64,000 nucleotides of DNA from Acidithiobacillus acidisediminis (GTDB lineage: Bacteria; Pseudomonadota; Gammaproteobacteria; Acidithiobacillales; Acidithiobacillaceae). The translations under genes and the position numbers were made by a program. The stretch spans positions 1,544,001 to 1,608,000 of the forward strand of contig NZ_JALQCS010000001.1 in assembly GCF_023277115.1 (NCBI RefSeq). The letters run 5' to 3'. Below are positions 1 to 64,000 of this stretch, piece after piece. Each line of letters opens with the position of its first letter. The stretch's first letter is position 1. The notes below the pieces were generated by a model. It saw nothing but the letters and a program-made list of their open reading frames with translations. It was not told the origin of the DNA and did no database searches.

Positions 1-1001
1 TGCGGGCGGCTCGCAGTGCCCGTGGCTGGAACATCAAGCAGGCAGCGCAGCAGCTGCATATTACCAGTACGCAAGTGGCGGCACTGGAAGAGGGCCGTTT
101 TCAAGACTTGCCGGGGGCAGCCTTTGCGCGCGGTTACTTGCGTAATTACGCTCGTTTGCTTGACCTGAATGTAGAGGACGTTCTTGCGGCCTATGATCAG
201 CAGCAGGGCACTTCCGGGCTGCGCCCGAGTGCAGAAGTGTTGCCGCGCAGTGAGCTGCCTTTGCTCGATTACAGTCGCAAGATGCTATTTTTTTCCATTC
301 TGCTGGCCATAGCCCTGATCATTCTTGGCTGGTGGCTGTGGGGACGTCCATCGTCATCCTCCAGCGCGGTATCCGCAGCTGCCATCAGTAGCCCAGCGGC
401 GCCTAGTCAAAGTGCTGCTCAAATTGCCTTGTCGACCCCGGTGCAGCCCGCTGCTGCTGTAACGAGTTCTGCCTATTCTGTGGCTTCCGTGGCCAGGGCA
501 AGCTCCACGGTGGGTCCGGCGCAATCCGCTCTGGCGCCTGAAAATTCTGGGATGCGCGCGGGTCTTGTGCTGCATTTCTCGGGTGATTGCTGGGTGCAGG
601 TTCGCGACGGTAGCGGAGCCATAGTGCTGTCGACGCTCGCCAAGGCGGGACAGTCCATCAACGTGACGCAAGGGACTCCGCCGTATCGCATCCTGGTGGG
701 AAAAGCCAGCGCAGTGCAGATTACCTACGCGGGCAAACCCGTGCCGCTTCCGGCCAATGCACTGAATGTGGCGCGGGTAGAGGTGGGCTCAACGCCTGTT
801 GCTGCGACCGCGAGCACAGCGGTTACGCGCACTTCAAGCAACGCCAGACTTGCCGCGCGCCCGCATCGAGAGGCACAATCATCGCATCTTTCTCGCCCTG
901 CCACTGCCAATTCTTTGGCTCCGGCAGAGGCTACAGCAAGTGACGAAACCATTTCCAGCGAGGTAGCTCATGCAACATCAATCGCCCATTCAGCGCCGTA
1001 A
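1..1001 (+). CDS. rodZ: RodZ-like cytoskeletal/cell-shape protein, 5' end outside the window
   Basis: RodZ links the MreB cytoskeleton to the inner membrane and helps set rod shape. The frame is open from base 3, so the true start lies upstream. The first codons already encode the helix-turn-helix/HTH_25 region ([13 protein letters not shown], then [11 protein letters not shown]). A single membrane helix follows ([14 protein letters not shown], about bases 300-345), then a Ser/Ala-rich linker and a C-terminal periplasmic DUF4115-type domain around [12 protein letters not shown]. The GTG at 75 is internal to the HTH domain and is not the start. The gene overlaps ispG by 32 bases. The order rodZ-ispG-hisS-yfgM-bamB-der matches E. 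coli, which supports the call. Confidence 0.85.
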
Positions 1002-2070
1002 AAGCCGCCAAATCCATGTTGGAAAGGTCGCCATCGGTGGGGATGCACCGATCTCTGTGCAAAGCATGACCAATACGGAGACCCGCGATGTTCCGGCAAC
1101 TGTCGCACAAATCCGCCGTCTCGAGGCGGTGGGCGCAGATATTGTGCGGGTATCGGTGCCCAGCATGGACGCTGCCGAGGCGTTTAAGGCCATTCGCGCC
1201 CAGGTTGAGGTGCCACTGGTCGCGGATATCCACTTCGATCATCGCATCGCGCTGCAAGTGATGCAGGATGGTGTCGATGGGCTACGCATCAATCCCGGGA
1301 ATATCGGCTCCATCGACAAGGCGCGCCTAGTTGTGGAAATGGCAAAAGATAAGGGCATACCCATTCGCATCGGCGTGAATGCGGGCAGTCTGGAAAAGGA
1401 TCTGCAGGAAAAATATGGCGAGCCAACCCCTGAGGCACTGGTAGAATCTGCCCTGCGTCATGTTGCTATCCTAGATGAGCTGAATTTCCATGACGTAAAG
1501 ATCAGCGTCAAGGCCTCCGATGTCTTCCTGGCGGTGGGCGCTTATCGTCTTTTGGCGCAGAAGGTCGATTACCCCTTGCATTTGGGCATCACTGAAGCCG
1601 GTGGATTGCGGTCTGGGACCGTCAAGTCGGCCATTGGGCTTGGCCTGCTTTTAAATGAAGGAATTGGCGACACCATTCGCGTCTCCCTCGCCGCTGATCC
1701 CGTAGAGGAAATTCGCGTCGGCTTTGATATTTTGAAGAGCCTGCACCTGCGACAAAAGGGCATCAATCTGATTGCCTGCCCCTCCTGTTCGCGACAGGAA
1801 TTTGATGTCATCAAGACCATCAACGCGTTGGAAGGGCGATTGGAGGACATCCTCGAGCCCATGGATGTGTCGGTGATTGGCTGCGTGGTGAATGGGATCG
1901 GTGAAGCGAAAGAGGCCGATATCGGCCTTACCGGTGGCGACAAGCGAAGCATCCTGTATTATCGCGGCAAGCAGGTGGATCGGGTGGAAAATCAGGATAT
2001 AGTCGATGTCCTGGAGAAGCGGATTCGTGCCGAGGTGGCGGAGCGTCGCGCGGCGCGTACAGAAGCCTGA
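970..2070 (+). CDS. ispG: 4-hydroxy-3-methylbut-2-enyl diphosphate synthase (flavodoxin/ferredoxin), MEP pathway
   Basis: IspG reduces MEcPP to HMBPP, the penultimate step of the non-mevalonate isoprenoid pathway in the cytoplasm. The 366 residues are the usual bacterial length. The [4Fe-4S] ligands are visible as CPSC (Cys270, Cys273) and CVVNGIGEA (Cys305). The N-terminal TIM-barrel signature ([12 protein letters not shown]) and LRINPGNIG are intact. The ATG at 970 lies inside the end of rodZ, so the two are probably translationally coupled. The start of hisS follows 12 bases after the stop. Confidence 0.97.
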
Positions 2071-2082
2071 GGCCAACAGACC

Positions 2083-3351
2083 TTGGCAAAAGCGACCCTC
2101 ACCGCCGTGCGGGGGATGAACGACATCCTGCCGCCGGAAACTGTTGCCTGGCAAAATCTCGAATCGGCCTTTCGCGCTGTCTTGGCGCTTTATGGCTGTG
2201 CCGAGATTCGTCTGCCTATTGTCGAACAGAGCGCGCTGTTTGCCCGCGCCATCGGCGACGTGACGGATATCGTGCAGAAGGAGATGTACACTTTTGCGGA
2301 TCGCAATGGAGATTCCCTGACCCTGCGGCCGGAAGGCACAGCCGGGGTCGTGCGCGCGTTGATCGAGCATGGGGGGTTGCGTGGACAGACGCCGCGCCTC
2401 TATTACCTAGGCCCCATGTTTCGGCATGAGCGCCCTCAGCGCGGACGCTATCGGCAGTTTCATCAGCTGGGGGTCGAATTTTTTGGTATTGCCAGCGCCA
2501 GCGCGGATGCGGAAATCATCGCCTTGTCGGCACGGCTTCTGCAGGCGGCCGGAGTGCCAGCGCGTCTGCAATTGAATTCCCTGGGTACGCCGCAATCGCG
2601 CGCCGTGTATCGTGAAATTTTGCTGCAGTATTTGCGCCCGCAGGCGGAGCATTTGTGTAGCGACTGCCAGGAGAGACTGGAGCGCAATCCCCTACGCGTG
2701 CTTGATTGCAAGGTCGAGTCGTGCCAAGAGATCGCCAGGGATGCCCCGCAGCTGCTCGCGCATCTGGATCCGGAGTCTGCGGCCCATTTCGCACTTCTGC
2801 AAAAGCTGTTGCGAAGCATGGACATCGCTTATGAGATCAATCCTCGTTTGGTACGCGGCTTGGACTACTATCATCGCACCGTTTTCGAGTGGGTGGCGGA
2901 AGGACTTGGTGCGCAAGGGACAGTCCTTGCTGGTGGGCGTTATGATGCCTTGGTGGCGCAGTTGGGTGGTCCGGACACCCCTGCCATCGGCTTTGCCCTG
3001 GGGATGGAACGCTTACTCGCGTTGCGTGCCGCCAGCATGGGAGAGGAACTCGCCGCGTTGCCGCATGTGTTTCTCGGTGCCTTGGATGCGGAGAGCCTGG
3101 CAGCGGTATTCCAGCGGGCGGAAGAATTGCGCGCGCGGGGACTCCGAGTGATCAGCGCGGGTCCCGCCTCGATCAAGAGCTTGTTGAAACAGGCGCAGCG
3201 TTCCGGCGCTCATTATCAGGTGCTACTGGGTGCCGACGACCTGGCGGCCGATTCCGTGCTGCTCAAGGAGCAGGAGGGACTGGCACAGTGGCAAGGTCCT
3301 TGGACTGCTCTCGATCAAGGACTGATGCAGCTCGGCGTTGATTTCTCCTAG
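2083..3351 (+). CDS. hisS: Histidine--tRNA ligase
   Basis: Class II aminoacyl-tRNA synthetase that charges tRNA-His with histidine. The 422 residues show the N-terminal VRGMNDILPPE, motif 2 (LRPEGTAGVVRA, then YLGPMFRHERPQRGRYRQFHQ), the histidine-binding RGLDYYHRTVFEW and motif 3 (IGFALGMERLLAL), followed by the anticodon-binding domain. The start is a TTG giving MAKATLTAVRGM; no in-frame ATG lies nearby that would keep the conserved N-terminus. It sits between ispG and yfgM in a conserved block. A hisS paralogue, hisZ, lies at 19.6 kb and lacks these synthetase motifs. Confidence 0.97.
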   Translation: MAKATLTAVRGMNDILPPETVAWQNLESAFRAVLALYGCAEIRLPIVEQSALFARAIGDVTDIVQKEMYTFADRNGDSLTLRPEGTAGVVRALIEHGGLRGQTPRLYYLGPMFRHERPQRGRYRQFHQLGVEFFGIASASADAEIIALSARLLQAAGVPARLQLNSLGTPQSRAVYREILLQYLRPQAEHLCSDCQERLERNPLRVLDCKVESCQEIARDAPQLLAHLDPESAAHFALLQKLLRSMDIAYEINPRLVRGLDYYHRTVFEWVAEGLGAQGTVLAGGRYDALVAQLGGPDTPAIGFALGMERLLALRAASMGEELAALPHVFLGALDAESLAAVFQRAEELRARGLRVISAGPASIKSLLKQAQRSGAHYQVLLGADDLAADSVLLKEQEGLAQWQGPWTALDQGLMQLGVDFS

Positions 3352-3394
3352 ATGCCCCTCCATACTACGCGGCTCACGCCGTAGGCAAAAAATC

Positions 3395-4006
3395 ATGACT
3401 GGCCCAGAGTTTACTGCATATCTTCAACGTCATCGCAAGCTGCTGATCGTTTTCTTCGTGCTGATCATTGCTGGAGTCCTGGCATTTTTTGCTTACGACA
3501 AATACCAGCGACATCAGATCGAGCGGGCTGGCGTGTTGTATAGTGAAATGAGTGACAGCCTAGCCTCCGGCAATGACGCGACGGCACGCGCCAGTGCCGA
3601 GACCCTGTTGCACAATTATCATTCGACGCCTTACGCGGCGATGGCGCGCTTCTACCTGGCTCGACTGGATACGGATGCAAACAAGACGGCTGCGGCTGAG
3701 GCACAGCTCGAAAAGCTGGTGTCGAACAACGATCTGCCGACGGGTCTGCAACCCTTGGCGCAGGCCAGCTTGGCCCGTTTATACATAGAGCAGGGAAAGA
3801 ACCAGCAAGCGCTGCAGTTACTGCAGAAACCGGATAAGGCTTTTGCGGCGGTGGACTGGGAGCTGCGCGGCGATGCGGAGGCTAAGATGGGTCAAGGCGC
3901 CAAGGCGCGTGCCGACTATCAGAAGGCTCTCGCAGCCTTGCCCGCTACCGACCCCTACGCAGCATTCCTGCAGATGAAAATGGCCAATTTGGGAGTTGCC
4001 GGATGA
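3395..4006 (+). CDS. yfgM: YfgM-like membrane-anchored tetratricopeptide protein
   Basis: Ancillary periplasmic TPR protein. In E. coli, YfgM associates with the Sec translocon and periplasmic chaperones. The 203-residue product has a short cytoplasmic N-terminus (MTGPEFTAYLQRHRK), one membrane helix (LLIVFFVLIIAGVLAFFAY, about residues 14-32) and a periplasmic helical TPR_21-type domain. I chose the ATG at 3395 over an upstream in-frame ATG at 3338, because the latter would overlap hisS and add an unfamiliar basic extension. Its stop overlaps the bamB start by 4 bases. Confidence 0.85.
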   Translation: MTGPEFTAYLQRHRKLLIVFFVLIIAGVLAFFAYDKYQRHQIERAGVLYSEMSDSLASGNDATARASAETLLHNYHSTPYAAMARFYLARLDTDANKTAAAEAQLEKLVSNNDLPTGLQPLAQASLARLYIEQGKNQQALQLLQKPDKAFAAVDWELRGDAEAKMGQGAKARADYQKALAALPATDPYAAFLQMKMANLGVAG

Positions 4007-5202
4007 CGTATTGGAAAGCCAGTTATGGGCGTGGCGCATTGCGTGCTGCCGGTACCTTGGGCGTGCTCGTTGCATTGAGTGGCTGCGGGGTTTGGAATTG
4101 GGCCTTTGGACCGTCTGCCCCGCGTCCCCAACCCGTCAAGGCGATGCATCAGGAACACGTCAGCGTGACCTTTGCTACCGATTGGCAGGCGCGACTTTAC
4201 GGTGACTGGCGCCTGGATCCATACAACGCAACAAAGATTCGCGTTACGGATAGCAAGATCTATCTGAGTGATGACTCTGGGCACCTCATTGCGCTGAGTA
4301 GCGCAGGGCGTCTGCGTTGGGTATATCGCCTGGATGGGAAAAGCCCACGTGGGCCGACACTTGCTGATGGTGTGGCCTACATCGGCTCTGATCGTGGCAG
4401 ACTCTATGCCATCTCGGCCGAATCGGGCAAGAAACTTTGGGACGTGGAATTGGGTGCCGAACCCACCAGTCCGATTACGGTGGCCGATCATCGACTCTTC
4501 CTGCAGTTGTCGAATGGTCATCTCCTGGCCCTGAATGCCCATGATGGGGCGGTAGACTGGACCTTCTCCTTGCCGCAGCCGTCTTTGCTGCTGCGTCGCA
4601 GCAGTGGCATTGTGGTGGCTGGGCAAACTCTCTATACGGGGTTTGCGGATGGCAAATTGATTGCCTTGAACGTCGAAAATGGTGCGGAGTTGTGGCGGGC
4701 CACGGTTGCCATTCCGCATGGTAACAATGAATTGGCGCGTATGGTGGATGTTGCTGCCACTCCGGTTGTGGATGGTGATCAGGTGATTGCTGCCGCCTAT
4801 CAAGGGAATATAGCTGCGTACAGCAGCAGCGGGGGCGAGGAAGAGTGGAGTCGACCCTTGTCGACGGTGATCACCCCCATTCTGCAGGATGGAAAGCTGT
4901 TCGTTGCCGGCAGTGATGGCCAAGTCTACGCAATGGATCCCAGCAGTGGCACGGTGGAATGGCGCAACAGCCGTCTGAAAGGGCAGTCATTGAGTGGTAT
5001 GGCGCTCTGCGACGGCAAGCTGGTGCTGAGCAACTACGCTGGTCAGGTCATCACCCTGGACCCCCAAACTGGCCATCGCATGGGTCAGGAACGGGTCTCC
5101 AGCAGCGGCATCCAAACGGCCCCAGTCTGTGTCGGCAAAGGTCGGTTTTTGGTGCTGAGTGGGGTTGGCACCCTATATCAGCTCCAGTTTCAGCGGCCCT
5201 AA
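4003..5202 (+). CDS. bamB: Outer membrane protein assembly factor BamB (lipoprotein beta-propeller)
   Basis: BamB is a lipoprotein of the BAM complex that inserts beta-barrel proteins into the outer membrane. The 399-residue protein has a lipobox (ALSGC, lipidated Cys28) and then repeated PQQ/quinoprotein-like blades, with recurring patterns such as LIALNVENGAELWRA, VYAMDPSSGTVEWR and VITLDPQTG. It overlaps yfgM by 4 bases and ends 6 bases before der, the same neighbours as in E. coli. Confidence 0.93.
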   Translation: MTYWKASYGRGALRAAGTLGVLVALSGCGVWNWAFGPSAPRPQPVKAMHQEHVSVTFATDWQARLYGDWRLDPYNATKIRVTDSKIYLSDDSGHLIALSSAGRLRWVYRLDGKSPRGPTLADGVAYIGSDRGRLYAISAESGKKLWDVELGAEPTSPITVADHRLFLQLSNGHLLALNAHDGAVDWTFSLPQPSLLLRRSSGIVVAGQTLYTGFADGKLIALNVENGAELWRATVAIPHGNNELARMVDVAATPVVDGDQVIAAAYQGNIAAYSSSGGEEEWSRPLSTVITPILQDGKLFVAGSDGQVYAMDPSSGTVEWRNSRLKGQSLSGMALCDGKLVLSNYAGQVITLDPQTGHRMGQERVSSSGIQTAPVCVGKGRFLVLSGVGTLYQLQFQRP

Positions 5203-5208
5203 ATCCGT

Positions 5209-6555
5209 ATGGCGGCCATACTCGCGTTGCTAGGACGACCCAACGTCGGAAAATCGACGCTGTTCAACCGACTCACGCGCAGTCGCGAGGCCCTTGTCGC
5301 CGATTTGCCTGGCTTCACCCGCGATCGTCATTACGGATCGGCGCGGCACCAGGATCGGGATTTTTTGGTCATCGACACCGGCGGGTTCGAGCCAGAAGAG
5401 CGAGAGGGCTTGGTCGCAGCAATGGCTGGCCAGACCCGCCAGGCGATTGCAGAAGCCGATGTTCTCCTGTTTTTGGTCGATGCCAAAGAGGGGCTGTCGG
5501 CGCAGGATGACGAGATTGCCCGCGAGTTGCGGCGCAGTGGTAAACCGGTTTTGTTGCTGATCAACAAGATGGATGTGCGTCATGCCGTTGCCGAGTTGCC
5601 CGAGTTCCATCGTCTTGGCCTAGGCGCCCCAATCACCCTGTCTGCCGCCCACGGTCATGGCATGGATCAACTCTGGACGGCTATCACCGCTGCCATCCCA
5701 GAGTCCTCTGCGCCAGCAGACGCCAACCCGGAAATGGAAGAGGGGCCGGCCATCGCCGTGCTTGGCCGACCGAATGTTGGGAAGTCCACCCTGGTCAACG
5801 CAATGCTCGGAGAAAAACGAGTGATTGTCTTTGATCAGCCGGGTACCACCCGGGATAGCATCCGCATTCCCTATGAGCGGCAGGGCCGACGCTATGTCAT
5901 GATTGATACCGCTGGCGTGCGGCGACGCGCGCGCGTTGGCGAGGGGCTGGAAAAACTCACGGTGCTCAAGACCCTGGCCGCCCTGCGGGAAGCGGACGTG
6001 GTGTTGATGGTAATGGATGCCCATGCGGGAGTCAGCGATCAGGATGCACATCTGGTCGGCGTGGCGGTGGAGCTCGGTCGTCCTATCGTGCTGGTACTCA
6101 ACAAATGGGATGATCTGGAGCCCCGCCAGCGCGAGCGGATCAAGCAGGATCTCGAACGCCGCATGGTCTTTCTTCGCTACGCCCCATTCCATAGTATCTC
6201 GGCGTTGCATGGCAGCGGGGTAGGGGAGCTCTATCGTAGTATCGACAAGCTCTGGAAAAACAGTCAGCGGCATTTTTCTACCGGCGAATTGAATCGTTTG
6301 TTGGAGGACATCCTGACCAGCCATCAACCGCCCTTGGTGGCGGGTCGCCGCATCAAACTGCGCTATTGTCATCAGGGCGGTACACAACCGATCACCTTGG
6401 TTTTCCACGGCAATCAGCTCGATCGCTTGCCAGGTGCGTACAAGCGTTATCTCGAGACCGCCTTCCGCACGGCACTCAAGCTGGATGGGGTTCCTATCCG
6501 ACTGCTCTTTCGTCAAGGAGAAAATCCCTACGCGAGCCAGGGAGCGCGGGCATGA
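5209..6555 (+). CDS. der: Ribosome-associated GTPase Der (EngA)
   Basis: Essential double-domain GTPase for 50S subunit maturation. The 448 residues contain two tandem G domains, each with a full P-loop: GRPNVGKSTLFNRL near residue 8 and GRPNVGKSTLVNAM near residue 184. The G4 motifs are NKMD and NKWD. The C-terminal KH-like domain carries the conserved RIKLRYCHQGGTQPIT. Length and architecture are standard. Its stop overlaps the next gene's ATG (ATGA at 6552). Confidence 0.97.
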   Translation: MAAILALLGRPNVGKSTLFNRLTRSREALVADLPGFTRDRHYGSARHQDRDFLVIDTGGFEPEEREGLVAAMAGQTRQAIAEADVLLFLVDAKEGLSAQDDEIARELRRSGKPVLLLINKMDVRHAVAELPEFHRLGLGAPITLSAAHGHGMDQLWTAITAAIPESSAPADANPEMEEGPAIAVLGRPNVGKSTLVNAMLGEKRVIVFDQPGTTRDSIRIPYERQGRRYVMIDTAGVRRRARVGEGLEKLTVLKTLAALREADVVLMVMDAHAGVSDQDAHLVGVAVELGRPIVLVLNKWDDLEPRQRERIKQDLERRMVFLRYAPFHSISALHGSGVGELYRSIDKLWKNSQRHFSTGELNRLLEDILTSHQPPLVAGRRIKLRYCHQGGTQPITLVFHGNQLDRLPGAYKRYLETAFRTALKLDGVPIRLLFRQGENPYASQGARA

Positions 6556-6962
6556 ATCTGGCGCAATCCTATCGCTGGTGGATACCTGCCTGGCTTTTGT
6601 ATGGCGCTTTTCTGCTCCAACATTTTTCGGCAATGATACAACTACCCCCGTGGCACTGGCTTCCGGCCATCGCCTACGCCCTGTGGGCCGCCATTGCTCT
6701 TGGCGCCATTGCTCGTTCCTGGCCAACACTTACCCCCTATGGCTGGCGACCGCTGGTGATTTTTCTGGGCGCCATACTCTCGGGTATTGACGTTTTCAGT
6801 GGCCCAGGACCTGCCTCGGCACAGCGCATAGATCTCTGGATGACGGCGCTGATCGGTATCGCATTGGTCTCCATACTGGCGCGTTTTACCCCAGTAGCAT
6901 GGAGTAGATTGTGGTTTGGACAGGAGGTGCGTCCTGGATCTCGTCCTGGTTCGCCACGCTGA
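6552..6962 (+). CDS. Small four-helix membrane protein, unknown function
   Basis: A 136-residue hydrophobic protein that I do not recognise. About four membrane helices are visible: WIPAWLLYGAFLLQHF, WLPAIAYALWAAIALGAIA, LVIFLGAILSGIDVF and LWMTALIGIALVSILARF. The C-terminus is basic and Pro/Gly-rich. The ATG overlaps the der stop (ATGA), so translation is probably coupled. The 3' end overlaps the beginning of sixA. Confidence 0.6.
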   Translation: MNLAQSYRWWIPAWLLYGAFLLQHFSAMIQLPPWHWLPAIAYALWAAIALGAIARSWPTLTPYGWRPLVIFLGAILSGIDVFSGPGPASAQRIDLWMTALIGIALVSILARFTPVAWSRLWFGQEVRPGSRPGSPR

Positions 6963-7410
6963 GGCGGAAGACCATAGTAGCGATGGAACAGATACTAGTC
7001 GGCGCTTGACAGCGCGCGGACAAGAGCAGGCTGCAACCGTGGCACGTGCCTTGGGCGCCTTTGCCCTGCAGGAGGGGCTCGAAATCTGGTTCAGTCCCAA
7101 ACTGCGCACGCAGCAGACGGCGGAGGCTTTGCAGTGCGAATTGCATGCGCCGATATTCCAACCCCAACCTGCCCTGGCTACTGGTGACTTTTCCCGGCTG
7201 GCATTTGCATGGCAGGAACGCATTCCCGGGCACTTGATCCTGGTCGGTCATCAGCCGTTTCTGGGTGACTGGTGCGCCGATCTTTGCGGACTGCACCTAC
7301 CGATGAGCAAGGCCAGCGTGACCTTCCTACGCACAAAGGACGATGGCTCTCGTTTTCAATTTCTCGGACATCTGCGCGTGGAGTTGCTCCAGTTCCTGGC
7401 CCGCGCCTGA
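6934..7410 (+). CDS. sixA: Phosphohistidine phosphatase SixA-like, probable CTG start
   Basis: Histidine phosphatase superfamily protein. SixA dephosphorylates phosphohistidine on HPt domains or PTS proteins in E. coli. The RHA signature is LVLVRHAEAED, followed by RRLTARGQEQA and FSPKLRTQQTAEAL; the second catalytic His lies in LILVGHQPFLGDW. About 158 residues. The start is unusual. A perfect AGGAGG (6922-6927) stands 6 bases before CTG at 6934, which would give a (M)DLVLVRHAEA N-terminus typical of the family. The alternative is TTG at 6916, which has only a distant GGAG; the frame is closed by TAG at 6895. Gene identity is firm, the start is inferred. Confidence 0.85.
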   Translation: MDLVLVRHAEAEDHSSDGTDTSRRLTARGQEQAATVARALGAFALQEGLEIWFSPKLRTQQTAEALQCELHAPIFQPQPALATGDFSRLAFAWQERIPGHLILVGHQPFLGDWCADLCGLHLPMSKASVTFLRTKDDGSRFQFLGHLRVELLQFLARA

Positions 7411-7502
7411 AAAGCCCGGCTGATCATGGTATCCTTTCGACGATGGGTCGTTGCCCGCGACTCGTTCATGATATCGATGTTGTCGATAAAAGGAGATGAT
7501 CT

Positions 7503-7880
7503 ATGTCTGAAAATCAAGCCCCCGATCTGGTAATCATCCTCATCACTGGTCCCGAGAATCCAAAGCGTTTACCCTCGGCCTTTTTCATGGCGGCGACGGC
7601 TGCTGCGGCAGAACAGCGCGTTGTCATGTACTTTACCGGTCCGGCGACGGAGCTTCTCGCCAAGGGCAAGGCGGAGACGATTTTCCCCATGCCCGGCGGG
7701 AAAAGCGTAGCCGATTTCATGAAACTTGCCGAAGATAACGATGTGCAAATGATTGGCTGCATGCAATCGCTGGAGCTGAATGGTATGACCAAGGACGATT
7801 TGGCCAAGGATCTACCGCTCCTGAATCCCAGTAATGCGTTGCCTACCCTCGCTGCCGCAGGTCGGGTATTGACCTGGTGA
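7503..7880 (+). CDS. DsrE/DsrF-like sulfur-trafficking family protein
   Basis: A 125-residue DsrE-superfamily protein. Members handle protein-bound persulfide sulfur in sulfur oxidisers and in tRNA thiolation. An N-terminal Rossmann-like strand (DLVIILITGPENPKRLP) is followed by VVMYFTGPATELL and the conserved single Cys in MIGCMQSLELNGM (Cys86), the likely persulfide carrier. A strong AAAGGAGATGATCT ribosome site precedes the ATG. It appears to be monocistronic, with a hairpin after the stop. The specific sulfur partner cannot be read from the sequence. Confidence 0.75.
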   Translation: MSENQAPDLVIILITGPENPKRLPSAFFMAATAAAAEQRVVMYFTGPATELLAKGKAETIFPMPGGKSVADFMKLAEDNDVQMIGCMQSLELNGMTKDDLAKDLPLLNPSNALPTLAAAGRVLTW

Positions 7881-7890
7881 GTCTTGCCCT

Positions 7891-7916
7891 ACGTGCCCGC
7901 TTTTCGGTGGGCACGT
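7891..7916 (+). terminator. Hairpin after the dsrE-like gene
   Basis: ACGTGCCC (7891-7898) pairs perfectly with GGGCACGT (7909-7916) across a 10-base loop, 11 bases after the stop codon. There is no T-run behind it, so it is either a weak terminator or an mRNA 3'-end stabiliser. Confidence 0.5.
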
Positions 7917-7976
7917 ATGCATCCGTCGCGACCCTGGTTACGTAAACACCTAGGTACATCCTGAGACGGAGTGAAC

Positions 7977-8552
7977 ATGGCGGCCGCTATCCGCGAAAAT
8001 ATCCAAGACTCTTTGGTCTATCCCAGGGGGGCGCGTGTTCTGCACCTGGGCTTGGTCGTGCTGTTCAGCTTTGAATTGCTCAATTCCATTCTCGCCCTCT
8101 GGTTTCAACGTTTTTCTCTCTTTCAATGGCATATTGTCGCCGGCATTGCCTTGGCAATCTGGTTACTTATTTCCTGGCTGGTGTATTGGTCAACCGCGTG
8201 GGGCCGACAGTTGCTTTGGGTGTGGTACGGTCCACGCACGATTCAAGCTGTCATCCGAGATCTTGGCGCGTTACTGCGCGGCAAGTTGCCGGGACATGGT
8301 CCGCGGCCGGGTTTGTCTTCTTGGTGGCAGGGGATGTTCCTGTTATTGGCGAGCTGGGTAACCTTCACGGGTACTGCCGCATGGATGACCATGCAAGGCT
8401 ATTTTACCGCGCCCGGGTTGACCCATTTAGGCCTGAGTTCGATGCGCTTGGGCACCCCAATCTTGTTGTACTTCTGGCTAGGGCATGTCGCGATGGCCGT
8501 CTATCATGCGCTACGGCGACAGCCCTTGTGGTCTATTTTCTCACTTCGCTGA
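7977..8552 (+). CDS. Cytochrome b561-family membrane subunit
   Basis: A 191-residue diheme-b561-like membrane protein with about four helices: RVLHLGLVVLFSFELLNSIL; HIVAGIALAIWLLISWLVYW; MFLLLASWVTFTGTAAW; LLYFWLGHVAMAVYHAL. Candidate heme His residues lie in RVLHLG, QWHIVAG, LTHLG and WLGHVAMAVYH. The ATG at 7977 is preceded by GGAG with 5-base spacing; the GTG at 7971 overlaps that site and is less likely. It stands 12 bases before the molybdoprotein gene, so it probably passes that enzyme's electrons to or from the quinone pool, in the role YedZ/MsrQ plays for YedY/MsrP. Confidence 0.8.
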   Translation: MAAAIRENIQDSLVYPRGARVLHLGLVVLFSFELLNSILALWFQRFSLFQWHIVAGIALAIWLLISWLVYWSTAWGRQLLWVWYGPRTIQAVIRDLGALLRGKLPGHGPRPGLSSWWQGMFLLLASWVTFTGTAAWMTMQGYFTAPGLTHLGLSSMRLGTPILLYFWLGHVAMAVYHALRRQPLWSIFSLR

Positions 8553-8564
8553 GGGAGAACGACG

Positions 8565-9200
8565 ATGCAACGGCGAGATTTTCTGCTTCAAACTTCAGGT
8601 CTCTTGGGAATTGCCGCGAGTGGATTGCTGCTGCCTGCGTGGGCGCGGGCGGGCACCATCCCCGTATTTCCCGAATACTACACCTACACCGGTTTTTACC
8701 CCAAAATCGACCCGCAGAACTACCGCTTGCGCTGTGGCGGACTCATTGCCAAAGAAAGCACCTTTACCCTTGCAGAACTCTATCAGCGCAGCAGATTGCC
8801 GATCGTTCGCACCTTTCACTGCGTGACGGGCTGGACCGTGGCGAATGTGCACTGGCAGGGTATCCAGCTGGCGGACTTTCTCGCGGAGTTGCAGCCACAA
8901 TCCAACGCGCGTTTTGTGGTTTTCCACAGCGCTGACGGGGTCTATCTGGATAGTTTGACGATGGAGCAGGCGCGTGCACCGGGGGTGATCTTGGCGACGC
9001 ATATTGCCGGCCAACCATTGCTCCGGAAAGGTGGTTATCCACTACGTTTGCTGGTGCCGCAGATGTATGGCTACAAGAGCGTAAAGTGGGTCAATCGCAT
9101 TGATCTTACGGATGCGCGTCCTGAGGGAACTTGGGAACGGGATGGCTATCCGGCCAATGCATATATCAAGAAAGGCTTTCGTTGGAGCGATCTTCTCTAG
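8565..9200 (+). CDS. Tat-exported molybdopterin oxidoreductase, sulfite-oxidase/YedY fold
   Basis: A 211-residue protein of the sulfite oxidase/MsrP catalytic-domain superfamily. The N-terminus has a twin-arginine signal (QRRDFLLQTSG, hydrophobic run, AWARA cleavage site near residue 29). The family's Mo-ligand cysteine is Cys86 in FHCVTGWTV, followed by VHWQGI. Later family blocks are FHSADGVYLDSL, LATHIAGQPLLRKGGYPLRLLVP and YGYKSVKWVNRI. There is no C-terminal dimerisation domain as in true sulfite oxidases, so it resembles MsrP. The substrate is not determinable here; sulfite or another S/N-oxide is possible. It is paired with the preceding b561 gene. Confidence 0.85.
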   Translation: MQRRDFLLQTSGLLGIAASGLLLPAWARAGTIPVFPEYYTYTGFYPKIDPQNYRLRCGGLIAKESTFTLAELYQRSRLPIVRTFHCVTGWTVANVHWQGIQLADFLAELQPQSNARFVVFHSADGVYLDSLTMEQARAPGVILATHIAGQPLLRKGGYPLRLLVPQMYGYKSVKWVNRIDLTDARPEGTWERDGYPANAYIKKGFRWSDLL

Positions 9201-9216
9201 TAATGCATGAACTCGT

Positions 9217-9272
9217 TTGTCATAAAAGTGTCACAAAAGGTTCATGATACTGTCACGAACTTTGGGTATGAT
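9217..9272 (+). promoter_or_regulatory. Four-unit Pho box array and -10 of the pst operon
   Basis: Units TGTCAT (9218), TGTCAC (9229), GTTCAT (9240, degenerate) and TGTCAC (9251) fall at exact 11-bp steps, i.e. two tandem PhoB boxes. A -10-like TATGAT lies at 9267-9272, ten bases after the last unit. This is the known layout of PhoB-activated promoters, where the box replaces the -35. pstS begins at 9353. Confidence 0.88.
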
Positions 9273-9352
9273 GGCGCTCGCATAGAGATTTCAGACAACG
9301 AAGTCTCCTACTATGCTTGAGTACACTTGATAATGCCATCTTCGGAGGTTTT

Positions 9353-10438
9353 ATGTTGCTACGTTCCAAGAAGACTGTCGCCAGCGCTATGAAGGGTGTT
9401 GTTGTTGCTTCCCTCCTCAGTCTTGCTGCCGTCGCCGCTACGCCCGCTGTTGCTGCTCCCCAGGTGAGCCTGTTGGAGACCGGTTCGACCCTTCTCTACC
9501 CATTGTTCAATCTGTGGGTGCCCGCCTACACCAAGATGCATCCCAGTGTGAAGATCACCACGCAGGGAACGGGTAGTGGTACGGGTATCGCGCAGTCCAT
9601 TTCCGGTGTGGCACAGATCGGTGCTTCGGACGCCTACATGTCTGACGCGCAGGTAAAGATGCACCCGATGCTCAATATCCCCCTGGCCATCTCCATTCAG
9701 ATGATCAACTACAACCTCCCGGGTTTGAACAACAAGCATATCAAGTTGTCTGGCCCAGTGTTGGCGGATATCTACTCTGGTAAGATCAGCAATTGGGACG
9801 CCCCGGAAATAGCCAAGATCAACCCGGGCATCAAGCTGCCCAACCACAAGATCATTCCGATTCATCGTACGGATGGTTCCGGTGATACCTTTATCTTCAC
9901 CACCTACCTTTCTGATACCAACCCTGAGTGGGCGAAGAGTGTCGGTTACAGCACGACGGTGAGCTGGCCGACGGTGCAGGGTGGTATCGGTGCTGTGGGT
10001 AACCCGGGCATGGTCGAAGCCCTGAAGTCCACCCCCTATGGCGTTGCCTATATTGGTATTAGCTGGAAGGCACCGGTAGAGAAGGCGGGCCTGGGTATCG
10101 CCATGCTGCAGAATCGTGCTGGTAATTTTGTACTGCCCACGGTGGCCAATGCCAAGGCTGCAGCTGGTGAAATGGTCAGCAAGACTCCGGCGGATGAGCG
10201 TATCAGCTTGGTCTATGCGCCAGGGAAGAACGCCTACCCCATCATCAACTATGAGTATGCGATCGTGAAGAAGCAGCAGCCGAACGCCGAAACGGCTGCG
10301 GCAATGCGTGACTTCCTCAATTGGGCTTTGGACCCGAAGGGCGGCAACGCGCTGCACTTCATGGAAGCAGTGCATTTTGTGCCGCTACCTGCCAGTGCGG
10401 CGGAGTTGTCGCGCAAGCAGGTTGCTGAGATTCACTAA
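9353..10438 (+). CDS. pstS: Phosphate ABC transporter, periplasmic phosphate-binding protein
   Basis: PstS captures phosphate in the periplasm and delivers it to PstCA. The 361-residue product has a signal peptide (MLLRSKKTVASAMKG, hydrophobic core, ATPAVA cleavage). Mature family motifs include LLETGSTLLYPLFNLW, QGTGSGTGIAQ, IGASDAYMSD and HRTDGSGDTFIFTTYL, which form the phosphate pocket. The ATG at 9353 follows GGAGG (9344-9348). A TTG upstream at 9317 would lengthen the signal implausibly. A four-unit Pho array lies about 80 bases upstream, so the gene should be induced by phosphate starvation. pstC and pstA follow; pstB and phoU do not. Confidence 0.95.
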   Translation: MLLRSKKTVASAMKGVVVASLLSLAAVAATPAVAAPQVSLLETGSTLLYPLFNLWVPAYTKMHPSVKITTQGTGSGTGIAQSISGVAQIGASDAYMSDAQVKMHPMLNIPLAISIQMINYNLPGLNNKHIKLSGPVLADIYSGKISNWDAPEIAKINPGIKLPNHKIIPIHRTDGSGDTFIFTTYLSDTNPEWAKSVGYSTTVSWPTVQGGIGAVGNPGMVEALKSTPYGVAYIGISWKAPVEKAGLGIAMLQNRAGNFVLPTVANAKAAAGEMVSKTPADERISLVYAPGKNAYPIINYEYAIVKKQQPNAETAAAMRDFLNWALDPKGGNALHFMEAVHFVPLPASAAELSRKQVAEIH

Positions 10439-10450
10439 ATCCCAGCGAGA

Positions 10451-10523
10451 GGGTGCCCGGGTCGTTCTGGCCCGAGCACCCATCATAATGAACGGCGCGG
10501 CCCTTTTTTTGGAAGTGCCGCGC
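10451..10523 (+). terminator. Two hairpins between pstS and pstC (partial terminator or mRNA stabiliser)
   Basis: Hairpin 1 pairs GGGTGC (10451-10456) with GCACCC (10476-10481), with an inner CGGG/CCCG. Hairpin 2 pairs GCGCGGC (10495-10501) with GCCGCGC (10517-10523); its loop holds a run of T's. Such elements between pstS and pstC would let the binding protein be made in excess over the permease. Confidence 0.55.
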
Positions 10524-10557
10524 GTTTATTATGGGGCGTCTCCGCCGGAGGGCGAGC

Positions 10558-11517
10558 ATGAAAATTTCCGTTTTTCGTATCAGTTTGGTCGGTACTGCGA
10601 GTTTTTTGCCCCTCTCGCTGCTGGCCCTTGTAATTTTTCTCGTTACTTATTCCTGGCCGGCCATCCATTACAATGGCCTGGATTTTCTCTGGACCAATGA
10701 CTGGAATCTGGGCAACCTCTACGGTAATCCTGTTGAGATTCACGGTCAGCAAGTCATGCCTGGGGCGCGCTACGGCATTTGGTTTCTTGTTGTTGGGACG
10801 CTGGCCAGCTCGTTTCTCGCCTTGCTATTCGCACTCCCCATTGCGGTGGGGGCGGCCTACTTTCTGGTAGAAGTGATGCCGAAATGGCTGTCTGGGCCCC
10901 TGGCATTGTTGGTCGACTTGTTGGCGGCGATTCCTAGTGTGGTCTTTGGTCTGTGGGGTTACGCCCTGCTGATCCCTTTTTTAGGCCAAACGGTTTATCC
11001 TTGGCTTGCTCAGCATATCGGTTTCATCCCGTACTTTGGCGGAAGTCCGGGGAGTGGCTATGGTCTGCTGACGACGGCTGTTGTCCTCGCCTTCATGATC
11101 ATTCCCCTCATTTCCGCCACCATGCGGGAGGGAATCAGCGCCATAGAACCTTCCCTCAAAGAGGCGGGGGTGGGACTTGGTCTCAATCGCCTGGAAGTGC
11201 TTTGGAACATCACCCTGCCCAAGCTCAAAACAACCTTGGTCGGTGTATCGATCCTAGCCTTGGGGCGCGCTTTGGGAGAGACCATGGCCGTCGTCATGGT
11301 GAGCGGCAACGCATTGAATTATCTGCCGAATAATATTTATACACCCATTTCTACCATGGCGGCGTTCATCGTATCGCAGCTCGAGAGTGCCTTGCAGGAC
11401 CCGACCAATATGGCGGTTGAAGCCTTGGCCGAGGTTGCTCTGGTATTGCTCGTTTTGACAGTGATCGTCAATATCATCGCACGGCTGATCCTGTGGGGAG
11501 CGAAAGTCCGATCATGA
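10558..11517 (+). CDS. pstC: Phosphate ABC transporter permease PstC
   Basis: Inner-membrane permease subunit of the Pst system. The 319 residues have about six helices, a large periplasmic loop after the first (NWNLGNLYGNPVEIHGQQV) and the EAA-type ATPase-contact loop (EPSLKEAGVGLGLNRLEVLWNITLP). The ATG at 10558 follows GGAGG with good spacing, so the upstream in-frame ATG at 10531 is less likely. The stop overlaps the pstA start by 4 bases. Confidence 0.93.
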   Translation: MKISVFRISLVGTASFLPLSLLALVIFLVTYSWPAIHYNGLDFLWTNDWNLGNLYGNPVEIHGQQVMPGARYGIWFLVVGTLASSFLALLFALPIAVGAAYFLVEVMPKWLSGPLALLVDLLAAIPSVVFGLWGYALLIPFLGQTVYPWLAQHIGFIPYFGGSPGSGYGLLTTAVVLAFMIIPLISATMREGISAIEPSLKEAGVGLGLNRLEVLWNITLPKLKTTLVGVSILALGRALGETMAVVMVSGNALNYLPNNIYTPISTMAAFIVSQLESALQDPTNMAVEALAEVALVLLVLTVIVNIIARLILWGAKVRS

Positions 11518-12431
11518 GCACTTCCAATCTATCTCGTGTCATGACCCAGAACACCTCCTCTACTGGCCATCGGCAAATTCACATTTCCTGGAAACGGCAC
11601 CTATTCCGCGGTGTCGGTACAGTCTTTGTCTGGGCCAGTTTCGTCATTGTTGCCATTGCCTTTCTTTCCATCATCTTGGATGTCCTCATCAAGGCGCTTC
11701 CTGGACTGAAGCCTAGTCTACTTACTGAAGTCAGCAACGGGATGGGGGGCGGCCTGAAAAATGCCATCGAGGGGACTCTGGTGCTCTCCTTGGGGTCGCT
11801 GCTCATTGCCGCGCCGGTAGGAATTGCAGCAGGCATTTATCTCAGTGAATTTGGTAAGGGCATGGCCGGTAAATCCCTGCGTTTTCTCTCGGACGTCCTT
11901 GTCGGTGTGCCCTCTATTGTGCTGGGCTACGTGGGATATATCACCATGGTGATTTATCTCGGCTGGCAATTCTCCGTTGCTGCCGGCATCATCACCCTCA
12001 GCATCATGCTCCTGCCCTATATTGCCCGAACCACTGAAATGGCCCTCGGTAATATCCCGCAGGCGGTGCGCGAGGCAGGTTTTGGTGTAGGTGCAGGCGA
12101 GGGCACGGTCATTTTCCGGATTTTGTTGCCTGGGGCCATGCCTGCGGTGATGACTGGTCTGTTTTACGCCTTGGCACTCTCCATGGGGGAGACCGCGCCA
12201 CTGATCTATACCGCCGGTTGGTCCAACTACATGTGGAATGGTCAGTTCACGAACCAGCCCATTGGTTATCTTACCTATGTCATCTGGACCTTTATCAACG
12301 AACCCTTCGAGGAGGCGCATATCCTGGCCTTCGCGGCTGCTTTTCTGATTACCATGGTGGTGCTCAGCTTGATTCTTCTGGGACGCTGGTTGATGGTACG
12401 TCAGTTGCGCAAGCGCGGCGCTTACGCCTAA
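11514..12431 (+). CDS. pstA: Phosphate ABC transporter permease PstA
   Basis: Second permease subunit, 305 residues, with six predicted helices and an EAA-type loop (NIPQAVREAGFGVGAGEGTVIFRILLPGAMP). Near the C-terminus it carries GETAPLIYTAG, typical of PstA. It is translationally coupled to pstC (ATGA at 11514). The usual next genes, the ATPase pstB and the regulator phoU, are absent: maf follows on the other strand only 15 bases away, so the ATPase must be encoded elsewhere. Confidence 0.93.
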   Translation: MSTSNLSRVMTQNTSSTGHRQIHISWKRHLFRGVGTVFVWASFVIVAIAFLSIILDVLIKALPGLKPSLLTEVSNGMGGGLKNAIEGTLVLSLGSLLIAAPVGIAAGIYLSEFGKGMAGKSLRFLSDVLVGVPSIVLGYVGYITMVIYLGWQFSVAAGIITLSIMLLPYIARTTEMALGNIPQAVREAGFGVGAGEGTVIFRILLPGAMPAVMTGLFYALALSMGETAPLIYTAGWSNYMWNGQFTNQPIGYLTYVIWTFINEPFEEAHILAFAAAFLITMVVLSLILLGRWLMVRQLRKRGAYA

Positions 12432-12443
12432 ACCGGAAAGCAA

Positions 12444-12470
12444 AAATCAGGGGAGGACGAATCCTGATTT
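12444..12470 (-). terminator. Convergent terminator overlapping the maf stop
   Basis: AAATCAGG (12444-12451) pairs with CCTGATTT (12463-12470) over an 11-base loop. Read on the minus strand the stem runs into TTTTTGC, so it suits termination of ppc-maf. The maf stop codon lies inside the stem. It may also slow transcription arriving from pstA. Confidence 0.6.
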
Positions 12471-13019
12471 GCGCAGCATTGCAGAAAGTCGAATCAGGGG
12501 GAGACCGATGATGGCGTTCGGATCCTCCCCTTCCATGCGATCAATCAGGCAGATGCCCAGCCCTTCGGCGCGCAAACTCCCTGCACAGTCGAAAGGCCGC
12601 TCCTTTTCGATATAGCGCCAGATTTCCTCTTCACTGAGTTTGCGTAGGAATACTCGATACGGGATCAATTCTACTTGTATAGATTTCTGTGGGCCCAGGA
12701 GGCAGAGCCCATTCAAGATCTCGACGCAGTTCCCCTGCATCGTCTGTAATTGCGCAAATGCCTGTTCGGCATTGCCGGATTTGCCAAGGAGTTCTTGGCC
12801 ACAGCGTACCAGCTGATCTGCGCCAATCACCCAGGCATCGGGCATTTTGTCGCGGATTGCCGTCGCTTTCTCCTGCGCCAAGCGTTGCACCAGGGTCTCT
12901 GCTGTCTCGTCAGCTCGTCTGCTCTCATCAATTGCTGGGGACTCCCAGGTAAAAGGCAGATGGAGTCGCTGCAGGAGTTCCCGCCGATAGGGGCTGGAAG
13001 ATGCCAGGATGAGCTTCAT
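12447..13019 (-). CDS. maf: Maf-family nucleotide pyrophosphatase (YceF-type)
   Basis: Maf proteins hydrolyse non-canonical nucleoside triphosphates; the YceF type prefers 7-methyl-GTP. The 190 residues begin with the diagnostic KLILASSSPYRRELLQRL. VIGADQLV, the family's catalytic Asp region, and FDCAGSLRAEGLG, DPNAIIGLPL follow. I place the start at 13019, one base after the ppc stop; a longer reading to 13115 would overlap ppc and precede the conserved N-terminus. Probably co-transcribed with ppc. Confidence 0.9.
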   Translation of the reverse strand: MKLILASSSPYRRELLQRLHLPFTWESPAIDESRRADETAETLVQRLAQEKATAIRDKMPDAWVIGADQLVRCGQELLGKSGNAEQAFAQLQTMQGNCVEILNGLCLLGPQKSIQVELIPYRVFLRKLSEEEIWRYIEKERPFDCAGSLRAEGLGICLIDRMEGEDPNAIIGLPLIRLSAMLRKSGFVLP

Positions 13020-13020
13020 C

Positions 13021-15822
13021 TCAGCCGGTATTCCGTTGTCCGCCAGCAATGGCGTTGATACTGCGCAGCAAAGGGTCAAGCCAGGTCTCGCGGAACTCGG
13101 GTAATGTGTCTTCATTGCGATAGCGGCGGAGCAAGGCGATCTGGATGTGATTCAGGGGCTCCATATAGACATTCCGACGTTGCAAAGAAAAGGCCAACCC
13201 AGGGTCTTCACTCAGGAGTTTCTCTTGATTCTGCACCAATAGCATTTCTGCAAGACTGACCTCAAATTCCCTTTTGATCTTGGCATAAATTTGCTGCGCG
13301 GATACTTGATCGTTGGGCAGACTGGCATATTCAGCGGCCAAGGTCATATCTGCCTTGGCCATGGCCATGGTAATGTTGCCCAGCAAGGCGTGAAAGAAAG
13401 GCCAATGACGATACATATCCTGTAAGATCTTCAGTCGGTTGGGATCATCTCCACGCCATTGACGAATTGCGGAGCCTAGCCCGTACCAAGCCGGTAGCAC
13501 GTGACGGGATTGGGCCCAGGCAAAGACCCAGGGGATGGCACGGATGGAGCTCATCGAGCGGTCACCACGTTGGCGGTGGGAAGGACGAGAGCCGATATTC
13601 ATATGGGCAATCTCGTTCAGTGGGGTTGCCTCGTAGAAGTAGTCCATGAATCCCGGCGTATTCTCGATGAGCTCGCGGTAGACCGCTTCGCCGCCTTTGG
13701 TCAGGGCCGCCATCACCTCTAAAAAAGTGGGTTGATCGTGGGGGACGGTCTGCACCAAGCCAATGCTGGCCAGCATCAAGCCGGTCACGCCAACGGTAAG
13801 CTCATAGACAGCCGTTTCCAGATTGGCATATTTGAACGACAGCACTTCGCCTTGCTCGGTAATCTTGATCTGGCCGCGCACCGTATTTGCCGGCTGTGCG
13901 AGGATCGCTTCATGGGTGGGCCCGCCACCGCGTCCTACACTTCCTCCGCGCCCATGGAAGATGCGGATGTGGATGCGGCGACGATCGGCGAGAGCGGCGA
14001 GTTCCAGCTGTGCCTGATAGAGCGACCAACTGGAGGAGAGAATGCCGCCATCCTTGCAGGAGTCGGAATAACCCAGCATCACCTCTTGCGTATTTTCCTG
14101 GCTGCGCAGAATTTCGGCATAGATCGGATCATCCAGTAGGCGACCCATGACGGTTTCCATACGTTCCAGATCGTGGATCGTCTCGAAGAGGGGGGTAACC
14201 GCAATCTCGCTGTACAGCCCTTGACGTGACCAGCCAGCAAGCCCGAATTCCTTCGCCAGCACGAGGACTTCGAGCACGTGACTCGCCTCGTGCGTCATGG
14301 AGATCACGTAATTGCCGAAGGAGCGTTCGCCAATTTCTCGCCGCAGTTGGGCAATGCATTTGAACATCGCGCAGGTCTCTGCAGCCAGAGGAGAGAGTTT
14401 TTCCGGTGGCGATTCCACAATCTTGCCCGGCTTGCGTAGGGTGTTACTGAGAAGGGCCAATTTGTGCTCTTCTTCCATCTCGGCATAGCCTTGAAATTCA
14501 GGAATATTGCTGAAGAGCTCGGCGATGGTGCGCGTATGGACGGTCGATTCCTGGCGGATGTCGAGGGCCGCGAGATGGAATCCAAAAGTTTCTACCAACC
14601 AGACCAGATCCTGAACGGAATGATTGGCAATGTAGTCATCCCCATGACCGCGCAGAGAATCGCGTACCAACAGCAGGTCAGCAAGAAAATCCTGATCACT
14701 GGCATATGCCGGTCCACCGGCAGCAAAACCGCTACTGCTCTGACCATTTTCCAGTTGTCGTAGACGCAGATCGAGACGGGTCATCATGTACCGCAATTTG
14801 CGCCGGTAGGGTTCGCTGGGAAAGCGTTGATCTACCCACTCTGCGAGCTCTGGGAAATCATCCGCATCCTTCTCGAGGGAGGCCAGCAAGATCGGGGAAA
14901 TGGCACAAAAGCGCGCGGAATGCCCCAACAGCGGGTAGAGCTCGGAAAGACGGCGCTGATACTCGCGTAGCACCTCGACACTTTGGGTGCGCAAGGTCCA
15001 GCCGGTGATCGCCGCGGTGACGTTCGGATTGCCATCGCGATCACCACCAATCCACGAACCGAAGCGCATGAACGCGGGGATATCGACCTGACTTTCGCCG
15101 AAGACCCGCCGCGCGGCGCGGCGCGCAGCGTGATAGGTCATGGGGACAGCCTGGAAGAGGCTGTCACGGAAATAGAAGAGGCCGTTCTCGACTTCGTCCT
15201 GTACCTGCGGGCGGTTGGTGCGAACCTCTTCCGTTTCCCAGAGAATCTGGATTTGTGCTTCCAGCTGGCGCAGTACGTCATTTTCCTCCTCATCGTTCAG
15301 AGAAGGGTCATCCAACGCCTTGCTGGTCAGGAAGATGCGGCGCAGGGCGTGCAAAACTGTACGCCGTTTGGATTCCGTGGGATGGGCAGTGAATACCGGT
15401 AAATAGCGAATCTGTCCAAGCAGATACTGGAGCTGCCCGGCATTGATGCCCTTGCGCTGCAGTTGCCGGAACGTTTCCTCGAAGGATCCTACCCAGAGAC
15501 CACTGGCACGCTGCAGCAGGCGGCGCCGTTGCACATGCTGAAACTCCTCTTCCGCGATATTGACCAAACTGAAATAGGTGTTGAAGGCGCGGATGACGAG
15601 CACCAGGTCATCTTGGGGTAACGCATCAATAAAACGGGCGAGGCGTTGACGCAGCTTGGGATCGTCACGACGATGCAGTCGAATATAGCCTTGACGCAGT
15701 TGTTCGACGGCGCTGAATACCCGTTCCCCGGCGCGCTCTCGCAGCACGTCTCCGAGAATATTGCCCAAGCGTTTGACGCGAGCGCGCAGGGCACGATCGC
15801 TGGTCGGTTTCTTTGCGTCCAA
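13021..15822 (-). CDS. ppc: Phosphoenolpyruvate carboxylase
   Basis: Ppc carboxylates PEP to oxaloacetate, an anaplerotic reaction important in autotrophs. The 933-residue protein is of bacterial type. The catalytic His147 lies in VFTAHPTESKRR, and the glycine-rich loop FHGRGGSVGRGGGPTHEAI and GSWIGGDRDGNPNVT are intact. The C-terminus ends RNTG, matching the conserved NTG terminus of the family. It is divergent from hfq across a 185-base spacer and followed directly by maf. Confidence 0.97.
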   Translation of the reverse strand: MDAKKPTSDRALRARVKRLGNILGDVLRERAGERVFSAVEQLRQGYIRLHRRDDPKLRQRLARFIDALPQDDLVLVIRAFNTYFSLVNIAEEEFQHVQRRRLLQRASGLWVGSFEETFRQLQRKGINAGQLQYLLGQIRYLPVFTAHPTESKRRTVLHALRRIFLTSKALDDPSLNDEEENDVLRQLEAQIQILWETEEVRTNRPQVQDEVENGLFYFRDSLFQAVPMTYHAARRAARRVFGESQVDIPAFMRFGSWIGGDRDGNPNVTAAITGWTLRTQSVEVLREYQRRLSELYPLLGHSARFCAISPILLASLEKDADDFPELAEWVDQRFPSEPYRRKLRYMMTRLDLRLRQLENGQSSSGFAAGGPAYASDQDFLADLLLVRDSLRGHGDDYIANHSVQDLVWLVETFGFHLAALDIRQESTVHTRTIAELFSNIPEFQGYAEMEEEHKLALLSNTLRKPGKIVESPPEKLSPLAAETCAMFKCIAQLRREIGERSFGNYVISMTHEASHVLEVLVLAKEFGLAGWSRQGLYSEIAVTPLFETIHDLERMETVMGRLLDDPIYAEILRSQENTQEVMLGYSDSCKDGGILSSSWSLYQAQLELAALADRRRIHIRIFHGRGGSVGRGGGPTHEAILAQPANTVRGQIKITEQGEVLSFKYANLETAVYELTVGVTGLMLASIGLVQTVPHDQPTFLEVMAALTKGGEAVYRELIENTPGFMDYFYEATPLNEIAHMNIGSRPSHRQRGDRSMSSIRAIPWVFAWAQSRHVLPAWYGLGSAIRQWRGDDPNRLKILQDMYRHWPFFHALLGNITMAMAKADMTLAAEYASLPNDQVSAQQIYAKIKREFEVSLAEMLLVQNQEKLLSEDPGLAFSLQRRNVYMEPLNHIQIALLRRYRNEDTLPEFRETWLDPLLRSINAIAGGQRNTG

Positions 15823-16007
15823 AGGCTCTCCCCAATTTGGTATGGTGGCGTAAGCGCAAGAGGAAACTTATCGAGATTCCGTCGAGAGGTCAAAAGGCCT
15901 GTCACACCAAGCGTCGGGTAATCACTTGGTCATGGCGTCGCGCTGTGTTTTGAGATAGTCTAATATGCGTAGCCGATGGCATGATGCGAGTCAAAAAGGA
16001 GACAATA

Positions 16008-16277
16008 ATGGCCAGTCAGCAAAAAGGGCAAATCTTGCAAGACCCTTTCCTCAATCTGTTGCGCAAGGAGCACGTTCCGGTCGCGATCTATCTGGTCAAT
16101 GGCATCAAGCTGCAGGGGTTCGTCGAGTCCTTTGATCAATTCGTCGTGTTGTTGCGCAATAATGTCAGTCAGATGATCTATAAGCACGCCATTTCTACGG
16201 TGGTACCCAGCCGCGACGTGCGCTTGCCTCTCCCGGAAGCCGAGGGTGAAGTCGCTGGGGACGAGGCCAGCGACTGA
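16008..16277 (+). CDS. hfq: RNA chaperone Hfq
   Basis: Hfq is a hexameric Sm-like protein that pairs small RNAs with mRNAs. The 89-residue product has the Sm1 motif ([25 protein letters not shown]) and Sm2 ([13 protein letters not shown]) plus a short acidic tail. The ATG at 16008 follows AAAAAGGAGA. It opens the hfq-hflX-hflK-hflC-hisZ-purA cluster, an order seen in betaproteobacteria. Its TGA overlaps the likely CTG start of hflX. Confidence 0.97.
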
Positions 16278-17584
16278 GCCAAAGTCTCGATATCGAGCGT
16301 TCTCACCGGGATCGCTCCTTACTCATACACGTCGCTGGCCCAGGAGCATCGGAGGATGGTGGCGAGGAATTTCGCCAGCTGGCAGCAGATACCGGCGCGA
16401 TCATTCTTGCGCTGTGGTCGGTTCCCCGCGCGCGTCTGGATCCTGCCACCTGTATTGGTCGTGGCAAGGTGCAAGAGATTGCCGATTTCGTGCGTGCCAA
16501 TGATGTCGATCTTCTCCTCTTCGACCGTTCGTTGACCCCGATTCAGGAGCGCAACCTGGAGCGAGCCTGCGCCGCGCGGGTAGTGGATCGGGTAGGTTTG
16601 ATCCTGGATATCTTCGCCCGGCGCGCGCGTACCTACGAGGGGCAGTTGCAGGTAGAGCTGGCGCAGCTGGATCATCTACGTACGCGTTTGGTGCGTGGCT
16701 GGACCCATCTGGAACGACAGCGTGGCGGTATTGGTTTGCGTGGCCCAGGGGAAACCCAGCTCGAGACGGACCGGAGACTCATTGGTGTGCGCATTCGTAT
16801 TCTGCGGGAGCGACTGGCGCGCGTCGCAGCACAACGGGCCACACAACGGCGTGCTCGGGTCCGCGCGCCCGCGCCTACGGTGGCTTTGGTAGGCTACACG
16901 AATGCCGGCAAGTCCTCCCTTTTCAATGCATTGACTGCGAATGCACAGTATGCAGCAGACCAATTGTTCGCCACACTTGATCCCGCCATCCGCCGTCTGG
17001 CTGGAGCCAGCGGGGCCACTACCCTGGTCGCGGATACGGTGGGTTTCTTGCGCGATCTCCCGACAGAATTGATCGCCGCCTTTCGCGCTACGCTGGAGGA
17101 GGTGAATCAGGCGCAGTTGCTCTTGCATGTGATCGATGCGGCGGCACCGGACCGGGATGAGCAGATTTCTGCGGTGGAGAGGATCTTGGCAGAGATTGGC
17201 GCTGACGAGATTCCTCGCATTCGCGTCTTCAATAAGATCGATCTACTCGGCGAAGAGCCGCGCGAACGATTGGACGACGCCGGTAGGGTGAGCGACCTCT
17301 GGCTCAGTGCCCAATCTGGGGCTGGTGTGGAAAGAGCGCGCACAGTCATTGCGCAGCGAGTGCATGGGACGCGTTTGCGACTAGATTGTGCGCTGGGTCC
17401 GGAGGAGGGCGCGCTGCGCGCGAGCCTGTTTCAGGCGGGCACAGTTTTGGAAGAATATTATGACAGCAATGGACAGGGTCACCTGCTGCTCGAAATTGAG
17501 GAGCAGGTGTGGGCAGGCTTGCAAAAGCGGTATCGGGCAGATAGTTGTCAGCGAGCAGATCTGCCTTCTACAATGCGCCCATAG
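16274..17584 (+). CDS. hflX: Ribosome-associated GTPase HflX, probable CTG start
   Basis: HflX is a GTPase that splits stalled or hibernating ribosomes. The Obg-like G1 motif is [14 protein letters not shown], with [10 protein letters not shown] (G3) and NKIDLL (G4). The glycine-rich N-terminal domain ends in [13 protein letters not shown]. The conserved N-terminal region ([18 protein letters not shown] through CIGRGK) lies upstream of the first in-frame ATG/GTG/TTG (GTG at 16469). The frame opens after a TGA at 16247, and no standard start lies in between. CTG at 16274 overlaps the hfq TGA as CTGA and follows GAGG by 7 bases, giving about 436 residues. The start is inferred; the function is firm. 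Confidence 0.93.
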
Positions 17585-17604
17585 TCCGGCACAAGGAGAG
17601 CGGG

Positions 17605-18729
17605 ATGCCATGGAGTGATCCGGGCGGGAACGGTAATCAAGGCGGAAAAAACGGGGGCCAAGGTCCTTGGGGTCAGCGTCCGAAAGGCGCAGCGTGGAAC
17701 ATCGAGAAAATTACCAAAGAACTGCGCAAACTAGGAAGCAAGTTTTCGTCGGCTCCGGGCTCGGGTCCACGACGCAAAATTCCTTTCCTCCGCTGGCTAC
17801 CGTTGGTCGTCGTTGCGGTACTGATTGCCATTTGGTTGCTCTCCGGGTTTTACGATGTCGGTGCTGGTCAGGAGGGTGTGGTCTTGCGCTTTGGTCGAGT
17901 GATCGCCACCGTGCCTCCTGGAAGTCATTATCATTGGCCTGCGCCCATTGAATCGGTGCAGATGGTGGATGTTGGTCGTAGCCGTCGCTTGGTTCTGGGC
18001 TATGGGGATTCCGGCGAGGCGCTCAGTCCGGGACGTATCCTCACCAGCAACGGTGAGATCGTCGATGTGCGCTATGCCGCAGACTACCGCATCGAGCATC
18101 CGCGTGCCTTTCTCTTCGCCAACAGCAATCCGCAGCAGTATCTGGCTTTCGTACTCAGTGCTGAACTGCGCCAGGTAACTAGTGGCATGAGCTCGCAGCA
18201 ATTGCTCACCGCCGCCCATGCGCCGTTAGAGCAGCAGTTGCTGCAGAGGGCGCAGGATTTGTTGGCCAACAGTGATAGTGGCATCGCCCTGCAATCGGTA
18301 CGAATCATTGAGCTTGCGCATCCGAAGGCGCTCGATGCCGATTACGAGAAAATTGCCAAAGCTCACAAAGAAGCGGAAGAGCAAGCCGAGCAGGTCAAGG
18401 CGGATGGCAGCAAGACCTTGTTAGCTGCCAAGGCGGAGGCAGAAAAAATGCGCAATCAAGCCAATGTGCAAGCGGAAGAACTGCTGGGCAAGGCGCGGGG
18501 TGATGCAGCCCGCTTTGATGCCGTCTATCAGGCCTACCAACGCGACCCACAGGTGAGCAGTAAGCAAATGTATTTGCAGGCGATGCAGGACATTCTCGAC
18601 AAGGCAGGCAAAATCGTGGTGGCGGACGGGCAGGGCGCCCAGGTGTCAGTCCATGTGACAGCGCCTTCACACCCAGCGCCAGAGACTAAGTCGAGCGCTC
18701 CCACGGCGAGTGGAGACCAGAAATCATGA
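17605..18729 (+). CDS. hflK: FtsH protease modulator HflK
   Basis: Stomatin/prohibitin-family protein that forms the HflKC complex around FtsH in the inner membrane. The 374 residues have the typical Gly/Asn-rich head (MPWSDPGGNGNQGGKN), one membrane helix (LPLVVVAVLIAIWLLSGFY) and the SPFH domain (GQEGVVLRFGRV), followed by an Ala/Glu-rich coiled coil (KAHKEAEEQAEQVKADG). The ATG at 17605 has AAGGAG upstream. It overlaps hflC by 4 bases. Confidence 0.95.
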   Translation: MPWSDPGGNGNQGGKNGGQGPWGQRPKGAAWNIEKITKELRKLGSKFSSAPGSGPRRKIPFLRWLPLVVVAVLIAIWLLSGFYDVGAGQEGVVLRFGRVIATVPPGSHYHWPAPIESVQMVDVGRSRRLVLGYGDSGEALSPGRILTSNGEIVDVRYAADYRIEHPRAFLFANSNPQQYLAFVLSAELRQVTSGMSSQQLLTAAHAPLEQQLLQRAQDLLANSDSGIALQSVRIIELAHPKALDADYEKIAKAHKEAEEQAEQVKADGSKTLLAAKAEAEKMRNQANVQAEELLGKARGDAARFDAVYQAYQRDPQVSSKQMYLQAMQDILDKAGKIVVADGQGAQVSVHVTAPSHPAPETKSSAPTASGDQKS

Positions 18730-19600
18730 AACCCATTTCTTGGAGCTGGCTCGTCCTGCTGCTGGTTCTGGTGCTTTATCTGTTATCCGCCAGTTTTTAC
18801 GAACTGCGTCCAGGGCAGAGCGCTGTGGTTCTCAGTGCTGGTCATGTGAGTGCCGTGCGATCGCAACCCGGTTTGTACATGCATTGGCCCTTCCTGCAGT
18901 CGGTGCAAGTCATTGATACGCGTCGGCGCAGCCAGAGCACGAAGGCGGTTACGATTACGCCGAGCAATGGACCAAGCCAGCAACTCGATTGCTTCGTGCA
19001 GTGGCATGTCAATGATGCCGAAAGATTTTATCAGCGTGGTTTGAATACCGCTCTGGCAGAAAGTCAGGTCAGTGACGTGGTTCAGGCTGCGCTGACTCGG
19101 ATTGTCGAGGACAATTCTGGCGTTGCGCCGAGTCTGACGGTGCTGAGCAATTGGCAGCGGCAGTTGCGCGATCGGGTCGGCAAAAGCTTACAACGCGATG
19201 GAATCTCATTAGACGACTTACATTTTCTGGAAATCGGGCTGACTGCTGATGCGCAGCAGGAGGTGTACAAGAAAATGCGTGCCGATTTGCAAACGCAGAT
19301 CGCAGCGGCCCAGCTGGCGGGGAAGGAGCAGATCGATCAGATCAAAAGTTCCACCGAAAAGGAGCGCCAGCAAATATTGAGTCAAGCCTATACCTCGTCG
19401 CAGCAAAGCCTGGGTCAGGCGCAGGCAGAGGCAGCCAAGATCTACGCCGATGCCTACGGGAAAGATCCGCGCTTCTATGCGTTTTACCGCAGCCTCGAGG
19501 TGCTGCGTCACAGTGCCAAGGCGGGTGACGTCTGGGTGCTGCCCGCCGATTCTCCGCTGCTTCGCTATCTACGTGATGGCGTGCAAGGGGCCGGCAAGCC

Positions 19601-19604
<4 letters not shown>
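18726..19604 (+). CDS. hflC: FtsH protease modulator HflC
   Basis: Partner of HflK, 292 residues. It has an N-terminal membrane helix (WLVLLLVLVLYLLSASFY), an SPFH domain starting LRPGQSAVVLSAG and a C-terminal coiled coil (EAAKIYADAYGKDPRFYAFYRSL, characteristic of HflC). Coupled to hflK by ATGA overlap and to hisZ likewise. Confidence 0.95.
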
Positions 19605-22124
<2,520 letters not shown>

Positions 22125-22186
22125 GCCGATGGGTTTGGTCCTTTTGCTGAATAGTGTTCAACATGAGCAGCGTTTTTCCCTGGCGC

Positions 22187-22243
22187 TGTCATCAAAATGT
22201 CATAAAAATGTCGCACTATTGTCATGGTTTTAGGTCATACTAT
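22187..22243 (+). promoter_or_regulatory. Four-unit Pho box array and -10 upstream of olsB-olsA
   Basis: TGTCAT (22187), TGTCAT (22198), TGTCGC (22209) and TGTCAT (22220) stand at exact 11-bp intervals. A -10-like TACTAT lies at 22238-22243, about 12 bases past the last unit. The layout is the same as the pst promoter. The downstream gene starts at 22278. Confidence 0.88.
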
Positions 22244-22277
22244 TATTTCCTACAACCCGTCACAGGGAGATTGAAGG

Positions 22278-23054
22278 ATGCTCAATACGCAAGCTCAGAA
22301 AAGTATGGGACGTAACACCGGGAAAGGGGAGCGCTCACTGCGCTTGTACCTTGCCCGCCATCAGGACGAGGTGGAGGCCGCGCAACGCCTACGCTACAGA
22401 GTGTTCAGCGCTGAGTTCGGGGCACAGCTCAGCGGCCCACCAGGAATCGATCAGGATGAATATGATCCCTTTTGTGAGCACTTGATTGTCGAAGATGAGG
22501 TGCGGCAGGAGGTCGTTGGTACCTATCGATTGTTTCTTCCGGAGCAGGTAGCCAATGTGGGCCGCTACTATGCGCAGACCGAATTCGATCTTTCTCGACC
22601 GTTAGCGCTTGGCTCTCGGGTCATGGAATTAGGCCGCTCCTGTGTTCATCCGGATTATCGCCAGGGAGCGGTGATTGTCCTACTGTGGTCTGGTCTGGCC
22701 GAGGCCATGAGTATGTGGGATATCGACCATCTCATGGGTTGCGCTAGCGTACACAGCACAGACGGTCCCGCCTTGGGTGCGTTATACCGGTCGTTGGCAG
22801 AGCAGATGGTTCCGGTGGAGCAACGCGTCTTTCCCTTGCGGACGGTACCCGCTTTTGATGTGACAGCGCAGGTTGAGCCGGTAGAGTTGCCGAGTCTCCT
22901 CAAAGGCTACCTGCGGGCGGGGGTGCGACTAGGTGGGGAGCCGTACTGGGACCCGCAGTTCCATTGTGCGGACTTCTTTGTCTGGTGTGACTCTCGCCTC
23001 ATTACCTCCCGCTACCAACAGCGCTTTCTGGATCCTGTAGCACAAGGCAAATGA
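22278..23054 (+). CDS. olsB: Ornithine-acyl-ACP N-acyltransferase-like protein (OlsB family)
   Basis: A 258-residue GNAT-fold acyltransferase of the OlsB/hemolysin-like family. OlsB transfers a 3-hydroxyacyl chain to the alpha-amino group of ornithine, giving lyso-ornithine lipid. Family features seen: RLRYRVFSAEFG, GTYRLFLPEQ, MELGRSCVHPDYRQGAVIVLLW and HLMGCASVHSTDG. The ATG follows GGGAG by 8 bases. It is coupled to an OlsA-like gene (ATGA overlap) and sits under a Pho box array, exactly the context expected for phosphorus-free membrane lipid made under phosphate limitation. An alternative is another N-acyltransferase of the same superfamily. Confidence 0.8.
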   Translation: MLNTQAQKSMGRNTGKGERSLRLYLARHQDEVEAAQRLRYRVFSAEFGAQLSGPPGIDQDEYDPFCEHLIVEDEVRQEVVGTYRLFLPEQVANVGRYYAQTEFDLSRPLALGSRVMELGRSCVHPDYRQGAVIVLLWSGLAEAMSMWDIDHLMGCASVHSTDGPALGALYRSLAEQMVPVEQRVFPLRTVPAFDVTAQVEPVELPSLLKGYLRAGVRLGGEPYWDPQFHCADFFVWCDSRLITSRYQQRFLDPVAQGK

Positions 23055-23971
23055 AGTTCCGTCGACGACGACAAAATTCTCCCGCCCACGCGCAATTGAT
23101 CCCGTATCCCAGCGACCGCATTCTGCGGCGCAGTCGATCCCGCGCATACCGGCGCCTGTGGCGAGTCCCCGCCCTCGCCCTGCACTTGGCGATCGCTTTT
23201 CCTCTGAGCTGGTGGTACTACGGTCGCCATCAAACCATAGACGCACGGTCGCTTGCGGTTTTTCGCTGGTGGTGTGGTGTTGCCTTGCGCATCCTGGGGA
23301 TCCGCCTGCGGGTAGCCGGTACGTTGCCGCAAGCACCGGTGATGCTGGCGGCCAATCATGTCTCCTATCTCGACATTCTCGCCTTGGCCGCGTTGTCTCC
23401 GGGCCAGTTCGTGGCGAAGAAAGAAATGGCAGCGTGGCCTCTCTTCGGTCGCTTGGCAGGCCGGCTAGGGACTTTTTTTATTGATCGGAACGACGCTCGA
23501 GCGAGCCAGCGCGTGCTCAAGAATGCTGCGGAAGTGTTGCGCGATGGGCGGATTCTCACCATCTTCCCGGAAGGAACTACCAGCGATGGTAATGATGTCG
23601 GGGAATTTTTTGCCGCCCCCTTTGAGACTGCGGTCAATGCGCAAAGTAAGGTGATGCCCGTTACCCTGCGCTACGAGGACCTCTTACGGCCCGGCCACGC
23701 CGACCGTCTCTGCCCCTTTATCGGCGAAGATACCCTCGCCGGGCATCTATGGCGCCTCACTGCCTCCGCACCCCTCACATTACGGGTGCATTTTGGTACA
23801 GCGCTGTCTCCAGAGCTGGGTCGGCGAGAACTCGCCAAAGAGACTCAGCGTTTGATCCGCGAAGCATTGCGACGAATGGAAGAGGGCGCGGAAATTACCT
23901 ATCTCGACCCCGCCCGCCACCGCTTACGCTCTGCCTGGGAGGCTTGGCGCCAACGCAGTCAGTCACATTGA
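23051..23971 (+). CDS. olsA: Lyso-ornithine lipid O-acyltransferase-like protein (PlsC/OlsA family)
   Basis: A 306-residue membrane-bound acyltransferase of the PlsC superfamily. Block I is NHVSYLD (His103, Asp108), block III is FPEGTTSDG (Phe172 onward), and block II around FIDRNDARAS is visible. A hydrophobic N-terminal segment (ALHLAIAFPLSWWYY) would anchor it. OlsA adds the second acyl chain to lyso-ornithine lipid; sequence alone cannot exclude 1-acylglycerol-3-phosphate activity. The coupled OlsB-like gene and shared Pho promoter favour OlsA. Confidence 0.78.
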   Translation: MKFRRRRQNSPAHAQLIPYPSDRILRRSRSRAYRRLWRVPALALHLAIAFPLSWWYYGRHQTIDARSLAVFRWWCGVALRILGIRLRVAGTLPQAPVMLAANHVSYLDILALAALSPGQFVAKKEMAAWPLFGRLAGRLGTFFIDRNDARASQRVLKNAAEVLRDGRILTIFPEGTTSDGNDVGEFFAAPFETAVNAQSKVMPVTLRYEDLLRPGHADRLCPFIGEDTLAGHLWRLTASAPLTLRVHFGTALSPELGRRELAKETQRLIREALRRMEEGAEITYLDPARHRLRSAWEAWRQRSQSH

Positions 23972-23983
23972 TCAGCGATCGGG

Positions 23984-30908
<6,925 letters not shown>

Positions 30909-30990
30909 GTTCTCACCATCGGCCGGTAACCACCCCTCCGCCCAATGGCGAAAGGGCTCCTATTATAAGCTGCTGATGCGGGAGAAACCA

Positions 30991-31010
30991 AGGGCAGCCT
31001 CGTCCAACTG
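30991..31010. repeat. Left copy of the target-site duplication of the insertion sequence
   Basis: AGGGCAGCCTCGTCCAACTG here recurs at 32442-32461, directly flanking the element. 17 bases lie outside the element in both copies; the remaining A and TG coincide with the element's own terminal bases. Confidence 0.85.
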
Positions 31011-32442
31011 TTAGCCCCAAGCAGTAATGTCCCCTTTGTCCAATTCTAGAATGTCCCCTTTTGCGTTGTGGGGGCGGCATGGGCGAGGAGTACAACACGA
31101 TGAGCTATCGAGAGATGGATCGACTGGAGTTGCTGCAGGCTCTGATGGGTAAGCAGCTCCGGCAACGGGAGGTCGCCGAGCGGCTGAGTCTGAGCGTGCG
31201 CCAGGTCAAACGCCTTGTCGCACGGTATCGGGCCGAAGGGGCCGCCGGGCTGGTGTCCCGGCAGCGCGGCAAGCGGCCCAACAACCGGATTTTGGACTCG
31301 GTCCGTGAATCCGCCATCCAGTTGGTGCAGACGCACTACGCAGACTTTGGGCCAACGCTGGCTCGGGAGAAATTGGAAGAACGACATGGCTATCAGCTCT
31401 CTACGGAGACGTTGCGCCAGTGGATGATGGCCGAAGGTCTGTGGGTGGCGAAGCGGCGCAAGGCGGCCCGTATCCACCAACGACGGCCCCGACGCCCTTA
31501 TCTCGGTGAACTGGTACAGATCGACGGCTCGCCCCACGACTGGTTCGAGGAGCGTGGCCCCCGCTGTACCCTCATCGTCTTCATAGACGATGCTACTAGC
31601 CGCCTGATGGCTTTGCATTTCGTACCAGCCGAGACTACCCAAGCGTATATGGAGACGCTGCGAGCGTACCTGAAAGCGCATGGTCGCCCGGTAGCCCTGT
31701 ACTCCGACAAGCACAGCATCTTTCGCGTCAATCACCCCGATCAGGAGGGAGTACCCACCCAGTTCACTCGCGCCCTGCAGACCTTGGATATCCAAGCCAT
31801 CCACGCCAACAGCCCGCAAGCAAAGGGGCGGGTCGAACGGGCCAATCAGACTCTACAAGATCGCCTGGTCAAGGAGCTACGCCTGCAGGGCATCTCCGAT
31901 CTGGAGGCTGCCAACGCCTTCCTGCCGGAGTTCCTGGCCGATTACAACCGGCGCTTTGCTGTCTCCCCGCAACATCCCCAGGATGCGCATCGTCCCGTAC
32001 TGCACAACCCAGAAGAATTGTCCCTGATCTTCTGCCTGCAGCACACCCGCAAGCTCTCCAAAAACCTGAGTTTTCGCTTCCAGAACCGCGAATACCAACT
32101 CACGAATTACAGCAGTGGCTACCGCCTACGCGGTGCCAGTGTAACCGTCTGCCAAGCCTTCGACAGCAGCATTACCTTGCTGTATCAGGGACAGCCCCTA
32201 ACCTACCGGATCCTCGCCGAGGGTGAGCCCCCCATCCCCTTGGACGATGAGAAAAGCCTGCACTTACGTATTGAGCAAGCTGTGAAGGAGCAGGCCCAAC
32301 GGAGCCACTGGAAACCCGCGCCCGACCATCCCTGGCGACGATACCCTCAGTCTAAGCCCGCTCACACATCCACCCCCTGAACTCCCTCCAAGGGGACATT
32401 CCTGTCTTGCTCAAAAGGGGACATTCCTGCTTTGGGTTGACA
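31009..32442 (+). mobile_element. Complete insertion sequence, ISNCY/IS1202-like, about 1.43 kb
   Basis: The element runs from TGT to ACA. The outer inverted repeats (TGTTAGCCCCAAGCAG on the left against TGTCAACCCAAAGCAG read inward from the right) continue into AATGTCCCCTTT on both ends. The AATGTCCCCTTT motif is present twice at each end: 31026 and 31050 on the left, and inverted at 32390-32400 and 32412-32425 on the right. One transposase gene fills the inside. A 17-20 bp target duplication flanks it, unusually long but in keeping with IS1202-type elements (from memory). Intact gene, ends and duplication suggest a recent insertion. Confidence 0.85.
31100..32380 (+). CDS. DDE transposase of the ISNCY/IS1202-like family
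   Basis: A 426-residue transposase. It has an N-terminal HTH (QREVAERLSLSVRQVKRLVARY), a second basic HTH and an rve-type catalytic core. The acidic residues lie in LVQIDGSPHDWF, ALYSDKHSIF and KGRVERANQTLQDRLVKEL, a D-D-E arrangement. A C-terminal beta-rich domain follows (SFRFQNREYQLT). GAGGAG stands 9 bases before the ATG at 31100; in-frame upstream starts at 31079 and 31061 add little. No frameshift is visible, so it is probably active. Confidence 0.9.
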   Translation: MSYREMDRLELLQALMGKQLRQREVAERLSLSVRQVKRLVARYRAEGAAGLVSRQRGKRPNNRILDSVRESAIQLVQTHYADFGPTLAREKLEERHGYQLSTETLRQWMMAEGLWVAKRRKAARIHQRRPRRPYLGELVQIDGSPHDWFEERGPRCTLIVFIDDATSRLMALHFVPAETTQAYMETLRAYLKAHGRPVALYSDKHSIFRVNHPDQEGVPTQFTRALQTLDIQAIHANSPQAKGRVERANQTLQDRLVKELRLQGISDLEAANAFLPEFLADYNRRFAVSPQHPQDAHRPVLHNPEELSLIFCLQHTRKLSKNLSFRFQNREYQLTNYSSGYRLRGASVTVCQAFDSSITLLYQGQPLTYRILAEGEPPIPLDDEKSLHLRIEQAVKEQAQRSHWKPAPDHPWRRYPQSKPAHTSTP

Positions 32443-32915
32443 GGGCAGCCTCGTCCAACTGAGCAAATCCGTACGGGATGGTGTATACCGTCACCACATC
32501 ATCACGTCAGAGGTTGTCATTGAAGGAGGGTGGTGCACTTCCGTCAGCTGGGTGCTGATTTGCACGTTCCCGCTCGGGTCCGAGGGGTTCTCGGAACCTC
32601 TGCATGGATGCGCAGCTTAGGGCGGAAGGGCGGCTATCCAAAAGCCCCGCCAAGGCCGAAGCTGCCCCAAGGAACGGACAGCGCGGTGGACATCCAGCAG
32701 TCACAGGAAAGAAGGTTGCGCCGTAATTTCTCATCTTACCCGGTTTTGGCGCTTGCCTGGTGGTAGTGAAATCAGTAGGTTAGCTGGAGGCGAGCTGCGG
32801 TCCACGAGGCAAAAGAGTACATTTTGTCCTGATCTCCTAAAAATTGTCCTGCTCTACTCCGCCCACGATGCCGAACATAATGCGGCGTTGGTCTTGCGGA
32901 AGTATCTCCTGACGC
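32443..32915. other. Gene-free stretch after the IS, probable transposase debris
   Basis: It begins with the right target duplication (32442-32461). A plus-strand stretch near 32580-32760 translates to LGTSAWMRSLGRKGGYP and further broken text that resembles the end of a degraded transposase, but this is weak. At 32810-32826 the imperfect inverted repeat CAAAAGAGTACATTTTG is nearly identical to one at 37836-37852. No convincing gene is present. Confidence 0.4.
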
Positions 32916-33959
32916 TCACGAATGGCGATGGCGGTGGTGCACATCGGGAAAATGAACGTGGCTGTGAGTGATGGGCGCATGGCTATGCGGATGACGGTGA
33001 CGAGTGCCGGGGGCCACCGGGACGTCATGTTCGTGTTGATGATGGTCGTCATGCGCATGCCAGTGCTCATGGGAGAGTGGCTCGTGCGTGTGCACATGGG
33101 CATGTTGCTCGGTCAGATGCAGCCAGACGCCCAAGGCCATGAGGGCACCGGCCACCAGCAGCGGCCAGGTGATCGGTTCGCCCAGGGCCACGGCTAATAC
33201 CGCACCAATGAAGGGTGCCACGGAAAAATACGCACCCGTGCGCGCGGTACCCAAGTGACGCAAAGCAACAATAAAGAGGGCAAGACTGACGCCATAAGCC
33301 GCAAAACCGACCAGCATGGCCGCCGATACGTCTGGCAGACTGGGCCAATGAGCAACCCCCAGGGCAAAGGCCAAACCCAGATTGATCACCCCAGACACCA
33401 GGCCCTTGCCTGCCGCTATCCAGCTGGCGTCGGACAGTGACACCTTACGTGTCAGGTTGTTGTCCATCCCCCAGGCCAAGCAGGCGCCCAGCACCGCGAG
33501 GGCCGGCCAGACACCAGAAAAGCGTAGTTCCCCCGGCCAGCTCAAAATCACCGCACCGAGCATGATGGCCGCCATTCCCAGGGCGATGCGTCGGTCAAAG
33601 TTTTCGCGAAAGGCGAACCAGGCCAGCAGGGCGGTGAACATCCCTTCGGCATTGAGGAGCAACGACGCCCCCGTCGCCGGCATATGGCGCAAACCTAGCA
33701 ACAACAGTACGGGTGCAACGATGCCCCCGGATAGAATCGCGCCCGCCAGCCAAGGCCACTCCCCCGGAGCCAACCGCACCGGCTTAGCGTGGCGAAGACG
33801 GCGCACCAGGGTCAGGCCAAGCCCAGAGCCCAGATACAAGAGGCCGGCCAGCAGCAAGGGATCAAGATCAGTGAGCAGCAATTTTGCCAAGGGCGTACCA
33901 GCGCCAAAGAGTAATGCGGCCAACAGAGCGGCCACAACACCTGGTTGAGCGAGATGCAT
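32916..33959 (-). CDS. EamA/DMT-family permease with a long histidine-rich C-terminal tail
   Basis: A 347-residue inner-membrane protein with about ten helices in two EamA repeats (first GVVAALLAALLFGAGTPLAKLLL; second around LACLAWGMDNNLTRKVSLSD). After the last helix (LLVAGALMALGVWLHLTEQH) comes a tail of about 60 residues packed with His (HAHVHTHEPLSHEHWHAHDD and similar), which looks metal-binding. I place the start at the ATG giving MHLAQPGVVAALL; a longer reading to 34073 adds a non-conserved leader. The substrate is unknown; the tail suggests divalent metal handling or sensing. Confidence 0.8.
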   Translation of the reverse strand: MHLAQPGVVAALLAALLFGAGTPLAKLLLTDLDPLLLAGLLYLGSGLGLTLVRRLRHAKPVRLAPGEWPWLAGAILSGGIVAPVLLLLGLRHMPATGASLLLNAEGMFTALLAWFAFRENFDRRIALGMAAIMLGAVILSWPGELRFSGVWPALAVLGACLAWGMDNNLTRKVSLSDASWIAAGKGLVSGVINLGLAFALGVAHWPSLPDVSAAMLVGFAAYGVSLALFIVALRHLGTARTGAYFSVAPFIGAVLAVALGEPITWPLLVAGALMALGVWLHLTEQHAHVHTHEPLSHEHWHAHDDHHQHEHDVPVAPGTRHRHPHSHAPITHSHVHFPDVHHRHRHS

Positions 33960-34150
33960 CTTGGACACCGGCAAGTTCTCCGTGCTCACTGAGCGCAAAT
34001 GTGGGTGTTCGCACGACGTGCTCGAACTGAGCCATCTGAAGTGGGGGATTATAGGGTACCAGCGATAGCTCACCTATCGAATACCAAATTTACTCAGCAC
34101 CCAAAGCGGGTGCTGGCATAGAATTTGACCAAGGGACGACTATTTGAGTG

Positions 34151-34945
34151 CTAGCGTGCCTCTATATTTTGGGCCTGGTTGGGGTCATCTACTCCGGAAA
34201 TCATCAGGAAGCTGAGCAGCATCAAAATGACTAGCGCTAGCGATATGCTCACTGGACCCGTGCCAAGGCCAAGGCCTCCAAACCGTATCGGCTTGTCTGT
34301 CCAATCCGCGAATGAAGCTCCTAGCGGCCTAGTCAAGATATAGGCTATCCAGAAGGCCGCAATTTCATTAAGGTCAAACATGAAATATGCGACGACAGGA
34401 ATACCAAACAAAAGGACAAATAGTAGACCCGATCCGAGGTAGCCTAAATCCAGGCTCGATGCTGTCATGTCACCGGCGGCGGTGCCCAGGGCAAAGGTGG
34501 CTACGATGGTCGCCCAATAGAATGCCTCTCGCCGAGGTGTATGCACACTGTGAATGGAAAGTGTTTTTTCTTTACTTTTCCAGATGGCCAGAATCCCGAT
34601 CAAGGCAACCAGAAAAACGGATGTCGATATATCATAGGGAACGCCCAGAACGACATGGGTGACGTCCGCTATTTGGGTGCCGAAGATGCTCACCATGATG
34701 ACGGCGAACCAGTAATAATGTGCGGTGTATTGTTGACTCCGCATCTGAAGCCAGATAGCCGCCAAGAATAGCAAGCCGCAACCCACCACCGCCAGATATG
34801 GATTTGTGTGGAAAACAAGAAAATCTGATGTGGCTTCTCCCATGGCGGTGGTCAGGAGTTTTGCCATCCAGAAATATGCTGTGATTCTCGGTACTTTTAG
34901 CAATGGATGAGTTCTACTGGAGTGGGTAAGTGCGGTTGCAGTCAT
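34151..34945 (-). CDS. COG4705-like polytopic membrane protein
   Basis: A 264-residue protein with about eight helices. A motif recurs four times with a Gly and a later Asp inside the membrane: TTAMGEATSDF, GTQIADVTH, GTAAGDMTAS and RPLGASFADW. This is the pattern of an uncharacterised membrane-protein family (COG4705, from memory). The start is ATG at 34945 after a GGAA. The function is unknown; the repeated Gly/Asp helices suggest an ion path. Confidence 0.7.
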   Translation of the reverse strand: MTATALTHSSRTHPLLKVPRITAYFWMAKLLTTAMGEATSDFLVFHTNPYLAVVGCGLLFLAAIWLQMRSQQYTAHYYWFAVIMVSIFGTQIADVTHVVLGVPYDISTSVFLVALIGILAIWKSKEKTLSIHSVHTPRREAFYWATIVATFALGTAAGDMTASSLDLGYLGSGLLFVLLFGIPVVAYFMFDLNEIAAFWIAYILTRPLGASFADWTDKPIRFGGLGLGTGPVSISLALVILMLLSFLMISGVDDPNQAQNIEAR

Positions 34946-35075
34946 TGACGTTCCTTAACGAAATTGATGTTTGCCATACACAAGCGGACTTGTGGATAAC
35001 AGATAAGGCACGAAACGGTCAAATCTTAAAGTGGTTCGGTCGCTGACCCTGCACGTCAATCGCCGTGTAGGCGAT

Positions 35076-35330
35076 TTAAGGCCGATTCTGCTCGTTCTCG
35101 ATTCGCCATTCTTCAGCGGCAAGGAGGATGTAAAAGAATACCGCCAACGAAGCGCCAGATGTGAATACGGCACCTACTTGCGCCATGCTGGAGAAATTCA
35201 AACCAAATACGGAAAAAAGTGTTGCCCCACTAATCACCAGGATCATGAACAGCAACACCAAAAGAATATGATGGTGTGCAATCTGGTATTTCTTGGCGAG
35301 ACGGTGAATCGGGCGAACCAGAATCAGCAT
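35076..35330 (-). CDS. Small two-helix membrane protein, unknown
   Basis: An 84-residue protein (MLILVRPIHRLAKKY...) with two membrane helices, ILLVLLFMILVISGATLFSVF and VGAVFTSGASLAVFFYILLAA, and a charged C-terminus. GGAGGA lies 9 bases before the ATG at 35330; an upstream in-frame ATG at 35390 has no such site. It precedes the COG4705-like gene on the same strand. I do not recognise it. Confidence 0.5.
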   Translation of the reverse strand: MLILVRPIHRLAKKYQIAHHHILLVLLFMILVISGATLFSVFGLNFSSMAQVGAVFTSGASLAVFFYILLAAEEWRIENEQNRP

Positions 35331-35427
35331 GGCGCAACATCCTCCTATAGCAATCCGTTTATCGTACACATAAAAGGACCTGATTAGCAACGATCCTCAG
35401 CAGCCCCCCGGATAAGTCAGCAAGGCG

Positions 35428-35538
35428 GCGGCAAATGGCAGCGATTCCAGCTGGGCGAAGAAACACTGGAAGTCTTACCACGGTTATAAGTTCACCGTGA
35501 GCGTGGACCACAAGTGCAAGCTCACTCGGACCTGAGTC
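35428..35538 (+). pseudogene. Fragment of an IS5-family transposase
   Basis: The reading frame encodes SSWAKKHWKSYHGYK, then FTVSVDHKCKLTRT and an in-frame TGA, followed by VTETA. The pattern W-x-K-K-x-x-K-S-x-x-G-Y-K-x-x-V-x-V-D is a conserved stretch of IS5-type transposases. No ends and no flanking coding sequence survive. The rest of the 35331-35747 gap holds nothing I can identify. Confidence 0.55.
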
Positions 35539-35679
35539 ACCGAAACGGCCATGTTCCTCCTGATGAAACCCACAGGCTATCAGTTGGTCAATTTACACGC
35601 TGTTTTCCACCACACAGCTGAACGCCTTTTCCGTTCTGTTTAGAATATACAAATATTCACAAATATAAACGCAACCCGG

Positions 35680-35830
35680 CCATTGATTGCTACCTAACAA
35701 CAAGGCATATTCATAATCGCGAAGTATGGACGAACGGAGGAGTTTCCATGTCTGTTTCCGCTAGAAAAATCACTTTCCTCGCCTTTGGAATATTAGCTCT
35801 ATCTGGTTGTGCCGTTACCCCTTACGGCGG
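35680..35830 (+). repeat. Direct repeat copy A (promoter region plus lipoprotein signal)
   Basis: From GGCCATTGATTGCTACC through the ribosome site (CGGAGGAGTTTCC) and the first 27 or so codons of the 35748 gene, this stretch is closely repeated at about 36731-36880 ahead of the 36802 gene. It is one half of the duplication described in the findings. Confidence 0.8.
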
Positions 35831-35993
35831 ATATGGATATCACAGATACAATTGGCCACCTCCACCCCCGCCCGGTCAAGGTCCTGGTCAATACAATAAT
35901 GGCTACGGTAATCCTCCGCCTCCGCCTCCGCCTCCTGGTCAGTACAGCAATGGCTATGGTAACCCACCACCACCTCCACCTCCGGCGCCATAA
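35748..35993 (+). CDS. Small proline/glycine/tyrosine-rich lipoprotein
   Basis: An 81-residue lipoprotein with lipobox LSGC (Cys21) after a clear signal (FLAFGILAL). The mature part is low complexity: Tyr/Gly then alternating poly-Pro runs and GQYNNGYGNPP, GQYSNGYGNPP repeats. A strong GGAGGAG ribosome site precedes the ATG. No known family. The signal region is duplicated in the 36802 gene. A surface or matrix role is plausible but not shown. Confidence 0.7.
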   Translation: MSVSARKITFLAFGILALSGCAVTPYGGYGYHRYNWPPPPPPGQGPGQYNNGYGNPPPPPPPPGQYSNGYGNPPPPPPPAP

Positions 35994-36048
35994 TCAATAG
36001 TCCAAGGACCAGATCTGGTTTATAGGGTTTGAAATAACAGGAGATTCT

Positions 36049-36609
36049 ATGCCGCAGAAACCTATTTTACATAGCATCGTCATAGGCCTGGCTGGAATAT
36101 GTGCGTTGTCTCTCTCCACGCCAACATTCGCTTCTTCATTTGACATCGGCGTTCTTCTTGGAGATCTCGGGATCAATCTGGGCAATACCGGCATGCCACA
36201 GCAGTATGGGTACTTTCAGGTGCCTTCAGGGTATGCCAACTATTACAGTCAGCCACTCTATGCGCAGTATATGATGTGGTACTACTACCCGCAATCGTAC
36301 TATCAATATTATTCAGCCCCTCCACCACCTCTGCCAGCGGGCGCGCCACCACCACCCGCGCCGCCACCTAGCGCGCCACCGCCACCGCCACCCAGCAGCT
36401 ATTTCAATTATTTAGGTGTTCAACCCCCGCCACCTGCCCCACCGGGAGCACCACAACCTCTGCCACCAGGACCCCCACCCAGAGGGCCTGCAGGTGGCCC
36501 CCCACCACCACAAGGAGCCCCTGGCGGACCTCACTTTGGACCACCGCCTGGGGGGCCGCCACAAGGGCCTCCGCCCGGAGGTCCAGCTGGTGGGCCACCA
36601 CCACCATGA
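36049..36609 (+). CDS. Exported tyrosine/proline-rich protein
   Basis: A 186-residue protein with a conventional signal peptide (MPQKPILHSIVIGLAGICALSLSTPTFA). A short segment (SFDIGVLLGDLGINLG) is followed by a strongly Tyr-rich block (YANYYSQPLYAQYMMWYYYP), and then a Pro/Gly-rich tail with FGPPPGGPPQGPPPGG-like units. It has no lipobox, unlike its neighbours. Everything after residue 45 is matched closely by the 36802 gene. Function unknown; composition resembles extracellular matrix or adhesive proteins. Confidence 0.7.
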   Translation: MPQKPILHSIVIGLAGICALSLSTPTFASSFDIGVLLGDLGINLGNTGMPQQYGYFQVPSGYANYYSQPLYAQYMMWYYYPQSYYQYYSAPPPPLPAGAPPPPAPPPSAPPPPPPSSYFNYLGVQPPPPAPPGAPQPLPPGPPPRGPAGGPPPPQGAPGGPHFGPPPGGPPQGPPPGGPAGGPPPP

Positions 36610-36658
36610 GCACCAGAGTAATTTCTATCAAGCGTACCTTGATGATGTAATGCAAAAA

Positions 36659-36685
36659 AACGAGCGCAATTCATGGGCGCTCGTT
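36659..36685 (+). terminator. Hairpin after the 36049 gene
   Basis: AACGAGCGC (36659-36667) pairs with GCGCTCGTT (36677-36685), 9 bp, after an A-run (so a T-run on the minus strand). A second copy with a covarying position follows the 36802 gene. Confidence 0.6.
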
Positions 36686-36801
36686 GCTTGATAGGACAAA
36701 AGGGCACCTTATTGTCTGCTAACGCAATCTGGCCATTGAATACTGCCTAACAACAACGCATATTCATAAATGCGAGCCATGGACAAACGGAGGAGTTTCC
36801 C

Positions 36802-37749
36802 ATGTCTATTTCCACTAGCAAAATCGCTTTCCTTGCCTTTGGAATATTAGCCCTAACGGGTTGTGCCGTTACGCCCTATGGTGAATATGGATATTATGGC
36901 TACGGCAATACAGGTATGCCGCAGAAATATGGGTACTTTAACCTGCCATCAACATATGCCAACTATTACAGTCAGCCACTCTATGCACAGTACATGATGT
37001 GGTATTACTACCCACAATCGTACTATCAATATTATTCAGCGCCGCCACCGCCCATGCCAGCGGGCGCACCACCGCCGCCTGCTCCTCCACCTGGCGCGCC
37101 ACCGCCACCGCCACCCGGCAGTTATTTTCATTATCTAGGTGTACAACCGCCACCCGGATCTCCACCCAGCGGCCCAAGATTTGGACCGCCGCCTGGGAGG
37201 CCACCCCAAGGCCCACCACCCGGAGGACTTAGGCCTATGGGACCTCAGTTTCGGCCAGGGCCAGCTGGCGGGCCGCCACCAGAGCCAGCAGGTGGGCCTC
37301 ACTTTGGACCGTCGCGCGGGAGACCACCCCAAAGCCCTCCACCCGGAGGACTTAGGCCTATGGGACCTCAGTTTCGGCCAGGGCCAGCTGGCGGGCCGCC
37401 ACCAGAGCCAGCAGGTGAGCCTCACTTTGGACCGCCGCCTGGGGGGCCACCCCAAGGCCCTCCACCCGGAGGACTTAGGCCTATGGGACCTGGGTTTCGG
37501 CCAGGGCCAGCTGGCGGACCACCACCAGAGCCAGCAGGCGGGCCTCACTTTGGACCGCCGCCCGGGGGGCCACCCCAAAGCCCTCCACCCGGACGACCAA
37601 GGCCGAGACGCCATCAGTTTCAGCCAAGGCCAGCTGGCGGACCACCACCAGAGCCAGCGGGCGGGCATCACTTTGGACCGCCGCCCGGGGGGCCGACACA
37701 AGGCCATCCGCCCGGGGGTCCAGCTGGTGGGCCACCACCACCACCATGA
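36802..37749 (+). CDS. Chimeric lipoprotein: signal of the 35748 gene fused to the body of the 36049 gene, with 41-residue repeats
   Basis: A 315-residue lipoprotein. Residues 1-29 (lipobox LTGC, Cys21) copy the 35748 protein. From NTGMPQKYGYF onward it copies the Tyr-rich core and Pro tail of the 36049 protein. The C-terminal half consists of about four and a half units of 41 residues (123 bases), each like FGPPPG-PPQ-PPPGGLRPMG-FRPGPAGGPPPEPAG, ending as in the 36049 gene. The upstream region copies that of the 35748 gene, and the downstream hairpin copies that of the 36049 gene. No known family; presumably outer-membrane anchored and surface exposed. Confidence 0.75.
   Translation: MSISTSKIAFLAFGILALTGCAVTPYGEYGYYGYGNTGMPQKYGYFNLPSTYANYYSQPLYAQYMMWYYYPQSYYQYYSAPPPPMPAGAPPPPAPPPGAPPPPPPGSYFHYLGVQPPPGSPPSGPRFGPPPGRPPQGPPPGGLRPMGPQFRPGPAGGPPPEPAGGPHFGPSRGRPPQSPPPGGLRPMGPQFRPGPAGGPPPEPAGEPHFGPPPGGPPQGPPPGGLRPMGPGFRPGPAGGPPPEPAGGPHFGPPPGGPPQSPPPGRPRPRRHQFQPRPAGGPPPEPAGGHHFGPPPGGPTQGHPPGGPAGGPPPPP
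37185..37690 (+). repeat. 123-bp coding tandem repeat
   Basis: The block containing GGACTTAGGCCTATGGGACC recurs at a 123-base period (near 37225, 37348 and 37471, with a degenerate copy near 37594). It keeps frame and encodes the 41-residue Pro/Gly units. Near-identity of the first three copies suggests recent expansion. Confidence 0.8.
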
Positions 37750-37796
37750 GCACCAGGGTAATTTCTATCAAGCGTACCTTGATGGTGTGATGAAAA

Positions 37797-37825
37797 AAAC
37801 GGGCGCAACTCATAGGCGCTCGTTT
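37797..37825 (+). terminator. Hairpin after the 36802 gene
   Basis: AAACGGGCGC pairs with GCGCTCGTTT. Relative to the copy at 36659 an A-U pair has become G-U, so pairing is kept. It follows an A-run and ends in TTT. Confidence 0.6.
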
Positions 37826-37896
37826 CTCCACAGGACAAAAGAGTATATTTTGTCTTGTAGGTGGTGGCGTTGCACCTCAGCCGTGAAACGGTCCAC

Positions 37897-38436
37897 CTAC
37901 CGATTTAGGACTATCTCCAGCAAATAACCTGACCCGCCCCATATCATGACCCAAAGAATTGCCCCAAGTATATTCCAGAGATAGAATTCTCTGAACGTCG
38001 TTTCTCCAGATCCTGATATATAACCTTGCAATTGCCGCAATGGCACAATAAATCGACCAAAAAGAATGACATATAAGCCATACTTCTTTAGGAATATATG
38101 TGCCTTGTTTAACCGTTGTTCTGTAATTCCGATCCACTTACCATGGCGTCTGATCGCTTTTATGCCATAATTTGCCCCGATATAATAAGCGAACATCCAC
38201 CCACCTGTTGTGCCACCTACAGATAGTAATAGCAATAATATCGGATTGATTTGCCCGGAACCTGAAATAAATCCAGCACCTATCAATAGTGTTTCTCCTG
38301 GCAGGAATATCACTCCGGAACTTTCCAGAAATAAGGCACACACAACGATCCATACACCGTACTGCTCCTCCAGACCAGACGCCTGGTTGACTGCGGACTG
38401 CAAGTACCTAACAATAAGCGCTTCAAAGCTCATCAT
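37897..38436 (-). CDS. DedA-family membrane protein
   Basis: A 179-residue DedA/SNARE-associated-type protein. DedA proteins act in membrane lipid (undecaprenyl-phosphate) turnover and proton-dependent homeostasis. Features seen: LESSGVIFLPGETLLIGAGF, GGTTGGWMFAYYIGANYG, FGRFIVPLRQLQGYISGSG (the conserved F/Y-x-R-x-x-P-x-x-R) and WNILGAILWV. Slightly shorter than E. coli DedA. The start overlaps the preceding truncated b561 gene by 14 bases. Confidence 0.85.
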   Translation of the reverse strand: MMSFEALIVRYLQSAVNQASGLEEQYGVWIVVCALFLESSGVIFLPGETLLIGAGFISGSGQINPILLLLLSVGGTTGGWMFAYYIGANYGIKAIRRHGKWIGITEQRLNKAHIFLKKYGLYVILFGRFIVPLRQLQGYISGSGETTFREFYLWNILGAILWVMIWGGSGYLLEIVLNR

Positions 38437-38689
38437 TAGAGCGGCGACCGATGTACAATCGTAAGGTTAATAGTATGACCGTCAATAGGAGAATCAGTAC
38501 ACCGATTTGCCCATGAACGAGTATACTGGATCTAGGGCGTTGTTGTGGCCAAGAGATCTGCAACATAGCGACGCCAAGGAGATCTTGGAATATGATAAGT
38601 ACGGCAATGATCCAGTGAAGTAGAGGAATCACTATCCGTGAGACTACTTCTAACTTTTGAGAAGTCGTAGCGCAAGTTACATCATACAT
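38423..38689 (-). CDS. Truncated cytochrome b561-like protein
   Basis: Only 88 residues. LHWIIAVLIIFQDLLGVAM and LVHGQIGVLILLLTVILLTLRLYIGRR correspond to helices 1 and 2 of a b561/YodB-like cytochrome, with candidate heme His residues. The usual helices 3 and 4 are missing: the frame stops after SNDEL, inside the start of the DedA gene. It may be a deletion remnant or a half-size heme protein. Confidence 0.55.
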   Translation of the reverse strand: MYDVTCATTSQKLEVVSRIVIPLLHWIIAVLIIFQDLLGVAMLQISWPQQRPRSSILVHGQIGVLILLLTVILLTLRLYIGRRSNDEL

Positions 38690-38718
38690 AATTCATATAC
38701 CTTTCTTTCTAATCTATA

Positions 38719-39402
38719 TCATCGCGATATTTTTCTACGTACAGCAGATAACTGTTCCTTTACGGTAGGTAGCCAGTGGTTGGCGGAGAATGTTGTGTCG
38801 TGTGCCAAGATTGTGATGGCTCGTTGTGCAACTACTTTTTTGCCGGGTGGAAGCCAATCCGTGGCTTGCCGTTCCGAGCGTAAAACACTGCGCCTAGATA
38901 CTCGACTGCCGTACCACTTCTCTATACCAGAAAAAAGACCGCTTGGCGGGTTTTCAGCAGCGTGCAGCATCATGTGGTAAACCCGAGGTTGATGCAGAGT
39001 GGCAATAGCTACCATCCATAACCAAGACTGTTCGCTTTGGGCCAGGCCTTTAAACCACCTGGGAGTAGCTGCAACACACTGTACCCTTCTACCAGCTATT
39101 GCCGTGAGATAGGGCGCATTTGGAATGTGCGCTACCCGTGAGATGGCTTTGGACGTTGTAACATAGAATGCGATCTTACGGTGCGACCATTTTTCAGCCT
39201 GGGCGGCGGCAGAGCGCATGGCTATCGCCCCAGGCAGCGCATGCCGTTTCAAATAGCGACATGCGCCTGGGGAAGATATGATCACATGTCCAAAGGCGGT
39301 ACCTCCACAGAGTAAGCAGCCGGCACAGGCTATTGCTGCCACAAGCACGCTTGCCTTCCTAAGTGAAAACGCGCCGAAGACATGGGGTTTCTTGTTCCTC
39401 AT
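38719..39402 (-). CDS. Exported protein of unknown function
   Basis: A 227-residue product from the ATG at 39402; a longer in-frame reading to 39453 overlaps the upstream gene. The N-terminus has a basic start and hydrophobic core (SVLVAAIACAGCLLCGGTAFG). The rest is basic, with Trp and scattered Cys (PGACRYLKRHALPG, RRVQCVAATPRWF). No family recognised. It follows the TolC-like gene after 5 bases, so the two are likely co-expressed in this AT-rich segment. Confidence 0.45.
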   Translation of the reverse strand: MRNKKPHVFGAFSLRKASVLVAAIACAGCLLCGGTAFGHVIISSPGACRYLKRHALPGAIAMRSAAAQAEKWSHRKIAFYVTTSKAISRVAHIPNAPYLTAIAGRRVQCVAATPRWFKGLAQSEQSWLWMVAIATLHQPRVYHMMLHAAENPPSGLFSGIEKWYGSRVSRRSVLRSERQATDWLPPGKKVVAQRAITILAHDTTFSANHWLPTVKEQLSAVRRKISR

Positions 39403-39407
39403 GACAT

Positions 39408-40595
39408 TCACCACGTCGAGAAAGTAGACATGGAGGATCTTGCGGATACCCATTTGAGGGTTGCTTGCCTATAGGTTCGCACCAACTTTTTAATTTTGTT
39501 AATATCTCCCACGCTGGGCATAGACATAGAGAGAGCATGGCGCAGCATTTGAACAGATCGACTAGCCACACCTTTCCAGTAGATATATTCTTTCTTTTGC
39601 ATTGCGTATTTGATTTTGTTAACCCGCTGCTGATGTAGGTGCTTATTTCTATAATAACTTAATCGAAGCAGAATATTCTGCCGGTCGATGGAAAGCTGCT
39701 CCCCTTGTTTCTTTGCTGCACCAAAAATATTCAGTGGCATAGTCAGGTATACCCCGCCAATAACAGCCATCTTTGTTTTGCCTGCCGATGGGTAGTAAGA
39801 GGGTCTAGCGAACAACTTAAACTTCAGATCAGCAAAGCGAAGCCACCCCAGCTTCTTTTGCGTCCGGTAGTAGTTGATTAATCCCTCCAGTCCTGGATGA
39901 TGATAAAAAATTGATCTCCTCTGATGTCGGGCTATAGATCTTGGTTTTGGTAAGATCGCATGAGATGAAGGAATCTGCTTGTCACAGAGCTCTCGAATTT
40001 TTGAGAGCATCTCCCTCTTTTGCATTTTTGAAAGATATTGTCTCATTCTTACCCTCGTAATCAATGCTTGTAAGGGATCTTTGATATGCTGCGATTGTCT
40101 TTCTAATAAGGCGATTATCTTTCCCACTTCAGAGTAATCAGTTCCGTATTTCCAATACTTCGTATACAGGATCTCTAGCCTAGACCTGATCTGACGCCTT
40201 GCAGCATCGAGAAACGATATGGATTCATAATATTTCGGCTCAGCCTTATCAATAATGTGTCGCTGATATTTATTCCCGCCAAAAAGGTAGTATTTAATCC
40301 CCAATGCTGGTCGTGTAATATAATGTTTATTAATTCCATCATAAGAAAAGTGTTGATATATCCCGCCTTTAACTCTAGTTTGCAATTCGACAGATGATTC
40401 ATCCTTTAGCTTTTTTAACTCCAGATGATTAAATTCAATCTTATTGCGATCAATTCTCAGTCTATAGTTCTTATTCGATAACCGCTCTAGCTGGTGCAGA
40501 GATATAGTCGGATCGGCATGAGCCAATGAGGTTGCTGTAAAAAACAGAACCGCGGCGGCAATTGTGCTTTGATAAATGTGATGAAAAATATTCAT
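39408..40595 (-). CDS. Divergent TolC-like outer-membrane protein (tentative)
   Basis: A 395-residue exported protein (signal IAAAVLFFTATSLAHA). The mature part is largely helical and basic. It has two similar segments, each a GIKYYLFGG- or VYLTMPLNIFG-type strand followed by a long helix (SFLDAARRQIRSRLEILYTKYW; RQNILLRLSYYRNKH). That two-repeat strand-helix pattern is how TolC-family channels look, but the sequence is far from standard members. Codon and base use are markedly AT-rich compared with flanking genes, suggesting transfer. An alternative is an unrelated helical periplasmic protein. Confidence 0.4.
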   Translation of the reverse strand: MNIFHHIYQSTIAAAVLFFTATSLAHADPTISLHQLERLSNKNYRLRIDRNKIEFNHLELKKLKDESSVELQTRVKGGIYQHFSYDGINKHYITRPALGIKYYLFGGNKYQRHIIDKAEPKYYESISFLDAARRQIRSRLEILYTKYWKYGTDYSEVGKIIALLERQSQHIKDPLQALITRVRMRQYLSKMQKREMLSKIRELCDKQIPSSHAILPKPRSIARHQRRSIFYHHPGLEGLINYYRTQKKLGWLRFADLKFKLFARPSYYPSAGKTKMAVIGGVYLTMPLNIFGAAKKQGEQLSIDRQNILLRLSYYRNKHLHQQRVNKIKYAMQKKEYIYWKGVASRSVQMLRHALSMSMPSVGDINKIKKLVRTYRQATLKWVSARSSMSTFSTW

Positions 40596-41518
40596 TTCTG
40601 AAGTATAGCAATATATGTGCCGAATATCTACAATAGGCTATAATATTTTGATAAAAAATGATATTTGTCAAGCATGTGACCAAACGCGTTAGCACTGATC
40701 CGGCACTGGACCTAGGAAAAGTGGATAATCCAGCTTTTCTTCGCGATGTTGTATTATAAAAGCGACATTTCTAAGATCTAATTTTGACGTAGAATTGTAA
40801 ATAGTCTATAAAACAATGGGATTGGTATATTATCCAGCTGTCGTCAAATCACGACAAAATGCTGAGCTAAGCTGGCGGACTTTGCAGGGCATGGTTTACC
40901 TTGTAATGCCTGATAATCAATCAGCTGCCTGCAATATCACCGTTTGACGGACACGGCCCACGAGGTCTGCGCGGGCAGTGTTTGCCCAGAGATTTACGGA
41001 TAACGTGCCAAAAACAGGAGCTTCCGGACACGCCTCGGCCGTCCCGATTCGCCCGCGTGTGCCATAGCCCAGCTCATACCATATCTCGCATTGCCCGACC
41101 AAGAACCGTCGAACCTCTCGGTGCGCGAATTGCGTCAGTTGCAGGCCAATCCGTGGCGTACTGAGGAGAACAAAAGGGGCCTGGGCCAACTCTCCTGAGT
41201 CACTCGTGCGGCGTTCACCTTGGCCAAAAACGCATGCAGACGCTACGAATCACGGAGCGCCTTATGGATCCATTTCAGATGCATCAGCGTGGGAGAGGTT
41301 GCGGTTTTCCGGTTCTCAGGCTCTCCGCCCAAGCCAATACGTCCTGATGATCTGAGACCTGCCCCGCATCCACGTCTGTCAGCGCCTCCCGCGTTAGGAG
41401 CTCTCGCTCTTCCTCTGCAAGAATCCAGGCCGCGGGCTACGACTCAATGCGCGGATCCTGCTCAGGGGCACCACGTGGCAAGCGTTTGCAATGTGACACC
41501 GGGGGCGAGGAAATGACC
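40596..41518. other. 900-base stretch without a convincing gene
   Basis: The first 250 bases are AT-rich and must contain the promoter of the reverse-strand gene at 40595. An imperfect palindrome lies at 40716-40739 (GAAAAGTGGAT / ATCCAGCTTTTC). From about 41050 to 41190 a plus-strand frame reads like coding text (LALPDQEPSNLSVRELRQLQANPW) but has no start and stops soon, so it may be a gene relic. I find no RNA gene here. Confidence 0.4.
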
Positions 41519-41635
41519 ATGTATCCGTTCGGCCTCGCCCTGCTGATGTTTATCTGCTTGTTGGTGCTCCTAGGCGTCATTCTCGTGGATATTTTCAAGT
41601 TCTTTGCCCGCTGTCCGCGCTGTTTGGTGAATTAG
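41519..41635 (+). CDS. Small single-helix membrane peptide with C-terminal CxxC
   Basis: A 38-residue peptide (MYPFGLALLMFICLLVLLGV, then ILVDIFKFFARCPRCLVN). It has one membrane helix and a terminal CPRC. GAGG lies 8 bases before the ATG at 41519; an ATG at 41513 is also possible. Too short for a homology judgement; listed because the ribosome site and helix agree. Confidence 0.4.
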   Translation: MYPFGLALLMFICLLVLLGVILVDIFKFFARCPRCLVN

Positions 41636-41650
41636 AGTTTTTGAGTGTCC

Positions 41651-42232
41651 TCAGTCGTTACGCAACACAAAGATCCGCAGGATTTTTCGATCTTGCAGGG
41701 CGTGCACTCCAGCCATGAACAGATGCCCCGACCAGTAGGCCCAGAGGAGATTGGCGACGAGGGAGTGGATGGTCTTGGGCAGGGCGTAATATTCTGGCGC
41801 GGGCTTGACGCCGCCAGCGGAGATAATCAGGTAGAACATAAATAAGCCGCTCAGGGCCATAATGCTGATGATCAGAATCCCCCAGCCATGCACTAGGCCG
41901 GGTAGGCCACCACGCATCCCTGCCGGGGGCAATTCGGTGCGCTGGAAGAGGCCTTCCAGGTCGGTAAGAACCCGCTGCCACCAGATGCCTCGGTAGGGAA
42001 AGAGGTGACGCCGCAATTCGCCATGCCGATAGATCTCCGCCCAGAACACCAGGATCACGCCCAGGGTCAAGATGCCGGAGATCATGTGCGCCCAGTACAT
42101 GGCGTGAGGGTAGAAACCAACTATTTTCCAGAGCGCATGCATCTGTAACTCACTGAAAAGCTGGAAGCTCACCAAGACCGCCAGCGCCAAATGCAGGGCG
42201 CGGATAACCTTGGGCCATGGAGGAATCGACAT
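41651..42232 (-). CDS. Cytochrome b561-domain protein, last gene of the RND/MCO cluster
   Basis: A 193-residue four-helix b561-like protein: VIRALHLALAVLVSFQL; YWAHMISGILTLGVILVFW; HGWGILIISIMALSGLFMFYL; HSLVANLLWAYWSGHLFMAGVHAL. Candidate heme His residues are in ALHLAL, WAHMI, TIHSLV and GHLFMAGVH. It starts 5 bases after the RND stop, so it is co-transcribed. A redox role next to the multicopper oxidase is plausible but unproven. Confidence 0.8.
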   Translation of the reverse strand: MSIPPWPKVIRALHLALAVLVSFQLFSELQMHALWKIVGFYPHAMYWAHMISGILTLGVILVFWAEIYRHGELRRHLFPYRGIWWQRVLTDLEGLFQRTELPPAGMRGGLPGLVHGWGILIISIMALSGLFMFYLIISAGGVKPAPEYYALPKTIHSLVANLLWAYWSGHLFMAGVHALQDRKILRIFVLRND

Positions 42233-42237
42233 AAATA

Positions 42238-45200
42238 CTACCTCGTGCGCAGAGGGGGAGAAAACCGGAGTTGGAAAGCGCTATAGAGCACGGGCGCCAG
42301 CCAGAGAGTGGTGAGGGTAGCGAGGAGCAAGCCGCCCATGACCGCCAGGGCCAGGGGTTGCAGCAGGTCCGTACCGCGCCCGACGCCGATGGCCAAAGGC
42401 AGAAAGCCCAAGACGTCCGCAACCATGGTCATGAGGATGGGCCGCAGGCGTTGACGTGCGGCAAAGGCGACGTGATCCAGACGCGGTGCCGCGCCCCCCA
42501 ATTGACGTGCGCGGGCAAAGAGCAGGATCACGTTGTTGACGGCAATGGCAAAGACCAGCAGGACACCGAGGAAGGCAGTGCTGTCCAGATCGGTGCCCGA
42601 CAATAGAAGCAGCAGTAAGGCCCCTGGTGCCGCACTGGCAACGGCCAGGAGGGCGGCGAGGGCGGCGCGCTGGCTGGAGAACTGCAGGCCCAGAAGTACC
42701 AGCAGGATCAGTAAGGCCGCTGCGAGGATGAGGCTCATTTGCGCAAAGCTGCGCTGTTGCTCCTGATAATAACCGACCAGATGACTGGTGACGCCCAGGG
42801 GCAGGCCGACCTGCTGGATGATGGCCTGGGCCCGCGCCGCCGCCGTTGTCAGGCCGTCGCCAGCACGAGGATGCAGTTTGATTTCCGCATCCGGCACCAG
42901 ATTCTGATGGGTGACGTAGGGGATGGCACCTTCCAGATACAGCTTGGCGGCCTGGGTCAGAGGGACTTGTTGGCCGTTGGGTAGCCAGATGGACGTCTGT
43001 CCCAAGGACTGGGGTGTCGTAGATGCTTGTTGCACCGTGACCCGGATTGGCAAGATTTGCTCCCCATGCAATAGAAAGCCGGCCTGGACACCCCAGAAGC
43101 GGCTTTTCAGGTCTTCCGCAAGGGTTTGAGGCGAAAGGCCAGCAATGCTACTTATGGCATTGGGTTGGACTTCGATTTCCGGCCCCGCGGAGGGGGATTT
43201 CAAAACGATGGAGGTAAACTGCTGACTGGCGTTCAGGGCGTGGGTCAGTTTTAGGCCAATTTGATGCAAGGTACGCGGTTCGCTACCAAAGAGTTGGATG
43301 ACCAGGGGGGCGTGGGAACCGGAGAGGTTACCCAGGCGATTGATCATGATCTGTTGGGTCTCCAGGGTGGTCAGGTTTGGGACGGCCCGGCGAAAGGCCA
43401 CACGAAGCTCTTGCATGACCTGGGCGGTGCTGGCGCGGTGCTGGCGCTTGAGCACAATGGTGATGCCGCCCTTGTTGGGGGTGGCGTAGGCATTACCCAG
43501 ACCGCGCCCGACCACGAGAGATACCCGCGCTACGTTGGGATTTTTTCGGGCAATGGCCATCAATTCGCGGCCGGTGCGCGTGGTTTCGCTCACCGTGCTC
43601 CCGGTTGGGGTGCGGAAGGGTACGACAAACAGGCCCTCGTCCCAGTGCGGGAGAAAGGCGGTAGGAAGGGTCGCCACGCCCACGCCCCCGAGGAGCAAGA
43701 GCAGCAATAGCAGGGGCAGCGCGAGCAGCGGGCGACGCATACCAAAGACCAAGGCGCGGCTATAGTGCCGGCGCAAAGCGCGCTCCCCCCAGAGCCGATG
43801 GGGTCGCCGCGCACGACCCGCCAGCCACAGGGCAAATACGGGGGTGATCGTCATGGCGATGAGCTGCGAGGTGGCAAGGGCGATGACGATGGCCAGGGCC
43901 ATACTGCGGAACAAGAGACCGACAGTCCCGGAGAGAAAGATCAGGGGCAGGAAGACGACGCAGGCGGTGAGGGTGGCCAAGGTCATCAGGGGTAGCAAGG
44001 CGCGAATCCGCTGCAAGGCACGTTCCCGGCGCTGCTCCGCATCGTCCTCGTGCAAGCCATGCAGGCCCCGTTCGACAATCACGATGGCGTGATCCACCAA
44101 AGCGCCCAAGGCCGCTGTGATCCCTCCCAGGGTCATGATATCGATACCGAAGCCCAGGGCATGGAGGACGAGCAGTGTGGCCGCCAGGGCCAAGGGGACA
44201 ACGGTGAGGGTGGCGAGGGCGGCATCCCAACGCCCAAGAAAGGCGAGCACCACCAAGAAGGCGAGAAAGGCGCCCAGGGCAAGGGCGCTCCACACATCGC
44301 TGAGGCTGGAGCGAATCAGCCGGCTGAGATCAAAGATCTTGACGAGATGCACGCCGGGCGGCAGTTGCTGGCGCAAATATGTCATCGCCTGGGTGACTGC
44401 CGCAGCGACCTGCACCTGATTGGCCCCTTGTTGGGCCGCCACATCGACGATCAAGGCATGCTGCCAACCGGGTACCGCCGCCTGCCGGATCAACGGTGGC
44501 GGCCCGGTCTGGATGGTAGCCACGGCACTGAGGGGCAAGGGGGCGCGCACCCCTTGGGCGTTCGCCGGACCAATGGGTAACGTCAGCTGCCCCAGGGCGG
44601 CGGGACTCTGGGGACGCGGTGTGGTGGCCAGGATGAACTGCTGGTGAAAGGCATTCAGCACGCCCGAGAAGAACGGACCCTGCTGCATCTGCAAGGCAGC
44701 AATCACCGCGGCGGCGGGGAGGTGATATTGGGCCAGTCGGCGCGGATGTAGCAGCACCTGGACCTCGGGCCAGCCACGCCCAGTGGCGTTGACGTGATAG
44801 ACGCCAGGCAGGGAGAGCAGGGCGGGGCGTAAGGTAAAGGCGAAGGTCGGCATCATGGCCGAACTGTCCAGGTGCTGGGAAACCAGGGCGTACTCCAGCA
44901 GGGGATAGATGTTGGGCGTCATCAAACGGACCGTCATCTTGGCCCCGGGGGGCAGCGGGATATGGGAAAGACGAGCCTGCAGGAGGAGATAGGCCTGCTC
45001 AGGGTTGCTCTGGGGATTGAAGTAGACGTGGAGCTTGCTCAGACCATTGCCGGTCTGGGAACGCACCAGGGTGACGCCTGGTTCGCCCTTGGCCGCCTGT
45101 TCCAGGGGACGAGTGACCTCTAGGAGCATGACCCGCACGGGCAGATCCTGGGTATGGACCAGGACTGCCACCTTGGGAAAGTCCACCGGCGGAAACACAC

Positions 45201-45309
45201 TCTCTGGCATTCCGCGCAGGGTATAAACCCCCGCGGCCAACAAGATGGCCACCAAAAGCAAAAGTGTGGCGCGGGTTTCCCAGAGAAAGCGCAGATAGCG
45301 ATGGCTCAT
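42238..45309 (-). CDS. RND efflux pump inner-membrane subunit
   Basis: A 1023-residue RND transporter with the usual 12-helix, two-half layout (first helix TLLLLVAILLAAGVYTL; second half starting RPLLALPLLLLLLLLGGVGV). The TM4 proton-relay region reads ALGALVDHAIVIVERG, with one Asp where drug pumps have two. That is closer to the single-Asp pattern of heavy-metal pumps of the CusA type (GAMVDAAIVMIEN, from memory). It overlaps its membrane-fusion partner by 4 bases. With the TolC and multicopper oxidase this suggests metal (Cu/Ag-like) efflux, inferred. Confidence 0.88.
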   Translation of the reverse strand: MSHRYLRFLWETRATLLLLVAILLAAGVYTLRGMPESVFPPVDFPKVAVLVHTQDLPVRVMLLEVTRPLEQAAKGEPGVTLVRSQTGNGLSKLHVYFNPQSNPEQAYLLLQARLSHIPLPPGAKMTVRLMTPNIYPLLEYALVSQHLDSSAMMPTFAFTLRPALLSLPGVYHVNATGRGWPEVQVLLHPRRLAQYHLPAAAVIAALQMQQGPFFSGVLNAFHQQFILATTPRPQSPAALGQLTLPIGPANAQGVRAPLPLSAVATIQTGPPPLIRQAAVPGWQHALIVDVAAQQGANQVQVAAAVTQAMTYLRQQLPPGVHLVKIFDLSRLIRSSLSDVWSALALGAFLAFLVVLAFLGRWDAALATLTVVPLALAATLLVLHALGFGIDIMTLGGITAALGALVDHAIVIVERGLHGLHEDDAEQRRERALQRIRALLPLMTLATLTACVVFLPLIFLSGTVGLLFRSMALAIVIALATSQLIAMTITPVFALWLAGRARRPHRLWGERALRRHYSRALVFGMRRPLLALPLLLLLLLLGGVGVATLPTAFLPHWDEGLFVVPFRTPTGSTVSETTRTGRELMAIARKNPNVARVSLVVGRGLGNAYATPNKGGITIVLKRQHRASTAQVMQELRVAFRRAVPNLTTLETQQIMINRLGNLSGSHAPLVIQLFGSEPRTLHQIGLKLTHALNASQQFTSIVLKSPSAGPEIEVQPNAISSIAGLSPQTLAEDLKSRFWGVQAGFLLHGEQILPIRVTVQQASTTPQSLGQTSIWLPNGQQVPLTQAAKLYLEGAIPYVTHQNLVPDAEIKLHPRAGDGLTTAAARAQAIIQQVGLPLGVTSHLVGYYQEQQRSFAQMSLILAAALLILLVLLGLQFSSQRAALAALLAVASAAPGALLLLLLSGTDLDSTAFLGVLLVFAIAVNNVILLFARARQLGGAAPRLDHVAFAARQRLRPILMTMVADVLGFLPLAIGVGRGTDLLQPLALAVMGGLLLATLTTLWLAPVLYSAFQLRFSPPLRTR

Positions 45310-46298
45310 TGCTGCGGATCCAGGGGGGAGCCGTTTTTCAGATGGGTGTTACCGCGCAGGACGATCTGCTCTCCAGCAGGCAGATTCCCCGTTACCGTGA
45401 CTGTGTTCGGCGTGCTTTTCAGGACAGTGACAGGAATGGCAGCAGCGCGCCCCTGGTGATCCACCCAGACCTGGCTCTGCGCGCCTACCATGACGACGGC
45501 ACGGCTGGGCAGGAGATAAGCCTTCTTGCCGACTTCCGCCCGAGCAAAACGCAAGTCTACCCATTGCCCGGGAAGCAGGGGACTATTGGCGGGTAGATGC
45601 AGAATCACGGCCACCAGGCCGGACTGCCGCGCATCCTGGCCGATGGAATGAATCATCGCGGTTCCCGCCCAAGCGTCGCTGTGGACCTGAACCTGGGCGC
45701 CTGCCGAAAGGCGTTGTGCCTGCTGCGGCGGCAATAGGGCCTGTATCCAGGGATGGCCGCGTCCGGAGATGCTGGCAATGGGCGTACCCGCAGCCACTAC
45801 GCTGCCCGGCTGCACCTGATAGCGCAGTAGGCCCGTGATTGGGCTGCGTAACTGCAGCTGAGCGGCCTCCGCCTGCAGGGCCTGCAGCGACGCCCGGTTG
45901 GCTGCCAGGGTAGCCTGACTGGTCTCCAGGGTTTGCTGGGAAATTACGCCGTCCCGAAAGAGTTGGCGATCGCGCCGGCGATTTTCGGCGGCGAGATGAA
46001 GCTGCGCCTGCGCCGCCTGGGTCTGGGCCGCCAGGCCCGCCGGTACGATGCGGGCCAAGGGCGTCCCAGCCTGTACCATGCCAGTTGGGGCAAATGGGCC
46101 GAGAATAGTGCCGGTCACCGGCGCCGTCAGGGTCTGTGCAGGTATGCCCTGTACTTCACCCAAGGCAGAGAGGGTAATCGCCGGCGTCGTCGGCGCAGGG
46201 AGCGTGAGCAGGGTAATGGGTACACCGGTGCTGGCAACGGCTGCTGTGCAGCAGAACAGGCAGGCTATGCCGACGCTACCCAAGAAAATGTTTTTCAT
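45306..46298 (-). CDS. RND periplasmic adaptor (membrane-fusion protein)
   Basis: A 330-residue HlyD/AcrA-type adaptor with signal peptide (MKNIFLGSVGIACLFCCTAAVAS). The first lipoyl half is APVTGTILGPFAPTGMVQAGTPLARI and the second is LRSPITGLLRYQVQPGSVVAAGTPIASI, separated by an Ala/Gln-rich coiled-coil hairpin. A beta-barrel domain follows. I use the ATG at 46298, which overlaps the tolC stop by 4 bases. Confidence 0.87.
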   Translation of the reverse strand: MKNIFLGSVGIACLFCCTAAVASTGVPITLLTLPAPTTPAITLSALGEVQGIPAQTLTAPVTGTILGPFAPTGMVQAGTPLARIVPAGLAAQTQAAQAQLHLAAENRRRDRQLFRDGVISQQTLETSQATLAANRASLQALQAEAAQLQLRSPITGLLRYQVQPGSVVAAGTPIASISGRGHPWIQALLPPQQAQRLSAGAQVQVHSDAWAGTAMIHSIGQDARQSGLVAVILHLPANSPLLPGQWVDLRFARAEVGKKAYLLPSRAVVMVGAQSQVWVDHQGRAAAIPVTVLKSTPNTVTVTGNLPAGEQIVLRGNTHLKNGSPLDPQQ

Positions 46299-47605
46299 GG
46301 CAGTTTCCCTACATCGAGAGCAAGTTGGGTGGCCGCCATCTGTGCCCGGATCTGGGCGCGTATCAGGGCGAGGCGAGCCTGGACCCAAGCCTGATCGGCT
46401 TGCGCAAGATTCAAGGCATTCAATGCCCCCGCACGAAAGCCGGCACGCGTCATGTGGTATACGGCGCGGGCGGCGGCCAGGCTGTGGCGATCCTGCTGCA
46501 AGCGGGTGGATTCCTGCTGGTACACGCCATAATCCGTGTTGATGCGCGTTTGGATCTGCAAGAGCAGGGCGCGGCGGGCGGAGCGCAGGGCGGCCAACTG
46601 TTCCTGCGCCGCAGCAATACGGTCGTGCCGGCGGCCAAAACCGAAGAGTGGGAGATTCAAGGTAATACCTGCCTGCCAGCCCAGGGACTGGGGCCGGGGC
46701 ACTTGGGTGCTGTCGAGTCCGTAAGCGGCCTGGACGTCGATATTAGGGGCGAGGCTGGCCCGCTGCACGGCCACCTGGGCACGGGCGGCATGCAGTTGCG
46801 CCTGGGCGACCTGCAGTAGGGGTTGCCTTTGACTGGCTTCTTGCCAGAGTTGCGGGAGTGGGGCCGGAGCCGCTAGCAAGGTGCTGGTGGGAGCCAACTG
46901 GACTGGGCTCCCAGCAGGCAACTGCAATTGCAGACGCAGATTGCGTCGCACACTGCCCAGAGCTTCTTGCGCCTGGGCCCTGGCACTGCGTGCTTGCAGC
47001 AGCAAGAGCTGGGTTTGCACCAGATTCAGGCGCGCCGTGGCACCGCTGCGGAACTGGTCGCGGGTGTCGTGGTAGAGCAGACGGTCTTGGGCGAGCACGC
47101 GTTGCCAGAGCGCGCTGGTATTCTGTGCCAACAAGACCGCATACCAGGCGTTGCTCAAGGTGGTGGCTACTTGTAGACGCACGGATTGGGTCTGGCTTTT
47201 GGCAACGGCGCTCTGGTCTTTGGCCAGCTTGGCCAGGGCCGACAGTTGTGGGGCATAGAGCGGGGCGGTCAGCACCGCTTGACCGATCACTTCTCGCTGC
47301 CCATTGGCGGCGGCAAAGATGGGTTGGCCATTGCGACTCTCGGTCCAGATACTGCCCGCGCGCAAGGATAATTGCGGGAGTCGATCCGCCTGGCTGGCCT
47401 GTGCCGTGTCGGCGGCGCTCCGTGCCAGCGCCTGTGCGGACTGCAAGCTGGCCTGCACCTGTATCCCCCGCTGCACAGCCTGCGCTAAGGACCAGTCTTC
47501 TGCCGCAGCAACGCGACAGAAGAGCAATGCGCTCATCCCCAGGGAGACGAGCCACCAGGCTGGTTTTTTGCGGGAGGTGGGTTGTTTTCTACTTTGGATT
47601 ATCAA
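46295..47605 (-). CDS. TolC-family outer-membrane efflux channel
   Basis: A 436-residue outer-membrane factor with a signal peptide (LVSLGMSALLFCRVAAA) and two TolC repeats of long helices (LAQAVQRGIQVQASLQSAQALA; AGITLNLPLFGFGRRHDRIAAAQEQ). It overlaps both neighbours by 4 bases, completing the tripartite pump. Confidence 0.9.
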   Translation of the reverse strand: MIIQSRKQPTSRKKPAWWLVSLGMSALLFCRVAAAEDWSLAQAVQRGIQVQASLQSAQALARSAADTAQASQADRLPQLSLRAGSIWTESRNGQPIFAAANGQREVIGQAVLTAPLYAPQLSALAKLAKDQSAVAKSQTQSVRLQVATTLSNAWYAVLLAQNTSALWQRVLAQDRLLYHDTRDQFRSGATARLNLVQTQLLLLQARSARAQAQEALGSVRRNLRLQLQLPAGSPVQLAPTSTLLAAPAPLPQLWQEASQRQPLLQVAQAQLHAARAQVAVQRASLAPNIDVQAAYGLDSTQVPRPQSLGWQAGITLNLPLFGFGRRHDRIAAAQEQLAALRSARRALLLQIQTRINTDYGVYQQESTRLQQDRHSLAAARAVYHMTRAGFRAGALNALNLAQADQAWVQARLALIRAQIRAQMAATQLALDVGKLP

Positions 47606-49248
47606 GCCGGTAAAACCGTAAATTGGCCCATCATGCCGTTGTCTTCATGTTCTAGCATGTGACAGTGATACATATAGGGGAAATCGTCGGGGGCGGTATA
47701 GCCATAGTGGGCAATAAAGCGCACCGTTTCATTGCGACGGATGAGCAAGGTGTCCTTCCAGCCCCGCTCTACGGCGGGCGGCTGGGCGCCATTGCGGGAC
47801 AGGATCTGAAAGGAGGTCCCGTGGACGTGGAAGGTGTGCGCCATCTCCGCGGCATTGTGGATTTCCCAAATTTCCGTGGCGCCCAGCTGCAAGCGCTGGT
47901 TGATGACGCTCATGTCCATGTATTGATCATTGATCGAGAAGAGTTTCATTCTCCCCACGCCCATGGACATCTGCCCCGGCCCATTGTGTGCTGCCTCCGC
48001 CGACTGGTGGCGGATTGCCCTCATGTCGCTCATATTCATGCCACGCAGGACAAAGCGTCGTGGACCAGCGTTGGGATGAAGTGTGGGGATGCTTTGTAGA
48101 CGATCGGGCAGGCGCCCAGCTGGCCCCTGCGCTGACCCCACGCGAATTTGCAAGAGATTGAAATTGCTGCGATCGAAATGGTCGCTGTCCATGGGTCGTA
48201 GACTGAGCTCCGGGATGACACTGGCGGAATCGCTGCGCAGATATAGGGTCTTGCCCGCGAGTCCGCGCAGATCCACCAGGATTTCTACTCGCTCGGCAGG
48301 GGCCAGGAGCTGCCGTTGGACCTGCACGGGCGATTCCAGATACCCGGCGTCACTGGCCACCACATAGAACGGGCGATCTTTAGACAGGGCAAAGTTGTAG
48401 ACGCGCGCATTGGAAGCGTTCAATAGGCGCAGCCGTACCCACTGGGCTGGCGCCTCCCATACCGGGGACTCCCGACCATTGATCAGAAAGCGATTGCCCT
48501 TCATCCCCATCACATCCATGGGGGCTGGCATATAGTTCAGAATGCCCTGAGGGTCCAGAAGCCGGTCTTGGACGATGACGGGAATATCGTCCACGCCCCA
48601 ATGTCGAGGCAATCCCAGGGCAGCGTCGGTCCCGTCCTGCACCAGATAGAGCCCGGCCAGTCCGGCGTATACATGGGGTCCCGTGCGCCCATCGGGATGG
48701 GGATGATACCACAGGGTGGCCTCGGGCTGATCGATGGTATACCCATAGGTCCAGGTCTTGCCGGACTCGATCAGACTTTGGGGGCCGCCATCCATGGTTC
48801 CGGGCACGTGGGCACCGTGCCAATGGGTCGTTGTCGTCTGAGACAAAGCGTTGTGCACGAAGATGCGCAAGGCTTTGCCGCGGGGGATTTGCAGGGCGGG
48901 CCCCAAAAGATTGCCGTTGTAGCCCCAGGTAGGGGTGCGTAGACCGGTGCTCAGAACGCTTTGTCCTGGGGCCATGCGCAGATGAAATTCGCGTACACCA
49001 TCACGTCCGAGTTGCCCGGAATATAGGGGTGGGATGGGTAATGGGCTGGCGAAGGGGGGTGTCACCAGGGTCCCGCTCGACGCGCCCATCTTCATTCCCG
49101 TGCCCATACCCATCATCCCACCCATGCCGGCGTAGGCGGGTAGGGCAGCGACTGCCCCGAGGGCACCCATGCCGAGGGCCAGAAACTCCCGACGAGAGAG
49201 GGGGTGGATAGGTTCCTTTGAGCGGTCTTTTTCGGTGCTGTCGTCCAT
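47602..49248 (-). CDS. Tat-exported multicopper oxidase (CueO-like)
   Basis: A 548-residue three-cupredoxin multicopper oxidase. The Tat signal is LSRREFLALGMG. A Met/Gly-rich stretch (GMGGMMGMGTGMKMGASS) follows at the mature N-terminus and could bind Cu(I). The four copper-ligand segments are present: THWHGAHVPG, LWYHPHPDG, HTFHVHGTSF and MYHCHMLEHEDNGMMG. CueO-type enzymes oxidise Cu(I) in the periplasm. The ATG at 49248 follows AAGGAG; a longer reading lacks a plausible signal. It lies 46 bases after the TonB receptor and overlaps tolC by 4 bases. Confidence 0.9.
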   Translation of the reverse strand: MDDSTEKDRSKEPIHPLSRREFLALGMGALGAVAALPAYAGMGGMMGMGTGMKMGASSGTLVTPPFASPLPIPPLYSGQLGRDGVREFHLRMAPGQSVLSTGLRTPTWGYNGNLLGPALQIPRGKALRIFVHNALSQTTTTHWHGAHVPGTMDGGPQSLIESGKTWTYGYTIDQPEATLWYHPHPDGRTGPHVYAGLAGLYLVQDGTDAALGLPRHWGVDDIPVIVQDRLLDPQGILNYMPAPMDVMGMKGNRFLINGRESPVWEAPAQWVRLRLLNASNARVYNFALSKDRPFYVVASDAGYLESPVQVQRQLLAPAERVEILVDLRGLAGKTLYLRSDSASVIPELSLRPMDSDHFDRSNFNLLQIRVGSAQGPAGRLPDRLQSIPTLHPNAGPRRFVLRGMNMSDMRAIRHQSAEAAHNGPGQMSMGVGRMKLFSINDQYMDMSVINQRLQLGATEIWEIHNAAEMAHTFHVHGTSFQILSRNGAQPPAVERGWKDTLLIRRNETVRFIAHYGYTAPDDFPYMYHCHMLEHEDNGMMGQFTVLPA

Positions 49249-49264
49249 CTTGTGTTTTCTCCTT

Positions 49265-49287
49265 AAAAACGGGGGGCTGGGCCCCCC
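49265..49287 (-). terminator. Attenuator-like terminator between the TonB receptor and multicopper oxidase genes
   Basis: On the minus strand GGGGGGC-CCA-GCCCCCC forms a 7-bp GC stem followed by GTTTTT, an intrinsic-terminator shape. It lies in the 46-base gap, so only part of the Pho-driven transcription should reach the oxidase and pump genes, unless a further promoter exists. Confidence 0.7.
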
Positions 49288-49294
49288 AAGCGCC

Positions 49295-51676
49295 TCAGAA
49301 ATGGGCGGAAATGCTACCGTACACCGTGAGCGGCGCGCCTGGCAAAGCCAGCACCTGTCCGGCAGAATCTCCACCCAACAGACCTCCACCCGTGATGTAC
49401 TGGAACTCGTTGTAGTGGTTGTTGGTCAGGTTCAGGATGTTCAAGCTCAAGTCTACCCGCTTGAGCATCGGGACCATACCGTGCATGGGCAGTTTGGCAT
49501 CCACACCCAGATTCAAGGTGCCGTAAGCAGGCATCATTTGGGCACTCGGCGCGCCCGTATTGTTATTGAACATGCCCTGGGCACCCACGTACTGATACCA
49601 GAGTCGCGGCTGCAGGAGATTGCCAGCCAGAAGCGCGCGATAGGTCAGACCAATGTTGAAGGTCTTGTTGGGCACGTTGGAAACGGGTAGACCATCGTAG
49701 CTCACCCCACTGGTCACATAGTGGGCAAAGACCGCCTTCTCGAAATTCGCGTTCAAGAAGACATCCAGGTTATAGAGGAGGTTGTCTTCCAACGCCAGAT
49801 TCACGCCCTGATAGATGGAATCACCATTGGCATCGCCAATATAGTTGCCATTACTATCATACAAAGGAATGTACTGATTGGTGTAGTGCAGGTGATAAAA
49901 ACTGGCGGTAAACAGGAAGTGGTGCAAAAACGCCGCCTGCTGAAAATGAATCTTCACGCCGGCATTATAGTCTGCACTATGTTCCAGGTTATAGATGGGG
50001 GCCTTTTTCTGATACAGACCGCCACCACCGCCCACTTGCGGTTCCTTGTATGCCTGGGAGTAACTGGCAAAGAGGGCTAACCAGGGCATCGGCTGCCAGT
50101 TGAAGTCCACCGACGGCTCCACTTGGGTGAAGCTGGTATGGGCCGCCGGCAGTACGCCCTGATTGTTGAGCGGGTACAGTTGATAGGCCTCGGCAAAATC
50201 CGCCTGGGCCGCTGGGGTGTATTGAGTTTGGTAGTTGATGACGCGCACACCCGGGGTGATATGCAGATTGCTCATGGGACTGATGCGGTCCTGAATGAAG
50301 GCGGCCAGGTCAGTCTGATCAAAGTAATCGCTGCGATAATGGGCATTAGGCACAAGACGCGAGCCATAATACGGCGCATTGGTGTTGTAGAAGGCGTTGC
50401 GCGTATTGTAGCGACTGTTTAGAAAGAAACCCCCAAAGCTCACGAGGTTATAGGGTAGCTTTGCCGTAAAGAACAGCTTATCGCCATATACCGCATCATG
50501 GGGATTGTTGTACTCGTACAGGTTGCTGGGATTCGACAGGCCATAATTGTTGTAATGGAAATGCAGTCGATGACCATAGCGGTACCAGATCAGGTTGTGC
50601 ACGGCCCAGGTCTTGTCGAGATCCACATTCAATTTGCTGTAGAGCAACCAAGTGCTATTACTGTCCTGCTTGAACCACACGCTCTCTGGCAGGGAAGAGT
50701 AGTAGCCGCTGCTGGTCTGGCTGTAGAGGGGCGAGTTGGCGGTGCCGTCCAGGGTTACGCCGGAAATAGGATTCACGGGGATCGGAACCGGGCGATAGCC
50801 AGAGCCTTTGGCCAGATAGGCGCCCAAGGAGAAATCACCGTTGCTGAAGGTCTTGCGGGTTTTTAGGAACCACGCATAACTGTAGCTGGGGTTATTGAAA
50901 CCATCGGGGCTTTGTCGATAGCTGTTGGATGAACCGGCGCCGCCCGCTAGGATAGTGGACCAGCCGTCGATATTGCCGGTGCGGATGTTGAAGACAATAT
51001 TTTTGGCGTTATAACTACCGTAAGTGAGTTTAACGTCGCCCCCCGGCTTGGCGGTGGGCTGCAGGGGAACAAAATTGATTTGACCCCCGATATTGTTATA
51101 CCAGCGCTGCTCCGGGTTGCCCGGACCATAGGTGATGCCAATGCCTTGCAGGATGCCTGTTTGTGGCACCTGGGGCGATTCCCACAAGCCCGTGGACGGG
51201 TCGACCATGGGCACACCGTCAAAGGTCACCGAAAGACTGCCGTTATCGATCTGGCCGCCGGAGAAACCGCCCCAGCCCTGCTTGACCCCGTTGATGCTGA
51301 TGGAGGTTTTGGTGGCACCAGAGGAACCATAGCCAGATACACCAACGCCGGGCGCATAGCTCAGGGCCTGGGCACTACCGCCCATGGGGCCAGCGGCCGC
51401 CATCTGCGCCTTGTCCAAGACCTTGATGGACTGACCGGACTGAAAGTTATGTTTCTGGGTCAATGACTTGGCCTCTTTGCTGCCGAGGTAGCTGCTGGCT
51501 TCCACCGCGGCGCTGACTTCGCCGATGGATACAGCGGACTGAGTAGGTGCCGTCACGCCATCGGCGGCATAGGCCGAGCCGGACAGCAGGACGCCGGCGG
51601 CCAACAAGGAACACTGTAGGCGCGACAGGCGCAAGTATTGCGGTAGCGCAAAAACAGAATTGCTCATCACATTCAT
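49295..51676 (-). CDS. TonB-dependent outer-membrane receptor under a Pho box array
   Basis: A 793-residue receptor. It has a signal peptide (LSRLQCSLLAAGVLLSGSAYA), a plug domain from about residue 75 to 220 (MAAAGPMGGSAQALSYAPGVGV, FDGVPMVDPSTG) and a 22-strand barrel rich in Tyr/Asn. The C-terminus is GSISAHF, with the terminal Phe of outer-membrane proteins. The start may be the ATG at 51676 or one at 51667, which has better spacing to GAGAGG. The substrate is not identifiable. A four-unit Pho array upstream and a YncE-like propeller gene behind a paralogous promoter point to phosphate-limitation control. E. coli has a comparable neighbour pair, yncD (PQQ receptor PqqU) and yncE. Confidence 0.88.
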   Translation of the reverse strand: MNVMSNSVFALPQYLRLSRLQCSLLAAGVLLSGSAYAADGVTAPTQSAVSIGEVSAAVEASSYLGSKEAKSLTQKHNFQSGQSIKVLDKAQMAAAGPMGGSAQALSYAPGVGVSGYGSSGATKTSISINGVKQGWGGFSGGQIDNGSLSVTFDGVPMVDPSTGLWESPQVPQTGILQGIGITYGPGNPEQRWYNNIGGQINFVPLQPTAKPGGDVKLTYGSYNAKNIVFNIRTGNIDGWSTILAGGAGSSNSYRQSPDGFNNPSYSYAWFLKTRKTFSNGDFSLGAYLAKGSGYRPVPIPVNPISGVTLDGTANSPLYSQTSSGYYSSLPESVWFKQDSNSTWLLYSKLNVDLDKTWAVHNLIWYRYGHRLHFHYNNYGLSNPSNLYEYNNPHDAVYGDKLFFTAKLPYNLVSFGGFFLNSRYNTRNAFYNTNAPYYGSRLVPNAHYRSDYFDQTDLAAFIQDRISPMSNLHITPGVRVINYQTQYTPAAQADFAEAYQLYPLNNQGVLPAAHTSFTQVEPSVDFNWQPMPWLALFASYSQAYKEPQVGGGGGLYQKKAPIYNLEHSADYNAGVKIHFQQAAFLHHFLFTASFYHLHYTNQYIPLYDSNGNYIGDANGDSIYQGVNLALEDNLLYNLDVFLNANFEKAVFAHYVTSGVSYDGLPVSNVPNKTFNIGLTYRALLAGNLLQPRLWYQYVGAQGMFNNNTGAPSAQMMPAYGTLNLGVDAKLPMHGMVPMLKRVDLSLNILNLTNNHYNEFQYITGGGLLGGDSAGQVLALPGAPLTVYGSISAHF

Positions 51677-51740
51677 CCTCTCGTAGGCGGTTGTAAAAAA
51701 TAGGCCAATTTGGTGTGTTTAAGACCAAAAATGGCAACCC

Positions 51741-51795
51741 ACGATAGCAAGTGAACGTGACACTATTATGGCAGTTTAATTACACTTTTGTGACA
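51741..51795 (-). promoter_or_regulatory. Four-unit Pho box array of the TonB receptor
   Basis: Read on the minus strand the units are TGTCAC, TGTAAT, TGCCAT and TGTCAC, at plus-strand positions 51790, 51779, 51768 and 51757, exactly 11 bp apart. A -10-like TATCGT (plus ACGATA, 51741-51746), preceded by TGC, lies 10 bases downstream. Confidence 0.85.
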
Positions 51796-51947
51796 TTACC
51801 CAATTGGGCATAACGCGTATCCATCTGCCCATAGTCAAGGATAAGGCCCGAGACTTTGCACAGAATTAGGAACGCGTTTCCCATTGCGGACCGAGTGGAT
51901 AGGGTGCCCCGGAGATGCGCGATCGCTTCGTCCTCCGGGGCAGGAAT

Positions 51948-53006
51948 TTACTGGGACGTCTTGGCTATACCGCCCAGCACAGGTTGGTAGACGTATACGG
52001 CATGTGCTTCGCCGGTATAGACAAAAATCCGGTGATTCAGCAGATCCACGGCCCCGGTATGGGTCTTGCCGTAGCCCGTGGAGACAAAGGTCACCGGCTT
52101 CAGGGTTTGGGCATTGTAGACATTGAAGCCCTTGGCATCGCTTTCAAAGGCGTACACCAGGTGATAGGTTGGATCGTAGGCCACCTGATCAATTCCCGCA
52201 CGCGCCGGCAGGTGTGCCAACACCTTAAGGGACTTGGCATTAAAAACGAAGATTTGCCCACGATCGGTCCCAACCCACAGGGTATTGGTCTGGGGGTCGA
52301 ATATCTGACCCTTGGTATTCACATGATGACCGTTTGGCGACGCCGGAAAATAGGGCGCTATATTAGTTTTGGCTTCGATATGATCATTGCGCAAGTTGAT
52401 CTTCTCTTCCCAGGAGTCGTCTGGCATGTACAACACCTGTTGCGACGGAACGAGGACACCCAGATCCGGTCCGTCTCCGACCTTGGGGAACAAAGGAATG
52501 GTGCCCAAGAACTTGGGCTGTGCAGAAAGCGTGTATTTATCGACCCGATTGTTGTCGTCCATAGCTATGTACAGCCGATGTCGTGCCGGGTCGGTCCAGA
52601 TGCCATCGGGACTGGTAACGACAGTCGAGAACTGATGGCGTACCTGCCAGCCCTGCTTGGCAATGACTACAATCCGGCCGACGCTTTTGCCGTTGACCTT
52701 GGGATTTGAGGTCCAATACACGTAATGTGCGTCAAAAGCCTGCCCGTCGGGATGACTGATACCCTGGCGAATGACCTTGACGATCTGGTCCGTGTCGGCG
52801 TTGATCACCACCGCTCCAGCATCCGCCTTGCCCATGGATACGTAGATCCGATGGTTGCCTGGATCATAGCTGACCGCATCCCCGCCCTGGTCGGTGGTGG
52901 GCAGGGGGATGACCTTGGTGAGCTGGAAGGAGACACCAGACGCAAGGGCCGTGATTGGCAGAAGAGATGCGACGGCGAGGATACTGAGTATTCTCTTTTG
53001 CACCAT
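51948..53006 (-). CDS. Secreted YVTN/YncE-like beta-propeller protein under a Pho promoter
   Basis: A 352-residue protein with a signal peptide (ILSILAVASLLPITALA). Repeated propeller blades follow (YDPGNHRIYVSMG, TDPARHRLYIAMDD, FDPQTNTLWVGTDRG, YDPTYHLVYAFESD, DLLNHRIFVYTG), the spacing of YVTN or YncE-type seven-bladed propellers. No catalytic motif is seen. A good GGAGA site precedes the ATG. Its promoter is a duplicate of the TonB receptor promoter, so the two are co-regulated. It may bind the receptor's ligand or process it; this is inference. Confidence 0.8.
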   Translation of the reverse strand: MVQKRILSILAVASLLPITALASGVSFQLTKVIPLPTTDQGGDAVSYDPGNHRIYVSMGKADAGAVVINADTDQIVKVIRQGISHPDGQAFDAHYVYWTSNPKVNGKSVGRIVVIAKQGWQVRHQFSTVVTSPDGIWTDPARHRLYIAMDDNNRVDKYTLSAQPKFLGTIPLFPKVGDGPDLGVLVPSQQVLYMPDDSWEEKINLRNDHIEAKTNIAPYFPASPNGHHVNTKGQIFDPQTNTLWVGTDRGQIFVFNAKSLKVLAHLPARAGIDQVAYDPTYHLVYAFESDAKGFNVYNAQTLKPVTFVSTGYGKTHTGAVDLLNHRIFVYTGEAHAVYVYQPVLGGIAKTSQ

Positions 53007-53051
53007 ATGAAAATCTCCAAGTTTTTGCAGATAGGAATGTTACGCTTGCAC

Positions 53052-53150
53052 TCAAATAACATGCACGACAAGCTCCCGCGTACGCGAGAGCGTTTCCAAC
53101 GACAATAGTCTGAAGATTGGTGTATTCTCCAGTTCCATGCGCGCCACCAT
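53052..53150 (-). CDS. Possible 32-residue leader ORF in the propeller gene's 5' region
   Basis: Starting from ATG at 53150 (after GAGAGG) a short frame reads MVARMELENTPIFRLLSLET... and stops at 53052, about 45 bases before the propeller ATG. The ATG occupies the position that, in the paralogous promoter, corresponds to the start of the TonB receptor gene. It may be a true leader or merely the scar of the duplication. Confidence 0.3.
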   Translation of the reverse strand: MVARMELENTPIFRLLSLETLSRTRELVVHVI

Positions 53151-53211
53151 CCTCTCAGGCAGTTATAAAAACAGACCTGTTTGGCTTTTTTAAGACCAAA
53201 AGTGGCCCGTC

Positions 53212-53255
53212 ACTATAGCAAGAGAATATGACACTATTATGACACTTTTGTGACG
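53212..53255 (-). promoter_or_regulatory. Three-unit Pho box array of the beta-propeller gene
   Basis: Minus-strand units CGTCAC, TGTCAT and TGTCAT (plus positions 53250, 53239, 53228) are 11 bp apart. A -10 TATAGT (plus ACTATA, 53212-53217), preceded by TGC, lies 10 bases beyond. It is homologous to the TonB receptor promoter and lacks exactly one 11-bp unit. It implies a leader of about 200 bases. Confidence 0.85.
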
Positions 53256-53350
53256 ATTATCGGCTCGGTGTAACGCGAATCTACTTATCTATTGTTGAGC
53301 ATAAGGCCCGTGACTTTGCGCATAATTAGGGGATGTTGCGATTCAAGTCA

Positions 53351-53815
53351 TCAGGCGCGGGCCAGGAGCCGGTCCAGTGCATTCGCAAAGGCTTGGCGGT
53401 CCGCTTGACTCAGGGCAGCGGGGCCACCGGTGCGCACACCGGAGTCCCTGAGTTGCTCCATCATGTCACGAATCCGCAGGCGCTCGCGGATGGTTTCTGG
53501 AGAATAACGCTCCCCGCGCGGGCTGAGGGCGTGGCCGTTTTTTTCGAGTACGGCGGCGGCTAGCGGGATATCTGCAGTGATGACCAGATCACCTGCCACG
53601 ATTTGCCGAACGATTTCCTCATCGGCTACATCAAATCCTTTTGGCACGACCATGGTGCGGATATAAGCGGAGCGGTGTGCGCGCAGGGCCTGATTGGCCA
53701 CTAGGGTCAAAGGCAATTTCAGACGATCGCTGGCGCGGTATAAAATCTCTTTAATGACGTTGGGACAGGCGTCGGCATCAACCCAGATATGCATGGGACG
53801 GCTCTTGGGAGTCAT
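53351..53815 (-). CDS. UPF0178/YaiI-family protein
   Basis: A 154-residue protein of the YaiI/YqxD (DUF188) family, with a PIN-like/nuclease-type fold and unknown function. Diagnostic segments: [54 protein letters not shown] and [18 protein letters not shown]. The start could instead be the ATG at 53794 ([10 protein letters not shown]). Confidence 0.9.
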
Positions 53816-53902
53816 TTGCGTGGCACCACCATGTCACAGTTGGGACTTCCCGACAATGGGTGGCCCCATGGCGGACATTCCTCAAAACAGACAGGAGAAG
53901 TC

Positions 53903-54274
53903 ATGAAATTACATATTGATAGTCGCCTTCATCTGCGCCCAGCTCGGGAGTTTCACCTACGTCTATTACGTTATCTGGGGGCCGCGTTCTTGTTTTTGGG
54001 CGTTTCTCTGCTGATGGGTGTAACCGGATATCACAGCATCGCGCATTTGAGCTGGGTCAACAGTCTCTTGAACGCCAGCATGATCCTGAGTGGTATGGGT
54101 CCGGTTTCTAGCCTTCATGACACGGATGCCAAGTTGTTCGCCAGTCTTTACGCCTTATACAGTGGTGTGGTCTACTTGGCGGTTTCCGCGGTCATTCTAT
54201 ACCCCCTAGTAGAGCGTTTCCTGAAAGTTCTGCACTTGCAGGCTATCAATACCATGCAGGATTCGGGCGATTAA
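53903..54274 (+). CDS. Two- or three-helix membrane protein, unknown
   Basis: A 123-residue protein from the ATG at 53903 (ACAGGAGAAG upstream). Helices: YLGAAFLFLGVSLLMGVTGY; SLLNASMILSGMGPV; ASLYALYSGVVYLAVSAVILYPLV. The segment SGMGPVSSLHDTDAKLFASLYALYSG is a recognisable pattern of a widespread uncharacterised family with ion-channel-like topology (from memory). The function is unknown. Confidence 0.6.
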   Translation: MKLHIDSRLHLRPAREFHLRLLRYLGAAFLFLGVSLLMGVTGYHSIAHLSWVNSLLNASMILSGMGPVSSLHDTDAKLFASLYALYSGVVYLAVSAVILYPLVERFLKVLHLQAINTMQDSGD

Positions 54275-54443
54275 TCTCCCTGAACCGAGGGACTGATGAA
54301 CGCTTCGGCCTTCTGCGCTTGCGGCGCCACGGATTCGGGGACCGACATCAGAGCAGGCACCCTCATGCTTTCCTAAATCTTTGTAGGTAGGCTACGCAGA
54401 GATGGCATAGCGATTCTTGCTGGCGCAGGAAGGGAGCGGGGCG

Positions 54444-55109
54444 ATGCGGGTGCTCTTGGTGGAAGACGATCGGATGTTGGCCGAGGCGGTGTTGACCGCC
54501 TTGCGCGATGCCGGCCATGCAGCGGACTGGGTGATGGATGGGCGTTCGGCCCGAGGGGCCCTGCAGCCCGTGGAGCACGAGGTCCTGCTGTTGGATCTGG
54601 GTTTGCCCGATGACGATGGCTTGCAGTTGCTTGCGGATCTTCGGCACAGCGGGGCATCTCTACCTGTATTGATCTTGAGTGCCCGCGACGCCCTGGATGA
54701 CCGGATTGCCGGCCTCGATGCGGGGGCCGACGACTATCTGATCAAGCCCTTCTCAGCCCGGGAACTGCTCGCGCGACTGCGTGCCATACAACGTCGTCAA
54801 GGCGGGCAGGCGGGCCCGCTGCTGAGCAATGGCCTGATCACCCTGGATTTGAGTACCTATGAGGCCTGGCGGGAGGGTGAGGAGGCGCAGCGCCTGACGC
54901 CGCGGGAGTTCTCCCTACTCAGTGCCCTGTTGCAGCGCCCCGGGCGCATCCTCAGCCGGGAAGAGTTGGAGGGTCGCATCTATGCCTGGGGTGAAGAAGT
55001 GGAAAGTAACAGTATCGACTTTCTGATCCACGGGCTGCGCAAAAAGTTAGGTGCCAATGCCATCAAAAACCTCCGTGGTGCCGGCTGGCTGGTCGAGAAA
55101 GGGGCATGA
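54444..55109 (+). CDS. OmpR-family response regulator (QseB/PmrA-like)
   Basis: A 221-residue two-component regulator. The receiver has the acidic pair D8/D9, the phosphorylation site Asp51 (LLLDLGLP) and the conserved Lys in DYLIKPFS. The C-terminal winged helix includes RLTPREFSLLSALLQRPGRILSREEL and SNSIDFLIHGLRKKLG. The start at 54444 is preceded by AGGAAGGGAG. It overlaps its kinase gene by 4 bases and leads an operon with a TolC/MFP/RND set, which it probably controls. Confidence 0.9.
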   Translation: MRVLLVEDDRMLAEAVLTALRDAGHAADWVMDGRSARGALQPVEHEVLLLDLGLPDDDGLQLLADLRHSGASLPVLILSARDALDDRIAGLDAGADDYLIKPFSARELLARLRAIQRRQGGQAGPLLSNGLITLDLSTYEAWREGEEAQRLTPREFSLLSALLQRPGRILSREELEGRIYAWGEEVESNSIDFLIHGLRKKLGANAIKNLRGAGWLVEKGA

Positions 55110-56443
55110 GGCGCCAGAGTTTTTCTCTGCAGAGGCGGCTTCTGCTCACCCTGGTGGTTTGGGTGCTCGGGATCGGCGGGATAGCGACCGTCGTTATCTA
55201 CTACCTGAGCTATCAGGATGCACGGAATTTTCAGGATGCTGACCTGGTGCAGGTGGCAGCCTGGGTGGATCCTCAAGCCTTGCCCGATCATCCTCTCAGC
55301 GCGCCGTGGTTTTTGCGGGAAAAAAAGCGCTTGCCCCGGGAAGAGGACTATGGCTCCATGGTGGTAGAGGTCATGACCCCAGGGAAGATCGCCCAACCCT
55401 TGGCCATCCCCGAAGACTGGCAGCCAGGCTTCCACCAATTCCACGATGCTGGCCAAGATTGGCGGGTCTTTGTGCGGCGCTTGGCAGATGGACGTCGACT
55501 GGCCGTAGCACAACCCTATTCTTTGGTCCGTGAGGCGGCGGGCGACGGGTTGCAGCGCACTCTCTGGCCGTTTTTGGCGTTGTTGCCTATCTTGTTGTTG
55601 GCAATCGCTTGGCAATTGCACCGGGGCTTCCTCCCCCTGCGCAGGTTGGCGAAGGAGATCCATGCCTTGCAGCCCCAGCAGGAGATGCGCCTGCCTGAGC
55701 GCGCCGTGCCCCAGGAAATACAGCCCTTTTGGGTCGCCATTCAGGAACTCCTGCAACGGGTGGAAATCTTGCTGCAGCGCGAACGGCGCTTTGTTGCCGA
55801 TGCGGCGCACGAATTGCGTACGCCTCTTGCGGCATTGTCCTTGCAAGTGGAGAACGCCCGCGCCGCTCAGGATTTGGGCGTTTGCCAAGAGCGGTTGGCT
55901 CAGGTGGAATCTGGTCTTGGGCGCAGCCGGCGACTACTGGACCAGCTGCTGACCCTGGAACGGCAGGTTGCCAGCGCGGCGCAGGTGCGCTGCATCGATA
56001 TGGGGGAATTGCTGCGGGAGATCCTGGCGGAGCGGGTCCCGGTGGCCGAGGCACGGGAGATGGAAATGATCCTGGAATTGACGGGGCCATTGCGCATTCT
56101 TGGCGATCTTTTGGCCTATCGGGTGTTGATCAGCAATGCCCTGGACAATGCCCTGCGCTATGCCCCCGCCGGAACTTCGGTCTGGCTGCGTTGGCGCTTG
56201 GAGAATGCATCTGTTGTCGTCGAAATCGAGGACGAAGGGCCGGGGATTCCTGCCGAGCAACGGGAGGCGGTCTTTGCGCCATTCCACCGGGGCAGCCTCC
56301 AAGGCGGCGAGGGCAGTGGTTTGGGACTGGCGATTATTGCTGCCGCTGCCCAGCGCCTGGGCGGGCAGTTGGCGCTCCGGGATGGACGCTCCGGTTCGGG
56401 TTTGCGTTTACAGTATCGTCAGCCCGCACCAGAGCTTTGTTGA
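55106..56443 (+). CDS. Sensor histidine kinase
   Basis: A 445-residue QseC-like kinase. Two membrane helices (LLLTLVVWVLGIGGIATVVIYY; TLWPFLALLPILLLAIAW) flank a periplasmic sensor of about 130 residues. The H-box is FVADAAHELRTPLAAL (His235). The N, G1 and G2 boxes read NALDNALRYAP, EDEGPGIP and GSGLGLAI. The signal sensed is unknown. Coupled to the regulator by overlap and followed after 6 bases by the efflux genes. Confidence 0.9.
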   Translation: MRRQSFSLQRRLLLTLVVWVLGIGGIATVVIYYLSYQDARNFQDADLVQVAAWVDPQALPDHPLSAPWFLREKKRLPREEDYGSMVVEVMTPGKIAQPLAIPEDWQPGFHQFHDAGQDWRVFVRRLADGRRLAVAQPYSLVREAAGDGLQRTLWPFLALLPILLLAIAWQLHRGFLPLRRLAKEIHALQPQQEMRLPERAVPQEIQPFWVAIQELLQRVEILLQRERRFVADAAHELRTPLAALSLQVENARAAQDLGVCQERLAQVESGLGRSRRLLDQLLTLERQVASAAQVRCIDMGELLREILAERVPVAEAREMEMILELTGPLRILGDLLAYRVLISNALDNALRYAPAGTSVWLRWRLENASVVVEIEDEGPGIPAEQREAVFAPFHRGSLQGGEGSGLGLAIIAAAAQRLGGQLALRDGRSGSGLRLQYRQPAPELC

Positions 56444-56449
56444 GGACCT

Positions 56450-57769
56450 ATGCGCCTGTCGATCCCCACACTATTCCTACTCCTGGCCCTCGCGGGCTGT
56501 GCCAGCTATCACCCTCTTCCCTTGGCGACCCAGGTGCCAATACCGTCGTCGACGCACCAGACCGTGGCTGCCGCTGGACAGGGTATCGACTTCCAGCAGC
56601 CACTCACGGGCACGGAAGTGGCGCAGATCGCGGTCATGCTCAACCCCAATCTGCGTGCGTTGCGCGCCGAACGCGGGGTGGCCCAGGCGCAGGTCTTTGC
56701 CGCTGGCCTCTTGCCTGATCCACAGCTCTCCCTGAGTGCCGATCTGCCGAGCAATGTCAGCCAAGGGTACTTCAATGCTTACGGCATCGGTCTCCAGTGG
56801 AACCTGGCCAGCCTGTTTACCCGCAGCACGCGTCTGGCCGCTGCCCGTGCTCAGCGGCGCTCGGTGCAATATCAGGTGGCTTGGCAAGAGTGGATGCTGG
56901 CCAACCAAGCCCGTATTCAGGCGCGGCGGTGGTACTATTTGCACCGGCAGGAGACCCTTGCGGCGGCCGCTACCCAGGTCAGCACCCAGCTGTACCGGGT
57001 GGCGCAAGAGAACTTGCAGCAGGGGGATACCACCATCAGCTCCGCCACCCTGCGCCAGATTGCCTATCTGGACAGCCAGGACCAGCAATTGGCCCTGCAG
57101 CGACAGCTGAGCAAGGCGCGTTTGCAGCTCAATCAGACCTTGGGTTTGCCGCCGGATTTTCGGGTGCAGGTGGCGGCCCCTCGGCCTCTGGGCCCAATCC
57201 CTCCGGTGTCGCAGCTCGTCGCTTTGGCCATCCAGCATCGCTTGGATTTGCGCGCCTTGCGTGCCGGTTATGCCGCCCAGGAGGCCCAGGTGCGCACCGC
57301 CATCCTCGGGCAATATCCGGCCTTCAGTATTGGCGTCAGCCATGCTGCGGATACCTCCAACATCCAGACCTTTGGGCCCAGCATCAACCTGAGCATTCCC
57401 CTCTGGAACCGCAACCGGGGTGCCATCGCCCAAGCCCGGGCTACTCGCGCCCAGCTGCACGCGGCCTACAGTGCCCGGCTGTTTCAGACCCGGGCGGAGA
57501 TCAGTGCCCTGGTGCGCGATCTGCAGCGCCTGCAGGCAGAAATTACGCCCCTGGCGCAACAGGTCCCGGCCCTGCAAAAGGCGGAACAACGACTGCGGGT
57601 GGCTGCCAGCGAACATGATGTGACGCTGCTCGATTACGAAACCGTCCGTAGTCAAAGTTTGGCCAAAAGCCTGCAACTCCTGTCCTTGCAGGAGGCGCAA
57701 TCCACCGAAGAGGCGGCTCTGGAAATGGCCGTGGGCATCCCTTGGCAAGAATGGAAGCAAACACCATGA
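56450..57769 (+). CDS. TolC/OprM-family outer-membrane lipoprotein
   Basis: A 439-residue outer-membrane factor with lipobox LAGC (Cys17) and two efflux-channel repeats (VAQIAVMLNPNLRALRAERGVAQAQ; FGPSINLSIPLWNRNRGAIAQARA). Overlaps the adaptor gene by 4 bases. Lipid-anchored, unlike the channel at 46295. Confidence 0.88.
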   Translation: MRLSIPTLFLLLALAGCASYHPLPLATQVPIPSSTHQTVAAAGQGIDFQQPLTGTEVAQIAVMLNPNLRALRAERGVAQAQVFAAGLLPDPQLSLSADLPSNVSQGYFNAYGIGLQWNLASLFTRSTRLAAARAQRRSVQYQVAWQEWMLANQARIQARRWYYLHRQETLAAAATQVSTQLYRVAQENLQQGDTTISSATLRQIAYLDSQDQQLALQRQLSKARLQLNQTLGLPPDFRVQVAAPRPLGPIPPVSQLVALAIQHRLDLRALRAGYAAQEAQVRTAILGQYPAFSIGVSHAADTSNIQTFGPSINLSIPLWNRNRGAIAQARATRAQLHAAYSARLFQTRAEISALVRDLQRLQAEITPLAQQVPALQKAEQRLRVAASEHDVTLLDYETVRSQSLAKSLQLLSLQEAQSTEEAALEMAVGIPWQEWKQTP

Positions 57770-58800
57770 TCTCGTTTATCCGATCCGTGCAGTTCGCACT
57801 GCTGGCCATGGGCTTGCTGTTGGCGACAGTTGCTTGGGGTGGGGTGTCGGCCCTGGTACAGGTGACCCCGGCGCGCAACATGCACTTTGTGCAGCAGTTA
57901 CGGGCCTATGGCAACGTGGAATTTGCCCCTGAGGGGGGGCGCAGCGTCAGTGTGCAGGCCGAAAGTCAGGTGCAGCACGTTTGGGTGGCTGCGGGCCAAC
58001 GCGTGCGGCGGGGCGAACGTCTGCTGCAGGTGCAGCCGTCCGTTGCGGATCGGCTGCAATATCGGCAGGCGCAGATCGATGTGCACTTCGCCCAATCCGA
58101 TCTGGATCGGCTGCAAACATTGCGGCAACGGCAACTCGCGACCAACGCCCAAGTACAGGCCGCGCAGCAGAGTGTATCCAAGGCCCAGGCCGTTCTGCAG
58201 GATTGGCGGTCACGCTTGGCTTCCATGGGAACTGGTGTATTGCGTGCGCCGATCGATGGCGTGGTGACTCAGGTTCCAGTAGAGGAGGGCGCGGTCATCG
58301 CTGCCGGTCAGCCGCTGTTACGCTTGAGTACGGGGAATGCCTTGCGGGTCGTCCTGGGTATAGAACCCGCGGACTTGGCGCGGGTGCAATCCGGTGACTC
58401 TGTGAAGCTACGGCCGGTCTATGGTTCGGGTCTACAGTGGACAGGCAAGATCAGCCAGATCTACGAACAGGTCGATCCGCAGAGTCGTCTGGCCCATGTG
58501 GTCGTTGCCCTACCGGCCAGTCCAGGGCTCTTGCCCGGCATGATGCTGCAGGCAGAAATCCAGTTGGGGCAAGAAGATGCCCTGGCGATTCCGGACCGTG
58601 CCGTTCTCTATGCGGGCAAGCGGGCCTACTGCTATGTGAATGTACAGGGGCGCGCGCAGAGGCGCTGGATCCAGATGGGCTCGCGCGAAGGGGATTGGAT
58701 TGCCGTGCGGCAGGGGCTGCACGCCGGCGAATCTGTGGTGAGCCTGGGCAATTATGAGCTGCGTAACGGCATGGCGCTGCGGCTGCAGAGGGGCTCCTGA
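57766..58800 (+). CDS. RND periplasmic adaptor (membrane-fusion protein)
   Basis: A 344-residue adaptor with an N-terminal hydrophobic anchor or signal (FALLAMGLLLATVAWGGVSAL). Lipoyl halves are VWVAAGQRVRRGERLLQV and GVVTQVPVEEGAVIAAGQPLLRL, separated by a short coiled coil, followed by a beta-barrel and MPLS-like domain (ALAIPDRAVLYAGKRAYCYV). The ATG at 57766 overlaps the tolC stop, and its TGA overlaps the RND ATG by one base. Confidence 0.87.
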   Translation: MISFIRSVQFALLAMGLLLATVAWGGVSALVQVTPARNMHFVQQLRAYGNVEFAPEGGRSVSVQAESQVQHVWVAAGQRVRRGERLLQVQPSVADRLQYRQAQIDVHFAQSDLDRLQTLRQRQLATNAQVQAAQQSVSKAQAVLQDWRSRLASMGTGVLRAPIDGVVTQVPVEEGAVIAAGQPLLRLSTGNALRVVLGIEPADLARVQSGDSVKLRPVYGSGLQWTGKISQIYEQVDPQSRLAHVVVALPASPGLLPGMMLQAEIQLGQEDALAIPDRAVLYAGKRAYCYVNVQGRAQRRWIQMGSREGDWIAVRQGLHAGESVVSLGNYELRNGMALRLQRGS

Positions 58801-61800
58801 TGGGCGACTGGCTGTTGCGGCATCGCCGCTCCGTACTGTTTTTTCTGACCCTGCTGGTCTTGGCCGGGGTCGCGGCGGCCCTCAAATTACCCGTGGCCCT
58901 GTTTCCCCAGGTGGCCTTTCCCCGCATCGAGGTGGCCGCAGATGCGGGCAATCTGCCCATCGCCCAGACCCAGCTCACCCTGACCCAGCCCCTGGAGCAG
59001 GCATTGCGGGGCGTGCCGGGGGTGGAAAAGATTCGTTCGACCACCTCCCGGGGTGCCACGGATATCTCGGTCCAGTTTGCCTGGGGCACGGCAATGAACA
59101 CCGCCCTGCTGCAGGCCGAGTCGGCCATCAATCAGGTCTTGCCCAGTCTCCCTGCTGGAACTCAGTTCCGGGCACGGCGGATGGATCCTACGGTGGACCC
59201 GATTCTGGGCCTTGCCCTGACCTCCTCCAGCCTGAGTCCGGTAGCCCTGCGTCATTACGCCTACTACGACCTGCGTCCGCGGCTCCTGGCCATCTCGGGG
59301 GTGGCCCAGGTGGACGTCCAGGGTGGGGAGCAGGCGGAATATCAGGTGATTGTCGATCCCCTACGCTTGCAAAGCTATGGCCTGCATTTTCAGGATGTCT
59401 CCCGGGCCTTGGCGGATAGCAACATAATCACGGCGGTCGGGCGCATCCAGCGCCATTATCGGCTCTATCAGATTCTGAGCGAGAGCCCCCTGCGCACGGA
59501 ACAGGAAATTGGCCAGACCATCCTCAAGAGTGGTCCCGATGGGGTGGTGGATCTTGCCGATGTGGCCCAGATCCGCCCGGGAGTGGTCCCCCAATGGACC
59601 ACCGTGAGCGCCGATGGTAAGGCGGCGGTGCTGGTCAATATCAAGCAGCAGATAGGCGGCAATACCGTGGCCATTGATCATGCCCTGCGACGCTTGCTCC
59701 GGCAGGACGCCGCCAGTATTCCAGCGGGGGTGAAAATCAGTACCTGGTACGATCAAAGCCAGCTGATTACCGCTGCGGCTTCGAGTGTTCGCGATGCCAT
59801 CCTCATCGGCGCCGTGCTTGCTGCTCTGGTGCTCTTGCTGTTCCTGCGCAATCTGCGCCTGACCCTCATTGTCGCCATTGTCTTGCCCAGCGTGCTGCTC
59901 GCCAGCGTCTTGCTCCTCTACGTCTTCCATCAGGGCTTCAACATCATGACCCTGGGGGGGATGGCGGCAGCGGTGGGTTTGGTCGTGGATGACGCGGTGG
60001 TGATGCTGGAACATATCATGCGGCGCATCAGTGAACATCCCGGCACACGGGTTCCCGTCCTGCACTCGGCGCTAGAGCTGAGCAAGCCGTTGGCGGGGTC
60101 TTCGGCGGCGACCATGATCATCTTTCTGCCGTTGGGTTTTCTCTCGGGGATTACGGGGGCCTTTTTTCAGGCCTTGGCCATTGCCATTGTCGCGGCCCTG
60201 ACGGTGTCCTTTTTGGTCGCGTATCTGGCCGTGCCCCTGCTGGCCGAGGTACTGCTGCGCCAAAAAGATGCCGAACGTGCCGAGCACCAAGGGCCCTGGC
60301 TGATCTGGTTGGGCAAGCTCTATGGCCGAGTGCTGCACTATCTCTTGCCGCGACCGGCGTGGATTCTGGGCATCTTCATCGGGGTCGCCGCGTTGGGATT
60401 CTGGTCCTACACCCAAGTGGGGAGTGGGTTCATGCCGCGGATGGATGAGGGGGGCTTTGTCCTCGATTATCGTGCCCCGCCCGGGACCTCCCTGGCGGAA
60501 ACCGACCGTCTGCTCGATCAGGTGCAGGATATTCTGGCCCATAACTCGAATGTCCTCAGCTATTCCCGGCGCACCGGCCTGCAACTGGGGGGCGGCATCA
60601 CCGAGGCCAACACCGGGGATTTTTTCATCCGACTGAAGAGCCAGCGGCAAGATAACATCTGGCAGATCATGAGCGACCTGCGCCAGCGAATCCATGATGA
60701 GGTACCGGGTCTGCACGTGGAAACCGGGCAGTTGATGGAAGATCTGATTGGTGATCTCACGGCCGTGCCCCAACCCATTGAAGTCAAAATCTACGGAGGC
60801 AATCCCGAGACATTGGGCGCTGTGGCCCATCAAGTCGCACAGCGCATTGCCCAGGTGCCGGGCGTCACCGAAGTTTTTGACGGTATCACCATTGCGGGTG
60901 ATGCGGTGGACATCCATATCGACCCCGTCCGGGCAGCCCTGGCAGGCATGAGCCCGGCCGATGTCACCCGCCAACTGCATACCCTGATGCAGGGGCAGGT
61001 GGTGACGCGCATCCCCACGGGTCAGGAAATGATCGGGGTGCGTCTGCGGGCGTCGCGCTCCTCCTGGTCGCAGATTCAAAAGCTGCGTCGCCTGCCGCTG
61101 CTGGCTCCGGATGGACATTACTTGCAGCTAGGGCAGGTCGCCGACGTCCGTCTTCAGTCGGGTCAGGCCGAACTCACGACGGAAAATCTCAAGCCGATGG
61201 TCGCGGTAACGGCGCGGATCGAAGGGCGCTCCATGGGCACGGTCATGGCTGAACTCAAATCCCGTTTGGCGCAGATGCGGCTCCCGGCGGGCGTCTACCT
61301 GCAATACGGGGGCCTGTATCAGGAGCAGCAACGCGCCATGCAGGCCTTGGCCCTGGTGCTGCTCGCGGCCATTCTCTTGGTGGCGCTCTTGCTCCTCTAT
61401 CTGTATGAACGCTTCAGCGTGGTGGTCAGCATCCTGAGCACCGCCATTCTATCTTTGGGCTGCGTATTCTTTGGTCTTTGGCTCACCGGGACGGAACGCA
61501 ACATCACCGCCATGATCGGGATGACCATGATCGTGGGGATCGTGACCGAGACGGCGATCTTTTTCTTTGCCGAGTTGCGGGATGTCACGCCCGTAGAACT
61601 CAGTCGCGCCGGTCAGGCGCGTTTGCGCCCAGTGCTGATGACAGCCATTATCGCCATTTTGGCCCTCTTGCCCCTGGCCCTGGGCTTGGGCGCTGGCGCA
61701 GAGATGCAGGCACCCTTGGCCATCGCTATCATCTCTGGTCTGGTCGCAGAGGTGCCTTTGGTCCTGTGGTTCATGCCCAGTCTGTATGGTTTTTTGGAAA

Positions 61801-61838
61801 ACCTTCGTGGCCGCCGACCTGCGGCGCGTTTTTCGTAA
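58800..61838 (+). CDS. RND efflux pump inner-membrane subunit (second system)
   Basis: A 1012-residue RND transporter. TM4 reads GGMAAAVGLVVDDAVVMLEHIMRR, with both relay aspartates as in drug/hydrophobe pumps, unlike the pump at 42238. The pore and docking domains and the second-half repeat are present (TERNITAMIGMTMIVGIVTETAIFFFAEL, where the equivalent acidic pair is absent, as usual). It belongs to an operon led by its own two-component system. Confidence 0.9.
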   Translation: MGDWLLRHRRSVLFFLTLLVLAGVAAALKLPVALFPQVAFPRIEVAADAGNLPIAQTQLTLTQPLEQALRGVPGVEKIRSTTSRGATDISVQFAWGTAMNTALLQAESAINQVLPSLPAGTQFRARRMDPTVDPILGLALTSSSLSPVALRHYAYYDLRPRLLAISGVAQVDVQGGEQAEYQVIVDPLRLQSYGLHFQDVSRALADSNIITAVGRIQRHYRLYQILSESPLRTEQEIGQTILKSGPDGVVDLADVAQIRPGVVPQWTTVSADGKAAVLVNIKQQIGGNTVAIDHALRRLLRQDAASIPAGVKISTWYDQSQLITAAASSVRDAILIGAVLAALVLLLFLRNLRLTLIVAIVLPSVLLASVLLLYVFHQGFNIMTLGGMAAAVGLVVDDAVVMLEHIMRRISEHPGTRVPVLHSALELSKPLAGSSAATMIIFLPLGFLSGITGAFFQALAIAIVAALTVSFLVAYLAVPLLAEVLLRQKDAERAEHQGPWLIWLGKLYGRVLHYLLPRPAWILGIFIGVAALGFWSYTQVGSGFMPRMDEGGFVLDYRAPPGTSLAETDRLLDQVQDILAHNSNVLSYSRRTGLQLGGGITEANTGDFFIRLKSQRQDNIWQIMSDLRQRIHDEVPGLHVETGQLMEDLIGDLTAVPQPIEVKIYGGNPETLGAVAHQVAQRIAQVPGVTEVFDGITIAGDAVDIHIDPVRAALAGMSPADVTRQLHTLMQGQVVTRIPTGQEMIGVRLRASRSSWSQIQKLRRLPLLAPDGHYLQLGQVADVRLQSGQAELTTENLKPMVAVTARIEGRSMGTVMAELKSRLAQMRLPAGVYLQYGGLYQEQQRAMQALALVLLAAILLVALLLLYLYERFSVVVSILSTAILSLGCVFFGLWLTGTERNITAMIGMTMIVGIVTETAIFFFAELRDVTPVELSRAGQARLRPVLMTAIIAILALLPLALGLGAGAEMQAPLAIAIISGLVAEVPLVLWFMPSLYGFLENLRGRRPAARFS

Positions 61839-61859
61839 AGTGAGAATGAGGAGAGCATC

Positions 61860-62816
61860 ATGACTGCCGCAAATTCTGATAACCCCGTCCGACAGAAGGC
61901 CGTTGCCGCCGTACGCATCCTGTTTGGGGTGATTTGGCTGATCAATACGGCCCTGCAACTGAATCCCGCCTATCGCGCCCATTTTTTCGGGTCCCTCTCG
62001 GCCGACTCGGCGGCGGGCCAGCCCGCTTGGGTGGTTCATTATGGCCAATGGATGGCGGCCTGGGTGCAGCAGATCGGACCGCACGCCGTGGCCTGGGCCT
62101 GCGTGGTTCTTGATGCCCTCCTTGCTGTCTCTCTGATTACGGGATTGGGCCTGCCCTTCCTCGCCCTGGTTGGTGTTCTCTACAATCTCTGGCTGTGGAG
62201 CACCGTGGGAGGCTTTGGTGGACCCTACACCCAAGGAGCGACCGACCCAGGCACGGCGATCATCTATGCCCTGGTCTTTGTCTATGTGCTGACCACGCGC
62301 TCTTGGGAATATTGGTCGCTGGCGCCAGGGGTACGGCGGCCACTCTCGGCCCCGGCTATGCACATGGCGCGCATTCTGTTTGGATTGCTCTGGGCCTTTG
62401 ACGCCTTCTGGAAGTGGCAACCCTATTTTCTCCATAACGCCCTGACCTATATGCAGCAGGCTTTGCCGGGAGAGCCCAGCTGGATTGCCGCCTATATATC
62501 TTTCTTCATTGTGCTGATTCAGGCCGTTGGCCCCGTGCTCTTCGGATACTTTGCGGCCATCGCCGAGAGTGTCATCGCCCTGTTTTTGCTTTTGGGCGTT
62601 GGATTGCGTTGGCTGATCCCGGTAGGTATCGCCTACAGCTTTGGGGTCTGGACCACCGCCGAGGGATGGGGCGCTCCCTATCTGGCCGGTAGCACGGCCA
62701 ACAAGGGCGACGTCCTGGGCACGACCAACATTTACATTATTGCCTTTTTGTTTTTGGCCGCCTGGGTGTACTTCCCGCCGAAACGTCTACGCGATGGAGA
62801 GTCTTCTGCGCAATGA
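61860..62816 (+). CDS. DoxX/DoxD-like membrane protein with an internal duplication
   Basis: A 318-residue protein with about eight helices. Two halves resemble each other: VRILFGVIWLINTALQLNPAY against ARILFGLLWAFDAFWKWQPYF, and GGFGGPYTQGATDPGTAIIYAL against GWGAPYLAGSTANKGDVLGT. The Gly-rich loop is like DoxD, the large subunit of thiosulfate:quinone oxidoreductase in sulfur oxidisers, but assignment to that enzyme is not justified from this alone. GAGGAGAG precedes the ATG. It is the last gene of the RND operon. Confidence 0.6.
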   Translation: MTAANSDNPVRQKAVAAVRILFGVIWLINTALQLNPAYRAHFFGSLSADSAAGQPAWVVHYGQWMAAWVQQIGPHAVAWACVVLDALLAVSLITGLGLPFLALVGVLYNLWLWSTVGGFGGPYTQGATDPGTAIIYALVFVYVLTTRSWEYWSLAPGVRRPLSAPAMHMARILFGLLWAFDAFWKWQPYFLHNALTYMQQALPGEPSWIAAYISFFIVLIQAVGPVLFGYFAAIAESVIALFLLLGVGLRWLIPVGIAYSFGVWTTAEGWGAPYLAGSTANKGDVLGTTNIYIIAFLFLAAWVYFPPKRLRDGESSAQ

Positions 62817-62877
62817 CCTGCCCTAGATCCCCCTGGCTCGACAAATGTCTTCACCTTCCATTCCTGGAGCACCGTAG

Positions 62878-63903
62878 ATGCTGATTCGATCGGCGTCTTT
62901 TCAGCGGCTGGCGCCGCGCCAGCGACGGACTGGGGTGGGTAGTCATGGTGTCCGCCCGGTGTGCAGCTTGGTCGTGCCTTTTCATAATGAGGCCGAGAGT
63001 ATCCCCGCCCTGGTTGAACGCCTGCGCACGGTATTGGATCCGTTGGCCGTAACTTGGGAAATGGTTTGCGTGGATGATGGGAGCACCGACGATACGCTGT
63101 CCATGCTCCTCGCCCTGCATGAGCAAGACGCCCGCATTCGGGTTTTCGCGCTGTCGCGTAATTTTGGTAAGGAGGCAGCCCTGACCGCGGGTCTGGACAA
63201 CGCCTGGGGGGCGTGTGCAATCCCCTTGGATGCAGATTTGCAAGATCCTCCCGAGCTGATTCCAGAACTCTTGGCCAAGTGGCAGGAGGGGTATGACGTG
63301 GTCAATGCCCGTCGCCTGAGTCGTAGCGGCGAGTCCTGGACGAAACGGAGCTCAAGCTATGGTTTCTATCGGCTCCTGAATCGACTCAGCCCGATGAGGA
63401 TACCGGAAGACACCGGCGATTTTCGCCTGCTTTCCCGTCCGGTGCTTGATGCCTTGCGCCAGTTACCCGAGCGACGCCGCTTCATGAAGGGGTTATTCTC
63501 GTGGGTAGGTTTTCGTAGTACGGAGATCACCTATCACCGCCCCGCCCGGAGTCACGGTAAAAGCCGGTGGAGTTACTGGCGCTTGTGGAATCTGGCCTTG
63601 GACGGCATTACCTCGACAACCCAACTGCCCCTACAGATCGCGACATTGCTCGGTGTTGTGGTGTCGGTACTGGCATTTTTGTATGCCGTGTGGATGGTTA
63701 TCAGCACCCTCATTTATGGTAACCCGGTAAAGGGATATCCTTCCTTGATGGTGGCCATACTTTTTTTGGGCGGCGTGCAGTTGTTGGCCTTGGGCGTCAT
63801 TGGCGAATATATTGGGCGGATTCATGAAGAAACCAAAAACCGGCCCTTATATATCATTCGCCAACGTTGGCAGAAACGCCCTTTTCCGCAGGATGTGGAG
63901 TAA
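62878..63903 (+). CDS. Family 2 glycosyltransferase (GtrB/ArnC/DPM1-like)
   Basis: A 341-residue GT2 enzyme that would transfer a sugar to a polyprenyl phosphate carrier. The GT-A fold shows SLVVPFHNEAESIPALVERL, VCVDDGSTDDT, LSRNFGKEAALTAGLDNA, PLDADLQDPPELI (DxD) and GDFRLLSRPV. Two C-terminal helices follow (TLLGVVVSVLAFLYAVWMV; MVAILFLGGVQLLALGVIGEYIGRI), the standard layout of GtrB/ArnC proteins. Confidence 0.9.
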   Translation: MLIRSASFQRLAPRQRRTGVGSHGVRPVCSLVVPFHNEAESIPALVERLRTVLDPLAVTWEMVCVDDGSTDDTLSMLLALHEQDARIRVFALSRNFGKEAALTAGLDNAWGACAIPLDADLQDPPELIPELLAKWQEGYDVVNARRLSRSGESWTKRSSSYGFYRLLNRLSPMRIPEDTGDFRLLSRPVLDALRQLPERRRFMKGLFSWVGFRSTEITYHRPARSHGKSRWSYWRLWNLALDGITSTTQLPLQIATLLGVVVSVLAFLYAVWMVISTLIYGNPVKGYPSLMVAILFLGGVQLLALGVIGEYIGRIHEETKNRPLYIIRQRWQKRPFPQDVE

Positions 63904-64000
63904 GCCGGAACAAGGTAATCGGCGTCTTACTGTAGATTTCGTAGCGCGTCAGTAAGGGTTGTATGGTAAATGCGTTGGATAACTGCGTGGCGATGGTTGA
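63854..64000 (-). CDS. Possible 3' end of a reverse-strand gene running off the window
   Basis: The minus strand is open from base 64000 to a TGA at 63854. It encodes STIATQLSNAFTIQPLLTRY then EIYSKTPITLFRLTPHPAE, which looks like a protein C-terminus with normal codon use. It would overlap the glycosyltransferase 3' end by 50 bases. Too little is visible to name it. Confidence 0.35.
   Translation of the reverse strand, partial: STIATQLSNAFTIQPLLTRYEIYSKTPITLFRLTPHPAEKGVSANVGE

Follow-up and report, generated by a model that had tools for sequence, protein, structure and literature searches.

Duplicated Pho-type promoters precede a TonB-dependent receptor and a secreted beta-propeller in an acidophilic bacterium

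TonB receptors under the control of PhoB have been described in Caulobacter crescentus, where uptake of alternative phosphate donors was proposed for them and where phosphatases and nucleases are induced alongside (PMC11208175). In Pseudomonas aeruginosa the PUMA3/VreA system combines a Pho-controlled TonB-type motor, ExbB2-ExbD2, with a receptor-like protein (PMC4971064, PMC7480860), and expression of ExbB2/D2 is linked to Pho (PMC7480860). In sphingomonads, ExbBD-TonB has been tied to an organic phosphorus compound as phosphate source (PMC7142613). YncD of E. coli was identified as PqqU, an importer of PQQ (PMC12124388, PMC11658791). This TonB-dependent transporter is neighbored by an exported seven-bladed propeller, YncE, and has been linked to Pi limitation (PMC11658791). 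The locus analyzed here shares features with all of these systems but differs from each of them. It belongs to a lineage other than that of Caulobacter, its receptor has a propeller partner, and in some relatives the receptor gene is joined in one operon by those for its own ExbBD-TonB, RNase T2 and a phosphoesterase. VreA has no barrel and signals via a sigma factor, whereas the receptor described here has a plug and a barrel, and no sigma or anti-sigma genes were seen adjacent to it. The sphingomonad system concerns phosphotriesterase-based degradation of insecticides, and no comparable operon was described there.

The window, a stretch of 64,000 nucleotides from the 2.81-Mb genome of an acid-loving mine and volcano bacterium, encodes both proteins on its reverse strand. 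The TonB-dependent receptor comprises 793 amino acids (49295-51676), and its plug and barrel domains score above the Pfam cut-offs (PF00593, E=8.6e-35; PF07715, E=3.5e-5). The propeller gene lies upstream (51948-53006) and codes for a predicted secreted seven-bladed beta-propeller of 352 amino acids with an N-terminal hydrophobic signal (AlphaFold pLDDT 85.8). Reading of the reverse strand confirmed what the initial annotation had reported in front of these genes, namely two promoters with TGTCA-type units at 11-bp steps and a TGC-extended -10. The receptor array (51795-51752, reverse strand) consists of four units in exact 11-bp steps, TGTCACAAAAG TGTAATTAAAC TGCCATAATAG TGTCACGTTCA, two of which are degenerate. 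It is followed by TTGC-TATCGT, in which the -10 hexamer TATCGT (51741-51746) carries the TGC extension and is preceded by the last unit, which begins 16 bp ahead of it. The propeller array (53255-53223, reverse strand) has three 11-bp units, CGTCACAAAAG TGTCATAATAG TGTCATATTCT, followed by TTGC-TATAGT with the likewise TGC-extended hexamer TATAGT at 53212-53217. The distance of 16 bp between last unit and -10 hexamer was found in all ten promoters compared, including these two, and the same placement occurs in the pstS, olsB, phosphate-symporter, OprP-type porin and exbB promoters of the same genome. As in the known Pi genes of this genome, the array takes the place of a -35 element and keeps a constant distance to the -10. 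Judged by these arrays, the receptor and the propeller each lie behind a near-perfect phosphate-starvation promoter.

For scoring, a 44-bp matrix was trained on seven control promoters of this genome, with the receptor and propeller sites left out, and run over the window and selected stretches; the genome-wide evidence comes from these stretches and a pattern scan. Within the window the training sites of pstS and olsB ranked first, followed by the receptor with 47.2 bits, whose site also aligns with the control promoters, and the propeller with 33.4 bits; the next independent site reached about 6 bits. Composition-matched 300-bp sequences gave maxima of 7.5 and 3.6 bits (3000 trials each), and 40 simulated 64-kb windows a mean maximum of 1.4 bits, the largest being 21.0. 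The two internal controls are on the forward strand: the array of pstS at 9218-9261 (coding sequence 9317-10438; PstS TIGR00975, 346.7 bits) and that of olsBA at 22187-22230, ahead of the ornithine-lipid genes (22278-23971). The pattern scan of the whole genome with at most three mismatches yielded 19 matches, compared to 2 for a reversed control pattern. One match, at window position 17445, was rejected as chance, as it lies inside a coding gene with three mismatches and a poor score. Arrays were also recorded in front of a homologue of phosphate:H+ symporters, an OprP/O-type porin accompanied by a phytase-like gene, an ABC transporter of the phosphonate type, a PhoB-like regulator in which no receiver is recognizable and an exbB-exbD-tonB-RNase T2-phosphoesterase cluster, and a two-unit site is located near the phoR-pstB junction. 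A true PhoB is encoded in the genome (313.8 bits, above the curated cut-off). In the open-licence papers searched, no description of an Acidithiobacillus Pho box was found. A second porin gene, OprD-like and located downstream of the pair formed by the OprP/O-type porin and the phytase-like gene, is preceded by a 30.7-bit array (L044, position 3958, reverse strand).

The receptor promoter was compared across relatives, as conservation of the 11-bp arrays had been set beforehand as a refutation test for Pho control. A scan of 84,980 species genomes for the receptor family returned 30 loci, which belong to Acidithiobacillaceae and, at 43-60% identity, mostly to uncultured bacteria (metagenome assemblies). 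Close orthologs were defined by at least 68% identity and sufficient upstream sequence (n=20), and an array by at least 20 bits within 350 bp upstream. An array lies directly upstream in 19 of the 20 close orthologs across the family, versus 5 of 372 other ORFs. The exception is L079, where the receptor is the third gene of an operon and an array of 59.6 bits lies in the first promoter of that operon. The ortholog of the A. ferrooxidans type strain has one of 41.5 bits. No array was found by the 44-bp matrix in front of the distant orthologs (43-60% identity). For the propeller's own promoter, the comparison covered this genome only. Because of array placement, matrix scores and ortholog conservation, Pho control of both genes, as the initial annotation had proposed, is very likely. 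The units match those of pstS, olsBA and this genome's Pi symporter in identity and spacing and are conserved across the family, which argues against a siderophore receptor that carries Pho-like repeats by chance or answers to another regulator of the OmpR family. TonB receptors of A. ferrooxidans have been listed as siderophore receptors (PMC2621215), and the receiver-less PhoB-like regulators encoded near receptors might bind such arrays too; nevertheless, this explanation is highly improbable.

The similarity of the promoters extends beyond the arrays. The receptor copy of the shared block (51674-51870, reverse strand) reaches into the GAGAGGATG ribosome-binding text, and the propeller copy spans 53148-53330 on the same strand. 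The two blocks align over approximately 190 bp with 146 identities and 33 mismatches (81.6% ungapped identity), and the main indel between them is a single 11-bp unit. The local score between the copies is 75, compared to 9.4 +/- 1.4 for shuffles and at most 24 for either copy against any relative's promoter compared. The alignment bears out the earlier suggestion that the upstream region was duplicated, and the two copies form direct repeats on either side of the propeller gene. The propeller leader (53052-53150, reverse strand) retains the duplicated receptor ribosome-binding text together with an upstream ORF of 32 codons (MVARMELENTPIFRLLSLETLSRTRELVVHVI) ahead of the start of the propeller gene. 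Folding of the leader RNA is only slightly better than that of shuffles (z -1.5), and for this reason no riboswitch is claimed.

In seven relatives in which both genes are complete, the propeller and receptor genes are neighbors. Three arrangements occur overall: the propeller lies downstream on the same strand, diverges from a shared spacer or, as here, lies upstream with its own promoter copy. In many receptor-bearing relatives it is absent or decayed, which indicates that it is not essential to the receptor. The trees of the two proteins conflict: the receptor studied here clusters with others of its genus, the propeller with Acidithiobacillus, and each split has 100/100 support. The simplest account would be that a propeller gene was replaced or acquired beside the receptor and that duplication of the receptor promoter brought it under the same control.

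The initial annotation had likened the pair to yncD-yncE of E. coli. The resemblance is limited to the fold and the gene pairing, and no recognizable kinship in sequence was seen. No match between the receptor and YncD/PqqU was obtained by phmmer or profile search (PDB), and hhalign gave a probability of 35.6% at 20% identity. In this weak alignment R304 of PqqU corresponds to the invariant R370 of the receptor, but the other signature positions of PqqU, the aromatic Y99 and R365, face I143 and N420. Homology of the receptor to PqqU was rejected on these grounds and on the absence of the PQQ-dependent glucose dehydrogenase Gcd (TIGR03074), which was not found in any of the 29 family genomes. 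The propeller fits YncE with a target TM of up to 0.78 at 13-14% identity (hmmsearch, E=0.037), and many other propellers match in Foldseek as well. A function of the PqqU-YncE type, in which imported PQQ would serve glucose dehydrogenase and the resulting gluconate would dissolve mineral phosphate, could draw on the reported link between Pi limitation and PqqU in E. coli (PMC11658791), on the matched arginine and on the presence of PqqU among the Foldseek matches of the receptor (target TM 0.66). Given the unmatched signature residues, the lack of a detectable sequence match and the absence of Gcd, it is hardly credible. The Foldseek matches of the propeller also include 3vh0, a crystal structure that shows E. 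coli YncE in complex with DNA, which would fit a role connected with nucleic acids and proves nothing for this propeller.

The predicted fold of the receptor fits a TonB-dependent transporter, for which a plug and a 22-strand barrel are characteristic, and its Foldseek matches are transporters of this type, such as FhuA, FecA and PqqU. In the model the plug region is of low confidence, with a pLDDT below 50. Downstream on the same strand lie a CueO-like multicopper oxidase (47602-49248, start taken at ATG 49248) and a block (41651-47605) of a TolC-type outer membrane factor (46295-47605), a membrane fusion protein, an RND permease (42238-45309) and a cytochrome b561-like protein (41651-42232). 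The gap between the receptor stop and the oxidase start contains a strong terminator-like hairpin plus T run (49270-49288, reverse strand); read-through into the oxidase gene is possible. This neighborhood would suit a Pho-induced module against copper or other metal stress: Pi limitation would lower polyphosphate and weaken metal tolerance, and PhoB would co-induce the receptor, propeller, oxidase and RND genes. A link between polyphosphate and metals has been described in A. ferrooxidans (PMC2621215), and in several relatives the receptor is surrounded by the oxidase, by TolC/MFP/RND genes and by a two-component pair of the OmpR type. However, the hairpin separates receptor and oxidase in the window, and in L079 and G018 the receptor is found with ExbBD, TonB and RNase T2, not with oxidase or RND genes, which makes this explanation very unlikely.

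The gene order in these two relatives (G018 comprising L115/L116) starts with an array, a receiver-less PhoB-like regulator, a second array, exbB, exbD, the same receptor and tonB. It continues with an ABC binding protein, a permease, an ATPase, a membrane protein and RNase T2; in the L079 operon a phosphoesterase follows. In G021 the receptor comes after the regulator and exbB region, with two arrays, and G017 harbors a 51% paralog of the receptor in an operon of this type, again with RNase T2 and a phosphoesterase. Among the 29 family genomes, 28 of which contain a receptor ortholog or homologue, many members of the receptor family have such a regulator no more than 6 kb away or an RNase T2 gene no more than 12 kb away. 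In the genome under study the operon is split. The regulator and the exbBD-tonB-RNase T2-phosphoesterase genes, both with arrays, lie near C1:2.05 Mb, and the receptor lies apart.

Based on its Pho-type promoter and on the linkage to TonB motor, ribonuclease and phosphoesterase in relatives, the receptor probably serves phosphorus scavenging, with a phosphorus-containing compound and not iron as its substrate. The operon linkage lends support to the phosphorus-related ligand that had been guessed from the window. Under Pi limitation, phosphorylated PhoB would bind the 11-bp arrays and recruit sigma-70 polymerase to the extended -10. This would turn on the receptor gene and, through the second copy of its promoter, that of the propeller. 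In this scheme the receptor would be the entry point in the outer membrane for a TonB system under Pho control. The motor of this system, ExbB-ExbD-TonB, would be induced via arrays of the same kind, and RNase T2, the phosphoesterase and the PhoB-like regulator without recognizable receiver would be produced along with it. A phosphorus-bearing compound could in this way enter the periplasm, where the co-induced hydrolases would release Pi from it for uptake by the Pho-controlled Pst system and Pi symporters, while the propeller may be an exported helper protein that binds the ligand or passes it on. As to the ligand, the co-induced RNase T2 and phosphoesterase favor a nucleic-acid-derived compound or another organic phosphate ester. 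This explanation as a whole is probable. Against it stands the position of the receptor apart from exbBD-tonB, as it could use another of the seven TonB-type proteins of this genome, and the multicopper oxidase, RND efflux and cytochrome b561 genes downstream look like metal handling, though the hairpin intervenes. Also on this side are the distant orthologs without an array and the many receptor-bearing relatives in which the propeller is missing or decayed.

The recurrent cytochrome b561 and PepSY neighbors leave import of ferric phosphate, or of an iron-organophosphate, conceivable. The receptor would then take up Fe(III)-tied phosphate of acidic, ferric-rich water, b561 and PepSY proteins would reduce the iron in the periplasm and free the phosphate, and the multicopper oxidase and RND pump would handle excess metal. 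In many relatives cytochrome b561 genes, and in Acidithiobacillus PepSY genes as well, are linked to the receptor, although membership in the b561 family alone implies no reduction activity. Among the matches listed, ferric-citrate FecA was the best solved-structure fit (target-normalized TM 0.69). The receptor model is not reliable in its plug region. The ABC importer of the L079 operon belongs to a binding-protein superfamily of the phosphonate/thiamine/iron type. The RNase T2 and phosphoesterase of the integrated operons point to organic phosphate instead, and this alternative is unlikely.

The receptor may form part of a self-contained Pho-controlled TonB pathway, which we put forward tentatively: nucleic-acid fragments (or ferric-phosphate complexes) would be imported as phosphorus source and processed by periplasmic RNase T2 and phosphoesterase, with tuning by the receiver-less PhoB-like regulator. 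We know of no characterized TonB receptor for this class of substrates. Phosphate is tightly bound to iron in acid mine water, so the way in which such organisms acquire phosphorus is of practical interest for bioleaching. Iron itself is plentiful there, yet TonB receptors of biomining bacteria have been entered in catalogues as receptors for siderophores. One receptor family, present in all but one of the family genomes, including the A. ferrooxidans type strain, would be reassigned to phosphorus scavenging. The associated motor, hydrolases and regulator are named, and the promoter prediction is directly testable. The initial annotation had regarded PhoB-type control of a receptor-propeller pair as undescribed. 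PhoB-controlled TonB receptors are known from Caulobacter (PMC11208175), but the duplicated promoter that recruits the propeller gene is new as far as the literature examined shows, and so are the integrated operon, the breadth of its distribution among acidophiles and the receiver-less regulator.

Further regions add to this picture of the receptors and regulators. PhoB-like regulators with Trans_reg_C and no Pfam-recognized receiver repeatedly adjoin receptors (L043 8861-9754, L048 6880-7764, L079 7868-8680), and the gene in L043 has its own Pho array. A second TonB receptor of the genome under study (L127 3538-9156, C1:1148000-1162000) has an array of 37.1 bits and is followed by genes for ExbB, TonB and a PhoD-like phosphatase; in the other receptor regions examined in this genome (L124-L126) no array was found. 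An apparently decayed member of the same receptor family is preceded by a Pho-like array of 39 bits (L047 from 4854, C1:1086853). In regions of L115 (2062-7482) and L079 (1-4282), another TonB receptor is followed by a propeller-phosphoesterase fusion of 977-984 amino acids, to whose propeller half the propeller of the window has no detectable homology. The L079 counterpart of this receptor is cut by the locus end, and in L115 its gene carries a Pho array of 48.9 bits.
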